Assembly (NCBI GenBank): GCA_020429235.1 | Contig: JAGQLQ010000010.1 | Location: forward strand, 1 to 56,036 | DNA from: Candidatus Peregrinibacteria bacterium | GTDB lineage: Bacteria > Patescibacteriota > Gracilibacteria > UBA1369 | Length of the DNA: 56,036 nt | Reading direction: 5' to 3' | Part shown: in pieces, positions 1 through 56,036 of the stretch | How positions within the stretch are numbered: the first letter of the stretch is position 1 | Layout of the letters: every line of letters starts with the position of its first letter | Notes under the pieces: model-generated | What the model saw: only the letters and a program-made list of their open reading frames with translations | Told to the model about the DNA's origin: nothing | Database searches by the model: none | Program-made: the position numbers and the translations under genes

Positions 1-359
1 ATGCTTTAAAGCGCAGATATGCAGGGAAAAAGATTTCAAATGAGTTGAAGGTTGATGATTTGACATTTTATCGCAAACAGAACCGGGCAAGACGTGGTGG
101 AAAAGATATTTTCCTTACCAAAAAAGAGGCAGATGTACTGAGCTTCCTTGTGTCTCATCGAGGGAAGGCAGTACAGAATGAAGATATTCTGGCCAAAGTG
201 TGGCATACAAAAACTGACTATCATTCTAATGTTGTTCAAGCCACTATTCGACGACTACGAAAAAAGGTTGATGAAGGATTCCGGCATAAACTTATACGCA
301 ATATTCATGGGGTGGGCTACATGATTGTTGCTTCTGATAAGTCTGAAGACGATACATAA
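1..359 (+). CDS. Response regulator, C-terminal winged-helix DNA-binding part (5' end outside window)
   Basis: The reading frame is open from base 3 with no start codon, so the gene begins before the window. The visible ~118 residues match the OmpR/PhoB winged-helix effector domain: an FLTKKEADVLSFL helix, a turn with VWHT and a recognition helix NVVQATIRRLRKKV, then the wing IRNIHGVGYMI. The phosphoacceptor receiver domain should lie upstream and is not visible. The histidine kinase gene follows after 8 nt on the same strand, so the two form a two-component pair. Target genes cannot be inferred. Confidence 0.85.
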   Translation, partial: ALKRRYAGKKISNELKVDDLTFYRKQNRARRGGKDIFLTKKEADVLSFLVSHRGKAVQNEDILAKVWHTKTDYHSNVVQATIRRLRKKVDEGFRHKLIRNIHGVGYMIVASDKSEDDT

Positions 360-367
360 AATTTTCT

Positions 368-1336
368 ATGGGAAAGCCTGATTCTCTTGATTTACCGATA
401 GACATACCGCCTCTTGAAAGGCCAGGAAAAGTCTCGGGGGTAAATCTTCGCCCAGAGTTTCTTCAAATTCAGGAATTGCAGCGCCAAATTTTGGGAGATG
501 TTGTTCATCATATTAATAACCCTCTTTCAGTTCTTACTGCTGAACTTGATTATCTTGAATCAGAAGGTTTTGATCCTCATAACCATCTCAAAACTTTTCA
601 GGCTTTGCTTGAAAGCGCCAAAGCTCGTATTAAATCCATAATGGAAATCGCAAAACCGGAATCTCGTCAGCCAGTTGTATTTAAAGAAATGGCACGGCAA
701 CTTGAACTTGTGGAGGTTGATGTTGTGTCTTTGCAAACTTCTTTTCGTCTCTATTTTGTTCACCTTGATCTTGATGATATTCAGATTTTTGATGCCTGTG
801 AAAATATGAGTGCTGGTATTTTAAAATTGAGGCAACGACTTCAGGAAGCTATTACCCGGCTTGAGAGTCCTGATCCGCGAGAAGATTTTTTCTGTGTACG
901 CATTGATGGATCAACCGCAACATATGTAGCTCTTCAACGAGCCGGCTGGAAAGATTCTGTTCAGTTGGTTTCGAATGAGAACATTCATATTTCTACTGCT
1001 ATTGAACCTTTGAGTGTTGTTTTTGAAAATCTTATTATTAATGCTGCCAAATATGGTGGTAAACTTCAGATTTTTACTGATGTTGAAGGCGGCTCTTTTG
1101 TTATTCGGTTTGAAGATGATGGCCCAGGGTTTACCGCTGATCCTTCAAAAATGTTTGGGACTTTTGTACAAGGAGAACAAAATTCAAAATCTGGTTTTGG
1201 TTTTGGTATGTCGATATGTAAGCGGATTGTTCATAAAATGAATGGAGAGATCTGGGCTGAAAATATGTTTAATGAAAAGGGTGACGTTTGTGGCGCCCGT
1301 GTTTCTTTAAGGTTTCCGCTTCTTGATGAATATTAG
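368..1336 (+). CDS. Soluble sensor histidine kinase
   Basis: This 322-residue protein has the catalytic core of a two-component kinase. An H-box (GDVVHHINNPL, His47/His48) is the likely phosphorylation site. The ATP-binding HATPase_c domain has an N-box (ENLIINAAKYGG, about 219), G1 (EDDGPGF, about 248) and G2 (GFGFGMSI, about 276). No transmembrane segment or signal peptide is visible. About 170 residues separate the H-box from the ATPase domain, longer than usual, and may hold an unrecognised regulatory module. It follows the response regulator after 8 nt. A cytoplasmic or partner-borne signal is inferred. Confidence 0.85.
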   Translation: MGKPDSLDLPIDIPPLERPGKVSGVNLRPEFLQIQELQRQILGDVVHHINNPLSVLTAELDYLESEGFDPHNHLKTFQALLESAKARIKSIMEIAKPESRQPVVFKEMARQLELVEVDVVSLQTSFRLYFVHLDLDDIQIFDACENMSAGILKLRQRLQEAITRLESPDPREDFFCVRIDGSTATYVALQRAGWKDSVQLVSNENIHISTAIEPLSVVFENLIINAAKYGGKLQIFTDVEGGSFVIRFEDDGPGFTADPSKMFGTFVQGEQNSKSGFGFGMSICKRIVHKMNGEIWAENMFNEKGDVCGARVSLRFPLLDEY

Positions 1337-1339
1337 ACC

Positions 1340-4300
1340 TTAGGCAGCTTCCTCGAATTCATCGCCAAGAACGCTTTCCAGTTCGCGGAGACGACCTTCC
1401 AGCATAGCTATTTGCTGATCTGAAATGTACATAGCTTCACCTTGTTTAATCCGAGTGATGAGCTCATCCATTTGTTCTTTTTTGTGTCTCTGTTTGGCTG
1501 CCTGGTCGATTTTTCCTCCTGCTGCTTTGAGCGCCAACTCCAGACGTTCGATCTTTGCAACTGTTTCCTGTGCGGCAGTAAGGCCTTCGTAGTCGAATTT
1601 GACCAGTTCTTTCTGTTCTTTTTCGGAAGCCTGCTTGTTTGATCGTTTGAGAATACCTTTAATAGTTTTATTGTCCCCCCGGCCCTGAATACTCTCTATG
1701 ATCTGATACACTCCTTCTGGCCCTACTTTCTCCATAACCGCGCCCAAAGCTTTATTAAAGTTTTCAGAAAATTTTGCCAGCACTTCCTGTTGTCGTTGCT
1801 GGAGATTGGCAGTTGGCTGATAACTGTTCATAAAATCCCAATCTTTTGCCAATCCACGAAAACTTTTTGCATCAATTTCCATCAGCTTCTCAATGAACAT
1901 TCTCATAAAATCGTTCATTTCATTCATATGAGTAATGACGCGTCGGGAATCATCTACTAACGCAAAGTCGTTGTACTGATCACGGCTGAAGCGGGTAAGA
2001 TCGGCCTGTGGACGGTCAAATCGACGATCCAATAATGCATGAAGCCTCTGGAAAGCATACATTCTCTTCATGAAATCTTTGAGATGCCCGTTGGCTTTAT
2101 TCACATCTCCTTTTTCCATAGATTTCAAATAGTCTTCCAGGTCGATGCTCATATAGTTATTCATTCCCACAATGGTATTTTTAATACCTTCCGGGGTTGC
2201 CCGCTGTGCTCCACCTGCAGAATATACCAACTGTTTTACTTTATCTTCATCGAGCTGTGCTCCAAACTCATGCATGTCGTCGTGATCCCAGTTGGAAACA
2301 TCTCCAGATGCTTTTGAGAGACGTTTTCGCACGGCACGGTCACGCATAATGGTTCTTTCTGTTAGATTGCTGATTCCTTCTGTTGGATTCAATTCATTTG
2401 CGGCCATGCTGTAAATGCTTTTACCGGTTTCCTTTTCTACTAACTGGTGTACAAGGTGCTTAAATGTATCTTTATTAATTTTCTCTAATACTGGGTCACC
2501 ATTTTTGTCTCTTACCATTTCTCCACCCGCATTGAACACCGGGGCTTTTCCTGCAGCAAAAAACTCTATAATTGGATATTTGGATAAGATAGAGCTTGAG
2601 GCAGCCAATGCACCAATACGTGACATATCCAGAAGTGTTCTTCCTGGAAAGTCGCTATCTGCCGGAGCCTGAGCCCCAACTCCCATAATGAGGAAGTAAA
2701 CTTTGTCGGCAAAGGATAGTTTTCCCCCCGCGATGGCAAATTCCAGATAAGCTTCGTAGCGGGCGCGATCAACCCATTCTCCATTTATATGTTGATGGAG
2801 GAGGCTTTGAAGACGGACTTTAAGTGTTTTTCCATTTGGATCACTTTCAAAGGCGGCTGCACCTTCTTTTTCACTATTTTTAATGCTGTTATACGCACTT
2901 TCATTTTTGTGTTTGAAGTCAATGTAGGTGCTATCTCCCCAAAAAGCATCGAGGATACTTTTAATTTTTTCTTCATCAAATGTTTTAACCTGGAGACTGT
3001 CATCAATACCCCGTCCGATTCTGCTAATAGCCTCTAATAGGACCGGATCGTTCCAGATTATCCATCCTTTGGCTGACATGGATTGAAGAATGGCCTTAAG
3101 TTCGTCTTTGTCATTGGTGTTCCTGAGCCGGTCATAGAGGTCTCCATAACCATACTGTTCATATGACTGCATGTATCGCTGGACTGATTCATTTTCGGCC
3201 TGCTGCGCGAGTGCCTTAAACTCTCCACCTAATCTCCCCGGGAATATTGAATAACCGACAGCTCCAATTCTTCCTTTTTGCATTCGCTCCAGGTAGCGTT
3301 TAACGTAATCGACGATCTCTTTCCCCATTTCCCACATGTCTCCAAGAGAAAGGAATCTTGTTTGGTTCCAAAGCTGGCCGATAGCGCTTGCGCTTGGAGC
3401 TTCGGGTGGCTGATTGTCGTTTGCAGGTTTCTGAGGTGGGTTTTCTACGCGATCTTTTAGTTGTTCTTCCGCTTCTTTGCGTGCTTTTTCCAGCATGGCT
3501 TTTTTGCGTGGATCTACGTCGTCCAGGTGTTCGGTCATTTTTTCTGCCTGTGCTTCCGGTGTCATTTTTTCCACTTCGTTGCGGCGAACCCAAGCCAGGA
3601 ATGTGGCTGGTGTATAGACGCTTCCACTATCAAGATGGATTTGATCTTTGATTGTATCTACTCTCTTAATGACAAAGGTCCTTGGAGGATCGGTGTCGTA
3701 ATAGAGGACCTCGCCTTCTTCAATGGTGACTGGCGGATACATTTTTGATTTGCGTTCGTATTTGTTGTTCCGTTCACGGTTTTCTTTTTCCAGTTCGTCG
3801 CGGACCTCTTTTAAGCTCATTGGTTTAAGGGCATCGATCCGCTTATACCAGCGGGCAAATTCCCCCATAGTGAGTGAACTTTTTGACACTATTTGAGGAT
3901 GATTTTCGACCACCACCGGCTGATCCAGCTCGATATAGGTTTCTTTCAGTTCTTTTTTCCGGCTGTTTTCTTGTTGAAGAAATGGATCCTCCTTCTTGTG
4001 AATGTTGATAATGCGAACCGAACGGTTAAATCCACTGGTCGATTCATCCTCTTTTTCATGAAGCTCCCGATACTCAAAAGTATCTCCTTCTTTTACTTCA
4101 ACGCCTAAAATTGTTGAAAGTTCTTTGAGCTCCTTGTCGATATCGTCGGTATCCTGATCTGTTTCGATTGGTTCGACCATGCTTGTCAGGTCGGCCATCT
4201 GCTTGAGATCTTCAACAGACATATGTGTAATTTCACCCATTTCATGGCCGTTTTCATCTTCCCACAAATCTTTAATCTGAACTGCCACCATTGGTGTGAT

Positions 4301-5158
4301 GGATGGGATTTTTTTGTCCTCTTCTTCTGCAAAAGGATCATCGAAATAGACATCTTTGATCGTCAATTCGCGATAAATGGGTTCATGAATGATAGTCCCA
4401 TCTTCCCTGATCACGTCACGATAGGTTTTGGAGTGGACAATCTGATCTCTCTTTAATGGAAATCCCAGACGCCGGCTGTAGATGTCGATGTTCCGTTGGC
4501 GCTGTGCTTCCAGATTTATGCTGTCCAGAGCTTCACGCATGACTTCGCTGTACTTTTCGTTGGCTTCTTTAAATCTGGCCTCTAATTTTTCAAACTCATA
4601 GGCTTCGCGCTTAATAGTGGTGAGGTCGTTTTTGGTGACACTGTTGTTGGGATTATCGATAATCTGTGACCACATGGCATCGAAATCGCTGTCATCCGGT
4701 CCCATGTTGAGGATTTTTTTCGCCTGCTCATGCTCTATCTGGCCTTTGTGAATAAGCTCCTCCAGGATTTGCTTGGTTCTGGTTTTGCTCTTTTTTTCCA
4801 GATCTAAAATACCCTGCATGTTGGCCATTGCTGACTTTAGCCGCTCTGCTGTTTCTTTGTTTGACTCTTTCTGTTTGAGTTCTTCAGCAAGAGAGCGACT
4901 GCCAAGGTTGGCAAAGATCTGAGCTTTACTTCCAACATCAGTGGTCAGGTATGAGATTCGTCGATCGTCATCTGGACTTTCCTTTGCTGCTTTTCTAGGT
5001 TTTTCTGCTTTTTCCGGTGCCTTTTCCGGGTCAGGAGCATTGTCGTTCGCCGGCTTTTGATCATCAGCAAAAACAAAGCGTTTATTGTGCAGCAGATCAG
5101 GAAACTGCTGGCGGCAGCTTTGTGAGGAAATCGATTTGTACAAAAATGCGTTTTTCAC
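1340..5158 (-). CDS. Very large hypothetical protein, 1272 residues
   Basis: I do not recognise a family. The protein is mostly hydrophilic and charged, with long helical and coiled-coil-like stretches (about 100-240 and the C-terminal ~150 residues). Two similar low-complexity linkers, KPANDNAPDPEKAPEK near residue 36 and KPANDNQPPEAPSAS near 577, split it into an N-terminal tail, a ~500-residue N-terminal half and a ~650-residue helical C-terminal half. The best start is a GTG at 5158, about 55 nt downstream of a good promoter. It is the last gene of the minus-strand series 11167-1340 and has its own promoter. A role as a large component of the same surface or secretion machine is inferred only from position. 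Confidence 0.75.
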   Translation of the reverse strand: MKNAFLYKSISSQSCRQQFPDLLHNKRFVFADDQKPANDNAPDPEKAPEKAEKPRKAAKESPDDDRRISYLTTDVGSKAQIFANLGSRSLAEELKQKESNKETAERLKSAMANMQGILDLEKKSKTRTKQILEELIHKGQIEHEQAKKILNMGPDDSDFDAMWSQIIDNPNNSVTKNDLTTIKREAYEFEKLEARFKEANEKYSEVMREALDSINLEAQRQRNIDIYSRRLGFPLKRDQIVHSKTYRDVIREDGTIIHEPIYRELTIKDVYFDDPFAEEEDKKIPSITPMVAVQIKDLWEDENGHEMGEITHMSVEDLKQMADLTSMVEPIETDQDTDDIDKELKELSTILGVEVKEGDTFEYRELHEKEDESTSGFNRSVRIINIHKKEDPFLQQENSRKKELKETYIELDQPVVVENHPQIVSKSSLTMGEFARWYKRIDALKPMSLKEVRDELEKENRERNNKYERKSKMYPPVTIEEGEVLYYDTDPPRTFVIKRVDTIKDQIHLDSGSVYTPATFLAWVRRNEVEKMTPEAQAEKMTEHLDDVDPRKKAMLEKARKEAEEQLKDRVENPPQKPANDNQPPEAPSASAIGQLWNQTRFLSLGDMWEMGKEIVDYVKRYLERMQKGRIGAVGYSIFPGRLGGEFKALAQQAENESVQRYMQSYEQYGYGDLYDRLRNTNDKDELKAILQSMSAKGWIIWNDPVLLEAISRIGRGIDDSLQVKTFDEEKIKSILDAFWGDSTYIDFKHKNESAYNSIKNSEKEGAAAFESDPNGKTLKVRLQSLLHQHINGEWVDRARYEAYLEFAIAGGKLSFADKVYFLIMGVGAQAPADSDFPGRTLLDMSRIGALAASSSILSKYPIIEFFAAGKAPVFNAGGEMVRDKNGDPVLEKINKDTFKHLVHQLVEKETGKSIYSMAANELNPTEGISNLTERTIMRDRAVRKRLSKASGDVSNWDHDDMHEFGAQLDEDKVKQLVYSAGGAQRATPEGIKNTIVGMNNYMSIDLEDYLKSMEKGDVNKANGHLKDFMKRMYAFQRLHALLDRRFDRPQADLTRFSRDQYNDFALVDDSRRVITHMNEMNDFMRMFIEKLMEIDAKSFRGLAKDWDFMNSYQPTANLQQRQQEVLAKFSENFNKALGAVMEKVGPEGVYQIIESIQGRGDNKTIKGILKRSNKQASEKEQKELVKFDYEGLTAAQETVAKIERLELALKAAGGKIDQAAKQRHKKEQMDELITRIKQGEAMYISDQQIAMLEGRLRELESVLGDEFEEAA

Positions 5159-5219
5159 TTGCTGCGATGTAACGAATTAAGTTTGTACGTTTTTGTGGCG
5201 TTTCCGAATTGTTGATAGA

Positions 5220-5247
5220 ATTTTAACATTTTTACTTTATTTGTCAA
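5220..5247 (-). promoter_or_regulatory. Sigma-70-type promoter for the 1272-residue gene
   Basis: On the minus strand, TTGACA (5247-5242) and TAAAAT (5225-5220) are separated by 16 bp, giving a start near 5213. The only gene directly downstream is the large one starting at 5158. Confidence 0.6.
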
Positions 5248-5255
5248 TGCGCCTC

Positions 5256-7538
5256 TTATTCCTCAGGTTTTACATCTTCAACTTCGATAGTCACGCCAGG
5301 AACATTACCCATTTCCTCTTTCACTACATCGTTTACTTTGTCTTCAACGGCCTTCTCATCCAGATTTGGATTGTTCTTCTTAATGATGACTCGTACTTCA
5401 TCTTTTCGTTTACGGATAGCGCCTGTTACGGCTGTGTTCTTTTCAGCCTGATCCTGCTTGGCAATAGCACCACTCATTTCCTGCTTGAACTGCCTCATGC
5501 CATCACGAATTTTTTTGGTTTCTTCAAGGGCTGATTGAACATCTTTGTCATCAATCTTTGTTTCATCGGATTCAAGCTTCTGCAATGCTGCCTTTTGATC
5601 ATCACTAAGGTTGTCTTTGAAGTGTTCGTAATCTGGATCTGACTGGAGACCTTTGGCGGCTCCAAGTCCCATTGCAGTTGCTCCAACCGCTGCAGCTCCT
5701 TGCTGAGCTGGTGTTGTTGCTGGTGGTTCTCCAGTTTTTGACCGTTCGCGTTCGTCTTTGGCTGGTTCTTGTGTTGGAGTTTGTTGTGAAACGCGGAAGC
5801 GGTTGCGGTTTGCGTCGATCCAGGCCCGAAGGCTTTCTTCGCTGACTTCTCCTTTGCGAAGGGCTTCCAATGCTTCTTGTGTTGTTTTGAAGTTTTGTCC
5901 TTGTTTGTTTTTGAGGAGTTGTAGTTGTACTTCGTTCTGGAAACGTTGTGATGTTCCTCTGAGTGCTTCATAAACCTCCTGCTGTGTTCTCTTGTTGTTT
6001 TCAATAGATGGGCCGGCATTGACCAAAGCCTGGGTAAAGGCTTTGGCATCACCTTTTCCAGCAGCTTCTTTCAAGCCTTTTCCAAGGTCAGCAATGCTTG
6101 CTCCGGTGAGTCCACCAGCCAGTTCACGGGCTTTTTCGTATTTATCGGCTTCCATCATTTGTGGTACTTGCTGTAGGGCGGCTAAGGCTGTACCAGCACT
6201 CACTTTATCTCCCTTCACTGGAATGATTGGAGCGTACTTAAATGGCGCGGTAGCTGCAAATTTACCGAAGCCTTCTGTTGCTCCTTTAATTTTTTCAACA
6301 ATTCCTTGTGCAGCGGTTCCTTCCATGGCCTTAAAGACTCCAACCCAAATGAAGGTGACCATGGCAACAGCTACAATAACATCCTGGAGGGTACTAAGCC
6401 CGGATGTGAGCATGTTGACGCTCAATGCTGATGTTCCGAGTGAAAGGCTGCTGAAACGTGCAGATTTCAATGCCTGAAGCATAATGAAACCTACACTCAT
6501 AACCACCGAAACCGGGATTGGGACAATAATACTTTTTACTAATTGTGTTTTAAGGTCCCCTCCGCCTACAGATCCCGCCAGACTTTCCGGCAGAACCATT
6601 GAAAAAGCTATGAGAGGCGACAATACCATCGCGATCCATATGACCACCAGCCTCACAAGAAGAACGATCATAAGTGCCACGAATGAGACGGCGTAAACAA
6701 TATAGAGTGCTGCTGAAAAGAGACTGTTCACCACCAGCTGTTTGAGACTTGGCTGGTTCACATTAACGGTATCCAAAAGGTCCAATTCGGCCATGTTTAC
6801 TGCTAAAACAATAGCGGCATTGTGGCTGTCATAGCTGGCAAAAAAGTTTTTGGCGCGATCGGTGAACTCTTTTCCATTGGTACACCAGGGCTCGCTTTCT
6901 TTCGTGGATCCGTCCCACTCTTCGTAGGCTTTATCCACTGTATTTTCGTAATTGTCTTTCCCATAAATCCCTTCACAAATTCCTTTTTGGAAGGATGCTT
7001 CTTCGCTTTGCAATCCCTGTTCAACAGCTCCCGGAAGCGCAAAAATTGCTGTCGAAAGCACGTTGGTGGCATCTACAACCACTTTTACAATTAGGAATGA
7101 AAAGTTTACGGCCACCAACCCAATCACAAATTTTGGGATGGCACTTTTAATGTGATAGTCCTGATTACTTCCTCCTACTACGTTATAGAGCGCGATACCA
7201 AGCAGAATAAGAACGAAAAAGATGTTCACAATGTTGCGGACATTTTCCCAAATGGTCAGTGCCACCTCTTCCATTCCGGCAGAAAAAAGAATGTCGTTTT
7301 TAAGCAATCCTCCAATCATCAGGAGCACCGGCCACAGCAACCGTTGCAAAAATTCCATGATGACAATGAGGATCTCCACCAGCTCACGATAAAGATCGTT
7401 AATGGAGTTGGTGCTTTCAGTGATGGCATCCTGCGCGCTGGCGATGTGAGGGAAAGCCAGTGTTAGGAGTAGAGCCCCACCTCCAAGCAGGAGGAGTTTT
7501 TTTGTGGGGGTGAGTTTTTGAAGTATTGCTGTGAACAT
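5256..7538 (-). CDS. Polytopic membrane protein, VirB6/TrbL-like
   Basis: This 760-residue protein starts with a signal-like hydrophobic segment (KKLLLLGGGALLLTLAF). Several membrane helices follow in residues 50-420, including a paired Leu/Ile/Val-rich region near 280-320 (VALMIVLLVRLVVIWIAMVL). The C-terminal ~300 residues are soluble, charged and Gln/Lys/Glu-rich. This layout resembles VirB6/TrbL channel proteins of type IV secretion systems, which CPR genomes often carry in divergent form. No sequence motif proves the family, and no VirB4 ATPase is in the window. It lies between large unassigned genes on the same strand, 35 nt after the 517-residue gene. Confidence 0.6.
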   Translation of the reverse strand: MFTAILQKLTPTKKLLLLGGGALLLTLAFPHIASAQDAITESTNSINDLYRELVEILIVIMEFLQRLLWPVLLMIGGLLKNDILFSAGMEEVALTIWENVRNIVNIFFVLILLGIALYNVVGGSNQDYHIKSAIPKFVIGLVAVNFSFLIVKVVVDATNVLSTAIFALPGAVEQGLQSEEASFQKGICEGIYGKDNYENTVDKAYEEWDGSTKESEPWCTNGKEFTDRAKNFFASYDSHNAAIVLAVNMAELDLLDTVNVNQPSLKQLVVNSLFSAALYIVYAVSFVALMIVLLVRLVVIWIAMVLSPLIAFSMVLPESLAGSVGGGDLKTQLVKSIIVPIPVSVVMSVGFIMLQALKSARFSSLSLGTSALSVNMLTSGLSTLQDVIVAVAMVTFIWVGVFKAMEGTAAQGIVEKIKGATEGFGKFAATAPFKYAPIIPVKGDKVSAGTALAALQQVPQMMEADKYEKARELAGGLTGASIADLGKGLKEAAGKGDAKAFTQALVNAGPSIENNKRTQQEVYEALRGTSQRFQNEVQLQLLKNKQGQNFKTTQEALEALRKGEVSEESLRAWIDANRNRFRVSQQTPTQEPAKDERERSKTGEPPATTPAQQGAAAVGATAMGLGAAKGLQSDPDYEHFKDNLSDDQKAALQKLESDETKIDDKDVQSALEETKKIRDGMRQFKQEMSGAIAKQDQAEKNTAVTGAIRKRKDEVRVIIKKNNPNLDEKAVEDKVNDVVKEEMGNVPGVTIEVEDVKPEE

Positions 7539-7573
7539 TGTGTGGGTTTTAGTTTTTGTTTTTTTTTGTTGGA

Positions 7574-9127
7574 TTACGAGGTCGCGGTGTGAAAAAGGGC
7601 ATAAAATATTCCGCCCATACCGCTAGAACCGACGACGACAGCCGCCTTTGCAAGCCAATTTCCGCGACGCTTCTGGCTTTGAGGTCTGCCTTTGGCTTCT
7701 TCCGCTATTGGACGGCGTCTCTGGCCCTGTTGCTGCGCATCTGCAGATGCCTGTTTTTGTTCTTTTAAACGTTTCTTTTTTTGTTGGACGGTTTTCGGTC
7801 CTGCTACCTCTGGACCTCTTATGCGTGACTCTTTTACTGTTTCCTGCAACTGTTTCCTGGTCTGGATTCCTGCTTTTGTTGTTTTTGGAGCCACGCTTAT
7901 TACTCCAGGAATTGGAGTGCTTGTTTTTTGGATAACGGTTCCTCTTGGTTGTGGTTGTTGACCTTGTGGTACTGCAACAGACTGTTTTGGAATCGCGATT
8001 CCCTCTTCCATCGGGACTGGAGGTCCTTGCGGCTTTTTCTCCGGCATTTTGATTGGGGTTTGTCCCAATTGTGGAGGATTAAATTTTTCCCTGGCCATTT
8101 GTCCGCGTGCGTCGTGCTCTTTAAAAACATTTTCGGCTGATCTCCGTTTGCCATCTTCATCAAAGAAAAGGTTTGGTATGTCTTCGCGGCTTACTGGAAT
8201 CTCTTTTCCTTTCATGTCTCCATTTGGGCCGACTTCTGTAAAGACGAAAATGAATTTGTCTGGAGCGTAATCCGGTTTTTTTGTGTCGATTGTTACCTCG
8301 AGTTCCTGAAGGCTGACATCCCTGACTGTTCCATGAATTTTTCCATTTTCCATCGTCAACTCTCCAACCACCTCAAGTCCGCTTGAAGTGAGTAGCTCTC
8401 TTATTGCAGCAATCTTTCCATTTTCCATATCTTTGTGAACCTCTCTTACCGATTTGGCTATCGGCTCTGGCTTTTCTGGTTCCGGATTGCCGGCATCCTC
8501 CAGTGGAAGCGCCATAACTTCTTTCTCAAGGTCTGGTTCGATCATTGGTACAACCAGCTTTTCAGGCTCTTTCCGAGCCATCTCTTCCAGTTCTTCTTCG
8601 CTTTTTACCTGAACCTCTTCGTCGATTTCTACCAGTTTCAACTCTCCGTCTTCCAGTTTTTTAAGATTTTCCTGAGTCGCTTTTCCTTCTTCTTTCAGCT
8701 GCTTTTCAATGGTACTTTTTTCAAACTTTCGTGCCATTTTTATGGCCAGACCGTTAAGGTTTATCGTGAGTGACTGATTTGTTCCAAAAAGCCGGCCTTC
8801 TGCTGCGTCCGGCAAGATTGCCTGCCTCATCCCTTCTTTATTCGACAGTTTCACAAGCATGTCGATGTGCGTTGCAAGCGTGCGCAAAAACTCCTGTCTA
8901 TAAGGCTCTTCCTCTTCGCTTATAAATGGGCGATTTGGTGGTTGTGTTCCCAGGAAGTAGTCCTGGTTGAACTGCTGCTTATCAACATCTCCAAGATCTT
9001 CCTGATTGATGATTTTTCTTAAATAATCCTTTCCTCCTGGCTCTTCAGATGCGGCCATATCGGTGAGCACATCCCGGAGAAAGGGTTTTAAATAGTCGCG
9101 AATGTATTGTTGATTAAACTGAATCAT
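7574..9127 (-). CDS. Hypothetical protein, 517 residues, single C-terminal membrane segment
   Basis: No family is recognised. The N-terminal ~170 residues look folded and helical (FLRTLATHIDMLVKL). The middle is acidic, and the region from about 330 is Pro/Gln/Lys-rich and probably disordered. The last ~25 residues (AAVVVGSSGMGGIFYALF) are hydrophobic and could form a tail anchor. Its start overlaps the stop of the preceding gene by 4 nt (ATGA), which indicates translational coupling. The 760-residue membrane protein follows. A scaffold or adaptor role in the same membrane complex is inferred from the coupling only. Confidence 0.65.
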   Translation of the reverse strand: MIQFNQQYIRDYLKPFLRDVLTDMAASEEPGGKDYLRKIINQEDLGDVDKQQFNQDYFLGTQPPNRPFISEEEEPYRQEFLRTLATHIDMLVKLSNKEGMRQAILPDAAEGRLFGTNQSLTINLNGLAIKMARKFEKSTIEKQLKEEGKATQENLKKLEDGELKLVEIDEEVQVKSEEELEEMARKEPEKLVVPMIEPDLEKEVMALPLEDAGNPEPEKPEPIAKSVREVHKDMENGKIAAIRELLTSSGLEVVGELTMENGKIHGTVRDVSLQELEVTIDTKKPDYAPDKFIFVFTEVGPNGDMKGKEIPVSREDIPNLFFDEDGKRRSAENVFKEHDARGQMAREKFNPPQLGQTPIKMPEKKPQGPPVPMEEGIAIPKQSVAVPQGQQPQPRGTVIQKTSTPIPGVISVAPKTTKAGIQTRKQLQETVKESRIRGPEVAGPKTVQQKKKRLKEQKQASADAQQQGQRRRPIAEEAKGRPQSQKRRGNWLAKAAVVVGSSGMGGIFYALFHTATS

Positions 9128-10671
9128 TCTTTGGAGTTAAATACCTGCATAAACTTTTCGTTGGTATCGATTTGCAAAATGTAGGCTGCTTCGGAAATGG
9201 TGGTTAGTTGTGCGTTCCGATTTTGCTCATTGGTGCCTTTAAGAGATTGGAGACGGCTTATTTGTGCTGGATTGGTTTCCATAGTTATGAGCTCATCAAT
9301 GGTGATGATGAGTGGCATCTTTTTGGATTGGCGAAACCGTTTTTCGCGATCGATCTTGGCTCGAAGCTCCTGGATACGGTTGAATCCTCCGTTTTCCAAA
9401 TAGGCGACCATACCTTGCGGGGCGTTACTCTTGATTTCCTTAAGCTTATTGCGGGCGTTTGCTTTATAATCTGCCACTTCCGGTTCTTCGTCTTTGTCCT
9501 CCATAAGGTCGTTAAATCCCCGTGAAATTGGTCCAGCTCCAAACCAGGTTCCGGCTTTCAGATTGGATCCTGTAATTTCAGCACCGGCTGCGATACCTGC
9601 TAATCCCGCGTAAACATAAGGATTTGTGGCGGCGCGTCCGATCCATTTGTGAAATTTTTCTCCTTTTTTGCGGCTCGCCATAATATTGACTGCTGTTGTG
9701 AGAAAACCCCAGACCATTCCTCCAAGTCCAATCAAACCTTTTCCGGAAAATACTTTTTCAGCAATGTTTTTGTTGTAATTCCCACGATATTTGCTGTAGT
9801 ACTGCTCTCTCTGCTGCTGATACTCTTTCCGGGCAGCTTCCATTTCTTTCTGCTGTTTTTTGTAGGTTCCGTCTTCGATTTTTTTGGATATTTGATCCTT
9901 GTATTTTGATCCTTCCAGAAGATGGAGGGCATCCTGTTCCTGGAGATAGCCCATGCTGATCATCATGTCCACGAATTTTTCAGAATCTCCTTTTTCCGAC
10001 TTGATGAACTGTGTGACCAGTTCTTTGCGTTGATCTTCATTCATTGCTCCCATGAGGATTCCAGCGTGACTTGCACGCAACGATTCTCTTGATGTTCGAT
10101 CTGCAGTTTTGAGATCACGCGGTTCAAGCATATCTATCACTTGAGCATAGTCGCTTTCTTTTAGGGATTCTTCGTCTTTTATTTTTTTGTAGAGTTGTTC
10201 AATCTGAGGATTTTTTTCCTGGAATTCATTTATTTTTTCGAGTGCCATGTCGATTTCAGCGACCTCCTCGGTTGTAACATATTCACCACTCATATGGCGC
10301 TCCATGATCATGACAACCATGATTTTACGCGCGTTTGCTTTGTCGTTGGCGCGCTGAATAATCTCTTCCTTAAAGTTTTCCCGTGGTTCTATTGCGGCAT
10401 CAAGTTTGGCAATTTCTGCTTTGTACACCTCGTTGATTTCCCGAAGCTGCTTATTCATTTGTTCCTCCCATTTTCCAATAGCAATTTCGCTGATTTTTTC
10501 GCTCGATTTTCTGACCCGTTCTTCAAACTCTTCGCGAAGTTCGGCTACGCGCTTATCCTTTTCCTCGATCAACTTTGCCCGAATTTCACGCTTTTCTTGG
10601 GTTGTAAGGCGCTTTTGAGGTGCGCTTTTTGGGGCCTCGTTTCCTCCTGGTTTTTCTGCTGATTTTCCCAT
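9124..10671 (-). CDS. Hypothetical coiled-coil membrane protein, 515 residues
   Basis: I chose the ATG at 10671 (MGKSAEKPGG), which begins 1 nt after the stop of the preceding gene; an in-frame ATG 33 nt upstream would overlap it. The first ~170 residues are highly charged coiled coil rich in Lys, Glu and Arg. Two short hydrophobic helices follow near 330-390 (GLIGLGGMVWGFLTTAV and NPYVYAGLAGIAAGAEI), then a charged C-terminus. No family is recognised. It is translationally coupled to the 517-residue gene by a 4-nt overlap. Confidence 0.65.
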   Translation of the reverse strand: MGKSAEKPGGNEAPKSAPQKRLTTQEKREIRAKLIEEKDKRVAELREEFEERVRKSSEKISEIAIGKWEEQMNKQLREINEVYKAEIAKLDAAIEPRENFKEEIIQRANDKANARKIMVVMIMERHMSGEYVTTEEVAEIDMALEKINEFQEKNPQIEQLYKKIKDEESLKESDYAQVIDMLEPRDLKTADRTSRESLRASHAGILMGAMNEDQRKELVTQFIKSEKGDSEKFVDMMISMGYLQEQDALHLLEGSKYKDQISKKIEDGTYKKQQKEMEAARKEYQQQREQYYSKYRGNYNKNIAEKVFSGKGLIGLGGMVWGFLTTAVNIMASRKKGEKFHKWIGRAATNPYVYAGLAGIAAGAEITGSNLKAGTWFGAGPISRGFNDLMEDKDEEPEVADYKANARNKLKEIKSNAPQGMVAYLENGGFNRIQELRAKIDREKRFRQSKKMPLIITIDELITMETNPAQISRLQSLKGTNEQNRNAQLTTISEAAYILQIDTNEKFMQVFNSKE

Positions 10672-10672
10672 T

Positions 10673-11167
10673 TTAGAGTTTGAGAAGTCGTAGAATGATA
10701 TCACTGAGACGTTCGTGTTTACCTTCCCATTCAGGGATCTGGCCTACCAAATATTCACGAATTGCCACGGGATCCTGGTCTTCCAACTGGATGACCACAT
10801 CCGAAAAGAATCGTTTATGAACCCGAAGATGAAGGGTTTTTATCCCGTTTTCATAGAACATCCAGAACCTTTCGACATTGCTGTATGGGAAAAACATATG
10901 TCCCACATGAATACCCAGTTCCGAAATGCTTATTTCTATCTCTTTTGGTGGGTGCTGCCGACGGGTATATTCGTATACTGCTGCCAAAACTATGATGGCA
11001 ACCGCCATGGTCCAGTTTCTGGTTAAAAGCGCGTATAAAACAGCGATAAGAACCACTATCCCAGCAATAAGAAACCATCTTGGCCCTCTTTGCTGTTGAA
11101 TGAATTCTGGTGCAGTCCAGGCGAAGAGCGCTCGTGGCTGCGATTTTTTTTGTTCTTCCTGATTCAT
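10673..11167 (-). CDS. Small bitopic membrane protein of a CPR-common family
   Basis: The 164-residue protein from the ATG at 11167 has two adjacent membrane helices near the N-terminus (WFLIAGIVVLIAVLYALL and WTMAVAIIVLAAVYEYT). A soluble domain follows, with the pattern FFPYSNVERFWMFYENG then LHLRVHKRFF and VIQLEDQDPVAIREYL. I have the impression of this layout as a recurrent CPR family of unknown function, sometimes found beside type IV secretion-like genes; the name is unsure. It leads the coupled group 10673-7574. Confidence 0.6.
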   Translation of the reverse strand: MNQEEQKKSQPRALFAWTAPEFIQQQRGPRWFLIAGIVVLIAVLYALLTRNWTMAVAIIVLAAVYEYTRRQHPPKEIEISISELGIHVGHMFFPYSNVERFWMFYENGIKTLHLRVHKRFFSDVVIQLEDQDPVAIREYLVGQIPEWEGKHERLSDIILRLLKL

Positions 11168-11208
11168 TTTTATTTTTGCTATAAATCTATTTATTTTAGC
11201 AGAAAATA

Positions 11209-11225
11209 CGCATTTTTTCAATGCG
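11209..11225 (-). terminator. Weak hairpin, possible terminator after the SLH gene
   Basis: CGCATT (11209-11214) and AATGCG (11220-11225) form a perfect 6-bp stem with a 5-nt loop. On the minus strand it is followed by TATTTT. It lies between the SLH gene and the start of the 164-residue membrane protein. The T-run is poor, so termination would be partial. Confidence 0.3.
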
Positions 11226-11278
11226 GAAGGGGCTTCTCGTTTTTTGTTGGGTTTTCGTCAGGGAATAACCCGTCAGCC

Positions 11279-11926
11279 TTAAGAGCAGGCTTTTGCCTGT
11301 GGAGTCAGACTTTTGCTGATGATACGGGCGATTTCTGCCCGGTTGATGTTTTTGTGAGGCAGGAATGTTCCGTCTTCGTATCCTTCAACAATGCTGTTGG
11401 CGTAGAGGGTGTTCACATACTCGTATGACCACATGGTGTGGGTGACATCGCTAAAAACGGCTGTACATTCTTGATTGATTGGCAAAGAAGCGCCAAGAAT
11501 GATCATTTTGGCCGCTTGTTCCCGTGTGATTGGATCTTGTGGACCAAAGTTTTCGGTCAGGTTTCCGTTCGCATCCGTATAGCCTACTGCAATACCGTTC
11601 ATGGCCATGGTTTCAACATATTTGAAGTACCATTGGCTGGTAGGGACATCTGTGAATGTCTGGAACTGTGGAGACTCGAGTGGGATGTCGAAGGCTTCGA
11701 TAATGAGTTTGGACATTTCCGCGCGATTTGCGCTATCTGCAGGACGATATGTCGGCTGTGATCCATCAATCACTCCCAAAGTCACCAGGTTTTCCACATC
11801 GGCGGCAAACCAGTCATTGCTGGAAACATCTGAAAAGTTCAGAGATTGCGCAGAGACAAGTCCTGTTGCCAGAAACAGTACCACCATTGTTGTTGCTCCC
11901 AGAAGAGAGAGAAGTCTATTTTTCAT
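11279..11926 (-). CDS. Secreted protein with three S-layer homology domains
   Basis: The 215-residue protein has a signal peptide (MKNRLLSLLGATTMVVLFLA, cleavage after VSAQ likely). Three SLH repeats cover about 30-80, 88-145 and 155-208, each with the typical FSDV/FTDV opening followed by W-F/Y and a closing NRAE/TREQ helix. SLH domains bind pyruvylated or other secondary cell-wall polymers. No effector domain is present, so it is a bare wall-binding module or a small surface-layer component. It follows purL after only 9 nt on the same strand, an odd pairing that suggests shared transcription. Confidence 0.85.
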   Translation of the reverse strand: MKNRLLSLLGATTMVVLFLATGLVSAQSLNFSDVSSNDWFAADVENLVTLGVIDGSQPTYRPADSANRAEMSKLIIEAFDIPLESPQFQTFTDVPTSQWYFKYVETMAMNGIAVGYTDANGNLTENFGPQDPITREQAAKMIILGASLPINQECTAVFSDVTHTMWSYEYVNTLYANSIVEGYEDGTFLPHKNINRAEIARIISKSLTPQAKACS

Positions 11927-11935
11927 GAGTTCGCG

Positions 11936-14296
11936 TTAAAGTTTGTTGCGAAGGCCGTTCAGCCACGTTTCCGCTGCCTTTTCGACTTTTATATCGGCCA
12001 GGACTTTGTCTTTGTTACGGAAAACTATGTGTGATTTTTTGGTTGTTTCTCCAATTTGGTATGGAGTGACGCCATTTTTCTTGCAGATTGCTTCAAATTT
12101 CTTCTGATTTTCTGCCGGCACCTCTACTACAAACCCTCCAGATTCCGAGAATAGTTTTTTATCTGCACGAAGGCCTTTTTGTGGAACTTTTTCTAAATCC
12201 ACATCAATTCCGAATCGTCCTTCACCCCATCCTCCAAAACTCATTTCTGCCAATGTGACTGCCAATCCTCCTTCACTTATATCGTGGGCAGCGGTAATGA
12301 GCCCTTTATCGACGGCATCTGTAACTGAATAGATTTCTCCCTGTACCTGTTTAAAATCGACTGTTGGGATGTTTGCCCCCAGCTCTTTTTTTCGTCGATA
12401 ATATTCTGATCCTCCCAGTTCATCTTTGCGGGTGCCAAGCATGTAAAGCGTAGAACCGGCAGCTTTAAGCTCCATGGTGATGGCTTTGTTGTAATCGTCG
12501 ATTTTTCCGATACAGCAGATGATGGCTGATGGCGGAATGTGTCCTTTTTTGGTCTCGTTGTAGAGGCTCACATTTCCGGAAATGACTGGGGTTGGGTGTT
12601 TTTTATGATTCTTGAGTTTGATTTCGTTGCAGGCTTTGGCAATTCCGCGAATTCCTTCATAGAGTTCCCACATTTGCTCTTTTTTCTCCGGGTTTCCGTA
12701 GTTGAGACAGTTGGTAATAGCTTGTGGATAGGCTCCAACTGCGGCAACGTTTCGCATGGATTCCACTACGGCGTTGATAGCTGCCTGGTAAGGGTCAATT
12801 AATCCGTGCCGTGGATTTCCGTCAGTAGAAAGGGCAATTCCTATCTTTTTAATGTCAGCCGAAACACGTTCATCCATGAGTGGAGCGATGACTCCGGCAT
12901 CGGCTAATCCTGCTTCGATAATGGTATATCCCTGGACTTGTTTGTCGTATTTTTCGTAGAAAGGTTTTTTGGATGCGATATTTTCTGAACCCAAAAGATC
13001 CAGAATTGCTTTTTTATAGGATCGTGGTTCCCCGACTTTTGGCTCCTTCAACTTCTTTTTTGGACCTACCAATGGTCGCTTGTATGAGAGGGCATCGGTA
13101 ATTGATTCTGATGTAGCATCAACGTAGACCTCTCCCCGATATGAGAGTTGATAGTTTCCTTCTTTTACTTTTCCAATCACAAAGGCTCCGGCATTGTCTG
13201 CAACAGATGGGAGATCCCATTTTTTGTTGTAGTGTTCAACAATCATCTTGGTAAGACTTGGGTGACACATCCAGGTAAAACGTTCCTGTGTTTCCGCACA
13301 TCCAATAACTGATGGCGGCATGTCTTCAATGGCCACATTTACTTTGCCAAGGTCGATCTGCGCTCCCAGACCTGATTTTGCCACTTGTTCAACGGTTGAA
13401 CAGGTGACTCCTCCCGCACCCATATCTTTGAAACTTACTTTTTTGATGAGTTTCTTTTTGTGGAGGATGTCAAAAAGGTCATAGGTTGAAATGAGAAGAT
13501 GCCTCTTCAGGAATGGATTTGGTTCCTGAACAGCACCTTTGTTTTTCTCTTTTTCTGACTCTTCCAATGCTCCAGAGGCAAAAGCTGCTCCTCCCATTCC
13601 GCTGTTATCGGTGGGTTTTCCAACGATAATGATATCCCATTGCTCTTTTGCCGCGCTTTTTGGGACGTAGGAGTGAATGATTTGTGATTTTTTGACTACA
13701 CCCGCAGCCACAACATTAACCAGACAGTTTTCGTTATATTTATCGTCAAAATAGGCGTCACCACCCAGGTTTGGAACTCCAATCGGATTTCCATATCCGC
13801 CAATTCCTTCTACAACCCCGTGTGTAATCTGGCGTGCTTCGTTCTTTTTAATGTTTCCGAATCGAAGTGGATCCATAACGGCCACGACTTTTCCACCCAT
13901 ACAGGCAATGTCACGGACACATCCTCCAATTCCAGTTGCGGCTCCTTCGTATGGGACAATCTGTGAAGGGTGATTGTGACTTTCATGTCCTACAATCAGT
14001 CCATATTTGTCACCTTTGATCTTGGCAATTTCCACGATTCCCGCATCTTCCCCTGGTCCAAGAATAACGTTTGGTGCTTTGGTTGGAAGCTGTGAAAGGT
14101 AGCGTCGGCTACTCTTATAAGAACAGTGTTCCGATCCTTGAATTCCCCACAAAACTGCTTCTGTGAGGGTTGGTGTACGGCCAAGAACCTCCGCGACTTG
14201 TCGGGCCTCGTCTGCCGTCAGGCCAATGTTATGGCGTTTTAGAACTTTTACAAGCTCTTTATCCGACAGTTTCGAGAAATCGGGGAGGTATTTCAT
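11936..14296 (-). CDS. purL: Phosphoribosylformylglycinamidine synthase, PurL subunit
   Basis: This is the fourth step of purine synthesis: ATP-dependent amidation of FGAR to FGAM. At 786 residues it is the small PurL type, which needs separate PurQ (glutaminase) and PurS; neither is in the window. Visible motifs are SEHCSYKSS (55-63), GPGEDAG, GHESHNHPS, a Gly-rich VRDIACMGG stretch, and HDISEGGLAVTLAEM near the C-terminal ATP-binding lobe. It starts 19 nt after the rpsR stop, so it is probably cotranscribed with the ribosomal genes, and it precedes the SLH gene. The family call is certain. Confidence 0.97.
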   Translation of the reverse strand: MKYLPDFSKLSDKELVKVLKRHNIGLTADEARQVAEVLGRTPTLTEAVLWGIQGSEHCSYKSSRRYLSQLPTKAPNVILGPGEDAGIVEIAKIKGDKYGLIVGHESHNHPSQIVPYEGAATGIGGCVRDIACMGGKVVAVMDPLRFGNIKKNEARQITHGVVEGIGGYGNPIGVPNLGGDAYFDDKYNENCLVNVVAAGVVKKSQIIHSYVPKSAAKEQWDIIIVGKPTDNSGMGGAAFASGALEESEKEKNKGAVQEPNPFLKRHLLISTYDLFDILHKKKLIKKVSFKDMGAGGVTCSTVEQVAKSGLGAQIDLGKVNVAIEDMPPSVIGCAETQERFTWMCHPSLTKMIVEHYNKKWDLPSVADNAGAFVIGKVKEGNYQLSYRGEVYVDATSESITDALSYKRPLVGPKKKLKEPKVGEPRSYKKAILDLLGSENIASKKPFYEKYDKQVQGYTIIEAGLADAGVIAPLMDERVSADIKKIGIALSTDGNPRHGLIDPYQAAINAVVESMRNVAAVGAYPQAITNCLNYGNPEKKEQMWELYEGIRGIAKACNEIKLKNHKKHPTPVISGNVSLYNETKKGHIPPSAIICCIGKIDDYNKAITMELKAAGSTLYMLGTRKDELGGSEYYRRKKELGANIPTVDFKQVQGEIYSVTDAVDKGLITAAHDISEGGLAVTLAEMSFGGWGEGRFGIDVDLEKVPQKGLRADKKLFSESGGFVVEVPAENQKKFEAICKKNGVTPYQIGETTKKSHIVFRNKDKVLADIKVEKAAETWLNGLRNKL

Positions 14297-14315
14297 GCAG
14301 CCGTATTATAGCGTT

Positions 14316-14537
14316 CTAGTACTTGCTTGTGTAGGACAAAAGTCCCATGAACCGTGCTTTCTTGATGGCCTTGGCCAATTGCTTCTGATATTTCAGGCTT
14401 ACTCCTGTGTAATACTTTGGAACGATTTTTCCATGCTTCGAGATAAAACGTCGAAGAAGTTTTACGTTCTTGTAATCAATGTAGGTGATTCCATTCGCTT
14501 TGAATGGACATGGTTTGTTGTATTTATTCTTTTTCAT
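14316..14537 (-). CDS. rpsR: 30S ribosomal protein bS18
   Basis: This 73-residue basic protein carries the S18 core: an N-terminal CPF motif, [14 protein letters not shown], then [28 protein letters not shown]18 binds 16S rRNA together with S6 on the platform of the small subunit. It is the third gene of the conserved rpsF-ssb-rpsR operon. Confidence 0.97.
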
Positions 14538-14557
14538 AGTAGTGAGTAGTTGTTAAA

Positions 14558-15022
14558 TTATGCAGCTTGTTCAGCTGGTTGTTCCATTGGTTCTGAGCTG
14601 TCGTCGCCGAAGATTGAGTCTGAATCGTAATCATCGTATCCTTCATCTTCCCCCATATCCGCAGATACGAGTTCTGTTTCGTTGCTTCCGGATTTCTTTT
14701 CGAGCATGATCATGTCATTCACGACGACTTCTGTTCGGAACCGCTTTACACCTTCTGGGGTGTCCCAGCTTCGTGTTTTGAGGTATCCCTCAATATAGAC
14801 AAGCTTTCCTTTATTAAGGAACTGACTGCAGATCTCTGCGAGTCGTCCCCATGCCACGCATTCGTGGAATTCTGAAGAGTTATTTTTGTCTCCTTCACGG
14901 GTTACCCACACTCGATTGGTTGCCAATCCAAAGGTTGCGATTGGCTGTCCGCTACTGGTCTGCTTGAGTTCAGCATCACGGGTGAGGTTTCCAATAAGGA
15001 TGACTTTGTTAATACTTCTCAT
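14558..15022 (-). CDS. ssb: Single-stranded DNA-binding protein
   Basis: The 154-residue protein has the SSB OB-fold in residues 1-110 (MRSINKVILIGNLTRDAELK, FHECVAWGRLAEICSQFL, KLVYIEGYLKTRSW). It coats single-stranded DNA in replication and repair. The acidic tail differs from most bacteria: the usual C-terminal DDDIPF-like tip is absent. The protein ends QPAEQAA, and an internal DSDSIFGDD segment about 20 residues earlier may serve instead as the partner-binding peptide. It lies in the classic position between rpsF and rpsR. Confidence 0.95.
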   Translation of the reverse strand: MRSINKVILIGNLTRDAELKQTSSGQPIATFGLATNRVWVTREGDKNNSSEFHECVAWGRLAEICSQFLNKGKLVYIEGYLKTRSWDTPEGVKRFRTEVVVNDMIMLEKKSGSNETELVSADMGEDEGYDDYDSDSIFGDDSSEPMEQPAEQAA

Positions 15023-15050
15023 ATATAGATGTTAATTATTGAGCTGATAG

Positions 15051-15614
15051 TTAGAAGTTGAGATCCGGATTATCGATGATGCTCTTGAGTTTGGCATCAA
15101 CGTCTTCAAGTGAAGGCTCCTTGTCTCCTTTTTCTTCCTTGGCAGCTTTCGCTTCTTTCTTTTCGGTTGATGATTTTTCAGCTTTTGTCGTTGCTTTTGT
15201 TGTCGACTTTTTAGCCTTTGGCTTTGAAGCCTTCTTGGTTGTCTCTTCTGTTTCTTCAGAGTTTCCAAAAATATCGTCTTCATCATCCTCTTCCATGTTG
15301 GCATAGCTCTTTGGTTCGATGCCTGCAGGTACACGAGTGATCATGTGACGGAGGATTTCATTTTCAAGCCGACAGGTTGTGTCGATCTCGTCCATGTCTC
15401 CTTCAGAAGGATCCAGGTTAAAGTTCATGACCATGTAGTAGCCGCGATCATGCTTTTTGATCCGGTATGCCAGGTCGCGAAGACCCCAGTCGTCTTCATA
15501 AAAGATTTCACCTTTATGTGAGGTGATAAGTTTGCGAATCGAGTCGAGTCGCTTTTTGGTTCCTTGTGCTCCAAGCTCTGGGCTGAGCAGAACCATAAGT
15601 TCATATTGGTTCAT
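15051..15614 (-). CDS. rpsF: 30S ribosomal protein bS6 with long charged extension
   Basis: Residues 1-100 are the S6 fold (MNQYELMVLLSPELG, YEDDWGLRDLAYRIKKHDRG, YYMVMNFNLD, HMITRVPAG). The protein is 187 residues, nearly twice the usual ~100. The extra ~85 residues are an acidic patch followed by a Lys/Ala/Thr-rich low-complexity tail ending in EDVDAKLKSIIDNPDLNF. It begins the rpsF-ssb-rpsR-purL-SLH series, and its leader contains a hairpin that may be a control element. Confidence 0.95.
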   Translation of the reverse strand: MNQYELMVLLSPELGAQGTKKRLDSIRKLITSHKGEIFYEDDWGLRDLAYRIKKHDRGYYMVMNFNLDPSEGDMDEIDTTCRLENEILRHMITRVPAGIEPKSYANMEEDDEDDIFGNSEETEETTKKASKPKAKKSTTKATTKAEKSSTEKKEAKAAKEEKGDKEPSLEDVDAKLKSIIDNPDLNF

Positions 15615-15642
15615 CTTCCTTTGGGTTAATGAATAAAATTAA

Positions 15643-15674
15643 GTCTCTTTAGTCAGCTTTCACTGTAAAGAGAC
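15643..15674 (-). promoter_or_regulatory. Hairpin in the rpsF leader, candidate autoregulatory site
   Basis: On the minus strand the leader contains a perfect 9-bp stem, GTCTCTTTA with TAAAGAGAC. Its 14-nt loop can close a further CAG/CTG stem, leaving an AC bulge and a TGAAAG apex. It ends 28 nt upstream of the rpsF ATG. Many bacteria carry an S6:S18-binding hairpin in this place. The CCG element of the known motif is not evident, so this is a positional candidate only. Confidence 0.4.
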
Positions 15675-15869
15675 AGGAAGAAAGCAGGAGGAGATTAGCA
15701 AAAAGCCACTGTTCAGGCAAGCTGATTTTTGGAATCAAGACAGCTTTCAAATTAATACTTATGCAATATTTTTATTTTTAGCGCAATGCCCCATTGCTGT
15801 ACTCCGATTATCATTGTATAGTTTATTTTCCTGTAGCTCCTTACCCTTTATTTAAGCCATTAAATGAGG

Positions 15870-15898
15870 TTGACTTTTAAAGCTTATCTCTATATGAT
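15870..15898 (+). promoter_or_regulatory. Sigma-70-type promoter for the LysM/M23 gene
   Basis: TTGACT (15870-15875) and TATGAT (15893-15898) are separated by exactly 17 bp, predicting a start near 15905. Confidence 0.7.
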
Positions 15899-15963
15899 TT
15901 GACCCTATTCTACCATATGCGTCAATAATAGATGCTTGTACACGGCTCTCGGGCGGGTGTAAT

Positions 15964-17220
15964 GTGGTAGGAAGAAAGGCAAATATTATAACCCCACTTG
16001 GTATAAGTACGCCTATCTCACAACTAGCAAACAGGTCTGCTCGCAAAGCTCGACATGAAAGAGTCTTTGCAAAGAGCACACTTATGAAGGCTCCTCAACT
16101 TGGTAACATCCTGCGTTCTGCAGCGAAGACCAGTACTGGGGCCAAGAACCTTCTGAGTCCATATCTTCATGGACGAAAGCGAGAGGTTATAGAGAGTAAT
16201 GCTCACATTACCAATAACCTTTTTAAACGATACACCGCTATGGTGGCGCTCCTCTTTATTGTAGGATCGGTTACACCAATGCAGGCCAACGGTCTCTATA
16301 CTGGTGAATATGGTGAATATTATGTTGATACCAGTGCCTTCCAGAATGGAATCCTTAGTGATGGTGAAGGTTATCTTACAAAGATGAACCCTCAAACCTA
16401 TCAAGGTGATCGAACATCCATGACTGATAGCCTTACTCATACTGTTAGGTCTGGTGAGACTCTTTCTGTTATTGCAAATGGATATGGATTGAAGACGAAT
16501 ACTGTTTTGTGGGCGAATGGACTGACCAATGGTAACAGCATTAAAGTTGGACAAAAGCTCGTTATCCCACCGGTTGATGGTGTGGCTCACCGTGTTGGAA
16601 GTGATGAAACACTCGAAAAGATTGCTGAAAAATATAAAGTGGATGCTGAAGCTATCAAGAAGCAGAATGGGCTGATTGCAGCTGATGTTTCTGCTGGTGA
16701 TAAGATTTATATTCCAGGTGGTGAACCAATTGAAGAGGTTCGAACAACTCCTGCCCGTGTAGGAACATCTTCACGAAGCGTTTCTGGTACGAGTGTTGCT
16801 GTTGGAGCACCGGTTGCTTTGGCTGATTCTACTGATGCCCCTGCCGGCGGAGCGGTCTTTATCTTCCCAACCCGAGGTCAGATTACACAAGGATTCCATG
16901 CCGGACACTATGCTTATGATATTGCTGACCGTTCTAAACCGCCAATTTGGGCTGCTGGATCTGGTACAGTTATCAAGGCTTCTTCTGGAACATGGGGTGG
17001 TGGTTACGGAAACCACATTATTATTGACCATGGAAATGGCCTTCAGACGCTCTATGCTCACATGGATTATCTGAGCGTCAGCGTTGGCGACTATGTTGAA
17101 CAAGGTCAGGTTATTGGGCGAATGGGGAACACCGGTAATGTTCGTGGAGTGACTGGAATTCACCTTCACTGGGAAGTTATCAAGAATGGTGTGAAGCAGG
17201 TTCCTGGAAACTACTACTAG
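15964..17220 (+). CDS. Membrane-anchored LysM / M23 peptidoglycan endopeptidase
   Basis: The protein is 418 residues from a GTG at 15964. An ATG at 16084 is an alternative start that keeps all recognised domains. After a basic N-terminus comes one membrane segment (YTAMVALLFIVGSVTP, about 91-106). Two LysM peptidoglycan-binding domains follow (about 158-202 and 209-255), then an M23 zinc metallopeptidase domain (about 300-412). The His and Asp ligands are in HAGHYAYDIAD and the catalytic HLHWE is near 399. It should act outside the membrane on peptide crosslinks. A strong terminator closes the transcript, so it is monocistronic. Confidence 0.92.
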   Translation: MVGRKANIITPLGISTPISQLANRSARKARHERVFAKSTLMKAPQLGNILRSAAKTSTGAKNLLSPYLHGRKREVIESNAHITNNLFKRYTAMVALLFIVGSVTPMQANGLYTGEYGEYYVDTSAFQNGILSDGEGYLTKMNPQTYQGDRTSMTDSLTHTVRSGETLSVIANGYGLKTNTVLWANGLTNGNSIKVGQKLVIPPVDGVAHRVGSDETLEKIAEKYKVDAEAIKKQNGLIAADVSAGDKIYIPGGEPIEEVRTTPARVGTSSRSVSGTSVAVGAPVALADSTDAPAGGAVFIFPTRGQITQGFHAGHYAYDIADRSKPPIWAAGSGTVIKASSGTWGGGYGNHIIIDHGNGLQTLYAHMDYLSVSVGDYVEQGQVIGRMGNTGNVRGVTGIHLHWEVIKNGVKQVPGNYY

Positions 17221-17246
17221 GCATTCGGAACTGAGGAAAAACTAAT

Positions 17247-17282
17247 AAAAGGCACTAGAATTTCTAAACTAGTGCCTTTTTT
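17247..17282 (+). terminator. Intrinsic terminator after the M23 gene
   Basis: GGCACTAG (17251-17258) pairs perfectly with CTAGTGCC (17269-17276), extended by A-T pairs, and is followed by six T. Confidence 0.9.
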
Positions 17283-17351
17283 GTATGTCTATCTATTGTA
17301 CTTGATTATTTTGGGCATCCTCCCTACACTAAACCGGGCTTTGATTTTTGC

Positions 17352-17621
17352 ATGTTCAAAACATTCCTCAAGACTACATTGGAACTGCCGCGTAAACCTC
17401 TGCTCTGGTTGATTCGTCTCTATCAAAAGACGCTCTCTCCGGATCATGGCCTCCCAAAAATCTTTTTTCCGCATGGATACTGTAAGTTTTCTCCAAGCTG
17501 CTCTGAATATGGTTACCAATCCATTCAGAAGTATGGTATTTTCCGCGGGGTCCCAAAGACTATTTGGCGCATCTTGCGGTGTAATCCGTGGAGTAAAGGC
17601 GGTGACGATCCTGTACAGTAA
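17352..17621 (+). CDS. yidD: Membrane protein insertion efficiency factor YidD
   Basis: The 89-residue protein has the full YidD signature: [11 protein letters not shown], then [19 protein letters not shown] and a closing [11 protein letters not shown]. YidD assists YidC-dependent membrane protein insertion. Usually it sits with rnpA and yidC; here it stands alone, 13 nt before purH, and is likely cotranscribed with it. Confidence 0.95.
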
Positions 17622-17634
17622 ATAACCCAAAAAC

Positions 17635-19170
17635 ATGATTAAAAAGGCACTCATTAGCGTTTCTGATAAGACTGGATTGGTGGAATTGGGGAAAGGATTA
17701 TCTGATTTGGGGATTGAAATTTTATCGACTGGAGGGACGGCTCAAACTCTTAAAGATGCTGGCATTCCGGTAACAATGGTTTCTGACTATACTGGTAGCC
17801 CGGAGATTCTGGATGGGCGCGTGAAGACGCTTCATCCAAAGATTCATGGTGGGATTTTGGCTGTACGTAACAATCCACGACACATGAAACAGTTGGAGGA
17901 AAACGGTATTGATCCAATTGATTTGGTTGTTGTGAATCTGTATCCATTTGAAGAAGTGATTGAACGCGACGATGCGGATCCCGAGGAAATCATTGAAAAT
18001 ATTGATATTGGCGGGCCTTCAATGGTTCGGAGTGCTGCCAAAAATTTTGAGTTTGTGACGGTTGTGACCAGTCCAAAAGATTATGAAAAGGTTTTGAAAG
18101 AGCTTCAGGAACATGGAGAAACATCGCTTGAATTGCGCGAAAAGCTTTCATGGAAAGCGTTTTCACGGACGTATCATTATGATGAAGCAATTGATCATTA
18201 TTTCCGATCACGGCTTGGAGAGGCGGAGCTCCTGGATCTTCACTATGAGAAAGTTCAGAGTTTGCGCTATGGAGAAAATCCACACCAGAAAGCGGCATTT
18301 TTCCGCAATCCTATTAACCGGGATTCGAATATTACCAACGCGAAGATGTTGCAGGGAAAACATCTTTCGTTCAACAACATTGTGGATGGGGATTCAGCGC
18401 TGGAGCTGGTGAAAGAGTTTTCTCGGCCTACTGTTGCGGTTATTAAGCATAATAATCCATGTGGCGTTGCCAGCGGAGAGACGATTGAAGACGCATTTGA
18501 GGCGGCTTATGGCGTTGATTCCATGTCTTCTTTTGGTGGAGTTATTGCATTAAATCGCTCCTGCAATAAGGCTATTGTGGATTCGATTTTTGAGAAAAAA
18601 TGGTTTGTGGAGATTATTATTGCTCCACATTTTGATGAGGATGTTGTAGAAATGATGAAATCGAAGCCAAAGGTGCGGCTTCTTGAGGTTGGGGAGCTGA
18701 AGCTGGATGTGAATCGGCGGGATATTAAGAAGGTGGCTGGAGGAATCCTGGTCCAAACCCAGGATACCTATAAATTAACTGCTGATGACTTGAAAGTGGT
18801 GAGCAAGAAGAAGCCAACAGAAGAACAGATTCAGTCGATGCTGTTTGCTTCAAAGATTGTGAAACATGTGAAGTCTAATGCCATTGTGTTGGCTAAAGGA
18901 GAGGTTGTTCAGGGGATTGGAGCTGGTCAGATGTCACGGGTTGATGCGGTTCATCTGGCTTGTTACAAAGCCGGGGAGCGTGCAAAGGGCTCTGTTATGG
19001 CCAGTGACGCGTTCTTCCCTTTTGCGGATGGAATTGAAATGGCACATGAACACGGTGTTGAAGCCGTAATTCAGCCAGGTGGATCTATTAAAGACGACGA
19101 AGTCATCAAGCGGGTTGATGAGCTTGGTATGGCTATGGTGTTTACCGGAGTGCGGTTTTTCCGACACTAA
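17635..19170 (+). CDS. purH: Bifunctional AICAR transformylase / IMP cyclohydrolase
   Basis: This enzyme carries out the last two steps of purine synthesis: AICAR to FAICAR with 10-formyl-THF, then closure to IMP. At 511 residues both domains are complete. The N-terminal cyclohydrolase (1-190) has ALISVSDKTG and STGGTAQTL. The transformylase half has RYGENPHQKAA, the catalytic KHNNPCG near 271, and the C-terminal IQPGGSIKDDEVI. The terminal signature is FFRH rather than the common HFRH. Its presence beside two purP genes means two chemistries for FAICAR formation are encoded. Confidence 0.97.
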   Translation: MIKKALISVSDKTGLVELGKGLSDLGIEILSTGGTAQTLKDAGIPVTMVSDYTGSPEILDGRVKTLHPKIHGGILAVRNNPRHMKQLEENGIDPIDLVVVNLYPFEEVIERDDADPEEIIENIDIGGPSMVRSAAKNFEFVTVVTSPKDYEKVLKELQEHGETSLELREKLSWKAFSRTYHYDEAIDHYFRSRLGEAELLDLHYEKVQSLRYGENPHQKAAFFRNPINRDSNITNAKMLQGKHLSFNNIVDGDSALELVKEFSRPTVAVIKHNNPCGVASGETIEDAFEAAYGVDSMSSFGGVIALNRSCNKAIVDSIFEKKWFVEIIIAPHFDEDVVEMMKSKPKVRLLEVGELKLDVNRRDIKKVAGGILVQTQDTYKLTADDLKVVSKKKPTEEQIQSMLFASKIVKHVKSNAIVLAKGEVVQGIGAGQMSRVDAVHLACYKAGERAKGSVMASDAFFPFADGIEMAHEHGVEAVIQPGGSIKDDEVIKRVDELGMAMVFTGVRFFRH

Positions 19171-19406
19171 GAATGGCTGCTTCCTTTTCCGTATTTTTCC
19201 TCCAGATAGGCTACAATGTCATCTGATTCGTTCATGATCATGCCATTGTCGTCGATGACCGGAACTGTTCCGCCAGTGCTGATTACTGGTTCTGGCTTAT
19301 TCATATAATCAACTTCAATTTTTTCGTACTCCAGTCCCAGCTCTGCGAATTTTCGGCGAACTTTTTCACAGTATGGGCAGTCTTCGTATTGGTAGAGCTT
19401 GATCAT
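19167..19406 (-). CDS. Glutaredoxin-like protein
   Basis: From the ATG at 19406 the protein is 79 residues with a thioredoxin fold and the dithiol active site CPYC (MIKLYQYEDCPYC). The cis-Pro region GGTVPVIDD and a C-terminal helix ESDDIVAYLEEKY match glutaredoxins and the N-terminal domain of glutathione transferases. It overlaps the end of purH by 4 nt in convergent orientation. Its electron donor is unknown, since no glutathione pathway gene is visible. Confidence 0.88.
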   Translation of the reverse strand: MIKLYQYEDCPYCEKVRRKFAELGLEYEKIEVDYMNKPEPVISTGGTVPVIDDNGMIMNESDDIVAYLEEKYGKGSSHS

Positions 19407-19462
19407 AACAAAAGAATTAAAGTTGTATGCGTTTTGGAGGCGCTGTGATAGTATCATTACCA

Positions 19463-20263
19463 ATGAACTTTTTTGAAGCTTTATTTTTAGGCATTATCCA
19501 GGGAATTACTGAATTCCTGCCAATTTCGTCATCTGGACATTTGATTGTGGCGGAACAGTATATGCATCTTCCTGTTGCGGATTTGCAGAGTTTTGATGTG
19601 GCTGTTCATTTTGGAACGCTTTTGACTATCCTTGTTTATTTCCGCAAAGATATTGGGAAGCTTTTGGTTGCTTTTGGTCAGATGATTGCTAAAAAATCGC
19701 CAGATAAAGAGGAAAAGAGTCTGATTGGTTATTTGATTCTGGGAACGATTCCGGCGGTGCTTGTTGGTCTGTTTTTTAATGATTTTCTGGAGGAAAACTT
19801 TCGTAATACGACCTCTGTTGCGACTATGTTGATTGTGATTGCCATTTATTTTGTGGTGGCTGAGATCGTAAAAAGAAAAAGAACCGTGCAAAAGATTGGG
19901 CTTTTTCAAGCCGTTTTGATTGGATGCGCACAGGCAGTGGCTTTAATTCCGGGAGTTTCACGCTCCGGTATTACTATTTCAACCGGACTTGTACAAGGTA
20001 TCCGGCGTGATGAAGCAGCGAGATTTTCTTTCCTTCTTGGTTCTGTTGCTATTACTGCCGCAACAGCTTTGTCTGTTTTTAAAGTTATGAAGGGTGAATT
20101 TTTGATGCCATCACTTCCCATCCTGCTTACTGGAATTGTGAGCTCATTCCTGGCGGGCTATGCCTCGATTTCTCTTCTTATGAAATTTTTAAAATCGCAT
20201 CCTCTTCATGTTTTTGCGATTTATCGCATTCTCTTGGCTGTTGTAATTCTGTCGTTTTTCTAG
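19463..20263 (+). CDS. uppP: Undecaprenyl-diphosphate phosphatase
   Basis: UppP recycles the lipid carrier for cell-wall synthesis. The 266-residue protein from the ATG at 19463 is polytopic. It shows the two family motifs: EFLPISSSGH near residue 20 with a preceding QGITE, and PGVSRSG near 163. An upstream in-frame start would overlap the divergent glutaredoxin gene. Confidence 0.96.
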   Translation: MNFFEALFLGIIQGITEFLPISSSGHLIVAEQYMHLPVADLQSFDVAVHFGTLLTILVYFRKDIGKLLVAFGQMIAKKSPDKEEKSLIGYLILGTIPAVLVGLFFNDFLEENFRNTTSVATMLIVIAIYFVVAEIVKRKRTVQKIGLFQAVLIGCAQAVALIPGVSRSGITISTGLVQGIRRDEAARFSFLLGSVAITAATALSVFKVMKGEFLMPSLPILLTGIVSSFLAGYASISLLMKFLKSHPLHVFAIYRILLAVVILSFF

Positions 20264-20336
20264 GCCTTTTTATCTTTTTGCCTAGACAGGCCAATGTTGA
20301 TGTGGTTGAATATCAAAAAATTATCTTTAAAATCTT

Positions 20337-21377
20337 ATGGGGCAGATTTCTGATTATGCGATTGCAACTCTTGGGAGCCATACTGCGCTCCAAATTCTAA
20401 AAGGAGCCAAAGATGAAGGTTTTAAGACGATATGCGTGTGCCAAAAAGATCAGGCGCGGGTTTATGAAAGTTATGGAGTCGCTGACGAGCTTATTGTGAT
20501 CGATTCTTATGACCAGTATTTTGGTGTTGAGCATCGACTCCTCGACCAAAAGGCGATTATGATTCCACATGGGTCGTTTGTGAGCTATTTGGGATGGGAA
20601 CGTGTGCAGGATATTGAAGTGATGCATTATGGAAGTAAGGGAATTCTGGAATGGGAGTCGGATCGGGTGAAGGAGCGGGAGTGGCTGAAAGCTGCGGGGC
20701 TTAAGTTGCCGCGGATTTTCAAAACGCCGGAAGAGATTGACTGTCCTGTGATTATTAAGTTCCACGGCGCGAAGGGTGGAAAGGGCTACTTTATTGCCAA
20801 CACCACCGAAGAGTTTTATGAACGGATTAAGGATTATCCTGGAGAGGAAGGGTATGTGATTCAGGAATATATTGTTGGAGTGCCGATTTATTCACATTTT
20901 TTCTATTCTCCAATTAATGATGAACTGGAGATTATGAGTTTTGATAAACGGTATGAGTCGAATGCGGATTCGATTGGTCGTATCGCGTCAAAGGATCAAT
21001 TGGATGCCAACATCCGTACCAGCTACACAATTACCGGGAATATTCCGATTGTGATCCGGGAATCGCTTTTGCCAAAAGTTTTCGAAATGGGGGACAATGT
21101 GATTCGGGAATCGCGAAAACTAACGAATTTCAAGGATGGGAAGCCGCTGACCAAAGGGCTTTATGGAAGTTTTTGTTTGGAGGCGATTGTTGATCCGGAA
21201 CTAAACTTTAATGTTTTCGAAATTTCTGCAAGAATTGTGGCAGGAACAAATCCGTATACCAATGGATCGCCGTATACATGGCTCCGTTATAATGAGCCTA
21301 TGAGTACCGGTCGCCGGATTGCACGCGATATTAAGCAGGCGATTGAATCGGATAGACTGGAAGAGGTTCTTGGATAG
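20337..21377 (+). CDS. purP: Archaeal-type FAICAR synthetase PurP
   Basis: PurP is an ATP-grasp ligase that makes FAICAR from AICAR, formate and ATP, the folate-independent route known mainly from archaea. The 346-residue protein fits the family. The N-terminal domain has IATLGSHTALQILKGAK. The ATP-grasp core has IIKFHGAKGGKGYF and IQEYIVGVPIYSHFFYSP. The C-terminal domain has FEISARIVAGTNPY and GRRIARDIKQAI. It opens a four-gene operon with gaps of 13, 6 and 4 nt. No clear promoter was placed in the 73-bp gap after uppP. Confidence 0.93.
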   Translation: MGQISDYAIATLGSHTALQILKGAKDEGFKTICVCQKDQARVYESYGVADELIVIDSYDQYFGVEHRLLDQKAIMIPHGSFVSYLGWERVQDIEVMHYGSKGILEWESDRVKEREWLKAAGLKLPRIFKTPEEIDCPVIIKFHGAKGGKGYFIANTTEEFYERIKDYPGEEGYVIQEYIVGVPIYSHFFYSPINDELEIMSFDKRYESNADSIGRIASKDQLDANIRTSYTITGNIPIVIRESLLPKVFEMGDNVIRESRKLTNFKDGKPLTKGLYGSFCLEAIVDPELNFNVFEISARIVAGTNPYTNGSPYTWLRYNEPMSTGRRIARDIKQAIESDRLEEVLG

Positions 21378-21390
21378 ATAACCTGATTAC

Positions 21391-22599
21391 ATGACTGCAA
21401 TTTCACATCAGCGCATTCTAGAGATTCTTTCTGGATACGACAAAAACAACATTACGATTGGAACACTTGGCGGACATAGTGGACTGGATGTTTGTCATGG
21501 AGCAAAAAAGTATGGATTTAAGACGGTTGCGGTCTGCCAAAAGGGGCGGGACCTGACTTATTCAAAATATTTTAAGACCCGACCAGACAACGATGTTGTT
21601 CCGGGTCAGCTGGATGCGTGGAAAGCTGACAAAGGTTGTGTGGATGAGGTAATTTTGGTGGAGAAGTTTGGCGATATTGTGAAGCCCGAAGTGCAGGAGC
21701 AACTACGGGCGATGAACACGATCTTCATCCACAACAGATATTTCTGGGTTTATTGTGATTTTGAGAAGATTGAAAGTGAGTTTTTGGTGCCGATTCTTGG
21801 TACACGTGAAATGCTCCGACTGGAGGAACGCGATGTGCCGAATAATCAGTACTGGATGCTGGAGCAGGCGGGGATCCGGATTCCAAAAATCTTTAGCTAT
21901 GATGAGTATTTGGATGTTGATAACTTCCCTGCCGAGTGGCTTGGGCGGCCAATGCTGGTGAAGGTGAATGAAGCGCAGCGGAAATATGAACGGGCATTTT
22001 TTGTGGTGGATAGTCCTGCTGACTATCTGGATAAGTCGAAAGTTCTTTTGGAGGAAGGGAAAATTCTTGAAGAGGATCTCAAAAAGGCTGTGATCGAAGA
22101 GTTTGTGATTGGAGCGCATGTGAACTTTAATTTCTTTTACTCTCCGCTTGATGATGAGTTGGAGTTTATGGGAACTGACATGCGTCGGCAGACGAATCTG
22201 GATGGATTCTTAAGAATGACCGCGGATCAGCAGCTTGAAATGTTTGAAAAAGGTATGAAGCCGAAGATGGTGGAAAATGGCCATGTGGCTGTGACGATTA
22301 AAGAATCGCTGGTTGAAAAAGCTTTTGAGATTGGTGAGAAGTTTGTGAAGTTTACGGGTGAAAATAATTCACCGGGGATTATTGGTCCGTTTGCGCTACA
22401 GGGTGCTGTTGTGGCTGAAGATGGTCGTGAAGAGATTGTGATTTTTGATGTGAGCATGAGGATTCCCGGGTCGCCGGGAACGCGTTCAACGCCGTATAGC
22501 GGTTATCTTTATGGTGACAGCCTCAGTTATGGAGAACGTCTGGCTATGGAGGTAAAGCGAGCCATTAAAGAGGATAAATTGCCACTTTTGGTTACCTAA
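21391..22599 (+). CDS. Second PurP paralogue
   Basis: This 402-residue protein has the same three-domain layout as its neighbour: ITIGTLGGHSGLDVCHGAKK at the N-terminus, an ATP-grasp core with LVKVNEAQRKYERAFFVV and IEEFVIGAHVNFNFFYSP, and a C-terminus with IPGSPGTRSTPYSGYL and GERLAMEVKRAIK. Sequence between the shared motifs has diverged strongly. Several archaea encode two PurP paralogues, and the function of the second is less certain. It may form a hetero-oligomer with the first or act on a related substrate. Confidence 0.88.
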   Translation: MTAISHQRILEILSGYDKNNITIGTLGGHSGLDVCHGAKKYGFKTVAVCQKGRDLTYSKYFKTRPDNDVVPGQLDAWKADKGCVDEVILVEKFGDIVKPEVQEQLRAMNTIFIHNRYFWVYCDFEKIESEFLVPILGTREMLRLEERDVPNNQYWMLEQAGIRIPKIFSYDEYLDVDNFPAEWLGRPMLVKVNEAQRKYERAFFVVDSPADYLDKSKVLLEEGKILEEDLKKAVIEEFVIGAHVNFNFFYSPLDDELEFMGTDMRRQTNLDGFLRMTADQQLEMFEKGMKPKMVENGHVAVTIKESLVEKAFEIGEKFVKFTGENNSPGIIGPFALQGAVVAEDGREEIVIFDVSMRIPGSPGTRSTPYSGYLYGDSLSYGERLAMEVKRAIKEDKLPLLVT

Positions 22600-22605
22600 G
22601 TTTTT

Positions 22606-23949
22606 ATGAAAGTTATTTTACTTGCAGCTGGTCGGAGTCAACGTATGAAGCCGATTGAGGATAAAAATTTTCTGAAATTTTTGGGAAAGCCTCTGGTGCA
22701 GCATCAACTTGAGCAGCTTATTTCTGTTGGACTGCGTGATTTTGTGATTGTTGGTGGTGAACATAATCTGGCACGGCTTGAAGAGTTGGCTCAGATGCTG
22801 CTGAATGATGAAAGCGTGGATAGCATTGAAGTGGTTGAGCAAAAGGATCTGGATGATGGAATGGCCGGTGCCATGATGAGTATTGAGCCGGTCGTGAAGA
22901 GTGGACCAATGTTTGTGGTGAGCGCGAACGATGTTGTTGAAAGTAAGGCTTTTGAAATGCTGATGGATGCTAAAGGTGATGGAGATGTGGATGGAATTTT
23001 GATTGCCAAAGAGATGAAAGAGTACTTTCCTGGAGGGTATCTGAATGTGAAAGATGGCTTGATTGAAAGCATTGTGGAGAAACCTGGTGCTGGCAATGAA
23101 CCGAGTAATATGGTGAATATTGTGCTCCACTATTTTGCGGAAGCGAAAGATCTGTTTGATGCGCTGCACAAGGTTGAATCAGAAAAAGATGATCGGTATG
23201 AAGTGGGATTGGACTCACTTTTCAAGGCTGGGAAGAAGTTTAAGGCGTTGCCGTACGATGGCTTTTGGCAGGCAGTGAAGTATCCATGGCATGTTTTGGC
23301 TTTGAAAGAACATTTTCTGGGGAAGATTCGTGATACTTTTCCTGCTCAAAGGATTGGTGGCTGGGAAGCTGATATCGCTCTCACCGCTGTGATTAAAGGT
23401 GATGTGATTTTGGAAGAAGGCGTAAAAGTGTTCGATCATGCCACTATTATTGGGCCGGCTTATATCGGCAAAAACTCTATTGTTGCGACCAATGCTGTAG
23501 TGCGAGGATCAATGATTGGTGATAATTGTGTGGTTGGATACGCTACTGAAGTGGCACGGAGTTATTGGGGTGACAGCGTTTGGACACACTCCAACTATAT
23601 TGGTGACAGTATTCTGGGGAATAATGTTTCGTTTGGTGCGGGAACCGTAACTGGGAATCTGCGCTTTGATGAGGGCAATATTCCCGTGAATATTAAGGGT
23701 GAAAAGATGGATAGCGGAAGGAATAAGTTTGGACTTATCAGTGGTAATCATGTGCGTTCTGGTGTGAATACCAGCTTTATGCCAGGTGTGAAAATCGGAA
23801 CCAATGTATGTATTGGTGCGGGAATTGTGATTGGCGAAGATATTGAAGATAACAAGTTTGTGACTGGTAAATTTGAGCTAAAACAGTATGATAATAAAGT
23901 GGATGTTGCAGCTATCAACCGTGAAGAGCTGAAAAAGAAGTTATCATAG
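22606..23949 (+). CDS. Bifunctional sugar-1-phosphate nucleotidyltransferase with left-handed beta-helix (GlmU-like)
   Basis: The 447-residue protein has an N-terminal nucleotidyltransferase fold with the signature LLAAGRSQRMKPIEDK (5-20) and KFLGKPLVQHQLEQL. From about residue 265 a hexapeptide-repeat beta-helix follows (ATIIGPAYIGKNSIV, SMIGDNCVVGYATE, GAGTVTGNLRFDEGNIPV). The layout resembles GlmU and archaeal bifunctional sugar-nucleotide enzymes making UDP-GlcNAc or dTDP-sugars. Substrate cannot be read from sequence. It lies 6 nt after the second purP and 4 nt before a glycosyltransferase, pointing to activated-sugar supply for surface glycans. Confidence 0.85.
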   Translation: MKVILLAAGRSQRMKPIEDKNFLKFLGKPLVQHQLEQLISVGLRDFVIVGGEHNLARLEELAQMLLNDESVDSIEVVEQKDLDDGMAGAMMSIEPVVKSGPMFVVSANDVVESKAFEMLMDAKGDGDVDGILIAKEMKEYFPGGYLNVKDGLIESIVEKPGAGNEPSNMVNIVLHYFAEAKDLFDALHKVESEKDDRYEVGLDSLFKAGKKFKALPYDGFWQAVKYPWHVLALKEHFLGKIRDTFPAQRIGGWEADIALTAVIKGDVILEEGVKVFDHATIIGPAYIGKNSIVATNAVVRGSMIGDNCVVGYATEVARSYWGDSVWTHSNYIGDSILGNNVSFGAGTVTGNLRFDEGNIPVNIKGEKMDSGRNKFGLISGNHVRSGVNTSFMPGVKIGTNVCIGAGIVIGEDIEDNKFVTGKFELKQYDNKVDVAAINREELKKKLS

Positions 23950-23953
23950 GCCT

Positions 23954-24751
23954 ATGAAGGTTTCGATTATCATCGTTAACTACAATCATAAATATTTCCC
24001 TAAGCTGGCTGTGGAAGCCCTGGAAAAAAGTAAGGGGAGTTTTGAAATGGAGATTATTGTGGTTGATAACGCTTCTACTGATCCAGAGAGTCTGGAGTTT
24101 TTGAAAAAAGCTGATGAGGATAAAAGGCTGGTTTTGGTCCGGCAGCAGAAGAATGTTGGTTTTGGTCGTGGTAATAATGTTGGAGCTAAGTTGGCGGAAG
24201 GTGACTATATTTTTATCCACAATCCGGATGTACAGGTTGGAGAGGAGAGTATTCAGCAAATGGTTGATTACCTTGAAAAACATCATGACATAGGGATTTT
24301 GGGGCCACAACTGGTGTATTCAAGTGGGAAGATTCAAGAGTCGTGTCGCCGGCATATGAGTTTTTTTGATTTGATGTTGAATCGGACTTTTTTGGGGCGT
24401 TTGCCTTTTTTTAAGAGGCGGGTTTCCCAGTATTTAATGGAAGATTTTGATCATTCAAAGGTGCAGGAGGTTGATTTGCTAACCGGTGCCGCAATGTTGA
24501 TTCCAAGAAAAGTCTGGAATCAGGTTGGAGGGTTTGATGAACGATACTTTTTGTTTATGGAAGATTTTGATTTGTGCCGGGAGGTATCTAAAGCTGGTTA
24601 TAAGATTGTGTACTATCCGGAAGCGAAACTGGAGCACTATCAAAAGCGTTTAAGCCGTGATTCATCCTTTTTGAAAACGCTTCGCAAGAAGGTTTTTTGG
24701 CTCCATGTCTCGAGTGCGCTGAAGTATTTTTGGAAGTGGAAAGGGAAATAA
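23954..24751 (+). CDS. Family 2 glycosyltransferase, rhamnosyltransferase-like
   Basis: The 265-residue protein has a GT-A fold: VSIIIVNYNHKYFPKLAV at the N-terminus, IIVVDNASTD, NVGFGRGNNVGA, and the metal-site segment HNPDVQV near residue 90. A later FMEDFDLCREV (about 200) holds the acidic catalytic region seen in rhamnosyl-type family 2 enzymes. No membrane helix is obvious, so it is likely peripheral. It ends the purP operon. Confidence 0.9.
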   Translation: MKVSIIIVNYNHKYFPKLAVEALEKSKGSFEMEIIVVDNASTDPESLEFLKKADEDKRLVLVRQQKNVGFGRGNNVGAKLAEGDYIFIHNPDVQVGEESIQQMVDYLEKHHDIGILGPQLVYSSGKIQESCRRHMSFFDLMLNRTFLGRLPFFKRRVSQYLMEDFDHSKVQEVDLLTGAAMLIPRKVWNQVGGFDERYFLFMEDFDLCREVSKAGYKIVYYPEAKLEHYQKRLSRDSSFLKTLRKKVFWLHVSSALKYFWKWKGK

Positions 24752-24754
24752 AAC

Positions 24755-24783
24755 TTGCTCTCAACCTTTTGTTTCCGTATAAA
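24755..24783 (+). promoter_or_regulatory. Promoter upstream of an 85-residue hypothetical gene
   Basis: TTGCTC (24755-24760) and TATAAA (24778-24783) with a 17-bp spacer lie 24 bp before the ATG at 24807. Confidence 0.5.
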
Positions 24784-24806
24784 AGAGCTTGTGTGACTTT
24801 TTTTGT

Positions 24807-25064
24807 ATGAATCGAAACTTCGAAATAAATGGTATGGATCGGCCGCTTTTTATGGTCAGCGAAGCACCTAAGCAATCGCCAGAAATAGTAGCGGCCATTG
24901 ACTCTATTAACCGTGAAACTTTGCGTGCCCTCGGGGTTCCTACAGAGGTTGTACATTCCATGGTTCCAGCAATAAGAGGGAATACCACCTTCTTCTCCTT
25001 TCAGAATCCAGCAAACATTATTTTACAGGAACTGGATGGGAAGCTCATTTCTCCTTTGATTTAG
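24807..25064 (+). CDS. Small hypothetical protein, 85 residues
   Basis: No family is recognised. From the ATG at 24807 it reads MNRNFEINGMDRPLFM and ends in LISPLI, with no membrane segment or metal motif. Its own promoter lies just upstream, which supports it as real. It ends 4 nt into the convergent gene at 25061. Confidence 0.5.
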   Translation: MNRNFEINGMDRPLFMVSEAPKQSPEIVAAIDSINRETLRALGVPTEVVHSMVPAIRGNTTFFSFQNPANIILQELDGKLISPLI

Positions 25065-25888
25065 TACTCGTTGCCTGTGAGGAGAAGGCTTTTTACTCCT
25101 TCTGGAATTGATTCTGCCGAAATGCCAAGCTTCTTTGTTTCCTGGTGTAAAGCTGATGTTAAGGCTTTGATATCCATATCGATCCCATCAAATCCACTGC
25201 GTGAAGTGTCCCGCTGTGTGATGATGCGAATAATCCGTTTAAATGTTGGATCGTTTTCGATATCCAAATGGACTCCCTGCTCTTCTAATGCCTCTAATTT
25301 AAAGCAGAGTCGGGCTATGTCCTCTCCTTCCATGTGTGCAATTTCCATTTCAGTAGAGAGCCATCCATAGAGATGTTCAAAGAGCTCATCTACTTCGAAT
25401 TCAGCTTCAGCCTGCGGTTGAATTACAATGCCTGAATTTGTTATCCCGGCAATTTCTGTTCGAATGTAATCCATGATTTCGCTTGTTCCCAGCTCATTCT
25501 TTTCTCCATAAAGTAAAGTTCTTACTTTATCTTCAATGTTTTTTTCATCAATTTTAACCTCGTACTGCATGCAGTACTCTTCTATATCTCCATCCAGTTT
25601 TTCCAAATCTTCTTTTGAGCTGCCACTGTCTCCACTGAACGCTTTATGCCTTAGGCGTGCTTTGTTTTCAAACTGCTGAAGATGTGGATTATCACTGAAA
25701 TTTACAACACAATCACGGATCCGGATTTCGTCAAGATATGACCATAAACGCATCATATCTGCAGCTTCCCGGACTGCATCTTTGGCGCCCTCACGGAGGG
25801 TGTGGCTCCGTTCTTCCTGGCTTTCCAGGCTCAGTGGTTGATCCAGTTTATGAAGGTTGGTATCGAGTTCGTGAAAAGCTTCTGTCAT
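25061..25888 (-). CDS. Hypothetical acidic helical protein, 275 residues
   Basis: No family is recognised. The protein is acidic, mostly helical and soluble, with a Ser/Gly-rich linker (SGDSGSSKEDLEK) near residue 90. A clean promoter lies upstream (25915-25944). It is downstream of purN, separated by a 66-bp gap. Confidence 0.7.
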   Translation of the reverse strand: MTEAFHELDTNLHKLDQPLSLESQEERSHTLREGAKDAVREAADMMRLWSYLDEIRIRDCVVNFSDNPHLQQFENKARLRHKAFSGDSGSSKEDLEKLDGDIEEYCMQYEVKIDEKNIEDKVRTLLYGEKNELGTSEIMDYIRTEIAGITNSGIVIQPQAEAEFEVDELFEHLYGWLSTEMEIAHMEGEDIARLCFKLEALEEQGVHLDIENDPTFKRIIRIITQRDTSRSGFDGIDMDIKALTSALHQETKKLGISAESIPEGVKSLLLTGNEY

Positions 25889-25914
25889 GGTTGTTGTATT
25901 AAAAAATCGTGCGC

Positions 25915-25944
25915 ACTATACGTCCGCTTTATTGCATGAGTCAA
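25915..25944 (-). promoter_or_regulatory. Promoter for the 275-residue gene
   Basis: Minus-strand TTGACT (25944-25939) and TATAGT (25920-25915) have an 18-bp spacer, predicting a start near 25907, about 20 nt before the ATG. Confidence 0.55.
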
Positions 25945-25954
25945 TGACGTTTTT

Positions 25955-26557
25955 CTAGTTTGTATCGATGCTTATTTCTCCCTTTGCAAAGCGGCGTATG
26001 ACTTCCGGATAAAGTTTCTTTTCCAGTTCCTGGACTTTTTCTTTCAGTGATTCCGGGGTGTCACCTGGTTCAACTGTCACTTTTTCCTGGGCGATGATTG
26101 GGCCGGTATCAACTCCTTCATCAACAATGTGGATGGTACAGCCAGTTTCTTTCTCTCCGGCATCGAGTACAGCCTTATGAACATTTTGGCCGTAAAAGCC
26201 CGGCCCGCTGAATTTGGGCATGAGTGCCGGGTGAACATTGACGATTCTATTGGGAAACTGACGGACGAATTCTGGTGAAAGAACGCGCATATAGCCGATA
26301 AGACATACCAGGTCGACTTCGTGGTCTTTGAGGATTTGCACCAGTTCCTGGTCGTATTCGGCCCGGGATTTTCCTTGTGGATCGACGAAAAAGGCTTTTA
26401 TTTCCTGGAGGCGGGCACGTTCAAGAGCATAAGCATTTTCTTTATTGCTCAATACAATGGCTATCTCTACTCCAGGCATGGCTCCATCGGCAATTTCATC
26501 GATGATGGCTTGAAGGTCCGTGCCTTTGGTGGATGCGAGAACGCCAATTTTGTACAT
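25955..26557 (-). CDS. purN: Phosphoribosylglycinamide formyltransferase
   Basis: PurN transfers a formyl group from 10-formyl-THF to GAR in purine synthesis. The 200-residue protein has the N-terminal phosphate-binding stretch (LASTKGTDLQAII), the catalytic NVHPALMPKF near 108-117, and the Asp loop DEGVDTGPIIAQE. It starts 1 nt after the sdaAA stop, so it is cotranscribed with the serine dehydratase genes. Confidence 0.95.
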   Translation of the reverse strand: MYKIGVLASTKGTDLQAIIDEIADGAMPGVEIAIVLSNKENAYALERARLQEIKAFFVDPQGKSRAEYDQELVQILKDHEVDLVCLIGYMRVLSPEFVRQFPNRIVNVHPALMPKFSGPGFYGQNVHKAVLDAGEKETGCTIHIVDEGVDTGPIIAQEKVTVEPGDTPESLKEKVQELEKKLYPEVIRRFAKGEISIDTN

Positions 26558-26558
26558 G

Positions 26559-27464
26559 TTAGTCGATGTCAGTTGGTTTGAGTGGAGGGAGGCCCATTTT
26601 TTTGCGGATGCGAAGGCCGGTTTTGGTTACTGCGAGTCCGCCAAGGGCCGTTTCACGAAGCTTTGGTGACATTATAGCAGCAATGTTTTTCATGGCAGCC
26701 ACAACTTCGTCAAATGGAATGAAACTTTCAACCCCAAGGAGAGAAGCGTCGGATGCTGCGAGGGCTGTTGATGCGCCCAACATGTTTCTTTTAATGCAAG
26801 GTACGGCAACCAATCCACCAAGCGGGTCACAGACAACGCCAAGGAAGCTCTTAAGGCCCATTGCAGAAGCATTGGCAGCCTGCTCGGGTGTTCCTCCGCG
26901 CATTTCGGTTACGCCGGCTGCGGCCATAGCAATAGCGGCGCCGACTTCTGCCTGACAACCACCGGCTGCCGCTGAAAGTGTTGCTCCGTCGGCAATAATC
27001 TTTCCAATCGCTGAGGCCGTTAAAAGTCCTTCCAGCAGTTTTTTATTCGTGGTTTTAAACTCTTCCGCGAATGCAAGCATTACCCCTGGCACCACACCGG
27101 CGCCGCCTGCTGTCGGGAAAGCCACAATCCGCCCCATAGCAGAGTTGGTCTCCCCTGTTGCCACGGCATAGGCCATGGCCCGTAAAACGACTGGCGATGT
27201 TGCCATTTTATTCTTCTTTTTCAAACCTTTCATTAGCTTTGGCGCGTCACCTCCTGCCATATGAAAGGCTGAATCTTGTGGATTCTTAATTGCTTCGTGC
27301 ACTGCCTCTTTCATGGTTTTCATAGTTTTTCGCATCTTTTTCAGGACCTCCGCGCGGTGTTTGTTGGAATGCTCCATTTCGTATCGAATGGCTATTTCTG
27401 CCATAGAAACATTATGCTTTTTGCAAAGCTTGAGCAGATCATTGGTTGTTCGAAACTGGTACAT
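26559..27464 (-). CDS. sdaAA: L-serine dehydratase, iron-sulfur alpha subunit
   Basis: This enzyme deaminates L-serine to pyruvate and ammonia using a [4Fe-4S] cluster. The 301-residue protein carries the cluster cysteines in GCQAEVGAA (about 172) and CDPLGGLVAVPC, plus TAGGAGVVPGV. Together with the beta subunit upstream it forms the two-subunit form common in Firmicutes. The pairing with purN suggests a link between serine catabolism and nucleotide supply, but this is inference. Confidence 0.95.
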   Translation of the reverse strand: MYQFRTTNDLLKLCKKHNVSMAEIAIRYEMEHSNKHRAEVLKKMRKTMKTMKEAVHEAIKNPQDSAFHMAGGDAPKLMKGLKKKNKMATSPVVLRAMAYAVATGETNSAMGRIVAFPTAGGAGVVPGVMLAFAEEFKTTNKKLLEGLLTASAIGKIIADGATLSAAAGGCQAEVGAAIAMAAAGVTEMRGGTPEQAANASAMGLKSFLGVVCDPLGGLVAVPCIKRNMLGASTALAASDASLLGVESFIPFDEVVAAMKNIAAIMSPKLRETALGGLAVTKTGLRIRKKMGLPPLKPTDID

Positions 27465-27475
27465 GAGAGAGGGAG

Positions 27476-28183
27476 TTATTTTTCCAAAGCGGTAAGATGG
27501 CGGACATCGCTTATACCATCGTAAGACTCCAATGCCAAGATCTCCTGCAAAAGGAGTGTCCTTCCTTCCATATTAATGACTGACAAAGCATGTTCTCCAA
27601 CTTTGGTTGTTTGAACTTCGTGAATGCGAATTTTTTCTTTTTTGAGATATTTTTCAATCGGATCCAACACTCCTTTTTTATTATCATGCCAAACAATAAG
27701 CGTTTTGTACTGTCCAGCCACGCCATGAAGTGAAACGTCAAACTGATCGATTTGGACGACTTGTACCATTCCTCCTCCAATAGATGATCCTATCATGGAC
27801 ATTGGCTTTCGCCCTTTTTTTTCAAGAACAATTTTCACAGTATTCGGGTGTTGTGAACGACCTAAATTTGCTGTTTTAAACGTGTAATGAAGCTCCCTTT
27901 TCTTTGCTATTGCGAATGCCTCTTTTATCCGAGAGTCTGCGGTTTTAAACCTCATTACACCTGCCAGAAGTGCCCGATCCGTAGCATGACCTTTGTAGAC
28001 GGTTGCAAACGATCCGTGCAGATAAAACGTTACTTTGTCTGGCGTTCCATGAAAGAGCGCTCTGGCAATTTGTCCAATTTTACATGCGCCACCTGTGTGG
28101 GAGCTGGATGGCCCAACCATTATTGGACCGGCGATATCAAAGATTGAGTACCTTGATTCTGAGGATGTATTTTTTGAAGACAT
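27476..28183 (-). CDS. sdaAB: L-serine dehydratase, beta subunit
   Basis: The 235-residue protein has the diagnostic FDIAGPIMVGPSSSHTGG at residues 13-30 and a C-terminal ACT-like region (about 155-230) that may sense serine. It pairs with the alpha subunit 11 nt downstream. Confidence 0.94.
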   Translation of the reverse strand: MSSKNTSSESRYSIFDIAGPIMVGPSSSHTGGACKIGQIARALFHGTPDKVTFYLHGSFATVYKGHATDRALLAGVMRFKTADSRIKEAFAIAKKRELHYTFKTANLGRSQHPNTVKIVLEKKGRKPMSMIGSSIGGGMVQVVQIDQFDVSLHGVAGQYKTLIVWHDNKKGVLDPIEKYLKKEKIRIHEVQTTKVGEHALSVINMEGRTLLLQEILALESYDGISDVRHLTALEK

Positions 28184-28203
28184 AATAGTAGAACGTTGCG
28201 ACT

Positions 28204-28231
28204 ATTGTGGGGTTTCCTGGTTGTAAGTCAA
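28204..28231 (-). promoter_or_regulatory. Possible promoter for sdaAB-sdaAA-purN
   Basis: Minus-strand TTGACT (28231-28226) and CACAAT (28209-28204) have a 16-bp spacer. The -10 is a weak match, and the -35 overlaps the end of the cofE-like gene. Confidence 0.35.
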
Positions 28232-28947
28232 TGGGATTTGTAGAGTGGAGCAAAGAGACAATCCTTTTGACTGATGGTCGATTCTTCTGAATCTGGCTGC
28301 TCATTGGTAAATTGGGCCTTCACACCCCGAACAATAGCGAATGGTGTTGCTTCTGCTGCCTCCCCCATCACAAGATGAGCTGCTGTGGCGGTCATATCTG
28401 CAATGTTTTGCTGACTCACTTTCAGCTCGTTGCCGTAGAGATCTTTTTCTCCACGCAGATCGTTTACTCCTTTAAAGCCTGCATATCCCAATGATATTGC
28501 CCCGACACCTTTTCTCAATGGAGAACAAATGGAATCAGAGATGATGATTCCAAGTTCTTTGATTTTGTAGGTTTCTGTCAGATCACGCCAATACTGGTAT
28601 GCCACTTTGTATGGATTTTCCGGCCAGAGGACAACTTCCCCTTTTGGAGCATTGGAGCGGTCGATTCCTGCCCAGGGGATGAAAATATTGTTTTTTTTCG
28701 TGAGTATGACTGGATCTCCTCCAAGGTTTTCATCCGCTTCCTGATTGATGAGCTTCTTGAATTCATCTTCGTTTTCAATTTTTTGGATGCGACCCTGTTC
28801 CACCGCAACAATTTTTGATGTGATAACCAGAATATCTTTTTCCTGAAGCAGGTCGCTTTTGAGGATCGATTTGAGGATCTCCATTACACTGTCATCGGGT
28901 GTAATGATTTTTGACTTTAGGCCTATAGTAAGTATCTTTTCACTCAT
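28228..28947 (-). CDS. CofE-like ligase (coenzyme F420:glutamate ligase fold)
   Basis: The 239-residue protein matches the CofE family: KDILVITSKIVAVEQGR near the N-terminus, IDRSNAPKGEVVLWPENP, and SDSICSPLRKGVGAISLGYAG. CofE adds glutamate to F420-0 in archaea and actinobacteria. No other F420 gene is in the window. The N-terminal EQGR motif and metal-site Ser/Asp residues look intact, so it should be an active ligase. It may glutamylate another acceptor; the family call is firmer than the substrate. Confidence 0.82.
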   Translation of the reverse strand: MSEKILTIGLKSKIITPDDSVMEILKSILKSDLLQEKDILVITSKIVAVEQGRIQKIENEDEFKKLINQEADENLGGDPVILTKKNNIFIPWAGIDRSNAPKGEVVLWPENPYKVAYQYWRDLTETYKIKELGIIISDSICSPLRKGVGAISLGYAGFKGVNDLRGEKDLYGNELKVSQQNIADMTATAAHLVMGEAAEATPFAIVRGVKAQFTNEQPDSEESTISQKDCLFAPLYKSH

Positions 28948-29008
28948 TTGCTTTTTGATTATTTTATTGTTTTACAATGATTTTATATGTTCGTCCATTA
29001 CAATGTGT

Positions 29009-29037
29009 TTGACTTTGATTTGTGGATTTGGTACTAT
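29009..29037 (+). promoter_or_regulatory. Promoter of the intergenic RNA
   Basis: TTGACT (29009-29014) and TACTAT (29032-29037) with a 17-bp spacer predict a start near 29044, directed away from the cofE-like gene. Confidence 0.65.
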
Positions 29038-29124
29038 TAAATGATTTGCTAATAAAGATTAGTAGATTGAGATGATGCCCTTACCGACGCAATTTTCTGA
29101 GCGACTTTGGAAGGACACATGAAA

Positions 29125-29137
29125 GACCTTTGAAAAC
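29125..29137 (+). promoter_or_regulatory. boxA-like antitermination element
   Basis: GACCTTTGAAAAC resembles boxA sites of rRNA leaders, which bind NusB and S10. The identical 13-mer is at 38504-38516 before another structured RNA. Confidence 0.45.
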
Positions 29138-29455
29138 TAGATACATTGCACAGCAATTGTAAGTAGAGAGCGCCGATATCACAAGCATGATTGTGGCCTC
29201 GGCATTCTCTGCTCTGTGATGGTCCCCTTGACCTACCGGGCCCACCCAACAGCTGTCTGGTGTCCCCTCTTCACTCTTGTAGTGGTTGCGGACACACCCA
29301 CAGGCGGTCCTTGGCCGGACTGGAAACCCAAGCCAAAGCACGGCAGAGTGTATGGACTAACTGGTCACTAGCCCAAAAACAAAAACAAAATCCAAACAAA
29401 ATTCTCAGCAGCAATTCAAAAACAAAAATCGCTTCTGATAGAATGGATTTTTCCT

Positions 29456-29479
29456 CCCCCGCATTAGCGGGGGTTTTTT
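29456..29479 (+). terminator. Intrinsic terminator of the intergenic RNA
   Basis: CCCCCGC (29456-29462), loop ATTA, GCGGGGG (29467-29473), then six T. The stem is perfect. Confidence 0.93.
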
Positions 29480-29480
29480 C

Positions 29481-29496
29481 TTGTAAATATTTACAA
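29481..29496. repeat. Perfect 16-bp palindrome
   Basis: TTGTAAATATTTACAA is fully self-complementary and begins one base after the terminator T-run. It could be an operator for a dimeric regulator, but no promoter sits on it. Confidence 0.5.
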
Positions 29497-29573
29497 TTTG
29501 AAAAATTCCTTTCACTTAAATTGTGAGATATTTTACAAAGTTTAACTTTGTTTCCGACTAGACGAAATGAAAA

Positions 29574-30794
29574 TTACTGCTGGGACTCCTCAGGATTTTG
29601 CTGGGGTTGTTCTGGAGCTGCAGCTGGCTGAACTGGAGTAATGCCAGCAATTGGTTTTTGTTCTGGTTGGGGTGGAATTTCCGGCGATGGAACTTGCTGT
29701 GGTTGCTCGACGGGAGCTGGTTCTGGTTGCGGTTCCGGTTGCGGCTCTGATTTTTTGAGCCAGGTCTGTGCATTAACATCTTCGGTACTGATTGGTTTTG
29801 GGGGCGCAGGAGGTTCTACTATTACAGGTGCCGGCTCAAGCTGTTGCTGTGAGGATTCCGGCGTACTTTCTCCACCACTTTCCATAACGATTTTTTCTTC
29901 TTCTACCTCTTCCTGACTAACATGGAGTGTCTGGATTGGGTATGGAATAGAAATTCCAGCTTCGTGAAGTGCTTTGTTGATGTTTAAGAGCATTCTGTGC
30001 CGAATTTTGATCCATCCACCCCGTGATTCCACCCATGCCTTAACCCCAAAATTTACCGAATATTGACCAAATCCTGTGTAACGCATGGCTGGTTTTGGCT
30101 GGGCTAAAACTCCTTCTGTTGATTCTACGGCTTTCATAACGACTTCCATGGTTTTACGGAGATCTTCGCCATAGTTCACACCCATTTCCAGCTTAATTCT
30201 TCGAAATGGATTACTGGTGAGACTGACCACTTTGTTTTTGAAAAGATCTGCATTTGGAACAATAATTTTTGTTCCATCAAACGCACGGAGAATCGTTGCC
30301 CGAGTTTGAATTTCGACAATTTTTCCGACTATTCCTCCAACTTTTATGGAATCTCCAATACTGTAGTGTCTTGAAGAAAGGATCATTACTCCCGCGATGA
30401 AGTTCATAATGATGTCCTGGAGGGCAAACCCGACTCCAAAAGCACCAGCTGCAATAATGGCGGTCAGATCGATTCCGGCTATTTTAAGGGCGATGGTTAT
30501 ACCCACAATGAGAACTCCGGCATTTGCTGATCGTGAAGCAAGAATTGCAACCTCTTTATTTTCCTCTTCAAAGCCTTCTGCGGCCATTTTGTTTTCTACC
30601 GCTGATTTGGCAATTCGTGCCATCACAAAAGTGATGATAAGTACAATAAAAGCAGTAATCCAAAGAGGTATCTGCCCAATAATGTAGCCTACAAGTTGAG
30701 TCAGCTGTCCTTCTGTTTCTGATGCGATTTCTCCGGCATTAACGTTCTGTGCCAGTGCTGTCGAGATGCCAAAAATGTAGTTGAAAATTTCCAT
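29574..30794 (-). CDS. MscS-family mechanosensitive channel with Pro/Gln-rich tail
   Basis: The 406-residue inner-membrane channel has three helices. The pore helix is GAFGVGFALQDIIMNFIAGV, followed by the beta domain (SIGDSIKVGGIVGKIVEI, then FDGTKIIVPNADLFKNKVV). The last ~100 residues are a Pro/Gln/Glu-rich low-complexity tail with PQPEPQPEPAPVEQPQQ, absent from standard MscS. A GAGG site 6 nt before the ATG supports the start, and a consensus promoter lies upstream. It relieves osmotic downshock; the tail may link to the wall or other proteins. Confidence 0.92.
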   Translation of the reverse strand: MEIFNYIFGISTALAQNVNAGEIASETEGQLTQLVGYIIGQIPLWITAFIVLIITFVMARIAKSAVENKMAAEGFEEENKEVAILASRSANAGVLIVGITIALKIAGIDLTAIIAAGAFGVGFALQDIIMNFIAGVMILSSRHYSIGDSIKVGGIVGKIVEIQTRATILRAFDGTKIIVPNADLFKNKVVSLTSNPFRRIKLEMGVNYGEDLRKTMEVVMKAVESTEGVLAQPKPAMRYTGFGQYSVNFGVKAWVESRGGWIKIRHRMLLNINKALHEAGISIPYPIQTLHVSQEEVEEEKIVMESGGESTPESSQQQLEPAPVIVEPPAPPKPISTEDVNAQTWLKKSEPQPEPQPEPAPVEQPQQVPSPEIPPQPEQKPIAGITPVQPAAAPEQPQQNPEESQQ

Positions 30795-30817
30795 GTTGAA
30801 CCTCTAAAAATCCTTTT

Positions 30818-30846
30818 ATTATACCAAAAAAATGCATTTCCCTCAA
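30818..30846 (-). promoter_or_regulatory. Promoter of the mscS-type gene
   Basis: Minus-strand TTGAGG (30846-30841) and TATAAT (30823-30818) are separated by 17 bp. Confidence 0.7.
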
Positions 30847-30872
30847 TCCCTTTTGGTTCTCTTTCTGTGGGT

Positions 30873-30902
30873 TTGGCATACAATATGGGGCGTGACTATC
30901 AT
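30873..30902 (+). promoter_or_regulatory. Promoter of the SPFH-aroE pair
   Basis: TTGGCA (30873-30878) and TATCAT (30897-30902) have an 18-bp spacer, 14 bp before the ATG at 30917. It diverges from the mscS promoter. Confidence 0.5.
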
Positions 30903-30916
30903 TTAAAATCTGTATT

Positions 30917-31666
30917 ATGGGCTTCATTAGTACCCCTCTCTTAATTTTTATTATCATTGTTCTCCTTTCGAGTATTCGACAGGTTAATCAATATGAACGT
31001 GGTGTTATGTTCGTGCTTGGTAAGTACACCACTACTAAAAATCCGGGTTGGCGTTTGGTTATTCCAATTGTTCAATCGATGAAAAAAGTGGATATCCGTA
31101 CCAAGACTGTGGATGTACCGGAACAGGATGCTATTACCAAAGATAACATTCCAGTTGGAATTAACGCGGTAATTTATTATCGAATTACGAGTTCCGAAAA
31201 GGCTGTTTTGGAGGTTGAAAACTTCTACTATGCCATTAGTCAGCTGGCGCAGGTTACTATGCGTAATGCTGTTGGACAGGTTTCTTTGGATGAACTCTTG
31301 AAGAACCGTGAAGAGATCTCTACCGGCATTCAGGAGGCTGTTGATAAAGCGACTGATCCATGGGGAATTCAAGTAGAAAACCTTGATCTTAAAGACATTA
31401 TTATCCCTCAAGACCTGAAGCGAACTATCGCGAAAGAGGCGGAAGCTGAACGTGAAAAACGTGCGGTGATTATTAACTCTCAGGGTGAAGTCGCAGCTGC
31501 TGAAAACATTGTGAAGGCTGCGAAAATGCTTGCTGAGGCTCCTGGTGCGCTTCATCTTCGAACGCTTCAGTCTATTAATGACCTTTCTTCTGATCAGTCA
31601 AACACTACAATCTGGATGCTCCCGATTGAAAGTTTGCGAGCTTTGGAAGGTATGACCAAGAAATAA
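30917..31666 (+). CDS. SPFH/band 7 (stomatin-like) membrane protein
   Basis: The 249-residue protein has an N-terminal membrane helix (LLIFIIIVLLSSI) and a band 7 domain (YERGVMFVLGKYTTTKNPGW, VDIRTKTVDVPEQDAITKDN). The C-terminal segment LRTLQSINDLSSDQSNTTIW matches the slipin subgroup. Such proteins form membrane microdomain oligomers and often associate with NfeD, which is absent here. Its stop overlaps the aroE start (TAATG), indicating coupling. Confidence 0.92.
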   Translation: MGFISTPLLIFIIIVLLSSIRQVNQYERGVMFVLGKYTTTKNPGWRLVIPIVQSMKKVDIRTKTVDVPEQDAITKDNIPVGINAVIYYRITSSEKAVLEVENFYYAISQLAQVTMRNAVGQVSLDELLKNREEISTGIQEAVDKATDPWGIQVENLDLKDIIIPQDLKRTIAKEAEAEREKRAVIINSQGEVAAAENIVKAAKMLAEAPGALHLRTLQSINDLSSDQSNTTIWMLPIESLRALEGMTKK

Positions 31667-32529
31667 TGGGAAATTTGTACGGGGTTATAGGACATCCTGT
31701 AAAACACTCCCTTTCGCCAGCGATGTTTGAAGCGGCGTTCTGGGAATACGATATGGATGATGAGTATCAGAAATTTGAAATAGCGCCCGAGCAATTGGGC
31801 GCTTTTCTTGATGGAATACGTGGAAATGATGAGGAACTGGCACGTATTTATGGCCTTTCGGTAACCATTCCTCACAAGGAAGCGATCATGCAGCATGTTG
31901 ATGCTTTGGATGCTCATACCAAGGCTATTGGTGCTGTGAATACGATTGTGAAGGATGATGGCTCTGAGCGAAAAGATGGACGTGTGCTCCTTAAAGGTGC
32001 CAATACAGACTGGATTGGCGCAAAACGTGCGATTGAAGAGGTAATGGATGTGGAAGGTAAAGATGTTGTGGTCCTGGGAGCTGGGGGCGCGGCGGCGGCC
32101 ATTGTGTATGCGTGTGTACAAATGAAGGCCCGGGTGACGATTTTGAATAGGACCTTGGATCGGGCAGAGGCTATGGCCGAACGTTTTTCTGGTGAGGATG
32201 CCCCTGTTGTAAAAGCTGGCTTACTGACTGATTTAATGAACTGCCGCGCCAATTTGCTGGTGCACACTACCTCTGTTGGAATGGGAGCGGATGCCGAGCG
32301 CAGCCTGGTGCCGGTGGAGTTTTTTAAGAGAGGGATGGTGGTGTTTGATATTGTTTATACGCCTTTGGAGACGCGGTTGGTGCGCGAGGCGAAGCGCCAT
32401 GAGTGCCGTATTATTCCAGGATATAAGATGCTTCTTTACCAGGGAGAAAGGCAGTTTGAACTCTGGTTTCGGAAAAAACCGCGTACCGAAAAAATGGAAG
32501 AGGCACTACTGACTCATCTTCAATCCTAA
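31666..32529 (+). CDS. aroE: Shikimate dehydrogenase
   Basis: AroE reduces 3-dehydroshikimate with NADPH. The 287-residue protein has the substrate site HSLSPAMFEAAF, the catalytic Lys in VTIPHKEA, the Asp in GANTDWIG, the Rossmann motif VVLGAGGAAAAI, the NRT motif of NADP binding, and LYQGERQFELW at the end. No other shikimate-pathway gene is nearby. Translation is coupled to the SPFH gene. Confidence 0.95.
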   Translation: MGNLYGVIGHPVKHSLSPAMFEAAFWEYDMDDEYQKFEIAPEQLGAFLDGIRGNDEELARIYGLSVTIPHKEAIMQHVDALDAHTKAIGAVNTIVKDDGSERKDGRVLLKGANTDWIGAKRAIEEVMDVEGKDVVVLGAGGAAAAIVYACVQMKARVTILNRTLDRAEAMAERFSGEDAPVVKAGLLTDLMNCRANLLVHTTSVGMGADAERSLVPVEFFKRGMVVFDIVYTPLETRLVREAKRHECRIIPGYKMLLYQGERQFELWFRKKPRTEKMEEALLTHLQS

Positions 32530-32544
32530 AGTATTCAGATTTCT

Positions 32545-33363
32545 CTACTGATTCAGGAAGTCTGATCCTTCAACATCTTCCACCTGCTCATCTTCTTCAA
32601 CCTCTTCTGATTCTTCTGGAATACCATAATCGGTTCCAAATTGTGATTCTGTTGCAAGATAGTCGGTTCCAAATGTAGTGAAAATCCAATAGTAGAACAT
32701 GGTTACTGCTGCATGGAAAAATCCGATGAATCCCCAAATCATTGGCAAAGCTATGAACATGAGGATGGTTGCGTTGTTTGTGATTGTAAAGAAAAGGAAT
32801 CCAATTGCAATGGAGGTAAGCAGTGCCAAAACTGTTTCGTAGACTGCCAAAAGTGGGTATCGAGCATCGTGGAGGAGCTCCAGAATAAGCGATCCGGCTG
32901 TTGCGCTCAGGATGACCTGAAGTGCTGCGGTAAAGGCTGTGATCTGGAGGCTTGTTGACGATGCGGTCAAATAAACTGGTAAAACAAAGGCAAAAATCAC
33001 AATATTCATGATGAAGATCTGCCCCAATGTTGTTGAAATACGTGTGTATCGTTCGCGCTCTGTGTAGGCTAAAAAGAGTGGCCCGATCATGCTGGAAACA
33101 AGTGAGGTTGCGAAAACCATCCCTAAAAGAACCACAATGAAGAGCGGACTTACTTCATCCGGACTCATTGCTGCACCACCAAGTGCTGGTTGTAAAATAG
33201 AGCTGGTCGCCAGAAAAATGACGATGAGTACAATGGTTCCGGCAATACCTCCGCCAAATCCGGCAAAGGTTTTGAGGACCATGGTAAAAAACGACATTGG
33301 CCGCGGCCCATACGATTCTTCCTGTTCCACTACTGGTGTATTTTCTACTGGCTGCTGATCCAT
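32545..33363 (-). CDS. Polytopic membrane protein, possibly Yip1-like
   Basis: The 272-residue protein has an N-terminal acidic cytosolic tail, five or six hydrophobic helices between about 30 and 235, and an acidic Glu-rich C-terminus (PEESEEVEEDEQVEDVEG). The helix pattern resembles Yip1-domain proteins, but I see no diagnostic motif. It follows lspA after 6 nt on the same strand and may be cotranscribed with it. Confidence 0.65.
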   Translation of the reverse strand: MDQQPVENTPVVEQEESYGPRPMSFFTMVLKTFAGFGGGIAGTIVLIVIFLATSSILQPALGGAAMSPDEVSPLFIVVLLGMVFATSLVSSMIGPLFLAYTERERYTRISTTLGQIFIMNIVIFAFVLPVYLTASSTSLQITAFTAALQVILSATAGSLILELLHDARYPLLAVYETVLALLTSIAIGFLFFTITNNATILMFIALPMIWGFIGFFHAAVTMFYYWIFTTFGTDYLATESQFGTDYGIPEESEEVEEDEQVEDVEGSDFLNQ

Positions 33364-33369
33364 ATGGTT

Positions 33370-33822
33370 TTATATGTGATTGCTTCTGCTTATTTTACCA
33401 TAAAAAGCGATAAGAAGGAAGATTCCAATCACTAAAAAACTGTCGGCCAGGTTGAAAGTCGGCCACCATCCCACTTTGATGAAGTCGATGACAAAGCCGC
33501 GGAGAATGCGATCAATAATATTTCCGACTGCTCCACCAGTAATGAATGCAACGGCAATTATGGATGCAGGATGCTCCATTTTCAGGTATTTGCTGGCGTA
33601 AAAAAGGATTGCTCCAACCATGAGAACGCTGAAAGGAATGAGAACAATGTATGGAATTGGCAGGCTGAAAGCCACTCCTGTGTTTTCTGCATATTCGAAT
33701 GAGACTCCTGAAAAAAGCTGAAACGGCTTCTCTAAATATTCGCTGGCGAGCCATTTTGTGATTTGATCGGCAATGACAATGTCTATGGCAAGTGAGAGGG
33801 TGAAGAGCAGCGATTTTTTCAT
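33370..33822 (-). CDS. lspA: Lipoprotein signal peptidase II
   Basis: LspA cleaves signal peptides of prolipoproteins in the membrane. The 150-residue protein has four helices and the catalytic aspartates in NIIDR (about 107) and FNLADS (about 126), plus IADQITKWL and ENTGVAFSL. A substrate is visible in the window: the lipoprotein at 41730. Confidence 0.95.
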   Translation of the reverse strand: MKKSLLFTLSLAIDIVIADQITKWLASEYLEKPFQLFSGVSFEYAENTGVAFSLPIPYIVLIPFSVLMVGAILFYASKYLKMEHPASIIAVAFITGGAVGNIIDRILRGFVIDFIKVGWWPTFNLADSFLVIGIFLLIAFYGKISRSNHI

Positions 33823-33901
33823 AGATTTATGGCTTTACAGAGGCTTGCCTTTGGGGGCTAGGATTGATACCATGATCGCACTTTAACGTGATGAATTCAA
33901 T

Positions 33902-35107
33902 ATGCGTAAGCTGCAGGCTGACAACATTCTTTTATTGACCGTTTTGGGCTTGCTGGTTTTTGGGCTGGTGATGATTACGAGTATTGGGGTGCCAAAGTCT
34001 ATTCAGCTGACGGCACCGGATATTTTGTATCCAAATTGTAGTGATGAGGCTGTTGATTGTTACTATCTTTTTAAGAACCATCTGGTGAGGATGTTGGCGG
34101 GGGTCGTGGCACTTTTGATTGTGAGTAAAATTACATATAGATTTTGGCGAAAGACTGCGGTTTTTTGGTTTGTGGCGACCTTTGCGATGCTCTTGATTGT
34201 GTTGGTGGCGGGATCGCAATACACCACTTTTGCGAAGAGTTGGATCGTTCTTTTTAATACTTCTGTTCAGCCATCTGAGTTTGCCAAATTGGCACTGATT
34301 TTTTATCTGGCACACTGGCTGGAGCGAAAAAATCAGGATATTGAGACGTTTCAGTTTGGTTTTATTCCGTTTTGTATTGTGACAGGTGTGATTGTGTTGC
34401 CGATTCTTTTGCAGCCCGATTTGGGGAGTACGCTGGTAATTGCCTGTGTTGCGGTGGCTATGTATTTTGTGGCGGGTGCCAGACTGAGGCATTTGGCTTT
34501 AGGAGGATTTATTGCGCTTATTGTTTCGATGCTTATTATTGGGAATGTTGGTCGTGTTAATGAGCGTTTTCAGGCTTTCATGAATCAGGATGCCAACTGT
34601 CGTGAAGATTATTGCTGGCAGACGGAACAGGCGAATATTGCGGTGGGAACCGGTGGTTTTTGGGGGAAAGGTTTAACCCAGGGTGTACAGAAATCGTACT
34701 GGCTGCCACAGGCGTCGGATGACTTTATTTTTGCGGCTTCGGCGGAGGAGCTTGGATTTATCCGGATTGTTTTAGTAGTGATTGCTTACGGTATTATTGG
34801 ATGGCGGGGATTCCTGATTGCTTCGCATGCTCCAGACAAGTTTACGATGCTTACCGCCACAGGAGTTACGGCCTGGATTGTTGTTCAGGCATTTATGAAT
34901 ATTTCTATTAACATTGGGTTGATGCCGGTTACCGGTTTGACGCTGCCATTTATTAGTTATGGTGGTTCGTCGCTGGTGGCAACACTCATTGGAACTGGCG
35001 TTTTACTTCAAATTTCTAAACATGCCAAAGCTTACGCACCTCGCTCTAACCGGCGGGGGAACAGGAGGACATATCGTACCCAATATCGCGCTTATTCAAG
35101 AGTTTAA
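33902..35107 (+). CDS. ftsW: Peptidoglycan polymerase FtsW (SEDS family)
   Basis: The 401-residue protein is a ten-helix SEDS glycosyltransferase. Key segments are QPSEFAKLALIFYLAHWL, QPDLGSTLVIA, a long extracellular loop near 230-265, and LPFISYGGSSLVATLIGTG near the C-terminus. The adjacent murG favours FtsW over RodA. The last ~28 residues (HAKAYAPRSNRRGNRRTYRT and on) are basic and are encoded by DNA that also encodes the murG N-terminus in another frame. Confidence 0.92.
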   Translation: MRKLQADNILLLTVLGLLVFGLVMITSIGVPKSIQLTAPDILYPNCSDEAVDCYYLFKNHLVRMLAGVVALLIVSKITYRFWRKTAVFWFVATFAMLLIVLVAGSQYTTFAKSWIVLFNTSVQPSEFAKLALIFYLAHWLERKNQDIETFQFGFIPFCIVTGVIVLPILLQPDLGSTLVIACVAVAMYFVAGARLRHLALGGFIALIVSMLIIGNVGRVNERFQAFMNQDANCREDYCWQTEQANIAVGTGGFWGKGLTQGVQKSYWLPQASDDFIFAASAEELGFIRIVLVVIAYGIIGWRGFLIASHAPDKFTMLTATGVTAWIVVQAFMNISINIGLMPVTGLTLPFISYGGSSLVATLIGTGVLLQISKHAKAYAPRSNRRGNRRTYRTQYRAYSRV

Positions 35108-36080
35108 GGATAAGTATGGCGATGAGATTGAACTTCTGTATATTGGCGAGCGCCATGGTATGGAGGAACAAATGGTTCAGGATGCTGGTGTGAAGTTTGT
35201 GGGGGTCATGACCGGAAAGGTGCGGCGATATTTTTCGTGGCAGAATTTTTTGGATATTTTTAAGATACCGGTTGGAGTTTTTCAGGCGATTGGTGCTCTG
35301 CGGAAATTTAAGCCGCAGGTGGTTTTTGCCAAGGGAGGATTCGTGAGCTTTCCAGCCTGTGTGGCTGCATGGATTTTGCGGATTCCTGTGGTTTTACATG
35401 AATCGGATGTTGTTCCTGGTTTGGCCAATAAAATGTGTGGAAGGTTTGCTACAAAGATTTGTGTTTCTTTTGAAGAGAGCACCCGATATTTTCCTAAAAA
35501 AGCTGTGGAAATAACTGGAAATCTGGTACGCAAAGATATTTTGGATGGTGATGAAAAGCGTGGACAGGAGATAACCGGATTTCATGGAAAGAAGCCTGTT
35601 ATTTTGGTAATGGGAGGGAGTCAGGGGGCGAGCTTTTTGAATAATTTGGTGTGGGATCATTTGGATGAATTTACGAAGCAGTATCAAATCATTCATATTT
35701 GTGGAAAAGGAAAAAAACGCGAAATAATGAAGGATGGGTACCGAAGTTTTGAGTTTGTGGGAGAGGATTTGAAAGATTTTTATGCGTTGGCTGATGTGGT
35801 GGTGACGCGTAGTGGCGCGATTACGCTTTCTGAAATTGGGGCTGTCGGGCTGCCGGCGATTTTAATTCCTCTGAGCCGGCGGGCCAGTCGTGGTGATCAG
35901 ATTGTGAATGCCAAAGCGTTTGCCAAGAAGCATGCTGCTCATGTGATGGAGGAGGAAGAGTTTGAGATTGCGGAGTTTTGGTCCAACCTGGAACACCTGT
36001 CTGAGCGTACTACGCATGAACAAAAAGCAGATGTGAGTGAGGCCAGTGAGAAGATTATTGCTTTATTGGAAGCGCTATGA
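35022..36080 (+). CDS. murG: UDP-GlcNAc:lipid I N-acetylglucosaminyltransferase
   Basis: MurG makes lipid II from lipid I. The start at 35022 gives MPKLTHLALTGGGTGGH with the N-terminal Gly loop in place, 352 residues in all. Other motifs are HESDVVPGLANK, MGGSQGASFLN (about 196) and the UDP-binding LSRRASRGDQIVNAK. The gene overlaps ftsW by 86 nt in another frame, and its own stop overlaps the next start by 4 nt. Confidence 0.95.
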   Translation: MPKLTHLALTGGGTGGHIVPNIALIQEFKDKYGDEIELLYIGERHGMEEQMVQDAGVKFVGVMTGKVRRYFSWQNFLDIFKIPVGVFQAIGALRKFKPQVVFAKGGFVSFPACVAAWILRIPVVLHESDVVPGLANKMCGRFATKICVSFEESTRYFPKKAVEITGNLVRKDILDGDEKRGQEITGFHGKKPVILVMGGSQGASFLNNLVWDHLDEFTKQYQIIHICGKGKKREIMKDGYRSFEFVGEDLKDFYALADVVVTRSGAITLSEIGAVGLPAILIPLSRRASRGDQIVNAKAFAKKHAAHVMEEEEFEIAEFWSNLEHLSERTTHEQKADVSEASEKIIALLEAL

Positions 36081-37198
36081 TTATTGGAGTAAATGCACGA
36101 TTTTTAACGAAACCGTATACGGGAATTGGTCAGTATACGCGGTATTTGTTTGGGGAGATGGCACGGCAGAATCCGGATGATCGGTTTGTTTTTGTGGTTC
36201 CGGAAAAGGTGGAAGGTGACTTTCCCGCCAATGTGGATGTTGTGATTATCCGTGAGCGGCTTTTGGGAACTGCCGGCATGAAAAAAACGCATTGGGAACA
36301 GGTGAAGTTGCCCCGCTTTTTTAAAAAGGCTGGCGTGGACGTGGTTCATTGTCCTTACCCTTCCAATCCATGGAAAGGTTTTTTAAAGCCGGTTGTTGTG
36401 ACTGTTCATGATACGATTCCGTGGACTATGGCAGAGTATCGGCGATCCTTTTTAACGCGCCTGTATCAGGACCGGGCGAGAAATGCGGTAAGACGTGCGA
36501 CGAAAGTGGTGACTGTATCGGAAACATCCAAAAAAGATATTGTAAAAGTTTGCGGGGTTGAAGCTGATAATGTCGTGGTGATTCATAATGCTCCACCTCC
36601 ACATTTTTTGGAAAAGATGGAGGATAGTATGAGAAAGCAGGTACTTCAGAAGTATGGAATTCATGAAGCAAAGCCATTTTTTCTGTATGTTGGAGGGTAT
36701 GATGAACGGAAAAATGTAAAACATCTTGTGAAGAGTTTCATAAAAGGAGTGGCTCCTGAGCACGACGTGCAGTTGGTTTTGGCCGGGGGGAAATCGCTTA
36801 AAGATCGGCTCTACAAAAGTTTTGATTCCATCCAGAATAATGATGCTCTTACCATGACCGGTTTTGTGGATGAGGCAGATATACCAGCGCTCTACCAGTT
36901 AGCCTATGGATTTGTGAATGTTTCGATGGCGGAGGGATTTAACTTAACGCTTGTGGAAGCGGCTGTGAGTGGAACACCGATGGTTGTTTCGAATATTCCG
37001 GTGCATCATGAAGTGATGGGAAATGCTGCAATCTACACTGACCCTGAAGATGAAAAAGGATTGGCAGATGCGATGATTCGATTAATTGATGACAGGGATT
37101 TTTATGATTCCTGGAAAGATCGTTTGGCAGAGTATGATTGTCCTTACTCTTTGAAAGAAAGTGCGAAAGCTTTGAAAGAGCTGTATACGAAGTTATAA
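36077..37198 (+). CDS. Family 4 glycosyltransferase
   Basis: The 373-residue GT-B protein has an N-terminal domain with TGIGQYTRYL, DVVHCPYPSNPW and VVTVHDTIPW, and a C-terminal nucleotide-sugar domain with FFLYVGGYDERKN and the EX7E motif EGFNLTLVE (about 286-294). It is coupled to murG by ATGA. Donor and acceptor are unknown; a cell-surface glycan is likely. Confidence 0.92.
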   Translation: MIIGVNARFLTKPYTGIGQYTRYLFGEMARQNPDDRFVFVVPEKVEGDFPANVDVVIIRERLLGTAGMKKTHWEQVKLPRFFKKAGVDVVHCPYPSNPWKGFLKPVVVTVHDTIPWTMAEYRRSFLTRLYQDRARNAVRRATKVVTVSETSKKDIVKVCGVEADNVVVIHNAPPPHFLEKMEDSMRKQVLQKYGIHEAKPFFLYVGGYDERKNVKHLVKSFIKGVAPEHDVQLVLAGGKSLKDRLYKSFDSIQNNDALTMTGFVDEADIPALYQLAYGFVNVSMAEGFNLTLVEAAVSGTPMVVSNIPVHHEVMGNAAIYTDPEDEKGLADAMIRLIDDRDFYDSWKDRLAEYDCPYSLKESAKALKELYTKL

Positions 37199-37205
37199 TA
37201 GATAC

Positions 37206-37727
37206 ATGAATAATGTTGTGCTCGTTATCATTTCGGTTTTGATTCTCCTGTTTTTGGGGGCGATTTTCCTGTTCTACACTATGAAGAGTTTGCGCACAGG
37301 AGTGCTGATGAAATGGAACGATGTGATGGATGCTTTGAATCTTCGACTGGATAAGATTCCCAATCTGATTGAGACAGTCAAACGATTTGCTGATGATAAG
37401 AAACTTTTTGAGGAGCTCATTGAACTGCGGGGCCGGCTCTGGCAAATGGAGGATCCCAGTAAAGAGCGGGTTCATGGTGAGTTAGAGGTGGCGAATAAAA
37501 TTGCTGTGTGTCTGGAGTTGGCGCAAAAGCATCCAGAAATACAGAAAGATACCCGATTTTTGGAGATTAAAACTGAGCTGAAAGATGCAATTAAGGAGGT
37601 TGATGAGTTGACCAATAGGTATAATGAGAAGGCTCGTGCTTTTAATAAGAAGCGGGAGTTCTTTTTGGCGAAACCGCTCATGATGCTGATGGGATTTAAA
37701 CGGATGCCTGTTTTGGATTTTGAATAA
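37206..37727 (+). CDS. LemA-family protein
   Basis: The 173-residue protein has an N-terminal membrane helix (VLVIISVLILLFLGAIFLFY), then LRLDKIPNLIETVKRFA and a helical body ending in RFLEIKTELKDAI and NRYNEKARAFN, which are LemA hallmarks. LemA proteins are membrane-anchored helical bundles of uncertain role. It follows the glycosyltransferase after 7 nt. Confidence 0.88.
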   Translation: MNNVVLVIISVLILLFLGAIFLFYTMKSLRTGVLMKWNDVMDALNLRLDKIPNLIETVKRFADDKKLFEELIELRGRLWQMEDPSKERVHGELEVANKIAVCLELAQKHPEIQKDTRFLEIKTELKDAIKEVDELTNRYNEKARAFNKKREFFLAKPLMMLMGFKRMPVLDFE

Positions 37728-37757
37728 GCCGTTTTCTGGTATTTTCAGGAAAAAGTA

Positions 37758-37786
37758 TTGACGGTGAGTATACGCTCACCTATAAT
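37758..37786 (+). promoter_or_regulatory. lexA promoter with LexA-type operator in the spacer
   Basis: TTGACG (37758-37763) and TATAAT (37781-37786) are 17 bp apart. The spacer is filled by the inverted repeat GGTGAGTATACGCTCACC (37763-37780; arms GGTGAG and CTCACC). A dimeric repressor bound there would block RNA polymerase, as expected for LexA autoregulation. Start of transcription is near 37793. Confidence 0.75.
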
Positions 37787-37823
37787 GAGGACACTTTCAC
37801 TCATTAATCTTTTCCTTAAGCCA

Positions 37824-38447
37824 ATGTCAGACGTTTTGACCGAAAAACAGAGTGCAGTCCTTCAATTCATTGAAGACTACCAACTGGAACATGGATCCTC
37901 TCCCACGCTCAGGGAGATGCGGGAGTTCTTCGGTGTGAGCTCTGATAACAGTATTCTTAAGCATTTGAAGGCTCTGGAAGAGAAAGGATACATTGAGAAG
38001 GATGACACTCCGCGCGGAATCAAACTTCTTTCAAGTGTTAAAGAGCGCCTGCAATCGAATGAGTTCAAGTTGCCTCTGCTCGGAATGGTGCCAGCCGGCG
38101 GCCCTGTTCTTACCGAGGAGTACATTGAGGACTGGCTTAATGTTGGGGAAGATGCGATTTACAAATATAAAGACTCTTATCTGCTTCGTGTGACAGGCGA
38201 CAGTATGATTGATGCGGGAATATTTGATGGAGATATTTTGGTGGTGTGTGGAGCGCTTCAGGCGCGAGAGGGTGATATTGTGGTTGGGCTTGTGGATAAC
38301 CAAAACACGGTGAAGCGATACATGAAAGACAGCAAAGGACGTGTTTATTTGAAGCCAGAGAATGTGAACTACGACAATATTTATCCAGAAGGTGAGTTGT
38401 GTCTGCAGGGAGTAGTGACGGGACTTATTCGCTACTACAAACGCTAA
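37824..38447 (+). CDS. lexA: SOS repressor LexA
   Basis: LexA represses DNA-damage genes until RecA promotes its self-cleavage. The 207-residue protein has a winged-helix N-terminus (SPTLREMREFFGVSS, LEEKGYIEKDDTPRGI), the Ala-Gly cleavage site in MVPAGGPVL (about 88), the catalytic Ser in TGDSMIDAGIFDGD (about 127), and the Lys in NTVKRYMK (about 162). I chose the ATG at 37824 because the longer frame begins within the promoter. Confidence 0.95.
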   Translation: MSDVLTEKQSAVLQFIEDYQLEHGSSPTLREMREFFGVSSDNSILKHLKALEEKGYIEKDDTPRGIKLLSSVKERLQSNEFKLPLLGMVPAGGPVLTEEYIEDWLNVGEDAIYKYKDSYLLRVTGDSMIDAGIFDGDILVVCGALQAREGDIVVGLVDNQNTVKRYMKDSKGRVYLKPENVNYDNIYPEGELCLQGVVTGLIRYYKR

Positions 38448-38503
38448 AATTAAGGTGTAGCTTGTGAGTTGTTTAACCGCAAAATTTTGTGGGCGTGCTT
38501 TGT

Positions 38504-38516
38504 GACCTTTGAAAAC
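38504..38516 (+). promoter_or_regulatory. boxA-like antitermination element
   Basis: GACCTTTGAAAAC is identical over 13 nt to the element at 29125-29137 and precedes a large structured leader. Confidence 0.45.
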
Positions 38517-38536
38517 CCAAATCGAATAGTTGAATT

Positions 38537-38660
38537 ATGGAGAGCTATTACGGCACAGAGCTGATTTGTTTGGCTGAAAGGCAGCTGTAAAGTGGAGCTT
38601 TACTGCAACACTTGCCTTGAAGACAACAAATCAGCGATGGCTGGGCCGTGATAGTTCCAT
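38537..38660 (+). ncRNA. Structured leader RNA upstream of a small basic protein
   Basis: A nested fold spans 124 nt. An outer stem joins CTATTACGGC (38545-38554) to GCCGTGATAG (38645-38654) over 10 bp with one G-U, extended by ATGGA/TCCAT. A middle 10-bp perfect stem joins CTGATTTGTT (38561) to AACAAATCAG (38625-38634). Inside, AAGGCA/TGCCTT encloses GTAAAG/CTTTAC. It matches no RNA class I know. It may be a 5' UTR control element for the 56-residue gene or a processed RNA. Confidence 0.65.
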
Positions 38661-38680
38661 ATAATTTAACCCCCTTAATC

Positions 38681-38851
38681 ATGCAAATTCGAATTTTTGC
38701 ACCAATGCTTACTCACCGAATCGCAGACCCAATGCCTTTGCCAAGGCGCAAATCTGCCAAGAAGGTTCGCCTTCATGTGCGCGGCCTGGCACTGAAGAAA
38801 ACTTCTGGCAAGACGAGCTTCGCGGTTAAAAAGATTCCTGTAGGTAAATAG
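38681..38851 (+). CDS. Very small basic protein, 56 residues
   Basis: From the ATG at 38681 it reads MQIRIFAPMLTHRIADPMPL and continues with a Lys/Arg-rich body ending AVKKIPVGK. The high positive charge suggests nucleic-acid or ribosome binding; no family is recognised. It is preceded by the boxA-like site and structured leader and followed by a strong terminator, which supports a dedicated transcript. Confidence 0.6.
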   Translation: MQIRIFAPMLTHRIADPMPLPRRKSAKKVRLHVRGLALKKTSGKTSFAVKKIPVGK

Positions 38852-38908
38852 TGCTCAAGATAATCGAAAGTTTGTATTCTTAACCCCTTACATCATGGAA
38901 CATATGGG

Positions 38909-38936
38909 AAAGCCCCGCCAAGAGACCGGGGCTTTT
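38909..38936 (+). terminator. Intrinsic terminator after the small basic gene
   Basis: AAAGCCCCG (38909-38917) pairs with CGGGGCTTT (38927-38935), with a short T-run. Confidence 0.85.
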
Positions 38937-39005
38937 CTGTTGTGAGAGAGGCGATTGACATTTTTTTATTTTATGTTAAATTATAATCCTTTCAAAATAT
39001 TTCCT

Positions 39006-40352
39006 ATGACTGGTAAATTCTCGAAATATATTAAAGAACGAGGGCCAGTTATGGCGGCGGCAGCAGCATTAGCTATTGGTAATGGCATATTGCCAGAGGA
39101 AGATGCTCCACAATATGAGATGGTTGAAGATCCGCATAGTTTGGTTGATCGTGGCCGGATATTAACGCCCGAAGAGCTGCATTTAGAGTATGAAATTATT
39201 GGAACAGCGCGGGATATTTATCAGAGAATGGCGACAACACGCGAAGAGATCTGGAATGTGACTAAATTTTTAGGAAAGGTTGTTCCGAATATGGCTATTA
39301 TGAAAGCGTATGAAGCGCTTTGGGGTGAAAATGTTTCCTTAGATGATTTGGAAAAAATGGGTATTGAGCGAAAAACTTTTTCTCCATTGGTGGATTTGGG
39401 CGCTTTCCCTCTGCAAAAAGTGAGAGAAGGCACTGCAGATTTCAGCCGCCTCAAAGAGGCTGGCATTGGATCTATTGTGATTATGGAGGATAGAGCACCG
39501 CACTTTTATTTGAACTATGGTGATTTTGATGCAGATGCAACGGTACCATTAAATCGTCATGGGAATGCAGACGATGTGTGGACAATGTCCGACCTGAAGA
39601 AGCTCGTTGATGGATTGCATGAACAGGATATCAAGGTCGTGATAGGTTTTTGGGGAAATACCGCAGAACATGAAAAAAATCCTTTTGTGAATCGGAACTG
39701 GGACTCGCTGAAACCGGTTGTTCCCTACAGTGATGATATAAACCCCCTCAGTTTTGTGGAAGATGAGCATGGGGAAAGGATCCCTTTTGGAGATTATATT
39801 GTGCAGCAATATACAAAATTGAATGCTGATTTTGGCTTTGATGGTCTCTTTTTAGGGGATGGATTGATGGGATTCCGATCCTTTTTAGATCCACATGGGC
39901 CGTATAATTTTGCGGAGGAGCAATATTTGTGGACCGATTTTTATCGGCGTGTGTATAACGGGTTGAAGGAAGTAGATGAAGCAGACACACTTTGGGCTTA
40001 TGATTGTATGGCCAATGGTCCTGCAGCAGCGCGCAGAAATGGCGTTTCTCTTGAATCGATCACTCCATACATTGACCACTATATTTTCCAATCGTATGGA
40101 AATGATGCTTGGGGGAAGGATTATATGAAAGTTCCTGGATATAATGTTCATCGTGATGAGCAGCAGATTGCTTCTTTGCCACCGGAACTGAAGAAGAAAG
40201 TGAAATATTCAATTGGCCTTGGCGATGCTGTGGAACATTGGAAAGGGCGTAAAAAATGGATGACCGAAAAACACATGCTTATTGGACCGCATGCTGGTGC
40301 GGGAACTCTTGGGGTATGGTCGACAGAGATCTTTTCTCATTTGTTTAAATAG
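39006..40352 (+). CDS. Putative TIM-barrel glycoside hydrolase-like protein
   Basis: The 448-residue protein from the ATG at 39006 has an Ala-rich N-terminal hydrophobic stretch (VMAAAAALAIGNGIL) that may be a weak signal. A barrel-like domain follows: GIGSIVIMEDRAP, DIKVVIGFWGN, a strand-loop FGFDGLFLGDG near 276-285 and YIDHYIFQSYG. Asp residues after successive strands resemble glycosidase barrels, but no catalytic pair can be assigned. Family and substrate are unknown. Confidence 0.6.
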   Translation: MTGKFSKYIKERGPVMAAAAALAIGNGILPEEDAPQYEMVEDPHSLVDRGRILTPEELHLEYEIIGTARDIYQRMATTREEIWNVTKFLGKVVPNMAIMKAYEALWGENVSLDDLEKMGIERKTFSPLVDLGAFPLQKVREGTADFSRLKEAGIGSIVIMEDRAPHFYLNYGDFDADATVPLNRHGNADDVWTMSDLKKLVDGLHEQDIKVVIGFWGNTAEHEKNPFVNRNWDSLKPVVPYSDDINPLSFVEDEHGERIPFGDYIVQQYTKLNADFGFDGLFLGDGLMGFRSFLDPHGPYNFAEEQYLWTDFYRRVYNGLKEVDEADTLWAYDCMANGPAAARRNGVSLESITPYIDHYIFQSYGNDAWGKDYMKVPGYNVHRDEQQIASLPPELKKKVKYSIGLGDAVEHWKGRKKWMTEKHMLIGPHAGAGTLGVWSTEIFSHLFK

Positions 40353-40531
40353 GAGTATTATTGAGAAAATGAAAAGCTGTTGGTGCTATTTTGCAAAAAA
40401 TTGGAGGAGAGTTGCAAACCCGTGTGAGTGAGCCGGTTGTGAATCGGTAGTTCACCAGATCTCTTCCGCTTTTACCATGCTTGGAGTTCATGCTAGACTT
40501 GCTTTCAGCATGACCTTTTTGCATTTTTAGC

Positions 40532-41128
40532 ATGAATTTTCCGGAACCGCACAATCAACGAGAAACGTTTACTCCAAACAATGCTTTGTGGACGAGTATT
40601 GGTCTTGTGGCTACAGCGTTCGGGCTTACGTTGATTTATTTTATGATGCGCGCTGTGATGGCTGTTGGGGGTTATTGTGCAGAGGGTGGCCCGTATGTTA
40701 TTGCGACGCCCTGCCCGGATAATGTTGCTATGCTGACACCCATCTCTATTTTCACCATGATTGTTGGGATTTTTATTTATATGGGGAATCGAGCCAAGAA
40801 TGGACCTGATTGGACTATGTTCTGGTGGTCTGCACTTTTTTTGAGTCTTGGATGGAATTTTGTTGAGTTTAGTATTTATCCCCCAGATGGGAGTGGGATT
40901 GCATGGGGATGGATTATTTGTGCGGTTCTTTTTGGCTTGATGGGATTTGCGCCACTCCTTTTGATTGGAAGTGGCGGTTTGCCTCATCCGCTTTTTGGGC
41001 GTGAAAAAGAGGGAATTAAAGCACCTGAGTCTGGCTTGGAATCGCGGAATTTTTTGCTGGTTCTTCACTTTGGATCTGTTCTTGTTGGCTTTTTCCTCGC
41101 TCAATTTTTACTTCAATCACTTTCTTAA
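40532..41128 (+). CDS. Four-helix membrane protein with Cys-rich extracellular loop (copy A)
   Basis: The 198-residue protein has about four membrane helices. After the first is the loop GGYCAEGGPYVIATPCP (about 45-61), whose two Cys could pair. Similar loops occur in uncharacterised membrane proteins of Actinobacteria. It is followed by a paralogue 16 nt downstream. Confidence 0.75.
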   Translation: MNFPEPHNQRETFTPNNALWTSIGLVATAFGLTLIYFMMRAVMAVGGYCAEGGPYVIATPCPDNVAMLTPISIFTMIVGIFIYMGNRAKNGPDWTMFWWSALFLSLGWNFVEFSIYPPDGSGIAWGWIICAVLFGLMGFAPLLLIGSGGLPHPLFGREKEGIKAPESGLESRNFLLVLHFGSVLVGFFLAQFLLQSLS

Positions 41129-41144
41129 TTTCTCATTTTTCCTC

Positions 41145-41720
41145 ATGGATGATACTCAGAAAAATTATCAATCGCGAAAGCTTGGCCGTGCTGTATTAAT
41201 GTTCCTTGGTTTGGCGAGCCTGTTTATGAGTTTGATTGTTTTGAATGAACTGTTTCGTGGGGTTATTGCTATTGGAGGTTATTGTGCTGAAGGTGGTGCG
41301 TATGAAATTGCTGTTCCGTGTCCCGATAATACTTTAATACTGGCGCCTATTGGCATTATTGGACTTATGCTTGGGATTCTTCTTTATCTTGTTTTTCGTT
41401 TACGAAAAGGTCCTAACTGGATTATGGCTCTTTGGCCGATAGCCTTTTTAGGATCTGCATGGACATTTTTGCAGGCAGGTCTGAATCCTCCACTCAATAG
41501 TGAATCTACCTGGCCGCTCTTTTTTATGGCGGCTATGTTTGGATTTTTTGGAGCAGCTCCGCTTTGGTTTATTCGTCGTGATCTTCCAAAAATTTTCAAA
41601 GATGAAACTGGGTATGAAGGTTTATGGGTTGAGTCTTATAACTTTTTGCAAATACTTCATTTTGTAGCTGCAGCTGTTGGTGTGGCTCTAGGTTTCTCTA
41701 TTATTCACCTTGTTTCTTAA
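41145..41720 (+). CDS. Four-helix membrane protein with Cys-rich extracellular loop (copy B)
   Basis: The 191-residue paralogue of the preceding gene keeps the loop as GGYCAEGGAYEIAVPCP and the same helix order. I chose the ATG at 41145, since the longer frame lies inside copy A. The tandem arose by duplication followed by strong divergence. Confidence 0.75.
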   Translation: MDDTQKNYQSRKLGRAVLMFLGLASLFMSLIVLNELFRGVIAIGGYCAEGGAYEIAVPCPDNTLILAPIGIIGLMLGILLYLVFRLRKGPNWIMALWPIAFLGSAWTFLQAGLNPPLNSESTWPLFFMAAMFGFFGAAPLWFIRRDLPKIFKDETGYEGLWVESYNFLQILHFVAAAVGVALGFSIIHLVS

Positions 41721-41729
41721 CTTTTCCCT

Positions 41730-42251
41730 ATGAAACGTTTTTCTTTTTTTCTCATTACTTCCCTTTTCCTTGCCGGATGTGGAAGTTCTCCATCAGAAAA
41801 TCCAAATGTTACTTCGAGCTCTACCCAACCGATGACAGAACAAAGTTCTGAAGCTCAAAACTCTCTTTGTGACATTGTTTCTCCACAGACTGTTGGGAAT
41901 ATTGTCCGAACAACACTTTCTGTTAATGTTATTAGTCCCGAAGATCAACCACCTCTTACCTGTCAGTATTCTGGTGGCGGGGTCCAGGTAACGATTATGG
42001 CTGAAAAAGGATCTGATGCGGCTGATACTCATGCTATGAATACTGAAAGTATTGTGGCTGAAAATCGTCTTACTACTTTTGATGAGGTTGGGGATGGTGG
42101 TTCCGGTTTTGTATTTAATGATATTGTAAATGGTGATGTTTATGAGGATGATGTTTGGGTTAATGTGAGTGTTGAGAGTTCTACCATGACAGAAGAAGAG
42201 AAAACTGATGCGGTTAAGGAGCTTATTGACATGGTGTTAGTGGCCTTGTAG
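41730..42251 (+). CDS. Small lipoprotein
   Basis: The 173-residue protein has a signal peptide ending in the lipobox LAGC (MKRFSFFLITSLFLAGC), a Ser/Thr/Pro-rich linker, and a soluble domain with two Cys (SLCDIVSP and LTCQYSG). The general plan resembles DUF3558-type lipoproteins, but this is unsure. The promoter of the next unit lies in its last 26 bases. Confidence 0.8.
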   Translation: MKRFSFFLITSLFLAGCGSSPSENPNVTSSSTQPMTEQSSEAQNSLCDIVSPQTVGNIVRTTLSVNVISPEDQPPLTCQYSGGGVQVTIMAEKGSDAADTHAMNTESIVAENRLTTFDEVGDGGSGFVFNDIVNGDVYEDDVWVNVSVESSTMTEEEKTDAVKELIDMVLVAL

Positions 42252-42254
42252 AAT
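42226..42254 (+). promoter_or_regulatory. Promoter of the methionine leader operon
   Basis: TTGACA (42226-42231) and TAGAAT (42249-42254) have a 17-bp spacer. The start is predicted at about 42261, directly at the leader ATG, so the transcript would be nearly leaderless. Confidence 0.8.
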
Positions 42255-42261
42255 CGGACCA

Positions 42262-42357
42262 ATGAAAACTTTTGCCCAACAAAACGGCTTGCAACAAACT
42301 TCATCAATGATGATGTCTATGATGATGCTTTCGCAGCGAAGGCCGGTTGTTTGGTAG
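42262..42357 (+). CDS. Methionine-rich leader peptide, 31 residues
   Basis: The peptide begins MKTFAQQNGLQQTSS, then has Met-Met-Met-Ser-Met-Met-Met at residues 16-22, and ends LSQRRPVVW before TAG at 42355. Six Met in seven codons is far beyond chance for a random ORF. It sits between a consensus promoter and a terminator hairpin, before a methionine-pathway gene. This is the sensor of a ribosome-mediated attenuator. Confidence 0.85.
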   Translation: MKTFAQQNGLQQTSSMMMSMMMLSQRRPVVW

Positions 42358-42408
42358 AAACTGATCATACAACTCCCAAAGCCTTCGCAAGTGCGAAGGC
42401 TTTTTTTT
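42327..42408 (+). promoter_or_regulatory. Attenuator with mutually exclusive hairpins
   Basis: Four segments are visible: 1, GCTTTCGC (42327-42334), directly after the Met codons; 2, GCGAAGGC (42336-42343); 3, GCCTTCGC (42381-42388); 4, GCGAAGGC (42393-42400). Segment 2 can pair with 1 or, as antiterminator, with 3, extended by GTTGT/ACAAC. Segments 3 and 4 form the terminator. A ribosome stalled at Met codons would cover 1 and free 2 for 3, allowing read-through. Confidence 0.8.
42381..42408 (+). terminator. Attenuator terminator
   Basis: Perfect 8-bp stem GCCTTCGC/GCGAAGGC, loop AAGT, then eight T. Confidence 0.92.
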
Positions 42409-42427
42409 AACATTTTAACTTTTTATC

Positions 42428-43378
42428 ATGACAGGGAATAATCTTGTTTTGGCCGTCAATGGTGGGTCCCAGGAGTGCAGTACTTTATTTGGGCCGTATG
42501 GAACACGGCTTGAGCAGATTGGAGCAGAGATTGGTAATCCGGAGATCGTGGCTCCAACGTCAGTACTGACAAGTCAGGAGGCTCGGGAGGCGGTTGCGAG
42601 AGTGGCTGGTGAGTATATTGATGCTGGCGCACGAGTCGCGACCATTAATGCTTTTGGGTTGCGAGGACTTTTGCATGAAGGTGAACGACGGTTGTATGAA
42701 GAGGCGATTCTTGGACAGCAAAATGCAATGCTCCAGGGAGTAAGGACTTATGCGCGGGACGCTGTCTTGAAGGCTTTGAGTTTGAGTGTGGGGCCGTATG
42801 GTGATTGTTATAAGCCGGAAGAGGCTCCTGATCGTGGTTTGGCGAAAGATTTTCATGAATTACAAGTACAGGGTTTTGAAAAGAGTGATGCTGATGTGCT
42901 CTGGTTTGAAACGATTGGGACGATTGAAGAGGCCGTGGGGATTGGACAGGCTGCCGCGCCTTATGTTCCGACGGTGATCAGCTTTATTATTGATAGGGAT
43001 GGACGTCTTTTGAGTGGAGAGTGTGTGCGTGATGCTATTAAGGCTGTTGATGATGCGAGTGGACGAACGGTGGTCGGTTACTCTTTTAACTGCTGTCCAA
43101 TTGAGGGACTGACTCATGCATTTGCTTCAACAGAGGATTTGGGAAGAGTGATTGCCTGCTATCCGAATGCTTCGTCGGCTGATCCACGAGAGTTATGTGG
43201 AAGTGATGGTGTGCAGAAAGTGGAGGATCCTAAAAGTGTCGGGCAGTATCTGCGCTTTTTAGCCAAGCGGTTTAATCTGTCGATTGTGGGTGGATGTTGT
43301 GGCCATGATCATGAGAGTGTAAGCCACATTTCGGCTATCCCCCAGAATGATTGTCATTTTGAGTGGCATTCTTTATGA
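42428..43378 (+). CDS. Homocysteine S-methyltransferase family protein
   Basis: The 316-residue zinc-dependent methyltransferase domain would make methionine from homocysteine. Zinc cysteines lie in GYSFNCCPIEG and the C-terminal IVGGCCGHDHESV. The N-terminus shows the barrel segments YIDAGARVATINAFGLRG. It is the size of the stand-alone domain, without cobalamin or folate domains, so the methyl donor is unknown (S-methylmethionine, methyl-folate or methylcobamide). A Met-leader attenuator controls its transcription. Confidence 0.88.
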   Translation: MTGNNLVLAVNGGSQECSTLFGPYGTRLEQIGAEIGNPEIVAPTSVLTSQEAREAVARVAGEYIDAGARVATINAFGLRGLLHEGERRLYEEAILGQQNAMLQGVRTYARDAVLKALSLSVGPYGDCYKPEEAPDRGLAKDFHELQVQGFEKSDADVLWFETIGTIEEAVGIGQAAAPYVPTVISFIIDRDGRLLSGECVRDAIKAVDDASGRTVVGYSFNCCPIEGLTHAFASTEDLGRVIACYPNASSADPRELCGSDGVQKVEDPKSVGQYLRFLAKRFNLSIVGGCCGHDHESVSHISAIPQNDCHFEWHSL

Positions 43379-43388
43379 TGCCACTGCT

Positions 43389-43718
43389 ATGGAATTTTCT
43401 TATGTGAAATTTGTGGTGTATGTTCCGATAACGCATGCTGACTCGGTGCGAGAAGCATTGGCTGTAAGTGGGGCCGGAAAGATGGGGATGTATGATTCGT
43501 GTTCGTTTAGTACGAAAGGGGTGGGGCGGTTTAAGCCGATGGATGGCGCGAAGCCGTTTGTAGGAGAGGTTGGAAAAGTGGAAGAGGTTGAGGAGGAGCG
43601 AATTGAAACAGTGTGTAGTCGGGAGGATTTAGCCCGAGTGATGGAAGCAGTGCTGGCTGCCCATCCATATGAAGAGCCGGCGATTGATGTGTATCCTTTA
43701 TTGAATTTGAATGGCTAG
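43389..43718 (+). CDS. NIF3 C-terminal-like (CutA-fold) protein
   Basis: The 109-residue protein has the pattern of the inserted/terminal domain of NIF3/YqfO: FVVYVPITHADSVREALA, GAGKMGMYDSCSFST, and AAHPYEEPAIDVYPL. It lacks the metal-binding NIF3 core. Function is unknown. The ATG at 43389 is 10 nt after the methyltransferase stop, and the gene overlaps mutS by 8 nt. Confidence 0.85.
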   Translation: MEFSYVKFVVYVPITHADSVREALAVSGAGKMGMYDSCSFSTKGVGRFKPMDGAKPFVGEVGKVEEVEEERIETVCSREDLARVMEAVLAAHPYEEPAIDVYPLLNLNG

Positions 43719-46266
43719 TGGCGCGAACAATGGGAAGATGACCCCGATGATGAAGCAGTATTTGGCTATTAAGGCTGAGCATGAAGGGTGTTTGTTGTTT
43801 TTCCGGTTGGGTGATTTTTATGAACTGTTTTTTAATGATGCTGAAGAAACAGCGAAGCTTTTGGGACTGACGTTGACCGGTCGGGGAAAGGGTGAAACGC
43901 GAGTGCCAATGTGTGGGGTTCCCCATCACGCGGCAGAGGGTTACATTGCGAAATTAACGAAGCTTGGGAAGAAGGTGGCGATTTGCGATCAGGTTTCTGA
44001 TCCGAGTGAACCGGGAATTGTTCAACGCGAGGTGACACGGATTGTGACACCGGGGACAACCCTTGATGAAAAAGTTTTGGATGCGAAAAAGAGTAATTAT
44101 GTGGCGTCGGTTATGAGAGTTGCTTCTGGCGATGAAACCGGCGGTTTTGCGCTGGCGTTTGCCGATGTGACAACTGGAGAGTTTGGAAAAGTTAATGCTG
44201 AGGATGAGAAGAGTTTGGCGGCTGAATTGCAGAGGCTGGGGCCAAGCGAGCTGGTGGTTCGTGCGGCGGATTTGGAGAGCAATTGGGTTGAGGGTTTGAA
44301 GCGGATGCGGGGCGCTTTTGTGTTTGGGCATGCGAGCGAGGCAGAGAAAGTGGAAGAGTTTTTGATGGACTATTTGAAAGAAACACAGAAGACGAACTTG
44401 GATCATATGGTTGTTGGTGATGCTGATGAGGTTGAGTTTATGGCTTTGGATGAAGCGACGTTGAAGAATTTGGAATTGATGGAAACGTTACGGGAAGGGA
44501 AAAAAGAGGGTTCGCTTTTGTGGGTGATTGATAAGACTGAGACAGCAATGGGTGGACGCTTGTTGCGATATTTTTTAATGCATCCTTTGTTGGATGCTGG
44601 GCAGGTGGCTCGGAGGCTGGACGCGGTTGAAGAGTTGGTTTCGGAGCGCGCGCTGGCGGAGGATTTGCGGAGCGTGCTGGGGTCTATTTTGGATATGGAG
44701 CGTTTGCTGGCGCGGCTTTCGATGAACCGGGGCAGCGCGCGCGACGTCGCAGCACTCAAACAGTCTCTCCAACAGATCCCGACTATTCAAACACTTTTGA
44801 GTGCATCGGCCGATGGGCAAGGCGTAAAAACCGAACTCCTTGCCGGTATTCGGGACGGGATCGATCCCCTTTCTGACATTGTTGCTTTGATTGAAAAAGC
44901 CATCGTCGAAGAACCGCCTCTTACTTTTAATGATGGTGGCGTGATTGCCGATGGCTACCACAACGAACTGGATGAACTGAAAAAAATCAGCCGCGAAGGA
45001 AAATCGTACATTCAAAAAATGCAGCAGGAAGAGATTGCACGAACCGGCATCAGCAACTTGAAAGTCCGCTACAACAAGGTGTTCGGCTACTATTTGGAGG
45101 TTTCAAAATCGCACGTGAGTAAAGTTCCGGAAACATGGATTCGCAAACAAACGTTGGTGAACGCTGAACGGTACATCACGCCGGAATTGAAGGAGTACGA
45201 AGAAAAGGTTTTGGGCGCGGAAGAGAAAATTGTGGCGTTGGAACAACAACTTTTTGCAGAAGTTCGGGCCAAGGTTGTGGCAGAAAAAGATCGGATTCAG
45301 AAAACTGCGAAGAAGCTGGCGCTTCTGGATGTGCTGCAAAGTTTTGCAGCGGCGGCGCTCACCAATCGCTACTGCAAGCCATCAATAAAAACAGAAGGAG
45401 ATCTAAACATTGTGAATGGTCGGCATCCGGTGGTGGAAGAGATGAGTTTTGCCGCGCGGTTTGTTCCAAATGACACCGCTCTCCTGAACTCAGGAGAGCG
45501 TGTACAGCTTATAACCGGTCCGAATATGGGCGGAAAGTCGACATACCTTCGTCAGGTCGCTCTCATTGTTTTAATGGCGCAAATCGGCTGTTTTGTTCCC
45601 GCAGAGGCTGCCGAGATTGGCATGGTGGATCGGATTTTCACGCGTGTTGGCGCGTCGGATAATCTGGTGCGTGGCCAAAGTACGTTCATGGTGGAAATGC
45701 AGGAAACCGCAGACATTCTTGCTTCGGCAACTGAGAAAAGTTTAGTGATTCTAGATGAGATTGGTCGTGGAACTTCGACCTATGATGGAATGAGTATCGC
45801 CTGGTCGATTTTGGAATATTTACACGATTCAATAGGTGCGAAAACTCTGTTTGCGACGCACTATCATGAACTGATTGCTCTGGCTGACAAGCTTGAACAT
45901 GCGGTGAACTACTCAGTTGCCGTGAAGGAAAATGCGGAAGAGGGTGTAGTGTTTTTGTATAAAGTTTTGAAGGGTGGTGTGGATAAAAGTTATGGAATCG
46001 AAGTGGCAAAACTGGCTGGTTTGCCAACAGATGTGATCGCCCGGGCCGGGCAAATTTTGCAAGACCTTGAAGAAGGATCGCATGAACAAGCGGTGCAGAA
46101 AGAACTGGCCTCCAGGCCCGCACAAACACAGTCGATGCTGTTTCAAGATGATCGCGAACGCGATCATAATCCTCTTCAAAAACAGATTGATGCGATCGAC
46201 ACTGACAATATGACGCCGATGGAAGCGCTTAAAAAACTTCATGAATTGAAACATGCCAACGATTAA
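43711..46266 (+). CDS. mutS: DNA mismatch recognition protein MutS
   Basis: MutS binds mismatches and recruits MutL. The 851-residue protein is full length. The mismatch-wedge Phe-x-Glu is in GDFYELF near residue 37, and later come the clamp and core domains. The ATPase has Walker A GPNMGGKST (about 603) and Walker B LVILDEIGRGTST (about 676). It overlaps the preceding gene by 8 nt and mutL by 14 nt. Codon choice shifts toward C-ending codons from about 44,730 onward. Confidence 0.97.
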   Translation: MASGANNGKMTPMMKQYLAIKAEHEGCLLFFRLGDFYELFFNDAEETAKLLGLTLTGRGKGETRVPMCGVPHHAAEGYIAKLTKLGKKVAICDQVSDPSEPGIVQREVTRIVTPGTTLDEKVLDAKKSNYVASVMRVASGDETGGFALAFADVTTGEFGKVNAEDEKSLAAELQRLGPSELVVRAADLESNWVEGLKRMRGAFVFGHASEAEKVEEFLMDYLKETQKTNLDHMVVGDADEVEFMALDEATLKNLELMETLREGKKEGSLLWVIDKTETAMGGRLLRYFLMHPLLDAGQVARRLDAVEELVSERALAEDLRSVLGSILDMERLLARLSMNRGSARDVAALKQSLQQIPTIQTLLSASADGQGVKTELLAGIRDGIDPLSDIVALIEKAIVEEPPLTFNDGGVIADGYHNELDELKKISREGKSYIQKMQQEEIARTGISNLKVRYNKVFGYYLEVSKSHVSKVPETWIRKQTLVNAERYITPELKEYEEKVLGAEEKIVALEQQLFAEVRAKVVAEKDRIQKTAKKLALLDVLQSFAAAALTNRYCKPSIKTEGDLNIVNGRHPVVEEMSFAARFVPNDTALLNSGERVQLITGPNMGGKSTYLRQVALIVLMAQIGCFVPAEAAEIGMVDRIFTRVGASDNLVRGQSTFMVEMQETADILASATEKSLVILDEIGRGTSTYDGMSIAWSILEYLHDSIGAKTLFATHYHELIALADKLEHAVNYSVAVKENAEEGVVFLYKVLKGGVDKSYGIEVAKLAGLPTDVIARAGQILQDLEEGSHEQAVQKELASRPAQTQSMLFQDDRERDHNPLQKQIDAIDTDNMTPMEALKKLHELKHAND

Positions 46267-48115
46267 AGTTCTACCGGAAAATTTGATTAACCAGATTGCG
46301 GCGGGTGAAGTGGTGGAACGTCCGGCGTCTGTGGTGAAGGAGTTGGTGGAGAACTCCTTGGATGCTGGTGCGCAGCGGATTATTGTGGAAGCTCATGGTG
46401 GGGGTGACACGTTTTTGCGGGTGACTGATGATGGGAATGGCATGGATAAAGATGACGCGCTTCTCTGTTTTGAACGGCATGCTACCAGTAAGATTTCGAC
46501 AGCGGATGATTTGGTGAATATTCATACGTTGGGGTTTCGAGGTGAAGCCATTGCGAGTATTGCATCGGTATCGAATATGATCGTACAAACAAAGAAAAAG
46601 GGGGCGATGGAGGGTTCACTGATTGTGAGTGAAGGCGGGCGTATGGCGAAAATTAAAGAGTTGGGATGTCCGGAAGGAACTCAAATTGAGGTGCGGGATC
46701 TGTTTTTTAATACTCCTGTACGGAAAAAGTATCTTAAGAGTGACGCTGCTGAGTATCGGGCGATTGTTGATCTTTTAACCGGTATCGCTTTGGCCAATCC
46801 AAGTGTGGCGATGAAGCTGGTGCATGATGACAAGATTGTCTTTGATCTGGCTGCTACGGAAAATGTGCAGGTTCGAATTCGGGATTTGATGGGGCGCCAG
46901 GTGGCGGACAATCTGATTCCTGTTTTTAATGGTCATGCTCAAATGCGACTGGAGGGATTTATTGGAAAGCCGGACATTGCACGAGCAAACAGGAAGGCTC
47001 AACATCTGTTTGTGAATGGCCGGGAGGTCCAATCCTATGTGCTTTCTTATGCGGTAAAGCAGGCATTCCATTCGTTATTACCCAATAATAGACATCCGGT
47101 TTTTGTGTTGTTTTTGGATGTGGATCCAAAGTTAGTGGACGTGAATGTTCATCCACGAAAACTGGAAGTACGGTTTAGTGATGAGAAATCTATTTTTAGA
47201 ATTTTTGTACAGGCGACCAAGCACGCGTTGGAGAAACATGTATTGGCTCCGGATTTCAATGTACCGGCTGAAGAGATTCCTGAAGATTTTTCTACACTTT
47301 CGCAGCCGCGAGAACGTGACCATCAAACTTTGAAATCAGTGGATGTGACGCCGCCAGTGTATGAGCCTGCCGATTATAAACCGGTGAAACAGGAAGCATT
47401 GGTGTTGAAAGATGCTCCGGAAGAGGTATTGCAAGAATCTTTACCTCAACAGGAGAATGAGGAATCTGAACCGGAAGCAACTCTTCGGGATGAAGCCATT
47501 GAACTCATACCACTCGCGCAGATGAATCGATCGTATATTGTGTGTCAGCAGCTGAGTAAGAGTCCTGGAGAAGGAGCGCATGCCAACATGGATCTGGTGG
47601 TTCTGGATCAGCATGCCGCGCATGAACGAATTCTTTACACAGAACTTTTGGACCAGTTTGAAAAGAAAGAGATTTCAACGCAGCCACTTTTAATGCCGGT
47701 TCAGTTAGAGTTATCTCTTTCGGATAAGTCGATTCTGGAAGAGAATCTGGAGCTTTTGAAAGGGCTTGGATTTGAGATTGAACCGTTTGGGGGAAATACT
47801 TTTTCTGTTTATGGTGTTCCAAGTAGCATGGTGAAGGAGGATCCATCCTCTTTGATTCAGGGAATTTTGGATGACTTGAATAATCAATCTCTGAAAGGAG
47901 ATTTTCAGGCACGGAAAGAGAAGGCTCTTACTTATGCGGCGTGTAGAAGTGCTGTAAAGTTTGGTGATCCTTTAGAAATGGCGGAGATGGAAGCGTTGTG
48001 CGAAAAGTTGATGACCCTGGATTTGCCTTATACCTGCCCTCATGGTCGACCAACAATGGTCCGGCTTTCTGCGGCTGAGTTGGAAAAACGTTTTGGGCGT
48101 GACTACAAAAATTAG
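46253..48115 (+). CDS. mutL: DNA mismatch repair protein MutL, endonuclease type
   Basis: The 620-residue protein has the GHKL ATPase N-terminus (VVKELVENSLDAGA, DDGNGMD, LGFRGEAIASI) and a C-terminal endonuclease domain with LDQHAAHERI (about 450), ACRSAVKFG and CPHGRPTMVR near 595. Non-methyl-directed bacteria use this nicking form. The second Glu of the DQHA(X)2E(X)4E motif appears one residue late (RILYTE). Confidence 0.96.
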   Translation: MPTIKVLPENLINQIAAGEVVERPASVVKELVENSLDAGAQRIIVEAHGGGDTFLRVTDDGNGMDKDDALLCFERHATSKISTADDLVNIHTLGFRGEAIASIASVSNMIVQTKKKGAMEGSLIVSEGGRMAKIKELGCPEGTQIEVRDLFFNTPVRKKYLKSDAAEYRAIVDLLTGIALANPSVAMKLVHDDKIVFDLAATENVQVRIRDLMGRQVADNLIPVFNGHAQMRLEGFIGKPDIARANRKAQHLFVNGREVQSYVLSYAVKQAFHSLLPNNRHPVFVLFLDVDPKLVDVNVHPRKLEVRFSDEKSIFRIFVQATKHALEKHVLAPDFNVPAEEIPEDFSTLSQPRERDHQTLKSVDVTPPVYEPADYKPVKQEALVLKDAPEEVLQESLPQQENEESEPEATLRDEAIELIPLAQMNRSYIVCQQLSKSPGEGAHANMDLVVLDQHAAHERILYTELLDQFEKKEISTQPLLMPVQLELSLSDKSILEENLELLKGLGFEIEPFGGNTFSVYGVPSSMVKEDPSSLIQGILDDLNNQSLKGDFQARKEKALTYAACRSAVKFGDPLEMAEMEALCEKLMTLDLPYTCPHGRPTMVRLSAAELEKRFGRDYKN

Positions 48116-48117
48116 CA

Positions 48118-50235
48118 CTACATCCCAATCACGCTGGAGAGATAGAGGTCGCTGGTAAGGTTTCCGGTGTATTCCAGGAAGCCGTTTTCGTTTTTAGTGA
48201 GCGCTGCCGGATACTCTTTGTAACTTTGCAGTCCGGCTTTGAAGAAGATGCGTTTTTCTAAATAACTCTGCACCATTCCGGCCTGTTTTTGAATGTGAAG
48301 TTTGTATGAATCGGCTGGGAGCATGCGAAGTTTGTATGGTAACTTATAGGTCACCGATACTGATCGTTCTTCGCCAGCGGGAACATTGAGCATGACCATG
48401 AAGTAGCGTTTGCCGATCTCTTCATCATCTTCAATGAGGACATTTTCCTGAGGGAATCCTTCGGTCTGGATGAGTTCACTTCCTTCTGGTACGTAGATTT
48501 TTACGAAGGCTTTGTTCTCTCCGGAGCCAAGAATATCCTGGATGTGGGGTGGGAGATCATTGAAGCCAAAGGTCTTCAGCATGGTTCTCCATCCTTCCAG
48601 ATCTTTGAGTGTCCAGGTGTGTTTTCGGGTGACGGTCACTTCGTTGACGATGGATCCGTCTTTCTGAATGAGTGAATAGTGTTTGATGTTTTGGTCAATG
48701 TAGCGGTCACTTTTGTTTCCACCAACTGAAGTTGCAATGACATTGAGATAGTCTTCATCGGGTGCGGTTTGGCGGACGCGTTCAGTGAGACCAAAGTCGT
48801 CGAAGAGTTGCTGGACACGTTCGTTGCGGGAATAAAAGAGGATTTTTTTATCGTCGATACCGTGCATCATCACTTCCAATGTTTTTTCGAGTGGCGCGCC
48901 TGTGAGGAGTTTGCTTTGGAATGCCGGCACCAGGTCCTGCATGATCTCTTTTGGATTGGCGGCTCCGCTGAGTTTGGATTCAATGATGTATGAAAGGATG
49001 AGCTGGAAGTTGTCTTTGGTGAGTGGTTGATCGAGTGTCGGGAGTTGGATTGGGCCGGTGAGCTCCATGAGGTCGGCAATGAAACTTTGGTTTATGGCAA
49101 TGACGGTATCCACGCTTGGCCCTTTTTGTTTCTGCAAAAACCATGCGGCTTTTTCTGCGGAAATGGCGAAATCCGGTGAGTAGTTGGAGTCACGCATACG
49201 CCAGTTATCGGATACGAGCTTGATGTCTGATGGTGGTTCAATGTACTCCTGAAGTTGGCCGTCCAGTTCGTAGACGTCGTGGAAATCCATCTTGGTAAGG
49301 TATCCATCGTTGAGGTCCATGATGACATAACTTCCAATGAATCCACCGGTTGGGCGGGCCTCGGTATCGTTTTGGAGAAGCACCAGGTAGCGGTGTGGGT
49401 AGCGGTCGCCCAGGAGGTCGAGCAGTGCCGGGATCTCTTCCTGCACTTTGGCGAGTACTTCATTGAGGGCGGCGAGCTTTGCTTTGGCAGATGAGAGTTG
49501 TGGGCGGAATTCTGCTGGAAGCACGGCTTCACTAACAAGGTTCAAATTGTTTTGCGCAGACTTGAGTTGAGCGATGGCTGTATTAACGTACGTGAGATCT
49601 TCTTTCAGTTTTTCAGTGAGGGAGGTTCGGGTCGCGTCCTGACTTGGCTGACTGTTGGCTTCGATAAAAAGTGTTGGTAACTTTTCCAGATTTTGAACTC
49701 CACGAGAGAAATTTTGCCCGGCAGAGGCAATGTTTCTGGCAGCATCCAAGACTCCCTGAATAGACTGAAGTGTTTTTTCCTGTGTGAAGAAAAACTCCTG
49801 GTTGGTTCGTAAATATGCCACTGAATTCATAGCCGATTCAAAGTAGTTGTTGGCTTCGCTGAAGGTAAGTTCCGCAGCTCCAAAGTCCGCACTTTGCGCT
49901 TGGTCCCCCGCTCGCATCAGCTCTTCATATCCAACAGTCGCGGCGCTCACCAGTTCATTTTTGAGTGACAATCCCCGATGATAAATATTGACGATGTTGA
50001 AAATAATGAGAACCAGTGTTCCGGCTGCGATCATACGGAGTGCTTCGCTCAGACTTCGGTCGCGACGTTCGGTGGATTCATCAATATGAAAATAACGGAC
50101 TTCATCCTTTTTTCTTTGTCCGGATGGCCCAAGAACTTTTGGCTTTTGGTTGCGCGTTGTACGCTCTTTTTGATCACCTAAAACGATGATCTGTGGACCT
50201 TTCTTTTCTATGTCACGGACAACGCGTCGAGCCAT
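48118..50235 (-). CDS. DUF4012-family membrane-anchored protein
   Basis: The 705-residue protein has a cytosolic basic N-terminus, one membrane helix (about 64-80, AAGTLVLIIFNIVNIYH), a helical region, and then the DUF4012 core with VLLQNDTEARPTGGFIGSYV near 290-305. This family is frequent in CPR and wall-rich bacteria, often near glycan genes; its function is not established. It is convergent with mutL, 2 nt apart, and follows the DUF3352-like gene. Confidence 0.9.
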   Translation of the reverse strand: MARRVVRDIEKKGPQIIVLGDQKERTTRNQKPKVLGPSGQRKKDEVRYFHIDESTERRDRSLSEALRMIAAGTLVLIIFNIVNIYHRGLSLKNELVSAATVGYEELMRAGDQAQSADFGAAELTFSEANNYFESAMNSVAYLRTNQEFFFTQEKTLQSIQGVLDAARNIASAGQNFSRGVQNLEKLPTLFIEANSQPSQDATRTSLTEKLKEDLTYVNTAIAQLKSAQNNLNLVSEAVLPAEFRPQLSSAKAKLAALNEVLAKVQEEIPALLDLLGDRYPHRYLVLLQNDTEARPTGGFIGSYVIMDLNDGYLTKMDFHDVYELDGQLQEYIEPPSDIKLVSDNWRMRDSNYSPDFAISAEKAAWFLQKQKGPSVDTVIAINQSFIADLMELTGPIQLPTLDQPLTKDNFQLILSYIIESKLSGAANPKEIMQDLVPAFQSKLLTGAPLEKTLEVMMHGIDDKKILFYSRNERVQQLFDDFGLTERVRQTAPDEDYLNVIATSVGGNKSDRYIDQNIKHYSLIQKDGSIVNEVTVTRKHTWTLKDLEGWRTMLKTFGFNDLPPHIQDILGSGENKAFVKIYVPEGSELIQTEGFPQENVLIEDDEEIGKRYFMVMLNVPAGEERSVSVTYKLPYKLRMLPADSYKLHIQKQAGMVQSYLEKRIFFKAGLQSYKEYPAALTKNENGFLEYTGNLTSDLYLSSVIGM

Positions 50236-50253
50236 TTTCGTGATTGTAATCTG

Positions 50254-51981
50254 CTAGAGTACCTCTACAAAATAGGTTGTAGCGACACCATCTTCAAAGA
50301 AATTTTTGGCCATGGTGAAGTTGTTCCATGGTACCAGATATGGCGCTAACATGCCATTGCCAGTGAGTCCAAGCCGCTCTGTAAGTGCGCCAAGCTTCAC
50401 GCGAAGCACCTGATCCGCGTTACGAATTATTGGCTGTATGTGGCGCTCGTAGGCATGTGTTGTAGTAAGATTTTCTGACTCTGTCCCCTGAACACGGTCG
50501 ATAATTTTTTGGAGATTTTCTTCGCTGTTGCTGGCAAGAATAGTGTTGTCGATGATCGTGTAATGGATTTGGATTCCAGTGTTGCCCAGCCGGAGTGATG
50601 TGACTGTTGCCTGTCCGTGATTTTTTGTACTCTCTTCAATCTGTTCCGGGCTCGCGACAATTTCCTGGGCAATGGTTCCATCTGGAAGTTCCACTTCCTG
50701 AACGATTGGCGAGAATACTCCGCTTACATTAATAAATTCATTTACGACTCTTTCGAATCGAGGAATGTCGTCTGCATTTTTTAGTTTGAGAAGAACAGAG
50801 ATTTGAGGATCTTCCAAACTGTTTTCAATGCTGAAGGCGTACTCTCCGGTCAAAAGTGGGTAGAGGTCTTCTTTGATGCCAATATTTTTACCAAAAAATC
50901 TGTCTTTTTGAGCTTCGACGGTTCCATCAAAGAGGAGTGCTGGCGTTTTGGTTCCAGACTTGAAGAGTTCTTCAATCCGGCTCCACTCTGCGGTGAAATC
51001 ATGTCCACCAATTACGATTATTGGATCTTCTCCAAGATATTTAAGCAGTTCACTTTGGTAGTCTTCCTCAAAGGTAACGTATGGCTCTCCGTTGAGCGCT
51101 TCTTTGTTGAGGCTTGTGTAGGTTTGTGCTGTGAATCGATCTTTTTCTGCAAAAATGGTGAGCCCTTCTGCTGTGAAGAGTGATGTATATGGCTTGAACG
51201 CAAGGAGTTCCTGTCCTTTGAGTGATACGAATTTTTTATCTTTTTCGAGTGTTTCAAAGAGTTTCTCCATGTCGATATAGGCAAAAGCCAATCCTCCACG
51301 GGCAAGGTTGTTGGCGACTTTGCGGTATTTTTCATGTTCGATTAACCGGGGCTGATCGTAGTAGTGGTCGTAAAAGTTTTGGAGATCTTCTACGGTTGGA
51401 GCAACCAGCAAGTAGTGTTGTACAAAGGTGAAAGCGAACTGCTGGCTCATTTCAAAGCTGTAGATTGTTCCATTTTGATGCTCTGTTTCTACGATTGATT
51501 CATTTTGGACATCGAGCGTTCTGGCTTTGAGAAAGTCCAATGTTGCTTCGTGGTCATTGCTTTCAATGAAAAGAAGTGGTGTCATTGATCCTTCCTGATT
51601 GGTCAGAGCTGCGAATCCAATCTGCCGACCAAGCCATGGTTCAACATCGTTGGTGAAGCTAACGGGAAAAACCTGATTCAGAAGCGCAATGATTCCACCC
51701 CGCTGATACACTGCATGACTCCTTAAAAGTTCAGAAAACTGCTCCACCTGCTGACTTTTTCCATCGATATTTACTTCAACAAATCCCAATGTCTGTTCTG
51801 CCGGAAGAATTTCTGCCAGTGGCTGTGGCTGGAAAAATTTGCTAAAGAGGAAAAACGCGATGAATATAATCGCTCCAAGTCCAATGGCAATTAAAATTCC
51901 GCCTCGGATTTTTTGTCTGGTTTGGACATTATCTTTTTTCTTGGGTTCTTCAGCTGTTTTCTTCGATGTTTTTTTGGCCAT
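50254..51981 (-). CDS. DUF3352-like membrane-anchored protein
   Basis: The 575-residue protein has a Lys-rich N-terminus, one membrane helix (GILIAIGLGAIIFIAFFLF) and a large extracellular region starting LAEILPAEQTLGFVEVNID. This arrangement fits DUF3352 proteins. It is 18 nt before the DUF4012 gene; both face outward and probably act together. Confidence 0.8.
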   Translation of the reverse strand: MAKKTSKKTAEEPKKKDNVQTRQKIRGGILIAIGLGAIIFIAFFLFSKFFQPQPLAEILPAEQTLGFVEVNIDGKSQQVEQFSELLRSHAVYQRGGIIALLNQVFPVSFTNDVEPWLGRQIGFAALTNQEGSMTPLLFIESNDHEATLDFLKARTLDVQNESIVETEHQNGTIYSFEMSQQFAFTFVQHYLLVAPTVEDLQNFYDHYYDQPRLIEHEKYRKVANNLARGGLAFAYIDMEKLFETLEKDKKFVSLKGQELLAFKPYTSLFTAEGLTIFAEKDRFTAQTYTSLNKEALNGEPYVTFEEDYQSELLKYLGEDPIIVIGGHDFTAEWSRIEELFKSGTKTPALLFDGTVEAQKDRFFGKNIGIKEDLYPLLTGEYAFSIENSLEDPQISVLLKLKNADDIPRFERVVNEFINVSGVFSPIVQEVELPDGTIAQEIVASPEQIEESTKNHGQATVTSLRLGNTGIQIHYTIIDNTILASNSEENLQKIIDRVQGTESENLTTTHAYERHIQPIIRNADQVLRVKLGALTERLGLTGNGMLAPYLVPWNNFTMAKNFFEDGVATTYFVEVL

Positions 51982-52047
51982 AGTACGTTCAAAAGAGGCC
52001 CGAGTATTATGTCAGAGCCATGGGGAAAGTTCAAGCGATGTATATGC

Positions 52048-52449
52048 CTACTTGAGTGCGTTTTTTACATCATCCGAAACAATGATGCGAACCTTGTGTG
52101 TAGTTTCTTTGGAGAGTTTTTCTGCCTTCAGGGCAACGATCTGTTCCAGTTTGGCGGTGATGTCCAGGAATATATTTTCGTCCATCTTTACCATTTTTTT
52201 GATAGCGCCTGTTACCTCTGGGCCTCCCGGATTGAGTCGATTGAGCTCTCTCATGATTCTGAGCCACGAGATTCTGTCGAACCGACTCCTGGCCGCACTT
52301 TCACAAAGATCCAAAAGCTCGCGTTTGTTGCTGCAGCTGACAAACCAATTCATGAATATCCCGGCAATCCGCTGCTCACTATATTCGAGAGCTTGGTAAG
52401 CTGGAATAAGGACTTCCATTCTTTTTTGTTTTTTGTCCGGAGTCTCCAT
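52048..52449 (-). CDS. Hypothetical protein, 133 residues
   Basis: The protein is helical, charged and soluble with no recognised motif. Its -10 box (52476-52471, TATAAT on the minus strand) lies inside the divergent alaS promoter, so the two are likely co-controlled by competition. It does not look like a known editing or tRNA factor. Confidence 0.6.
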   Translation of the reverse strand: METPDKKQKRMEVLIPAYQALEYSEQRIAGIFMNWFVSCSNKRELLDLCESAARSRFDRISWLRIMRELNRLNPGGPEVTGAIKKMVKMDENIFLDITAKLEQIVALKAEKLSKETTHKVRIIVSDDVKNALK

Positions 52450-52466
52450 TTTTGTTTTTGAGATCT

Positions 52467-52494
52467 TTGCATTATACCATTTTTTCGCTACAAT
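52467..52494 (+). promoter_or_regulatory. alaS promoter, overlapping a divergent promoter
   Basis: TTGCAT (52467-52472) and TACAAT (52489-52494) have a 16-bp spacer. The minus-strand TATAAT (52476-52471) of the 133-residue gene shares bases with the -35. Confidence 0.5.
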
Positions 52495-52529
52495 TGGCTA
52501 CCGAATACATATCTTACTCCCATAGATTT

Positions 52530-54413
52530 ATGAAAACGAACGAGATCCGACGACGATTTATTGATTTTTTTGCGCAAAAGCACGGTCATACCGAGATTCC
52601 TTCAGGTTCTATCATTCCTGAAAATGATCCAACAGTTTTGTTTACGACTGCGGGAATGCATCCGCTGGTCCCGTATTTAATGGGTGAACCGCATCCAGAG
52701 GGAAACAAGCTGGTGAATAGTCAGAAATGTTTGCGAACGGATGATATTGATGAGGTTGGTGATACAACGCACTGTACATTTTTTGAAATGCTCGGGAACT
52801 GGTCTTTAGGTGACTACTTCAAAGAGGAAGCTATTAAAATGAGCTATGAGTTTTTGACGACTCCGATTGAAAATGGTGGTTTGGGATTGGATCCTGATCG
52901 GCTTTCTGTGAGTTGTTTTGCTGGTGATGATGATGCTCCAAAAGATGAAGAGGCCGCAAAGGTATGGGAGGAGTTGGGGTTTGTACGTGCGGAAAATGCT
53001 GATCCTGGCCAGAAACGTCTTATCTACTTCTTTGGAAAGAAAGATAACTGGTGGGGTCCGGCTGGGCAGACTGGGCCTTGTGGTCCGGATACCGAGATGT
53101 TTTATGATGTGATTGGTGGGGATATTCCGGAAGGTGACAATCCGAGCACCAATGGTGAGCGTTTTGTGGAGATCTGGAATGATGTTTTTATGCAGTATTT
53201 CAAGAAAGAGGATGGTTCCTATGAACCGCTGAAGCAGAAAAATGTGGATACTGGAATGGGACTGGAGCGTATTGCGGCGATTATGCAGGGTGTGAAATCA
53301 CACTACGAGACTGACCATTTTATTGGGATGAAAAACAAAATTGCGGAGCTTTCGACTGGAGAAAAGAGTGGAACGGATGAGGAGCAGGAGGCATTTATTC
53401 GGATTATTTGCGATCATATCCGGGCGGCCACCTTTATTCTTGGTGATCCGTGGGGTGTGTATCCATCAAATAAAGATCAGGGATATATTTTGCGTCGTTT
53501 GATCCGGCGGGCTATCCGTAAAGGAAAACAGCTTGGAATTGATGCTCATTTTACGCATGAACTGGCGCAAATTGTGATCGATCAATATGGTGATGTGTAT
53601 CCGGAACTGACATCGAATCAGGAAAAAATTATGGAGGAGTTGCAGAAGGAGGAGAAGAAATTCCAACGAACGATTGATAAGGGTCTGCGGGAGATGTTGA
53701 AGATCTGGAATGAGGATGAGTGCAGTAAAGAGTTCACGATTGTGGATGGTGAAAAGGCATTTTTTGTTTATGAAACGTATGGTTTTCCTCTGGAGATGAT
53801 TGAGGAGGAGTTGACCAAAATGGGTTACACTATTGATTTAGAGAAGTTCCGTGAGACGTTTCATGCCGCAATGACCAAGCACCAGGAGAAGTCGCGCGCG
53901 GGTGCTGAGCAGAAGTTCCATGGTGGTCTTGCAGACCATAGTGTGGAATGTACCAAGCTTCATACGGCGACACATCTTTTGCATCAGGCTTTGAAGAATG
54001 TGCTTTCGCCAGAGGTAGAGCAAAAGGGATCGAACATTACGCAGGAACGTTTACGGTTTGACTTCAACTGGCCAGAGAAACTGACCGATGAGCAGGTGAA
54101 GCAGCTGGAAGACATGGTGAATGAGCAGATTGAGAAGGATGTGCCGATTTATTATGAGGTTGTGACTGTGCCGGAAGCCCGTGAAAAAGGCGCGATTGGG
54201 GTTTTCCCGGAGCGTTATGATGTGAATGTGAAAGTGTATAAAATGGGGGACTTTTCGTATGAGATTTGTGGTGGGCCACATGTGATTCATACTGGTTCAC
54301 TTGGGAAGTTTAAGATCACCAAGCAGGAAAGTATTGGAGCTGGTTTACGCCGCGTGAAGGCGATTGTTGAAGGCGGTCCGGCAGAAGTGGAGTACGCTGG
54401 TGAGAAAAAGTAG
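52530..54413 (+). CDS. alaS: Alanyl-tRNA synthetase without the C-Ala domain
   Basis: From the ATG at 52530 the enzyme is 627 residues versus about 870 in most bacteria. The class II catalytic core (IRRRFIDFFAQKHGH, FTTAGMHPLVPY, GPCGPDTEMFYD) and the editing domain are present, with zinc-site HTATHLLH (about 477) and CGGPHVIHTG (about 579). It ends right after the editing domain, so the C-terminal dimerisation/tRNA-elbow domain is missing. Reduced AlaRS forms occur in some small genomes. Confidence 0.95.
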   Translation: MKTNEIRRRFIDFFAQKHGHTEIPSGSIIPENDPTVLFTTAGMHPLVPYLMGEPHPEGNKLVNSQKCLRTDDIDEVGDTTHCTFFEMLGNWSLGDYFKEEAIKMSYEFLTTPIENGGLGLDPDRLSVSCFAGDDDAPKDEEAAKVWEELGFVRAENADPGQKRLIYFFGKKDNWWGPAGQTGPCGPDTEMFYDVIGGDIPEGDNPSTNGERFVEIWNDVFMQYFKKEDGSYEPLKQKNVDTGMGLERIAAIMQGVKSHYETDHFIGMKNKIAELSTGEKSGTDEEQEAFIRIICDHIRAATFILGDPWGVYPSNKDQGYILRRLIRRAIRKGKQLGIDAHFTHELAQIVIDQYGDVYPELTSNQEKIMEELQKEEKKFQRTIDKGLREMLKIWNEDECSKEFTIVDGEKAFFVYETYGFPLEMIEEELTKMGYTIDLEKFRETFHAAMTKHQEKSRAGAEQKFHGGLADHSVECTKLHTATHLLHQALKNVLSPEVEQKGSNITQERLRFDFNWPEKLTDEQVKQLEDMVNEQIEKDVPIYYEVVTVPEAREKGAIGVFPERYDVNVKVYKMGDFSYEICGGPHVIHTGSLGKFKITKQESIGAGLRRVKAIVEGGPAEVEYAGEKK

Positions 54414-54420
54414 TCATTTC

Positions 54421-54451
54421 GAAAAGGCCACCTCGGTATGTTGGGTGACCT
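54421..54451 (-). terminator. Terminator of the minus-strand membrane gene
   Basis: On the minus strand AGGTCACC (54451-54444) pairs with GGTGGCCT (54432-54425), one G-U, followed by TTTT. Confidence 0.65.
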
Positions 54452-54521
54452 CTGAGTTGTGCGGATACGTCGACCTCTATTGAGGGAGCATCTCGCCACG
54501 ATGGCGTTCATCGTCATCTAT

Positions 54522-55178
54522 CTAGCCGATCTCTTGCAGCTGTATTTCGACTTTGTTGAAGTTCTTCAGCATTCTGGCGCCCATTGCCCATAGCCCCAGG
54601 TAGAGCACGATGCAGCTGATAGCTGTAGGAAGAATCCCTAGCAGCTGGTTCAGGTCTGGAGCATTTGTGCCTATGCTCACCAGAGACAGGGAGCATCCAA
54701 CTATGGGGAGCAGCATGAGCAACGTCGTGAACCCACCCTTGAGTCCAAAGCTTATCCCACCGTCAAAGTTTTTATGGGTGAGGAAAAGCGTCATATAGGC
54801 TCTCCTTGCCGCAATATCCATCCGGGTGAGTGGATGCACATATGGCTTCAATCTTCGCTCCTTCAAATATTCCAGGAATTCAGGACTGTTGTAGTCTATG
54901 GTCCCGAGTGATTTTCTCACTGTCTCCTTCCAGTTTTTGCTGTTGATTATCACTCCCTGGATGATGGTGTAGAGGAATATGCTCCCGATCATGATTCCCA
55001 ATTGTACCTTGAGAACCATGAGAGCCTCTGCGGCCTCGATTTGAACTGCGTAGAAACCGATCGGGTAGACTGCCATCGCAACGCCAGTAAACACTACGAT
55101 GTAAATGTCGATCCAGATTTCGTTGAGCGTCAGGTCGTTGTTGATCTTTTTTTCCCGCTCTGTAGTCCAGCCAGCCAT
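54522..55178 (-). CDS. Hypothetical four-helix membrane protein
   Basis: The 218-residue protein from the ATG at 55178 has four membrane helices (IYIVVFTGVAMAVYPIGF, LGIMIGSIFLYTIIQGV, LLMLLPIVGCSLSLV, ISCIVLYLGLWAMG) and a soluble loop between the second and third. An AGGAGG site 9 nt upstream fixes the start. It has its own promoter and terminator. Codon use (ATA, AGA, CTG, C-ending codons) differs from its neighbours, which suggests transfer. No family is recognised. Confidence 0.75.
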   Translation of the reverse strand: MAGWTTEREKKINNDLTLNEIWIDIYIVVFTGVAMAVYPIGFYAVQIEAAEALMVLKVQLGIMIGSIFLYTIIQGVIINSKNWKETVRKSLGTIDYNSPEFLEYLKERRLKPYVHPLTRMDIAARRAYMTLFLTHKNFDGGISFGLKGGFTTLLMLLPIVGCSLSLVSIGTNAPDLNQLLGILPTAISCIVLYLGLWAMGARMLKNFNKVEIQLQEIG

Positions 55179-55257
55179 GATTGTGAACCTCCTGAGTTGT
55201 CGATGAACTTTCCGGCTGCGGACAGATGTTATACCTGCCAACAAGTCCGGAATTGCA

Positions 55258-55286
55258 TTTTTACGTTTTATTTTAGATTTTGTCAA
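55258..55286 (-). promoter_or_regulatory. Promoter of the membrane-protein gene
   Basis: Minus-strand TTGACA (55286-55281) and TAAAAA (55263-55258) are separated by 17 bp, about 80 bp before the ATG. Confidence 0.6.
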
Positions 55287-55352
55287 TGCCTGCAATGATA
55301 ACTTGACTTATTTTCAAAAGTCGTGCATAAATGTATTGTCTTTAGAAATTTT

Positions 55353-55892
55353 ATGCCCGCAAAAAAGGGTTCTGTACGCATTCGACAATTGGAGTTTGAT
55401 GATTTAAGTCCTGTTTATTATTTGGGGACGACGCTTTTTACTGCGGAAAAATGGCCGGTTTTGTATCGGACCTGGGATGAGTATGAGATTCTTGAACGGT
55501 TTATGAGTGATAGTGAGTTTTCACTTGTTGCTGAGCAGGGTGATGAGCTGGTTGGTTTTGCTATCGGAACCATTATTGAAAAACATTCCTGGAGTTATGG
55601 TTACTTGTTGTGGCTTGGTGTGCGTGAGGATGTGCAGAATGAAGGAGTTGGGAAAAAACTGTATGAGAAAATGGAGATGCTTTTCCGAAAGTCTGGAGCG
55701 CGGATTATGATGGTTGATACTGCGTACGATCATAAAAAGGCGATTGGATTTTTTAAGAAGCGGGGGTTTGAGAATATTGAAAAGCATGTGTATTTGACGA
55801 AGAGTCTGGGGACTTTGGCGAAGGTGAAAAAGGTAAAAAAGACTTCCCGGAAAAAGGTTATGCCGTCGAAAAAGACACGGAAGCGGATTTAG
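55353..55892 (+). CDS. GNAT-family acetyltransferase
   Basis: The 179-residue protein has a GNAT fold: IRQLEFDDLSPVYYLG at the N-terminus, the acetyl-CoA loop VQNEGVGKKLYEKME (about 94-108), and YDHKKAIGFFKKRGF. The last ~25 residues are a Lys/Arg tail. Substrate unknown. It ends 4 nt into the convergent partial gene. Confidence 0.9.
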   Translation: MPAKKGSVRIRQLEFDDLSPVYYLGTTLFTAEKWPVLYRTWDEYEILERFMSDSEFSLVAEQGDELVGFAIGTIIEKHSWSYGYLLWLGVREDVQNEGVGKKLYEKMEMLFRKSGARIMMVDTAYDHKKAIGFFKKRGFENIEKHVYLTKSLGTLAKVKKVKKTSRKKVMPSKKTRKRI

Positions 55893-56036
55893 TTTTTGAT
55901 TCGTTCCCCCTTCACCGTCCACTTTTGGGCAGAGGTAATTTTGATGTTGGCGAGTTCGCTGATGAGGTTTTCTGGGTCTTCTGCGGTGATTGCTGCGTTC
56001 GAGGTGGCTGCCGGGGTGTCGGCGGACTCTTGGGGG
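55889..56036 (-). CDS. C-terminal end of an unidentified protein (5' end outside window)
   Basis: The minus strand is open from the window edge to a TAA at 55891-55889, about 48 codons. The visible part has a Thr/Ala/Pro-rich stretch (SADTPAATSNAAITAEDPEN), then LISELANIKITSAQKWTVKG. No family can be assigned from so little. Confidence 0.5.
   Translation of the reverse strand, partial: PQESADTPAATSNAAITAEDPENLISELANIKITSAQKWTVKGERIKN

Follow-up and report, generated by a model that had tools for sequence, protein, structure and literature searches.

Leader-peptide attenuation is established for the trp, his, leu, ilv, thr and phe operons; classical attenuators thus described sense a handful of amino acids and occur chiefly in Proteobacteria. 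Control of methionine genes elsewhere lies with MetJ, SAM riboswitches or Met T-boxes. The latter two serve the same pathway as the element described here and have the same terminator/antiterminator output, but in these systems the RNA senses SAM or uncharged tRNA directly, and no such aptamer was detected here. The nearest proposal for methionine is metL of Streptomyces lividans, which lies before metNIQ and has two isolated internal Met codons, and for which the authors reported no clear or typical terminator (PMC8079986). It shares with our element an apparently leaderless leader, Met codons and a methionine-linked gene downstream, whereas here the Met codons form dense runs, and both an intrinsic terminator and an antiterminator that co-varies accompany them. 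For the methionine operons of actinobacteria, Seliverstov 2005 found that no RNA element was conserved upstream (PMC1262725). A cysteine analogue, the uORFC-8-2 motif before cysS in Rhodobacterales, likewise has codons for a sulfur amino acid that are proposed to control transcriptional read-through, but concerns cysteine, a tRNA synthetase gene and Alphaproteobacteria (PMC8632094). A reading of the present locus made from the DNA alone (hereafter the sequence-only reading) had called a Met-run attenuator undescribed. We found none in the open-access literature (PubMed Central), where only the earlier metL proposal, which lacked a clear terminator, came up, so that any claim of priority is tentative. 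Our conclusion is that this is very probably ribosome-mediated attenuation of a known type, in which the methionine specificity and the bacterial group appear to be new.

The window, meaning the whole stretch of DNA analysed, comprised 56,036 nucleotides of a Candidatus Peregrinibacteria bacterium (contig JAGQLQ010000010.1) with a source genome of 1.23 Mb that was 96% complete. It contained an element that is very probably a ribosome-mediated transcription attenuator sensing methionyl-tRNA charging, located directly upstream of a homocysteine S-methyltransferase (HMT) gene and made up of the following parts:

42226 to 42254, forward strand: sigma-70-type promoter TTGACA-N17-TAGAAT, 11 of 12 consensus positions matched (-35 TTGACA at 42226-42231, spacer of 17 nt, -10 TAGAAT at 42249-42254)
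42262 to 42357, forward strand: leader peptide ORF of 31 codons, MKTFAQQNGLQQTSSMMMSMMMLSQRRPVVW*, read from the sequence; the sister species and distant relatives also have an ORF with a Met run
42307 to 42327, forward strand: putative regulatory Met codons ATGATGATG-TCT-ATGATGATG (MMMSMMM), matched by in-frame runs in relatives
42327 to 42333, forward strand: segment 1, GCTTTCG, pairing with CGAAGGC at 42337-42343; apparently not kept as a hairpin in relatives
42336 to 42352, forward strand: segment 2 (core GCGAAGGC at 42336-42343), putative 5' arm of the antiterminator, within the leader ORF; from its duplex with segment 3 and partner swaps
42370 to 42388, forward strand: segment 3 region (core GCCTTCGC at 42381-42388), putative 3' arm of the antiterminator, doubling as 5' arm of the terminator; from the duplex and partner swaps
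42393 to 42400, forward strand: segment 4, GCGAAGGC, 3' arm of the terminator
42378 to 42408, forward strand: intrinsic terminator from a terminator scan, with an 11-bp stem (42378-42388/42393-42403), loop AAGT and T8 at 42401-42408
42428 to 43378, forward strand: HMT gene, PF02574, 316 aa (Pfam E=7e-34)

The promoter, the 31-codon ORF with MMMSMMM, segments 1 to 4, the T8 terminator and the downstream HMT gene had all been named in the sequence-only reading and were confirmed base for base. As segments 2 and 4 are identical and each is complementary to segment 3, the 2:3 and 3:4 pairings are mutually exclusive. The leader fold was better than that of 200 out of 200 shuffles (z = -4.1), and the pattern of a Met run plus poly-T occurred once in the 1.2 Mb genome of the window, the reversed pattern not at all. 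In the sister species the whole element was kept although the adjoining upstream ORF had diverged, and it was also present in more distant genomes. Further upstream in the window, two overlapping ORFs at 40532-41720 encode similar proteins with hydrophobic stretches and form a tandem paralogue pair, both containing GGYCAEGG.Y.IA.PCPDN and neither matching Pfam.

On sequence grounds, the element appears to fit a leader-peptide attenuator on every feature tested except the 1:2 hairpin. It resembles the trp, his, leu, phe, thr and ilv attenuators in having a short ORF in which the regulated codon is repeated in a run, a T tract and a biosynthetic gene downstream, and in an antiterminator and terminator that share one segment. 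It differs from them in that methionine is the amino acid predicted to be sensed, in its Peregrinibacteria-type hosts and mostly leaderless-looking transcripts, and in apparently lacking a conserved 1:2 protector hairpin, with segment 2 inside the leader ORF at most loci. We propose that transcription would start at or within about one base of the leader AUG, with a ribosome following the RNA polymerase. When Met-tRNA is plentiful, the ribosome would pass MMMSMMM and reach the stop codon about 12 nt past the segment 2 core; by masking segment 2 there, it would let segments 3 and 4 pair, and RNA polymerase would stop at T8 before HMT. When Met-tRNA is short, the ribosome would stall while still at the Met codons, short of segment 2, so that segments 2 and 3 could form a long antiterminator ahead of the synthesis of segment 4; HMT, whose product would make methionine from homocysteine, would then be transcribed. 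Stalling at these codons would thereby couple read-through to Met-tRNA in a codon-dependent manner.

We evaluated the conservation of this arrangement in 89 genomes of the order, 15 of which had a PF02574-type match. The 11 best PF02574 matches (161-719 bits with a cut at 160; 34-100% protein identity) were taken as close orthologues, and those other than the window protein were 34-96% identical to the window HMT. The zinc-binding cysteine motifs NCCP and GGCCG were invariant or nearly so across the 11 aligned orthologues, and the window HMT matched the solved structure 5dml, a homocysteine S-methyltransferase (E=3e-5). All 11 genes were preceded by an in-frame Met-run leader ORF and then an intrinsic terminator, bearing out the expectation of the sequence-only reading that Met codons would recur in frame in relatives. 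Examples of the leader peptides in the order are MNTSAINNPGQVQISPNNIMAMMMRSFDVRRG*, MIFLKNMMMAMMMRIRRRSMRSS*, MYQSTQMMMAMMMRTMRRLMCCM* and MNKFQPQLGGLMQMQMMRSMRRLMCSM* (asterisks marking stop codons). Methionine was the sole residue conserved throughout; variable residues around the Met run, with the Met codons and the RNA pairing kept, are as expected for codon sensing. Two more distant HMT genes from other families of the class (L049 and L052) also had a Met-run leader; at L049 a terminator accompanies the Met run, and no antiterminator could be found. The more distant PF02574 matches L013, L015, L016, L050, L053 and L055 had no leader directly upstream, and a further PF02574 gene (L014/L054) was the second gene behind leader L082.

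Evidence that segments 2 and 3 would pair came from a partner-swap test, in which in silico hybridisation was run between the part of each leader that extends from the Met run to the stop codon and the segment 3 region of the same locus or of every other locus. Cognate duplexes averaged -20.3 kcal/mol against -15.0 kcal/mol for swapped ones, and none of 100000 permutations was as good. The 5' half of the same leaders, used as a negative control, gave a flat result (14511 of 20000 permutations as good), and an independent replicate with 23 non-HMT loci again yielded no permutation as good (0/50000). These permutation tests treat loci as independent, and the cognate advantage persisted in a set cut to 11 diverse loci, where no random pairing was as good, a cut that reduces relatedness and does not remove it. 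The second set and the negative control nevertheless argue that relatedness is probably not the whole explanation of the 2:3 signal. Co-variation had been put forward as the check that could separate an antiterminator from a terminator on its own; the partner swaps support the 2:3 antiterminator and not the terminator alone and, with the conserved Met runs, they sustain the earlier view of the element as a methionine attenuator.

The effect of ribosome position was computed by masking the RNA through 12 nt past the first Met of the run, or past the stop codon, and folding the remainder; the values therefore come from a thermodynamic model with an assumed ribosome footprint. The modelled set consisted of 37 loci of the class plus L090, with L101 and both L104 copies excluded. 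With the ribosome at the first Met, the median predicted probability of the terminator was 0.03, and with the ribosome at the stop codon it was 0.99; the window locus gave the same two values (0.03 and 0.99). Between these states the probability changed by more than 0.5 at 24 of 38 loci. Loci that did not switch in the model included L006, L049, L083, L090, L105, L107 and L108, and at several non-switching loci the antiterminator could still form first during transcription. A stall at the last Met freed less of segment 2 and mostly favoured the terminator at equilibrium, with the antiterminator still predicted before segment 4 is made.

The part of the sequence-only reading that fared less well was segment 1. 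Its 7-bp hairpin with segment 2 is present in the window, but it does not appear to be conserved across loci: at 35 loci, the region after the Met run was not more structured than shuffles (Stouffer z -1.6). At three related metA loci (L095, L097 and L098), the 1:2 hairpin overlaps the stop codon. These three have short leaders ending MMQLS(N) or MMMQLS, with segment 1 directly after the Met codons and segment 2 beginning at the stop codon, and are the most classical four-segment form that we observed. We conclude that the protector hairpin is probably optional. The common route to termination would instead be that a ribosome completing the leader masks segment 2, which should be enough to explain termination.

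In the window, 7 nt separate TAGAAT from the leader ATG, which places the predicted transcription start at about 42261-42262, at the leader start codon, and would make the transcript leaderless. Similar promoters were found at most leaders: 26 of the 31 with an assignable start, the start codons of several having been assigned by eye, had, within 60 nt, a promoter matching at least 9 of 12 positions. The spacing between the -10 hexamer and the start codon peaked sharply at 7 nt, so transcription should usually begin at the start codon or about one base before it, and the leader mRNAs mostly look leaderless. Leaderless leader peptides have been mapped by RNA-seq in Streptomyces (PMC8079986); judging by the computed promoter position, the leaders here resemble them. 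At L007 and L009, a tRNA gene lies just upstream of the leader, and the stretch separating the two carries a partial copy of the tRNA 3' end. These leaders lack a good promoter and may therefore be read from the tRNA promoter.

To extend the search beyond HMT, two Met-run DNA patterns, blind to downstream function, were scanned over the order and 353 genomes of the class. As ATG-repeat patterns also match Asp-rich coding sequence (GAT repeats), only matches followed by a stop, a spacer and a terminator were retained. In the reversed-pattern control there were 4 matches, against 46 listed for the forward patterns, about half of these 46 being real leaders. In all, 37 leaders were found in 13 families of the class, preceding HMT, metA, SAM hydrolase (PF01887) and some unassigned genes, and a terminator followed the leader in all relatives listed. 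SAM_HAT_N (PF01887) genes lay behind the leader at L027 and at its 55%-identical homologue L057, and metA (PF04204, E to 3e-130) at L069, L071 and L074, whereas leader L082 headed a methyltransferase-HMT operon. The recognisable targets, which were not picked for function, were methionine genes: those for making methionine from homocysteine, for the first committed step of synthesis, and of the SAM-hydrolase family. A direct search for metA in 232 genomes of the class returned 16 genes above the cut-off, of which 14 were behind a Met leader (13 directly, and one as the second gene of a leader-HMT-metA operon); the other two, L099 and L106, had no Met leader. At L104, one metA is preceded, about 330 nt upstream, by a tandem pair of complete Met-run attenuators that have a terminator each.

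Unassigned proteins were encoded behind the leaders L032, L076, L078, L083, L089, L075, L077 and L079-L081. Because several such genes carry the same switch, it could serve as a marker for methionine genes among unnamed proteins. Five of them (L032, L076, L078, L083 and L089) form a divergent family of 325-367 aa, and in some a VDxFGNI-like motif recalls SAM_HAT C-terminal domains. A relationship to SAM_HAT was considered and was not confirmed by profile comparison; the hints were a sub-threshold SAM_HAT_C match (E=0.21) and a non-significant best PDB match, 2zbu (E=0.49). At L077, L079, L080 and L081, attenuators lie before either a Pro-rich protein or a small ORF (about 70 aa). The genes downstream of these four and of L075 have no known methionine link, which counts against the methionine-sensing reading. 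In the L075 leader, MNPTAHTHMAMMMMMSMPRPPR*, what follows the Met run complements the terminator's 3' half and not its 5' half, a possible sign of a different switch geometry. Outside the class, the Met-run pattern was nearly absent from a 362-genome sample of the phylum. Matches at L092 and L093 look like noise. L090 (genome G389), also outside the class, has the leader MIRTSAAVRLMMSMMMDMVWHGRR*, an apparent 9-bp antiterminator, a terminator and a metA-like gene downstream on a contig of 56% GC. It looks like a real attenuator, possibly on a contaminant contig or horizontally acquired; contamination is suggested because its two relatives lack that metA-like gene.

Other explanations would retain some of these parts and assign them different roles. 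A Met-rich nascent peptide might respond to free methionine or SAM by arresting the ribosome, as in TnaC or MifM; the Met runs are conserved, and arrest would feed the same RNA switch. Arrest peptides, however, have fixed residues, and here Met alone is kept while the other residues, the run spacing and the residues before the stop vary widely, with runs such as MMMSMMM, MAMMM, MQMQMM, MMDMMMPMM and MMMQLS*. Methionine genes that are on when the ribosome is stalled also fit starvation and not arrest by excess methionine, and with only Met conserved we consider an arrest peptide very unlikely. The AUG repeats could instead serve as several start sites on leaderless-looking mRNAs, so that re-initiation would sense initiator tRNA or ribosome availability. 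Against this, most runs lie 6-17 codons inside an ORF that has its own start codon beside the -10 element, and runs broken by other codons (MQMQMM) suit sensing during elongation; we consider re-initiation extremely unlikely.

A metabolite riboswitch for SAM, SAH or methionine, or a Met T-box, with an incidental ORF, would accord with the control of methionine genes by such RNAs in other bacteria. Yet covariance models for SAM riboswitches and T-boxes gave no gathering-level Rfam match in the window or the related loci, where only tRNAs reached that score. The nearest sub-threshold cis-regulatory models were Phe_leader (RF01859, 25.9 bits) and Leu_leader (RF00512, 25.0 bits). The missing match and the resemblance to Phe and Leu attenuators speak against a riboswitch, as do the kept in-frame Met run and the near absence of RNA outside the ORF and switch helices, and we see next to no chance that this reading is correct. 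Intrinsic terminators between genes are common, and a constitutive terminator behind a chance Met-rich ORF would need no regulation at all; in-frame Met runs in 13 families, the 2:3 co-variation, the association with metA, HMT and SAM_HAT, and the scarcity of reversed-pattern matches (4 against the 46 listed, about half of them real leaders) bring the probability of this close to negligible.

Ribosome-mediated attenuation in response to Met-tRNA charging is therefore the reading that we prefer, and it is likely that a methionine leader-peptide regulon spans the class holding Candidatus Peregrinibacteria, in which AUG-run ORFs, mostly leaderless, would govern genes of the HMT, metA and SAM-hydrolase types; one metA has two such elements in tandem, and in the family of the window the switch would also head an operon including mutS and mutL. 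If true, this would give methionine its first well-supported ribosome attenuator and place a regulon of attenuators within a branch of the candidate phyla radiation. A Met-codon attenuator would fill a gap in the list of sensed amino acids, with the methionine codon acting as both start and sensor, as methionine begins every protein. It would also provide a concrete, testable mechanism of nutrient regulation for mostly uncultured bacteria and imply coupled transcription and translation there.

The genes following HMT in the window were arranged as follows:

43347 or 43377 to 43718: NIF3/CutA-like ORF, downstream of HMT
43711 to 46266: mutS, overlapping its neighbours
46253 to 48115: mutL, overlapping mutS

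From 42428 to 48115, HMT, the NIF3/CutA-like ORF, mutS and mutL thus form a chain of end-to-start overlaps, through which the attenuator may act on the mismatch repair genes as well. The order HMT-NIF3-like-mutS was kept in the sister species and in L003, from another genus of the same family, and was absent from the remaining orthologue loci that were examined. The downstream genes could be uncoupled from HMT by a promoter-like site at 43351-43379.
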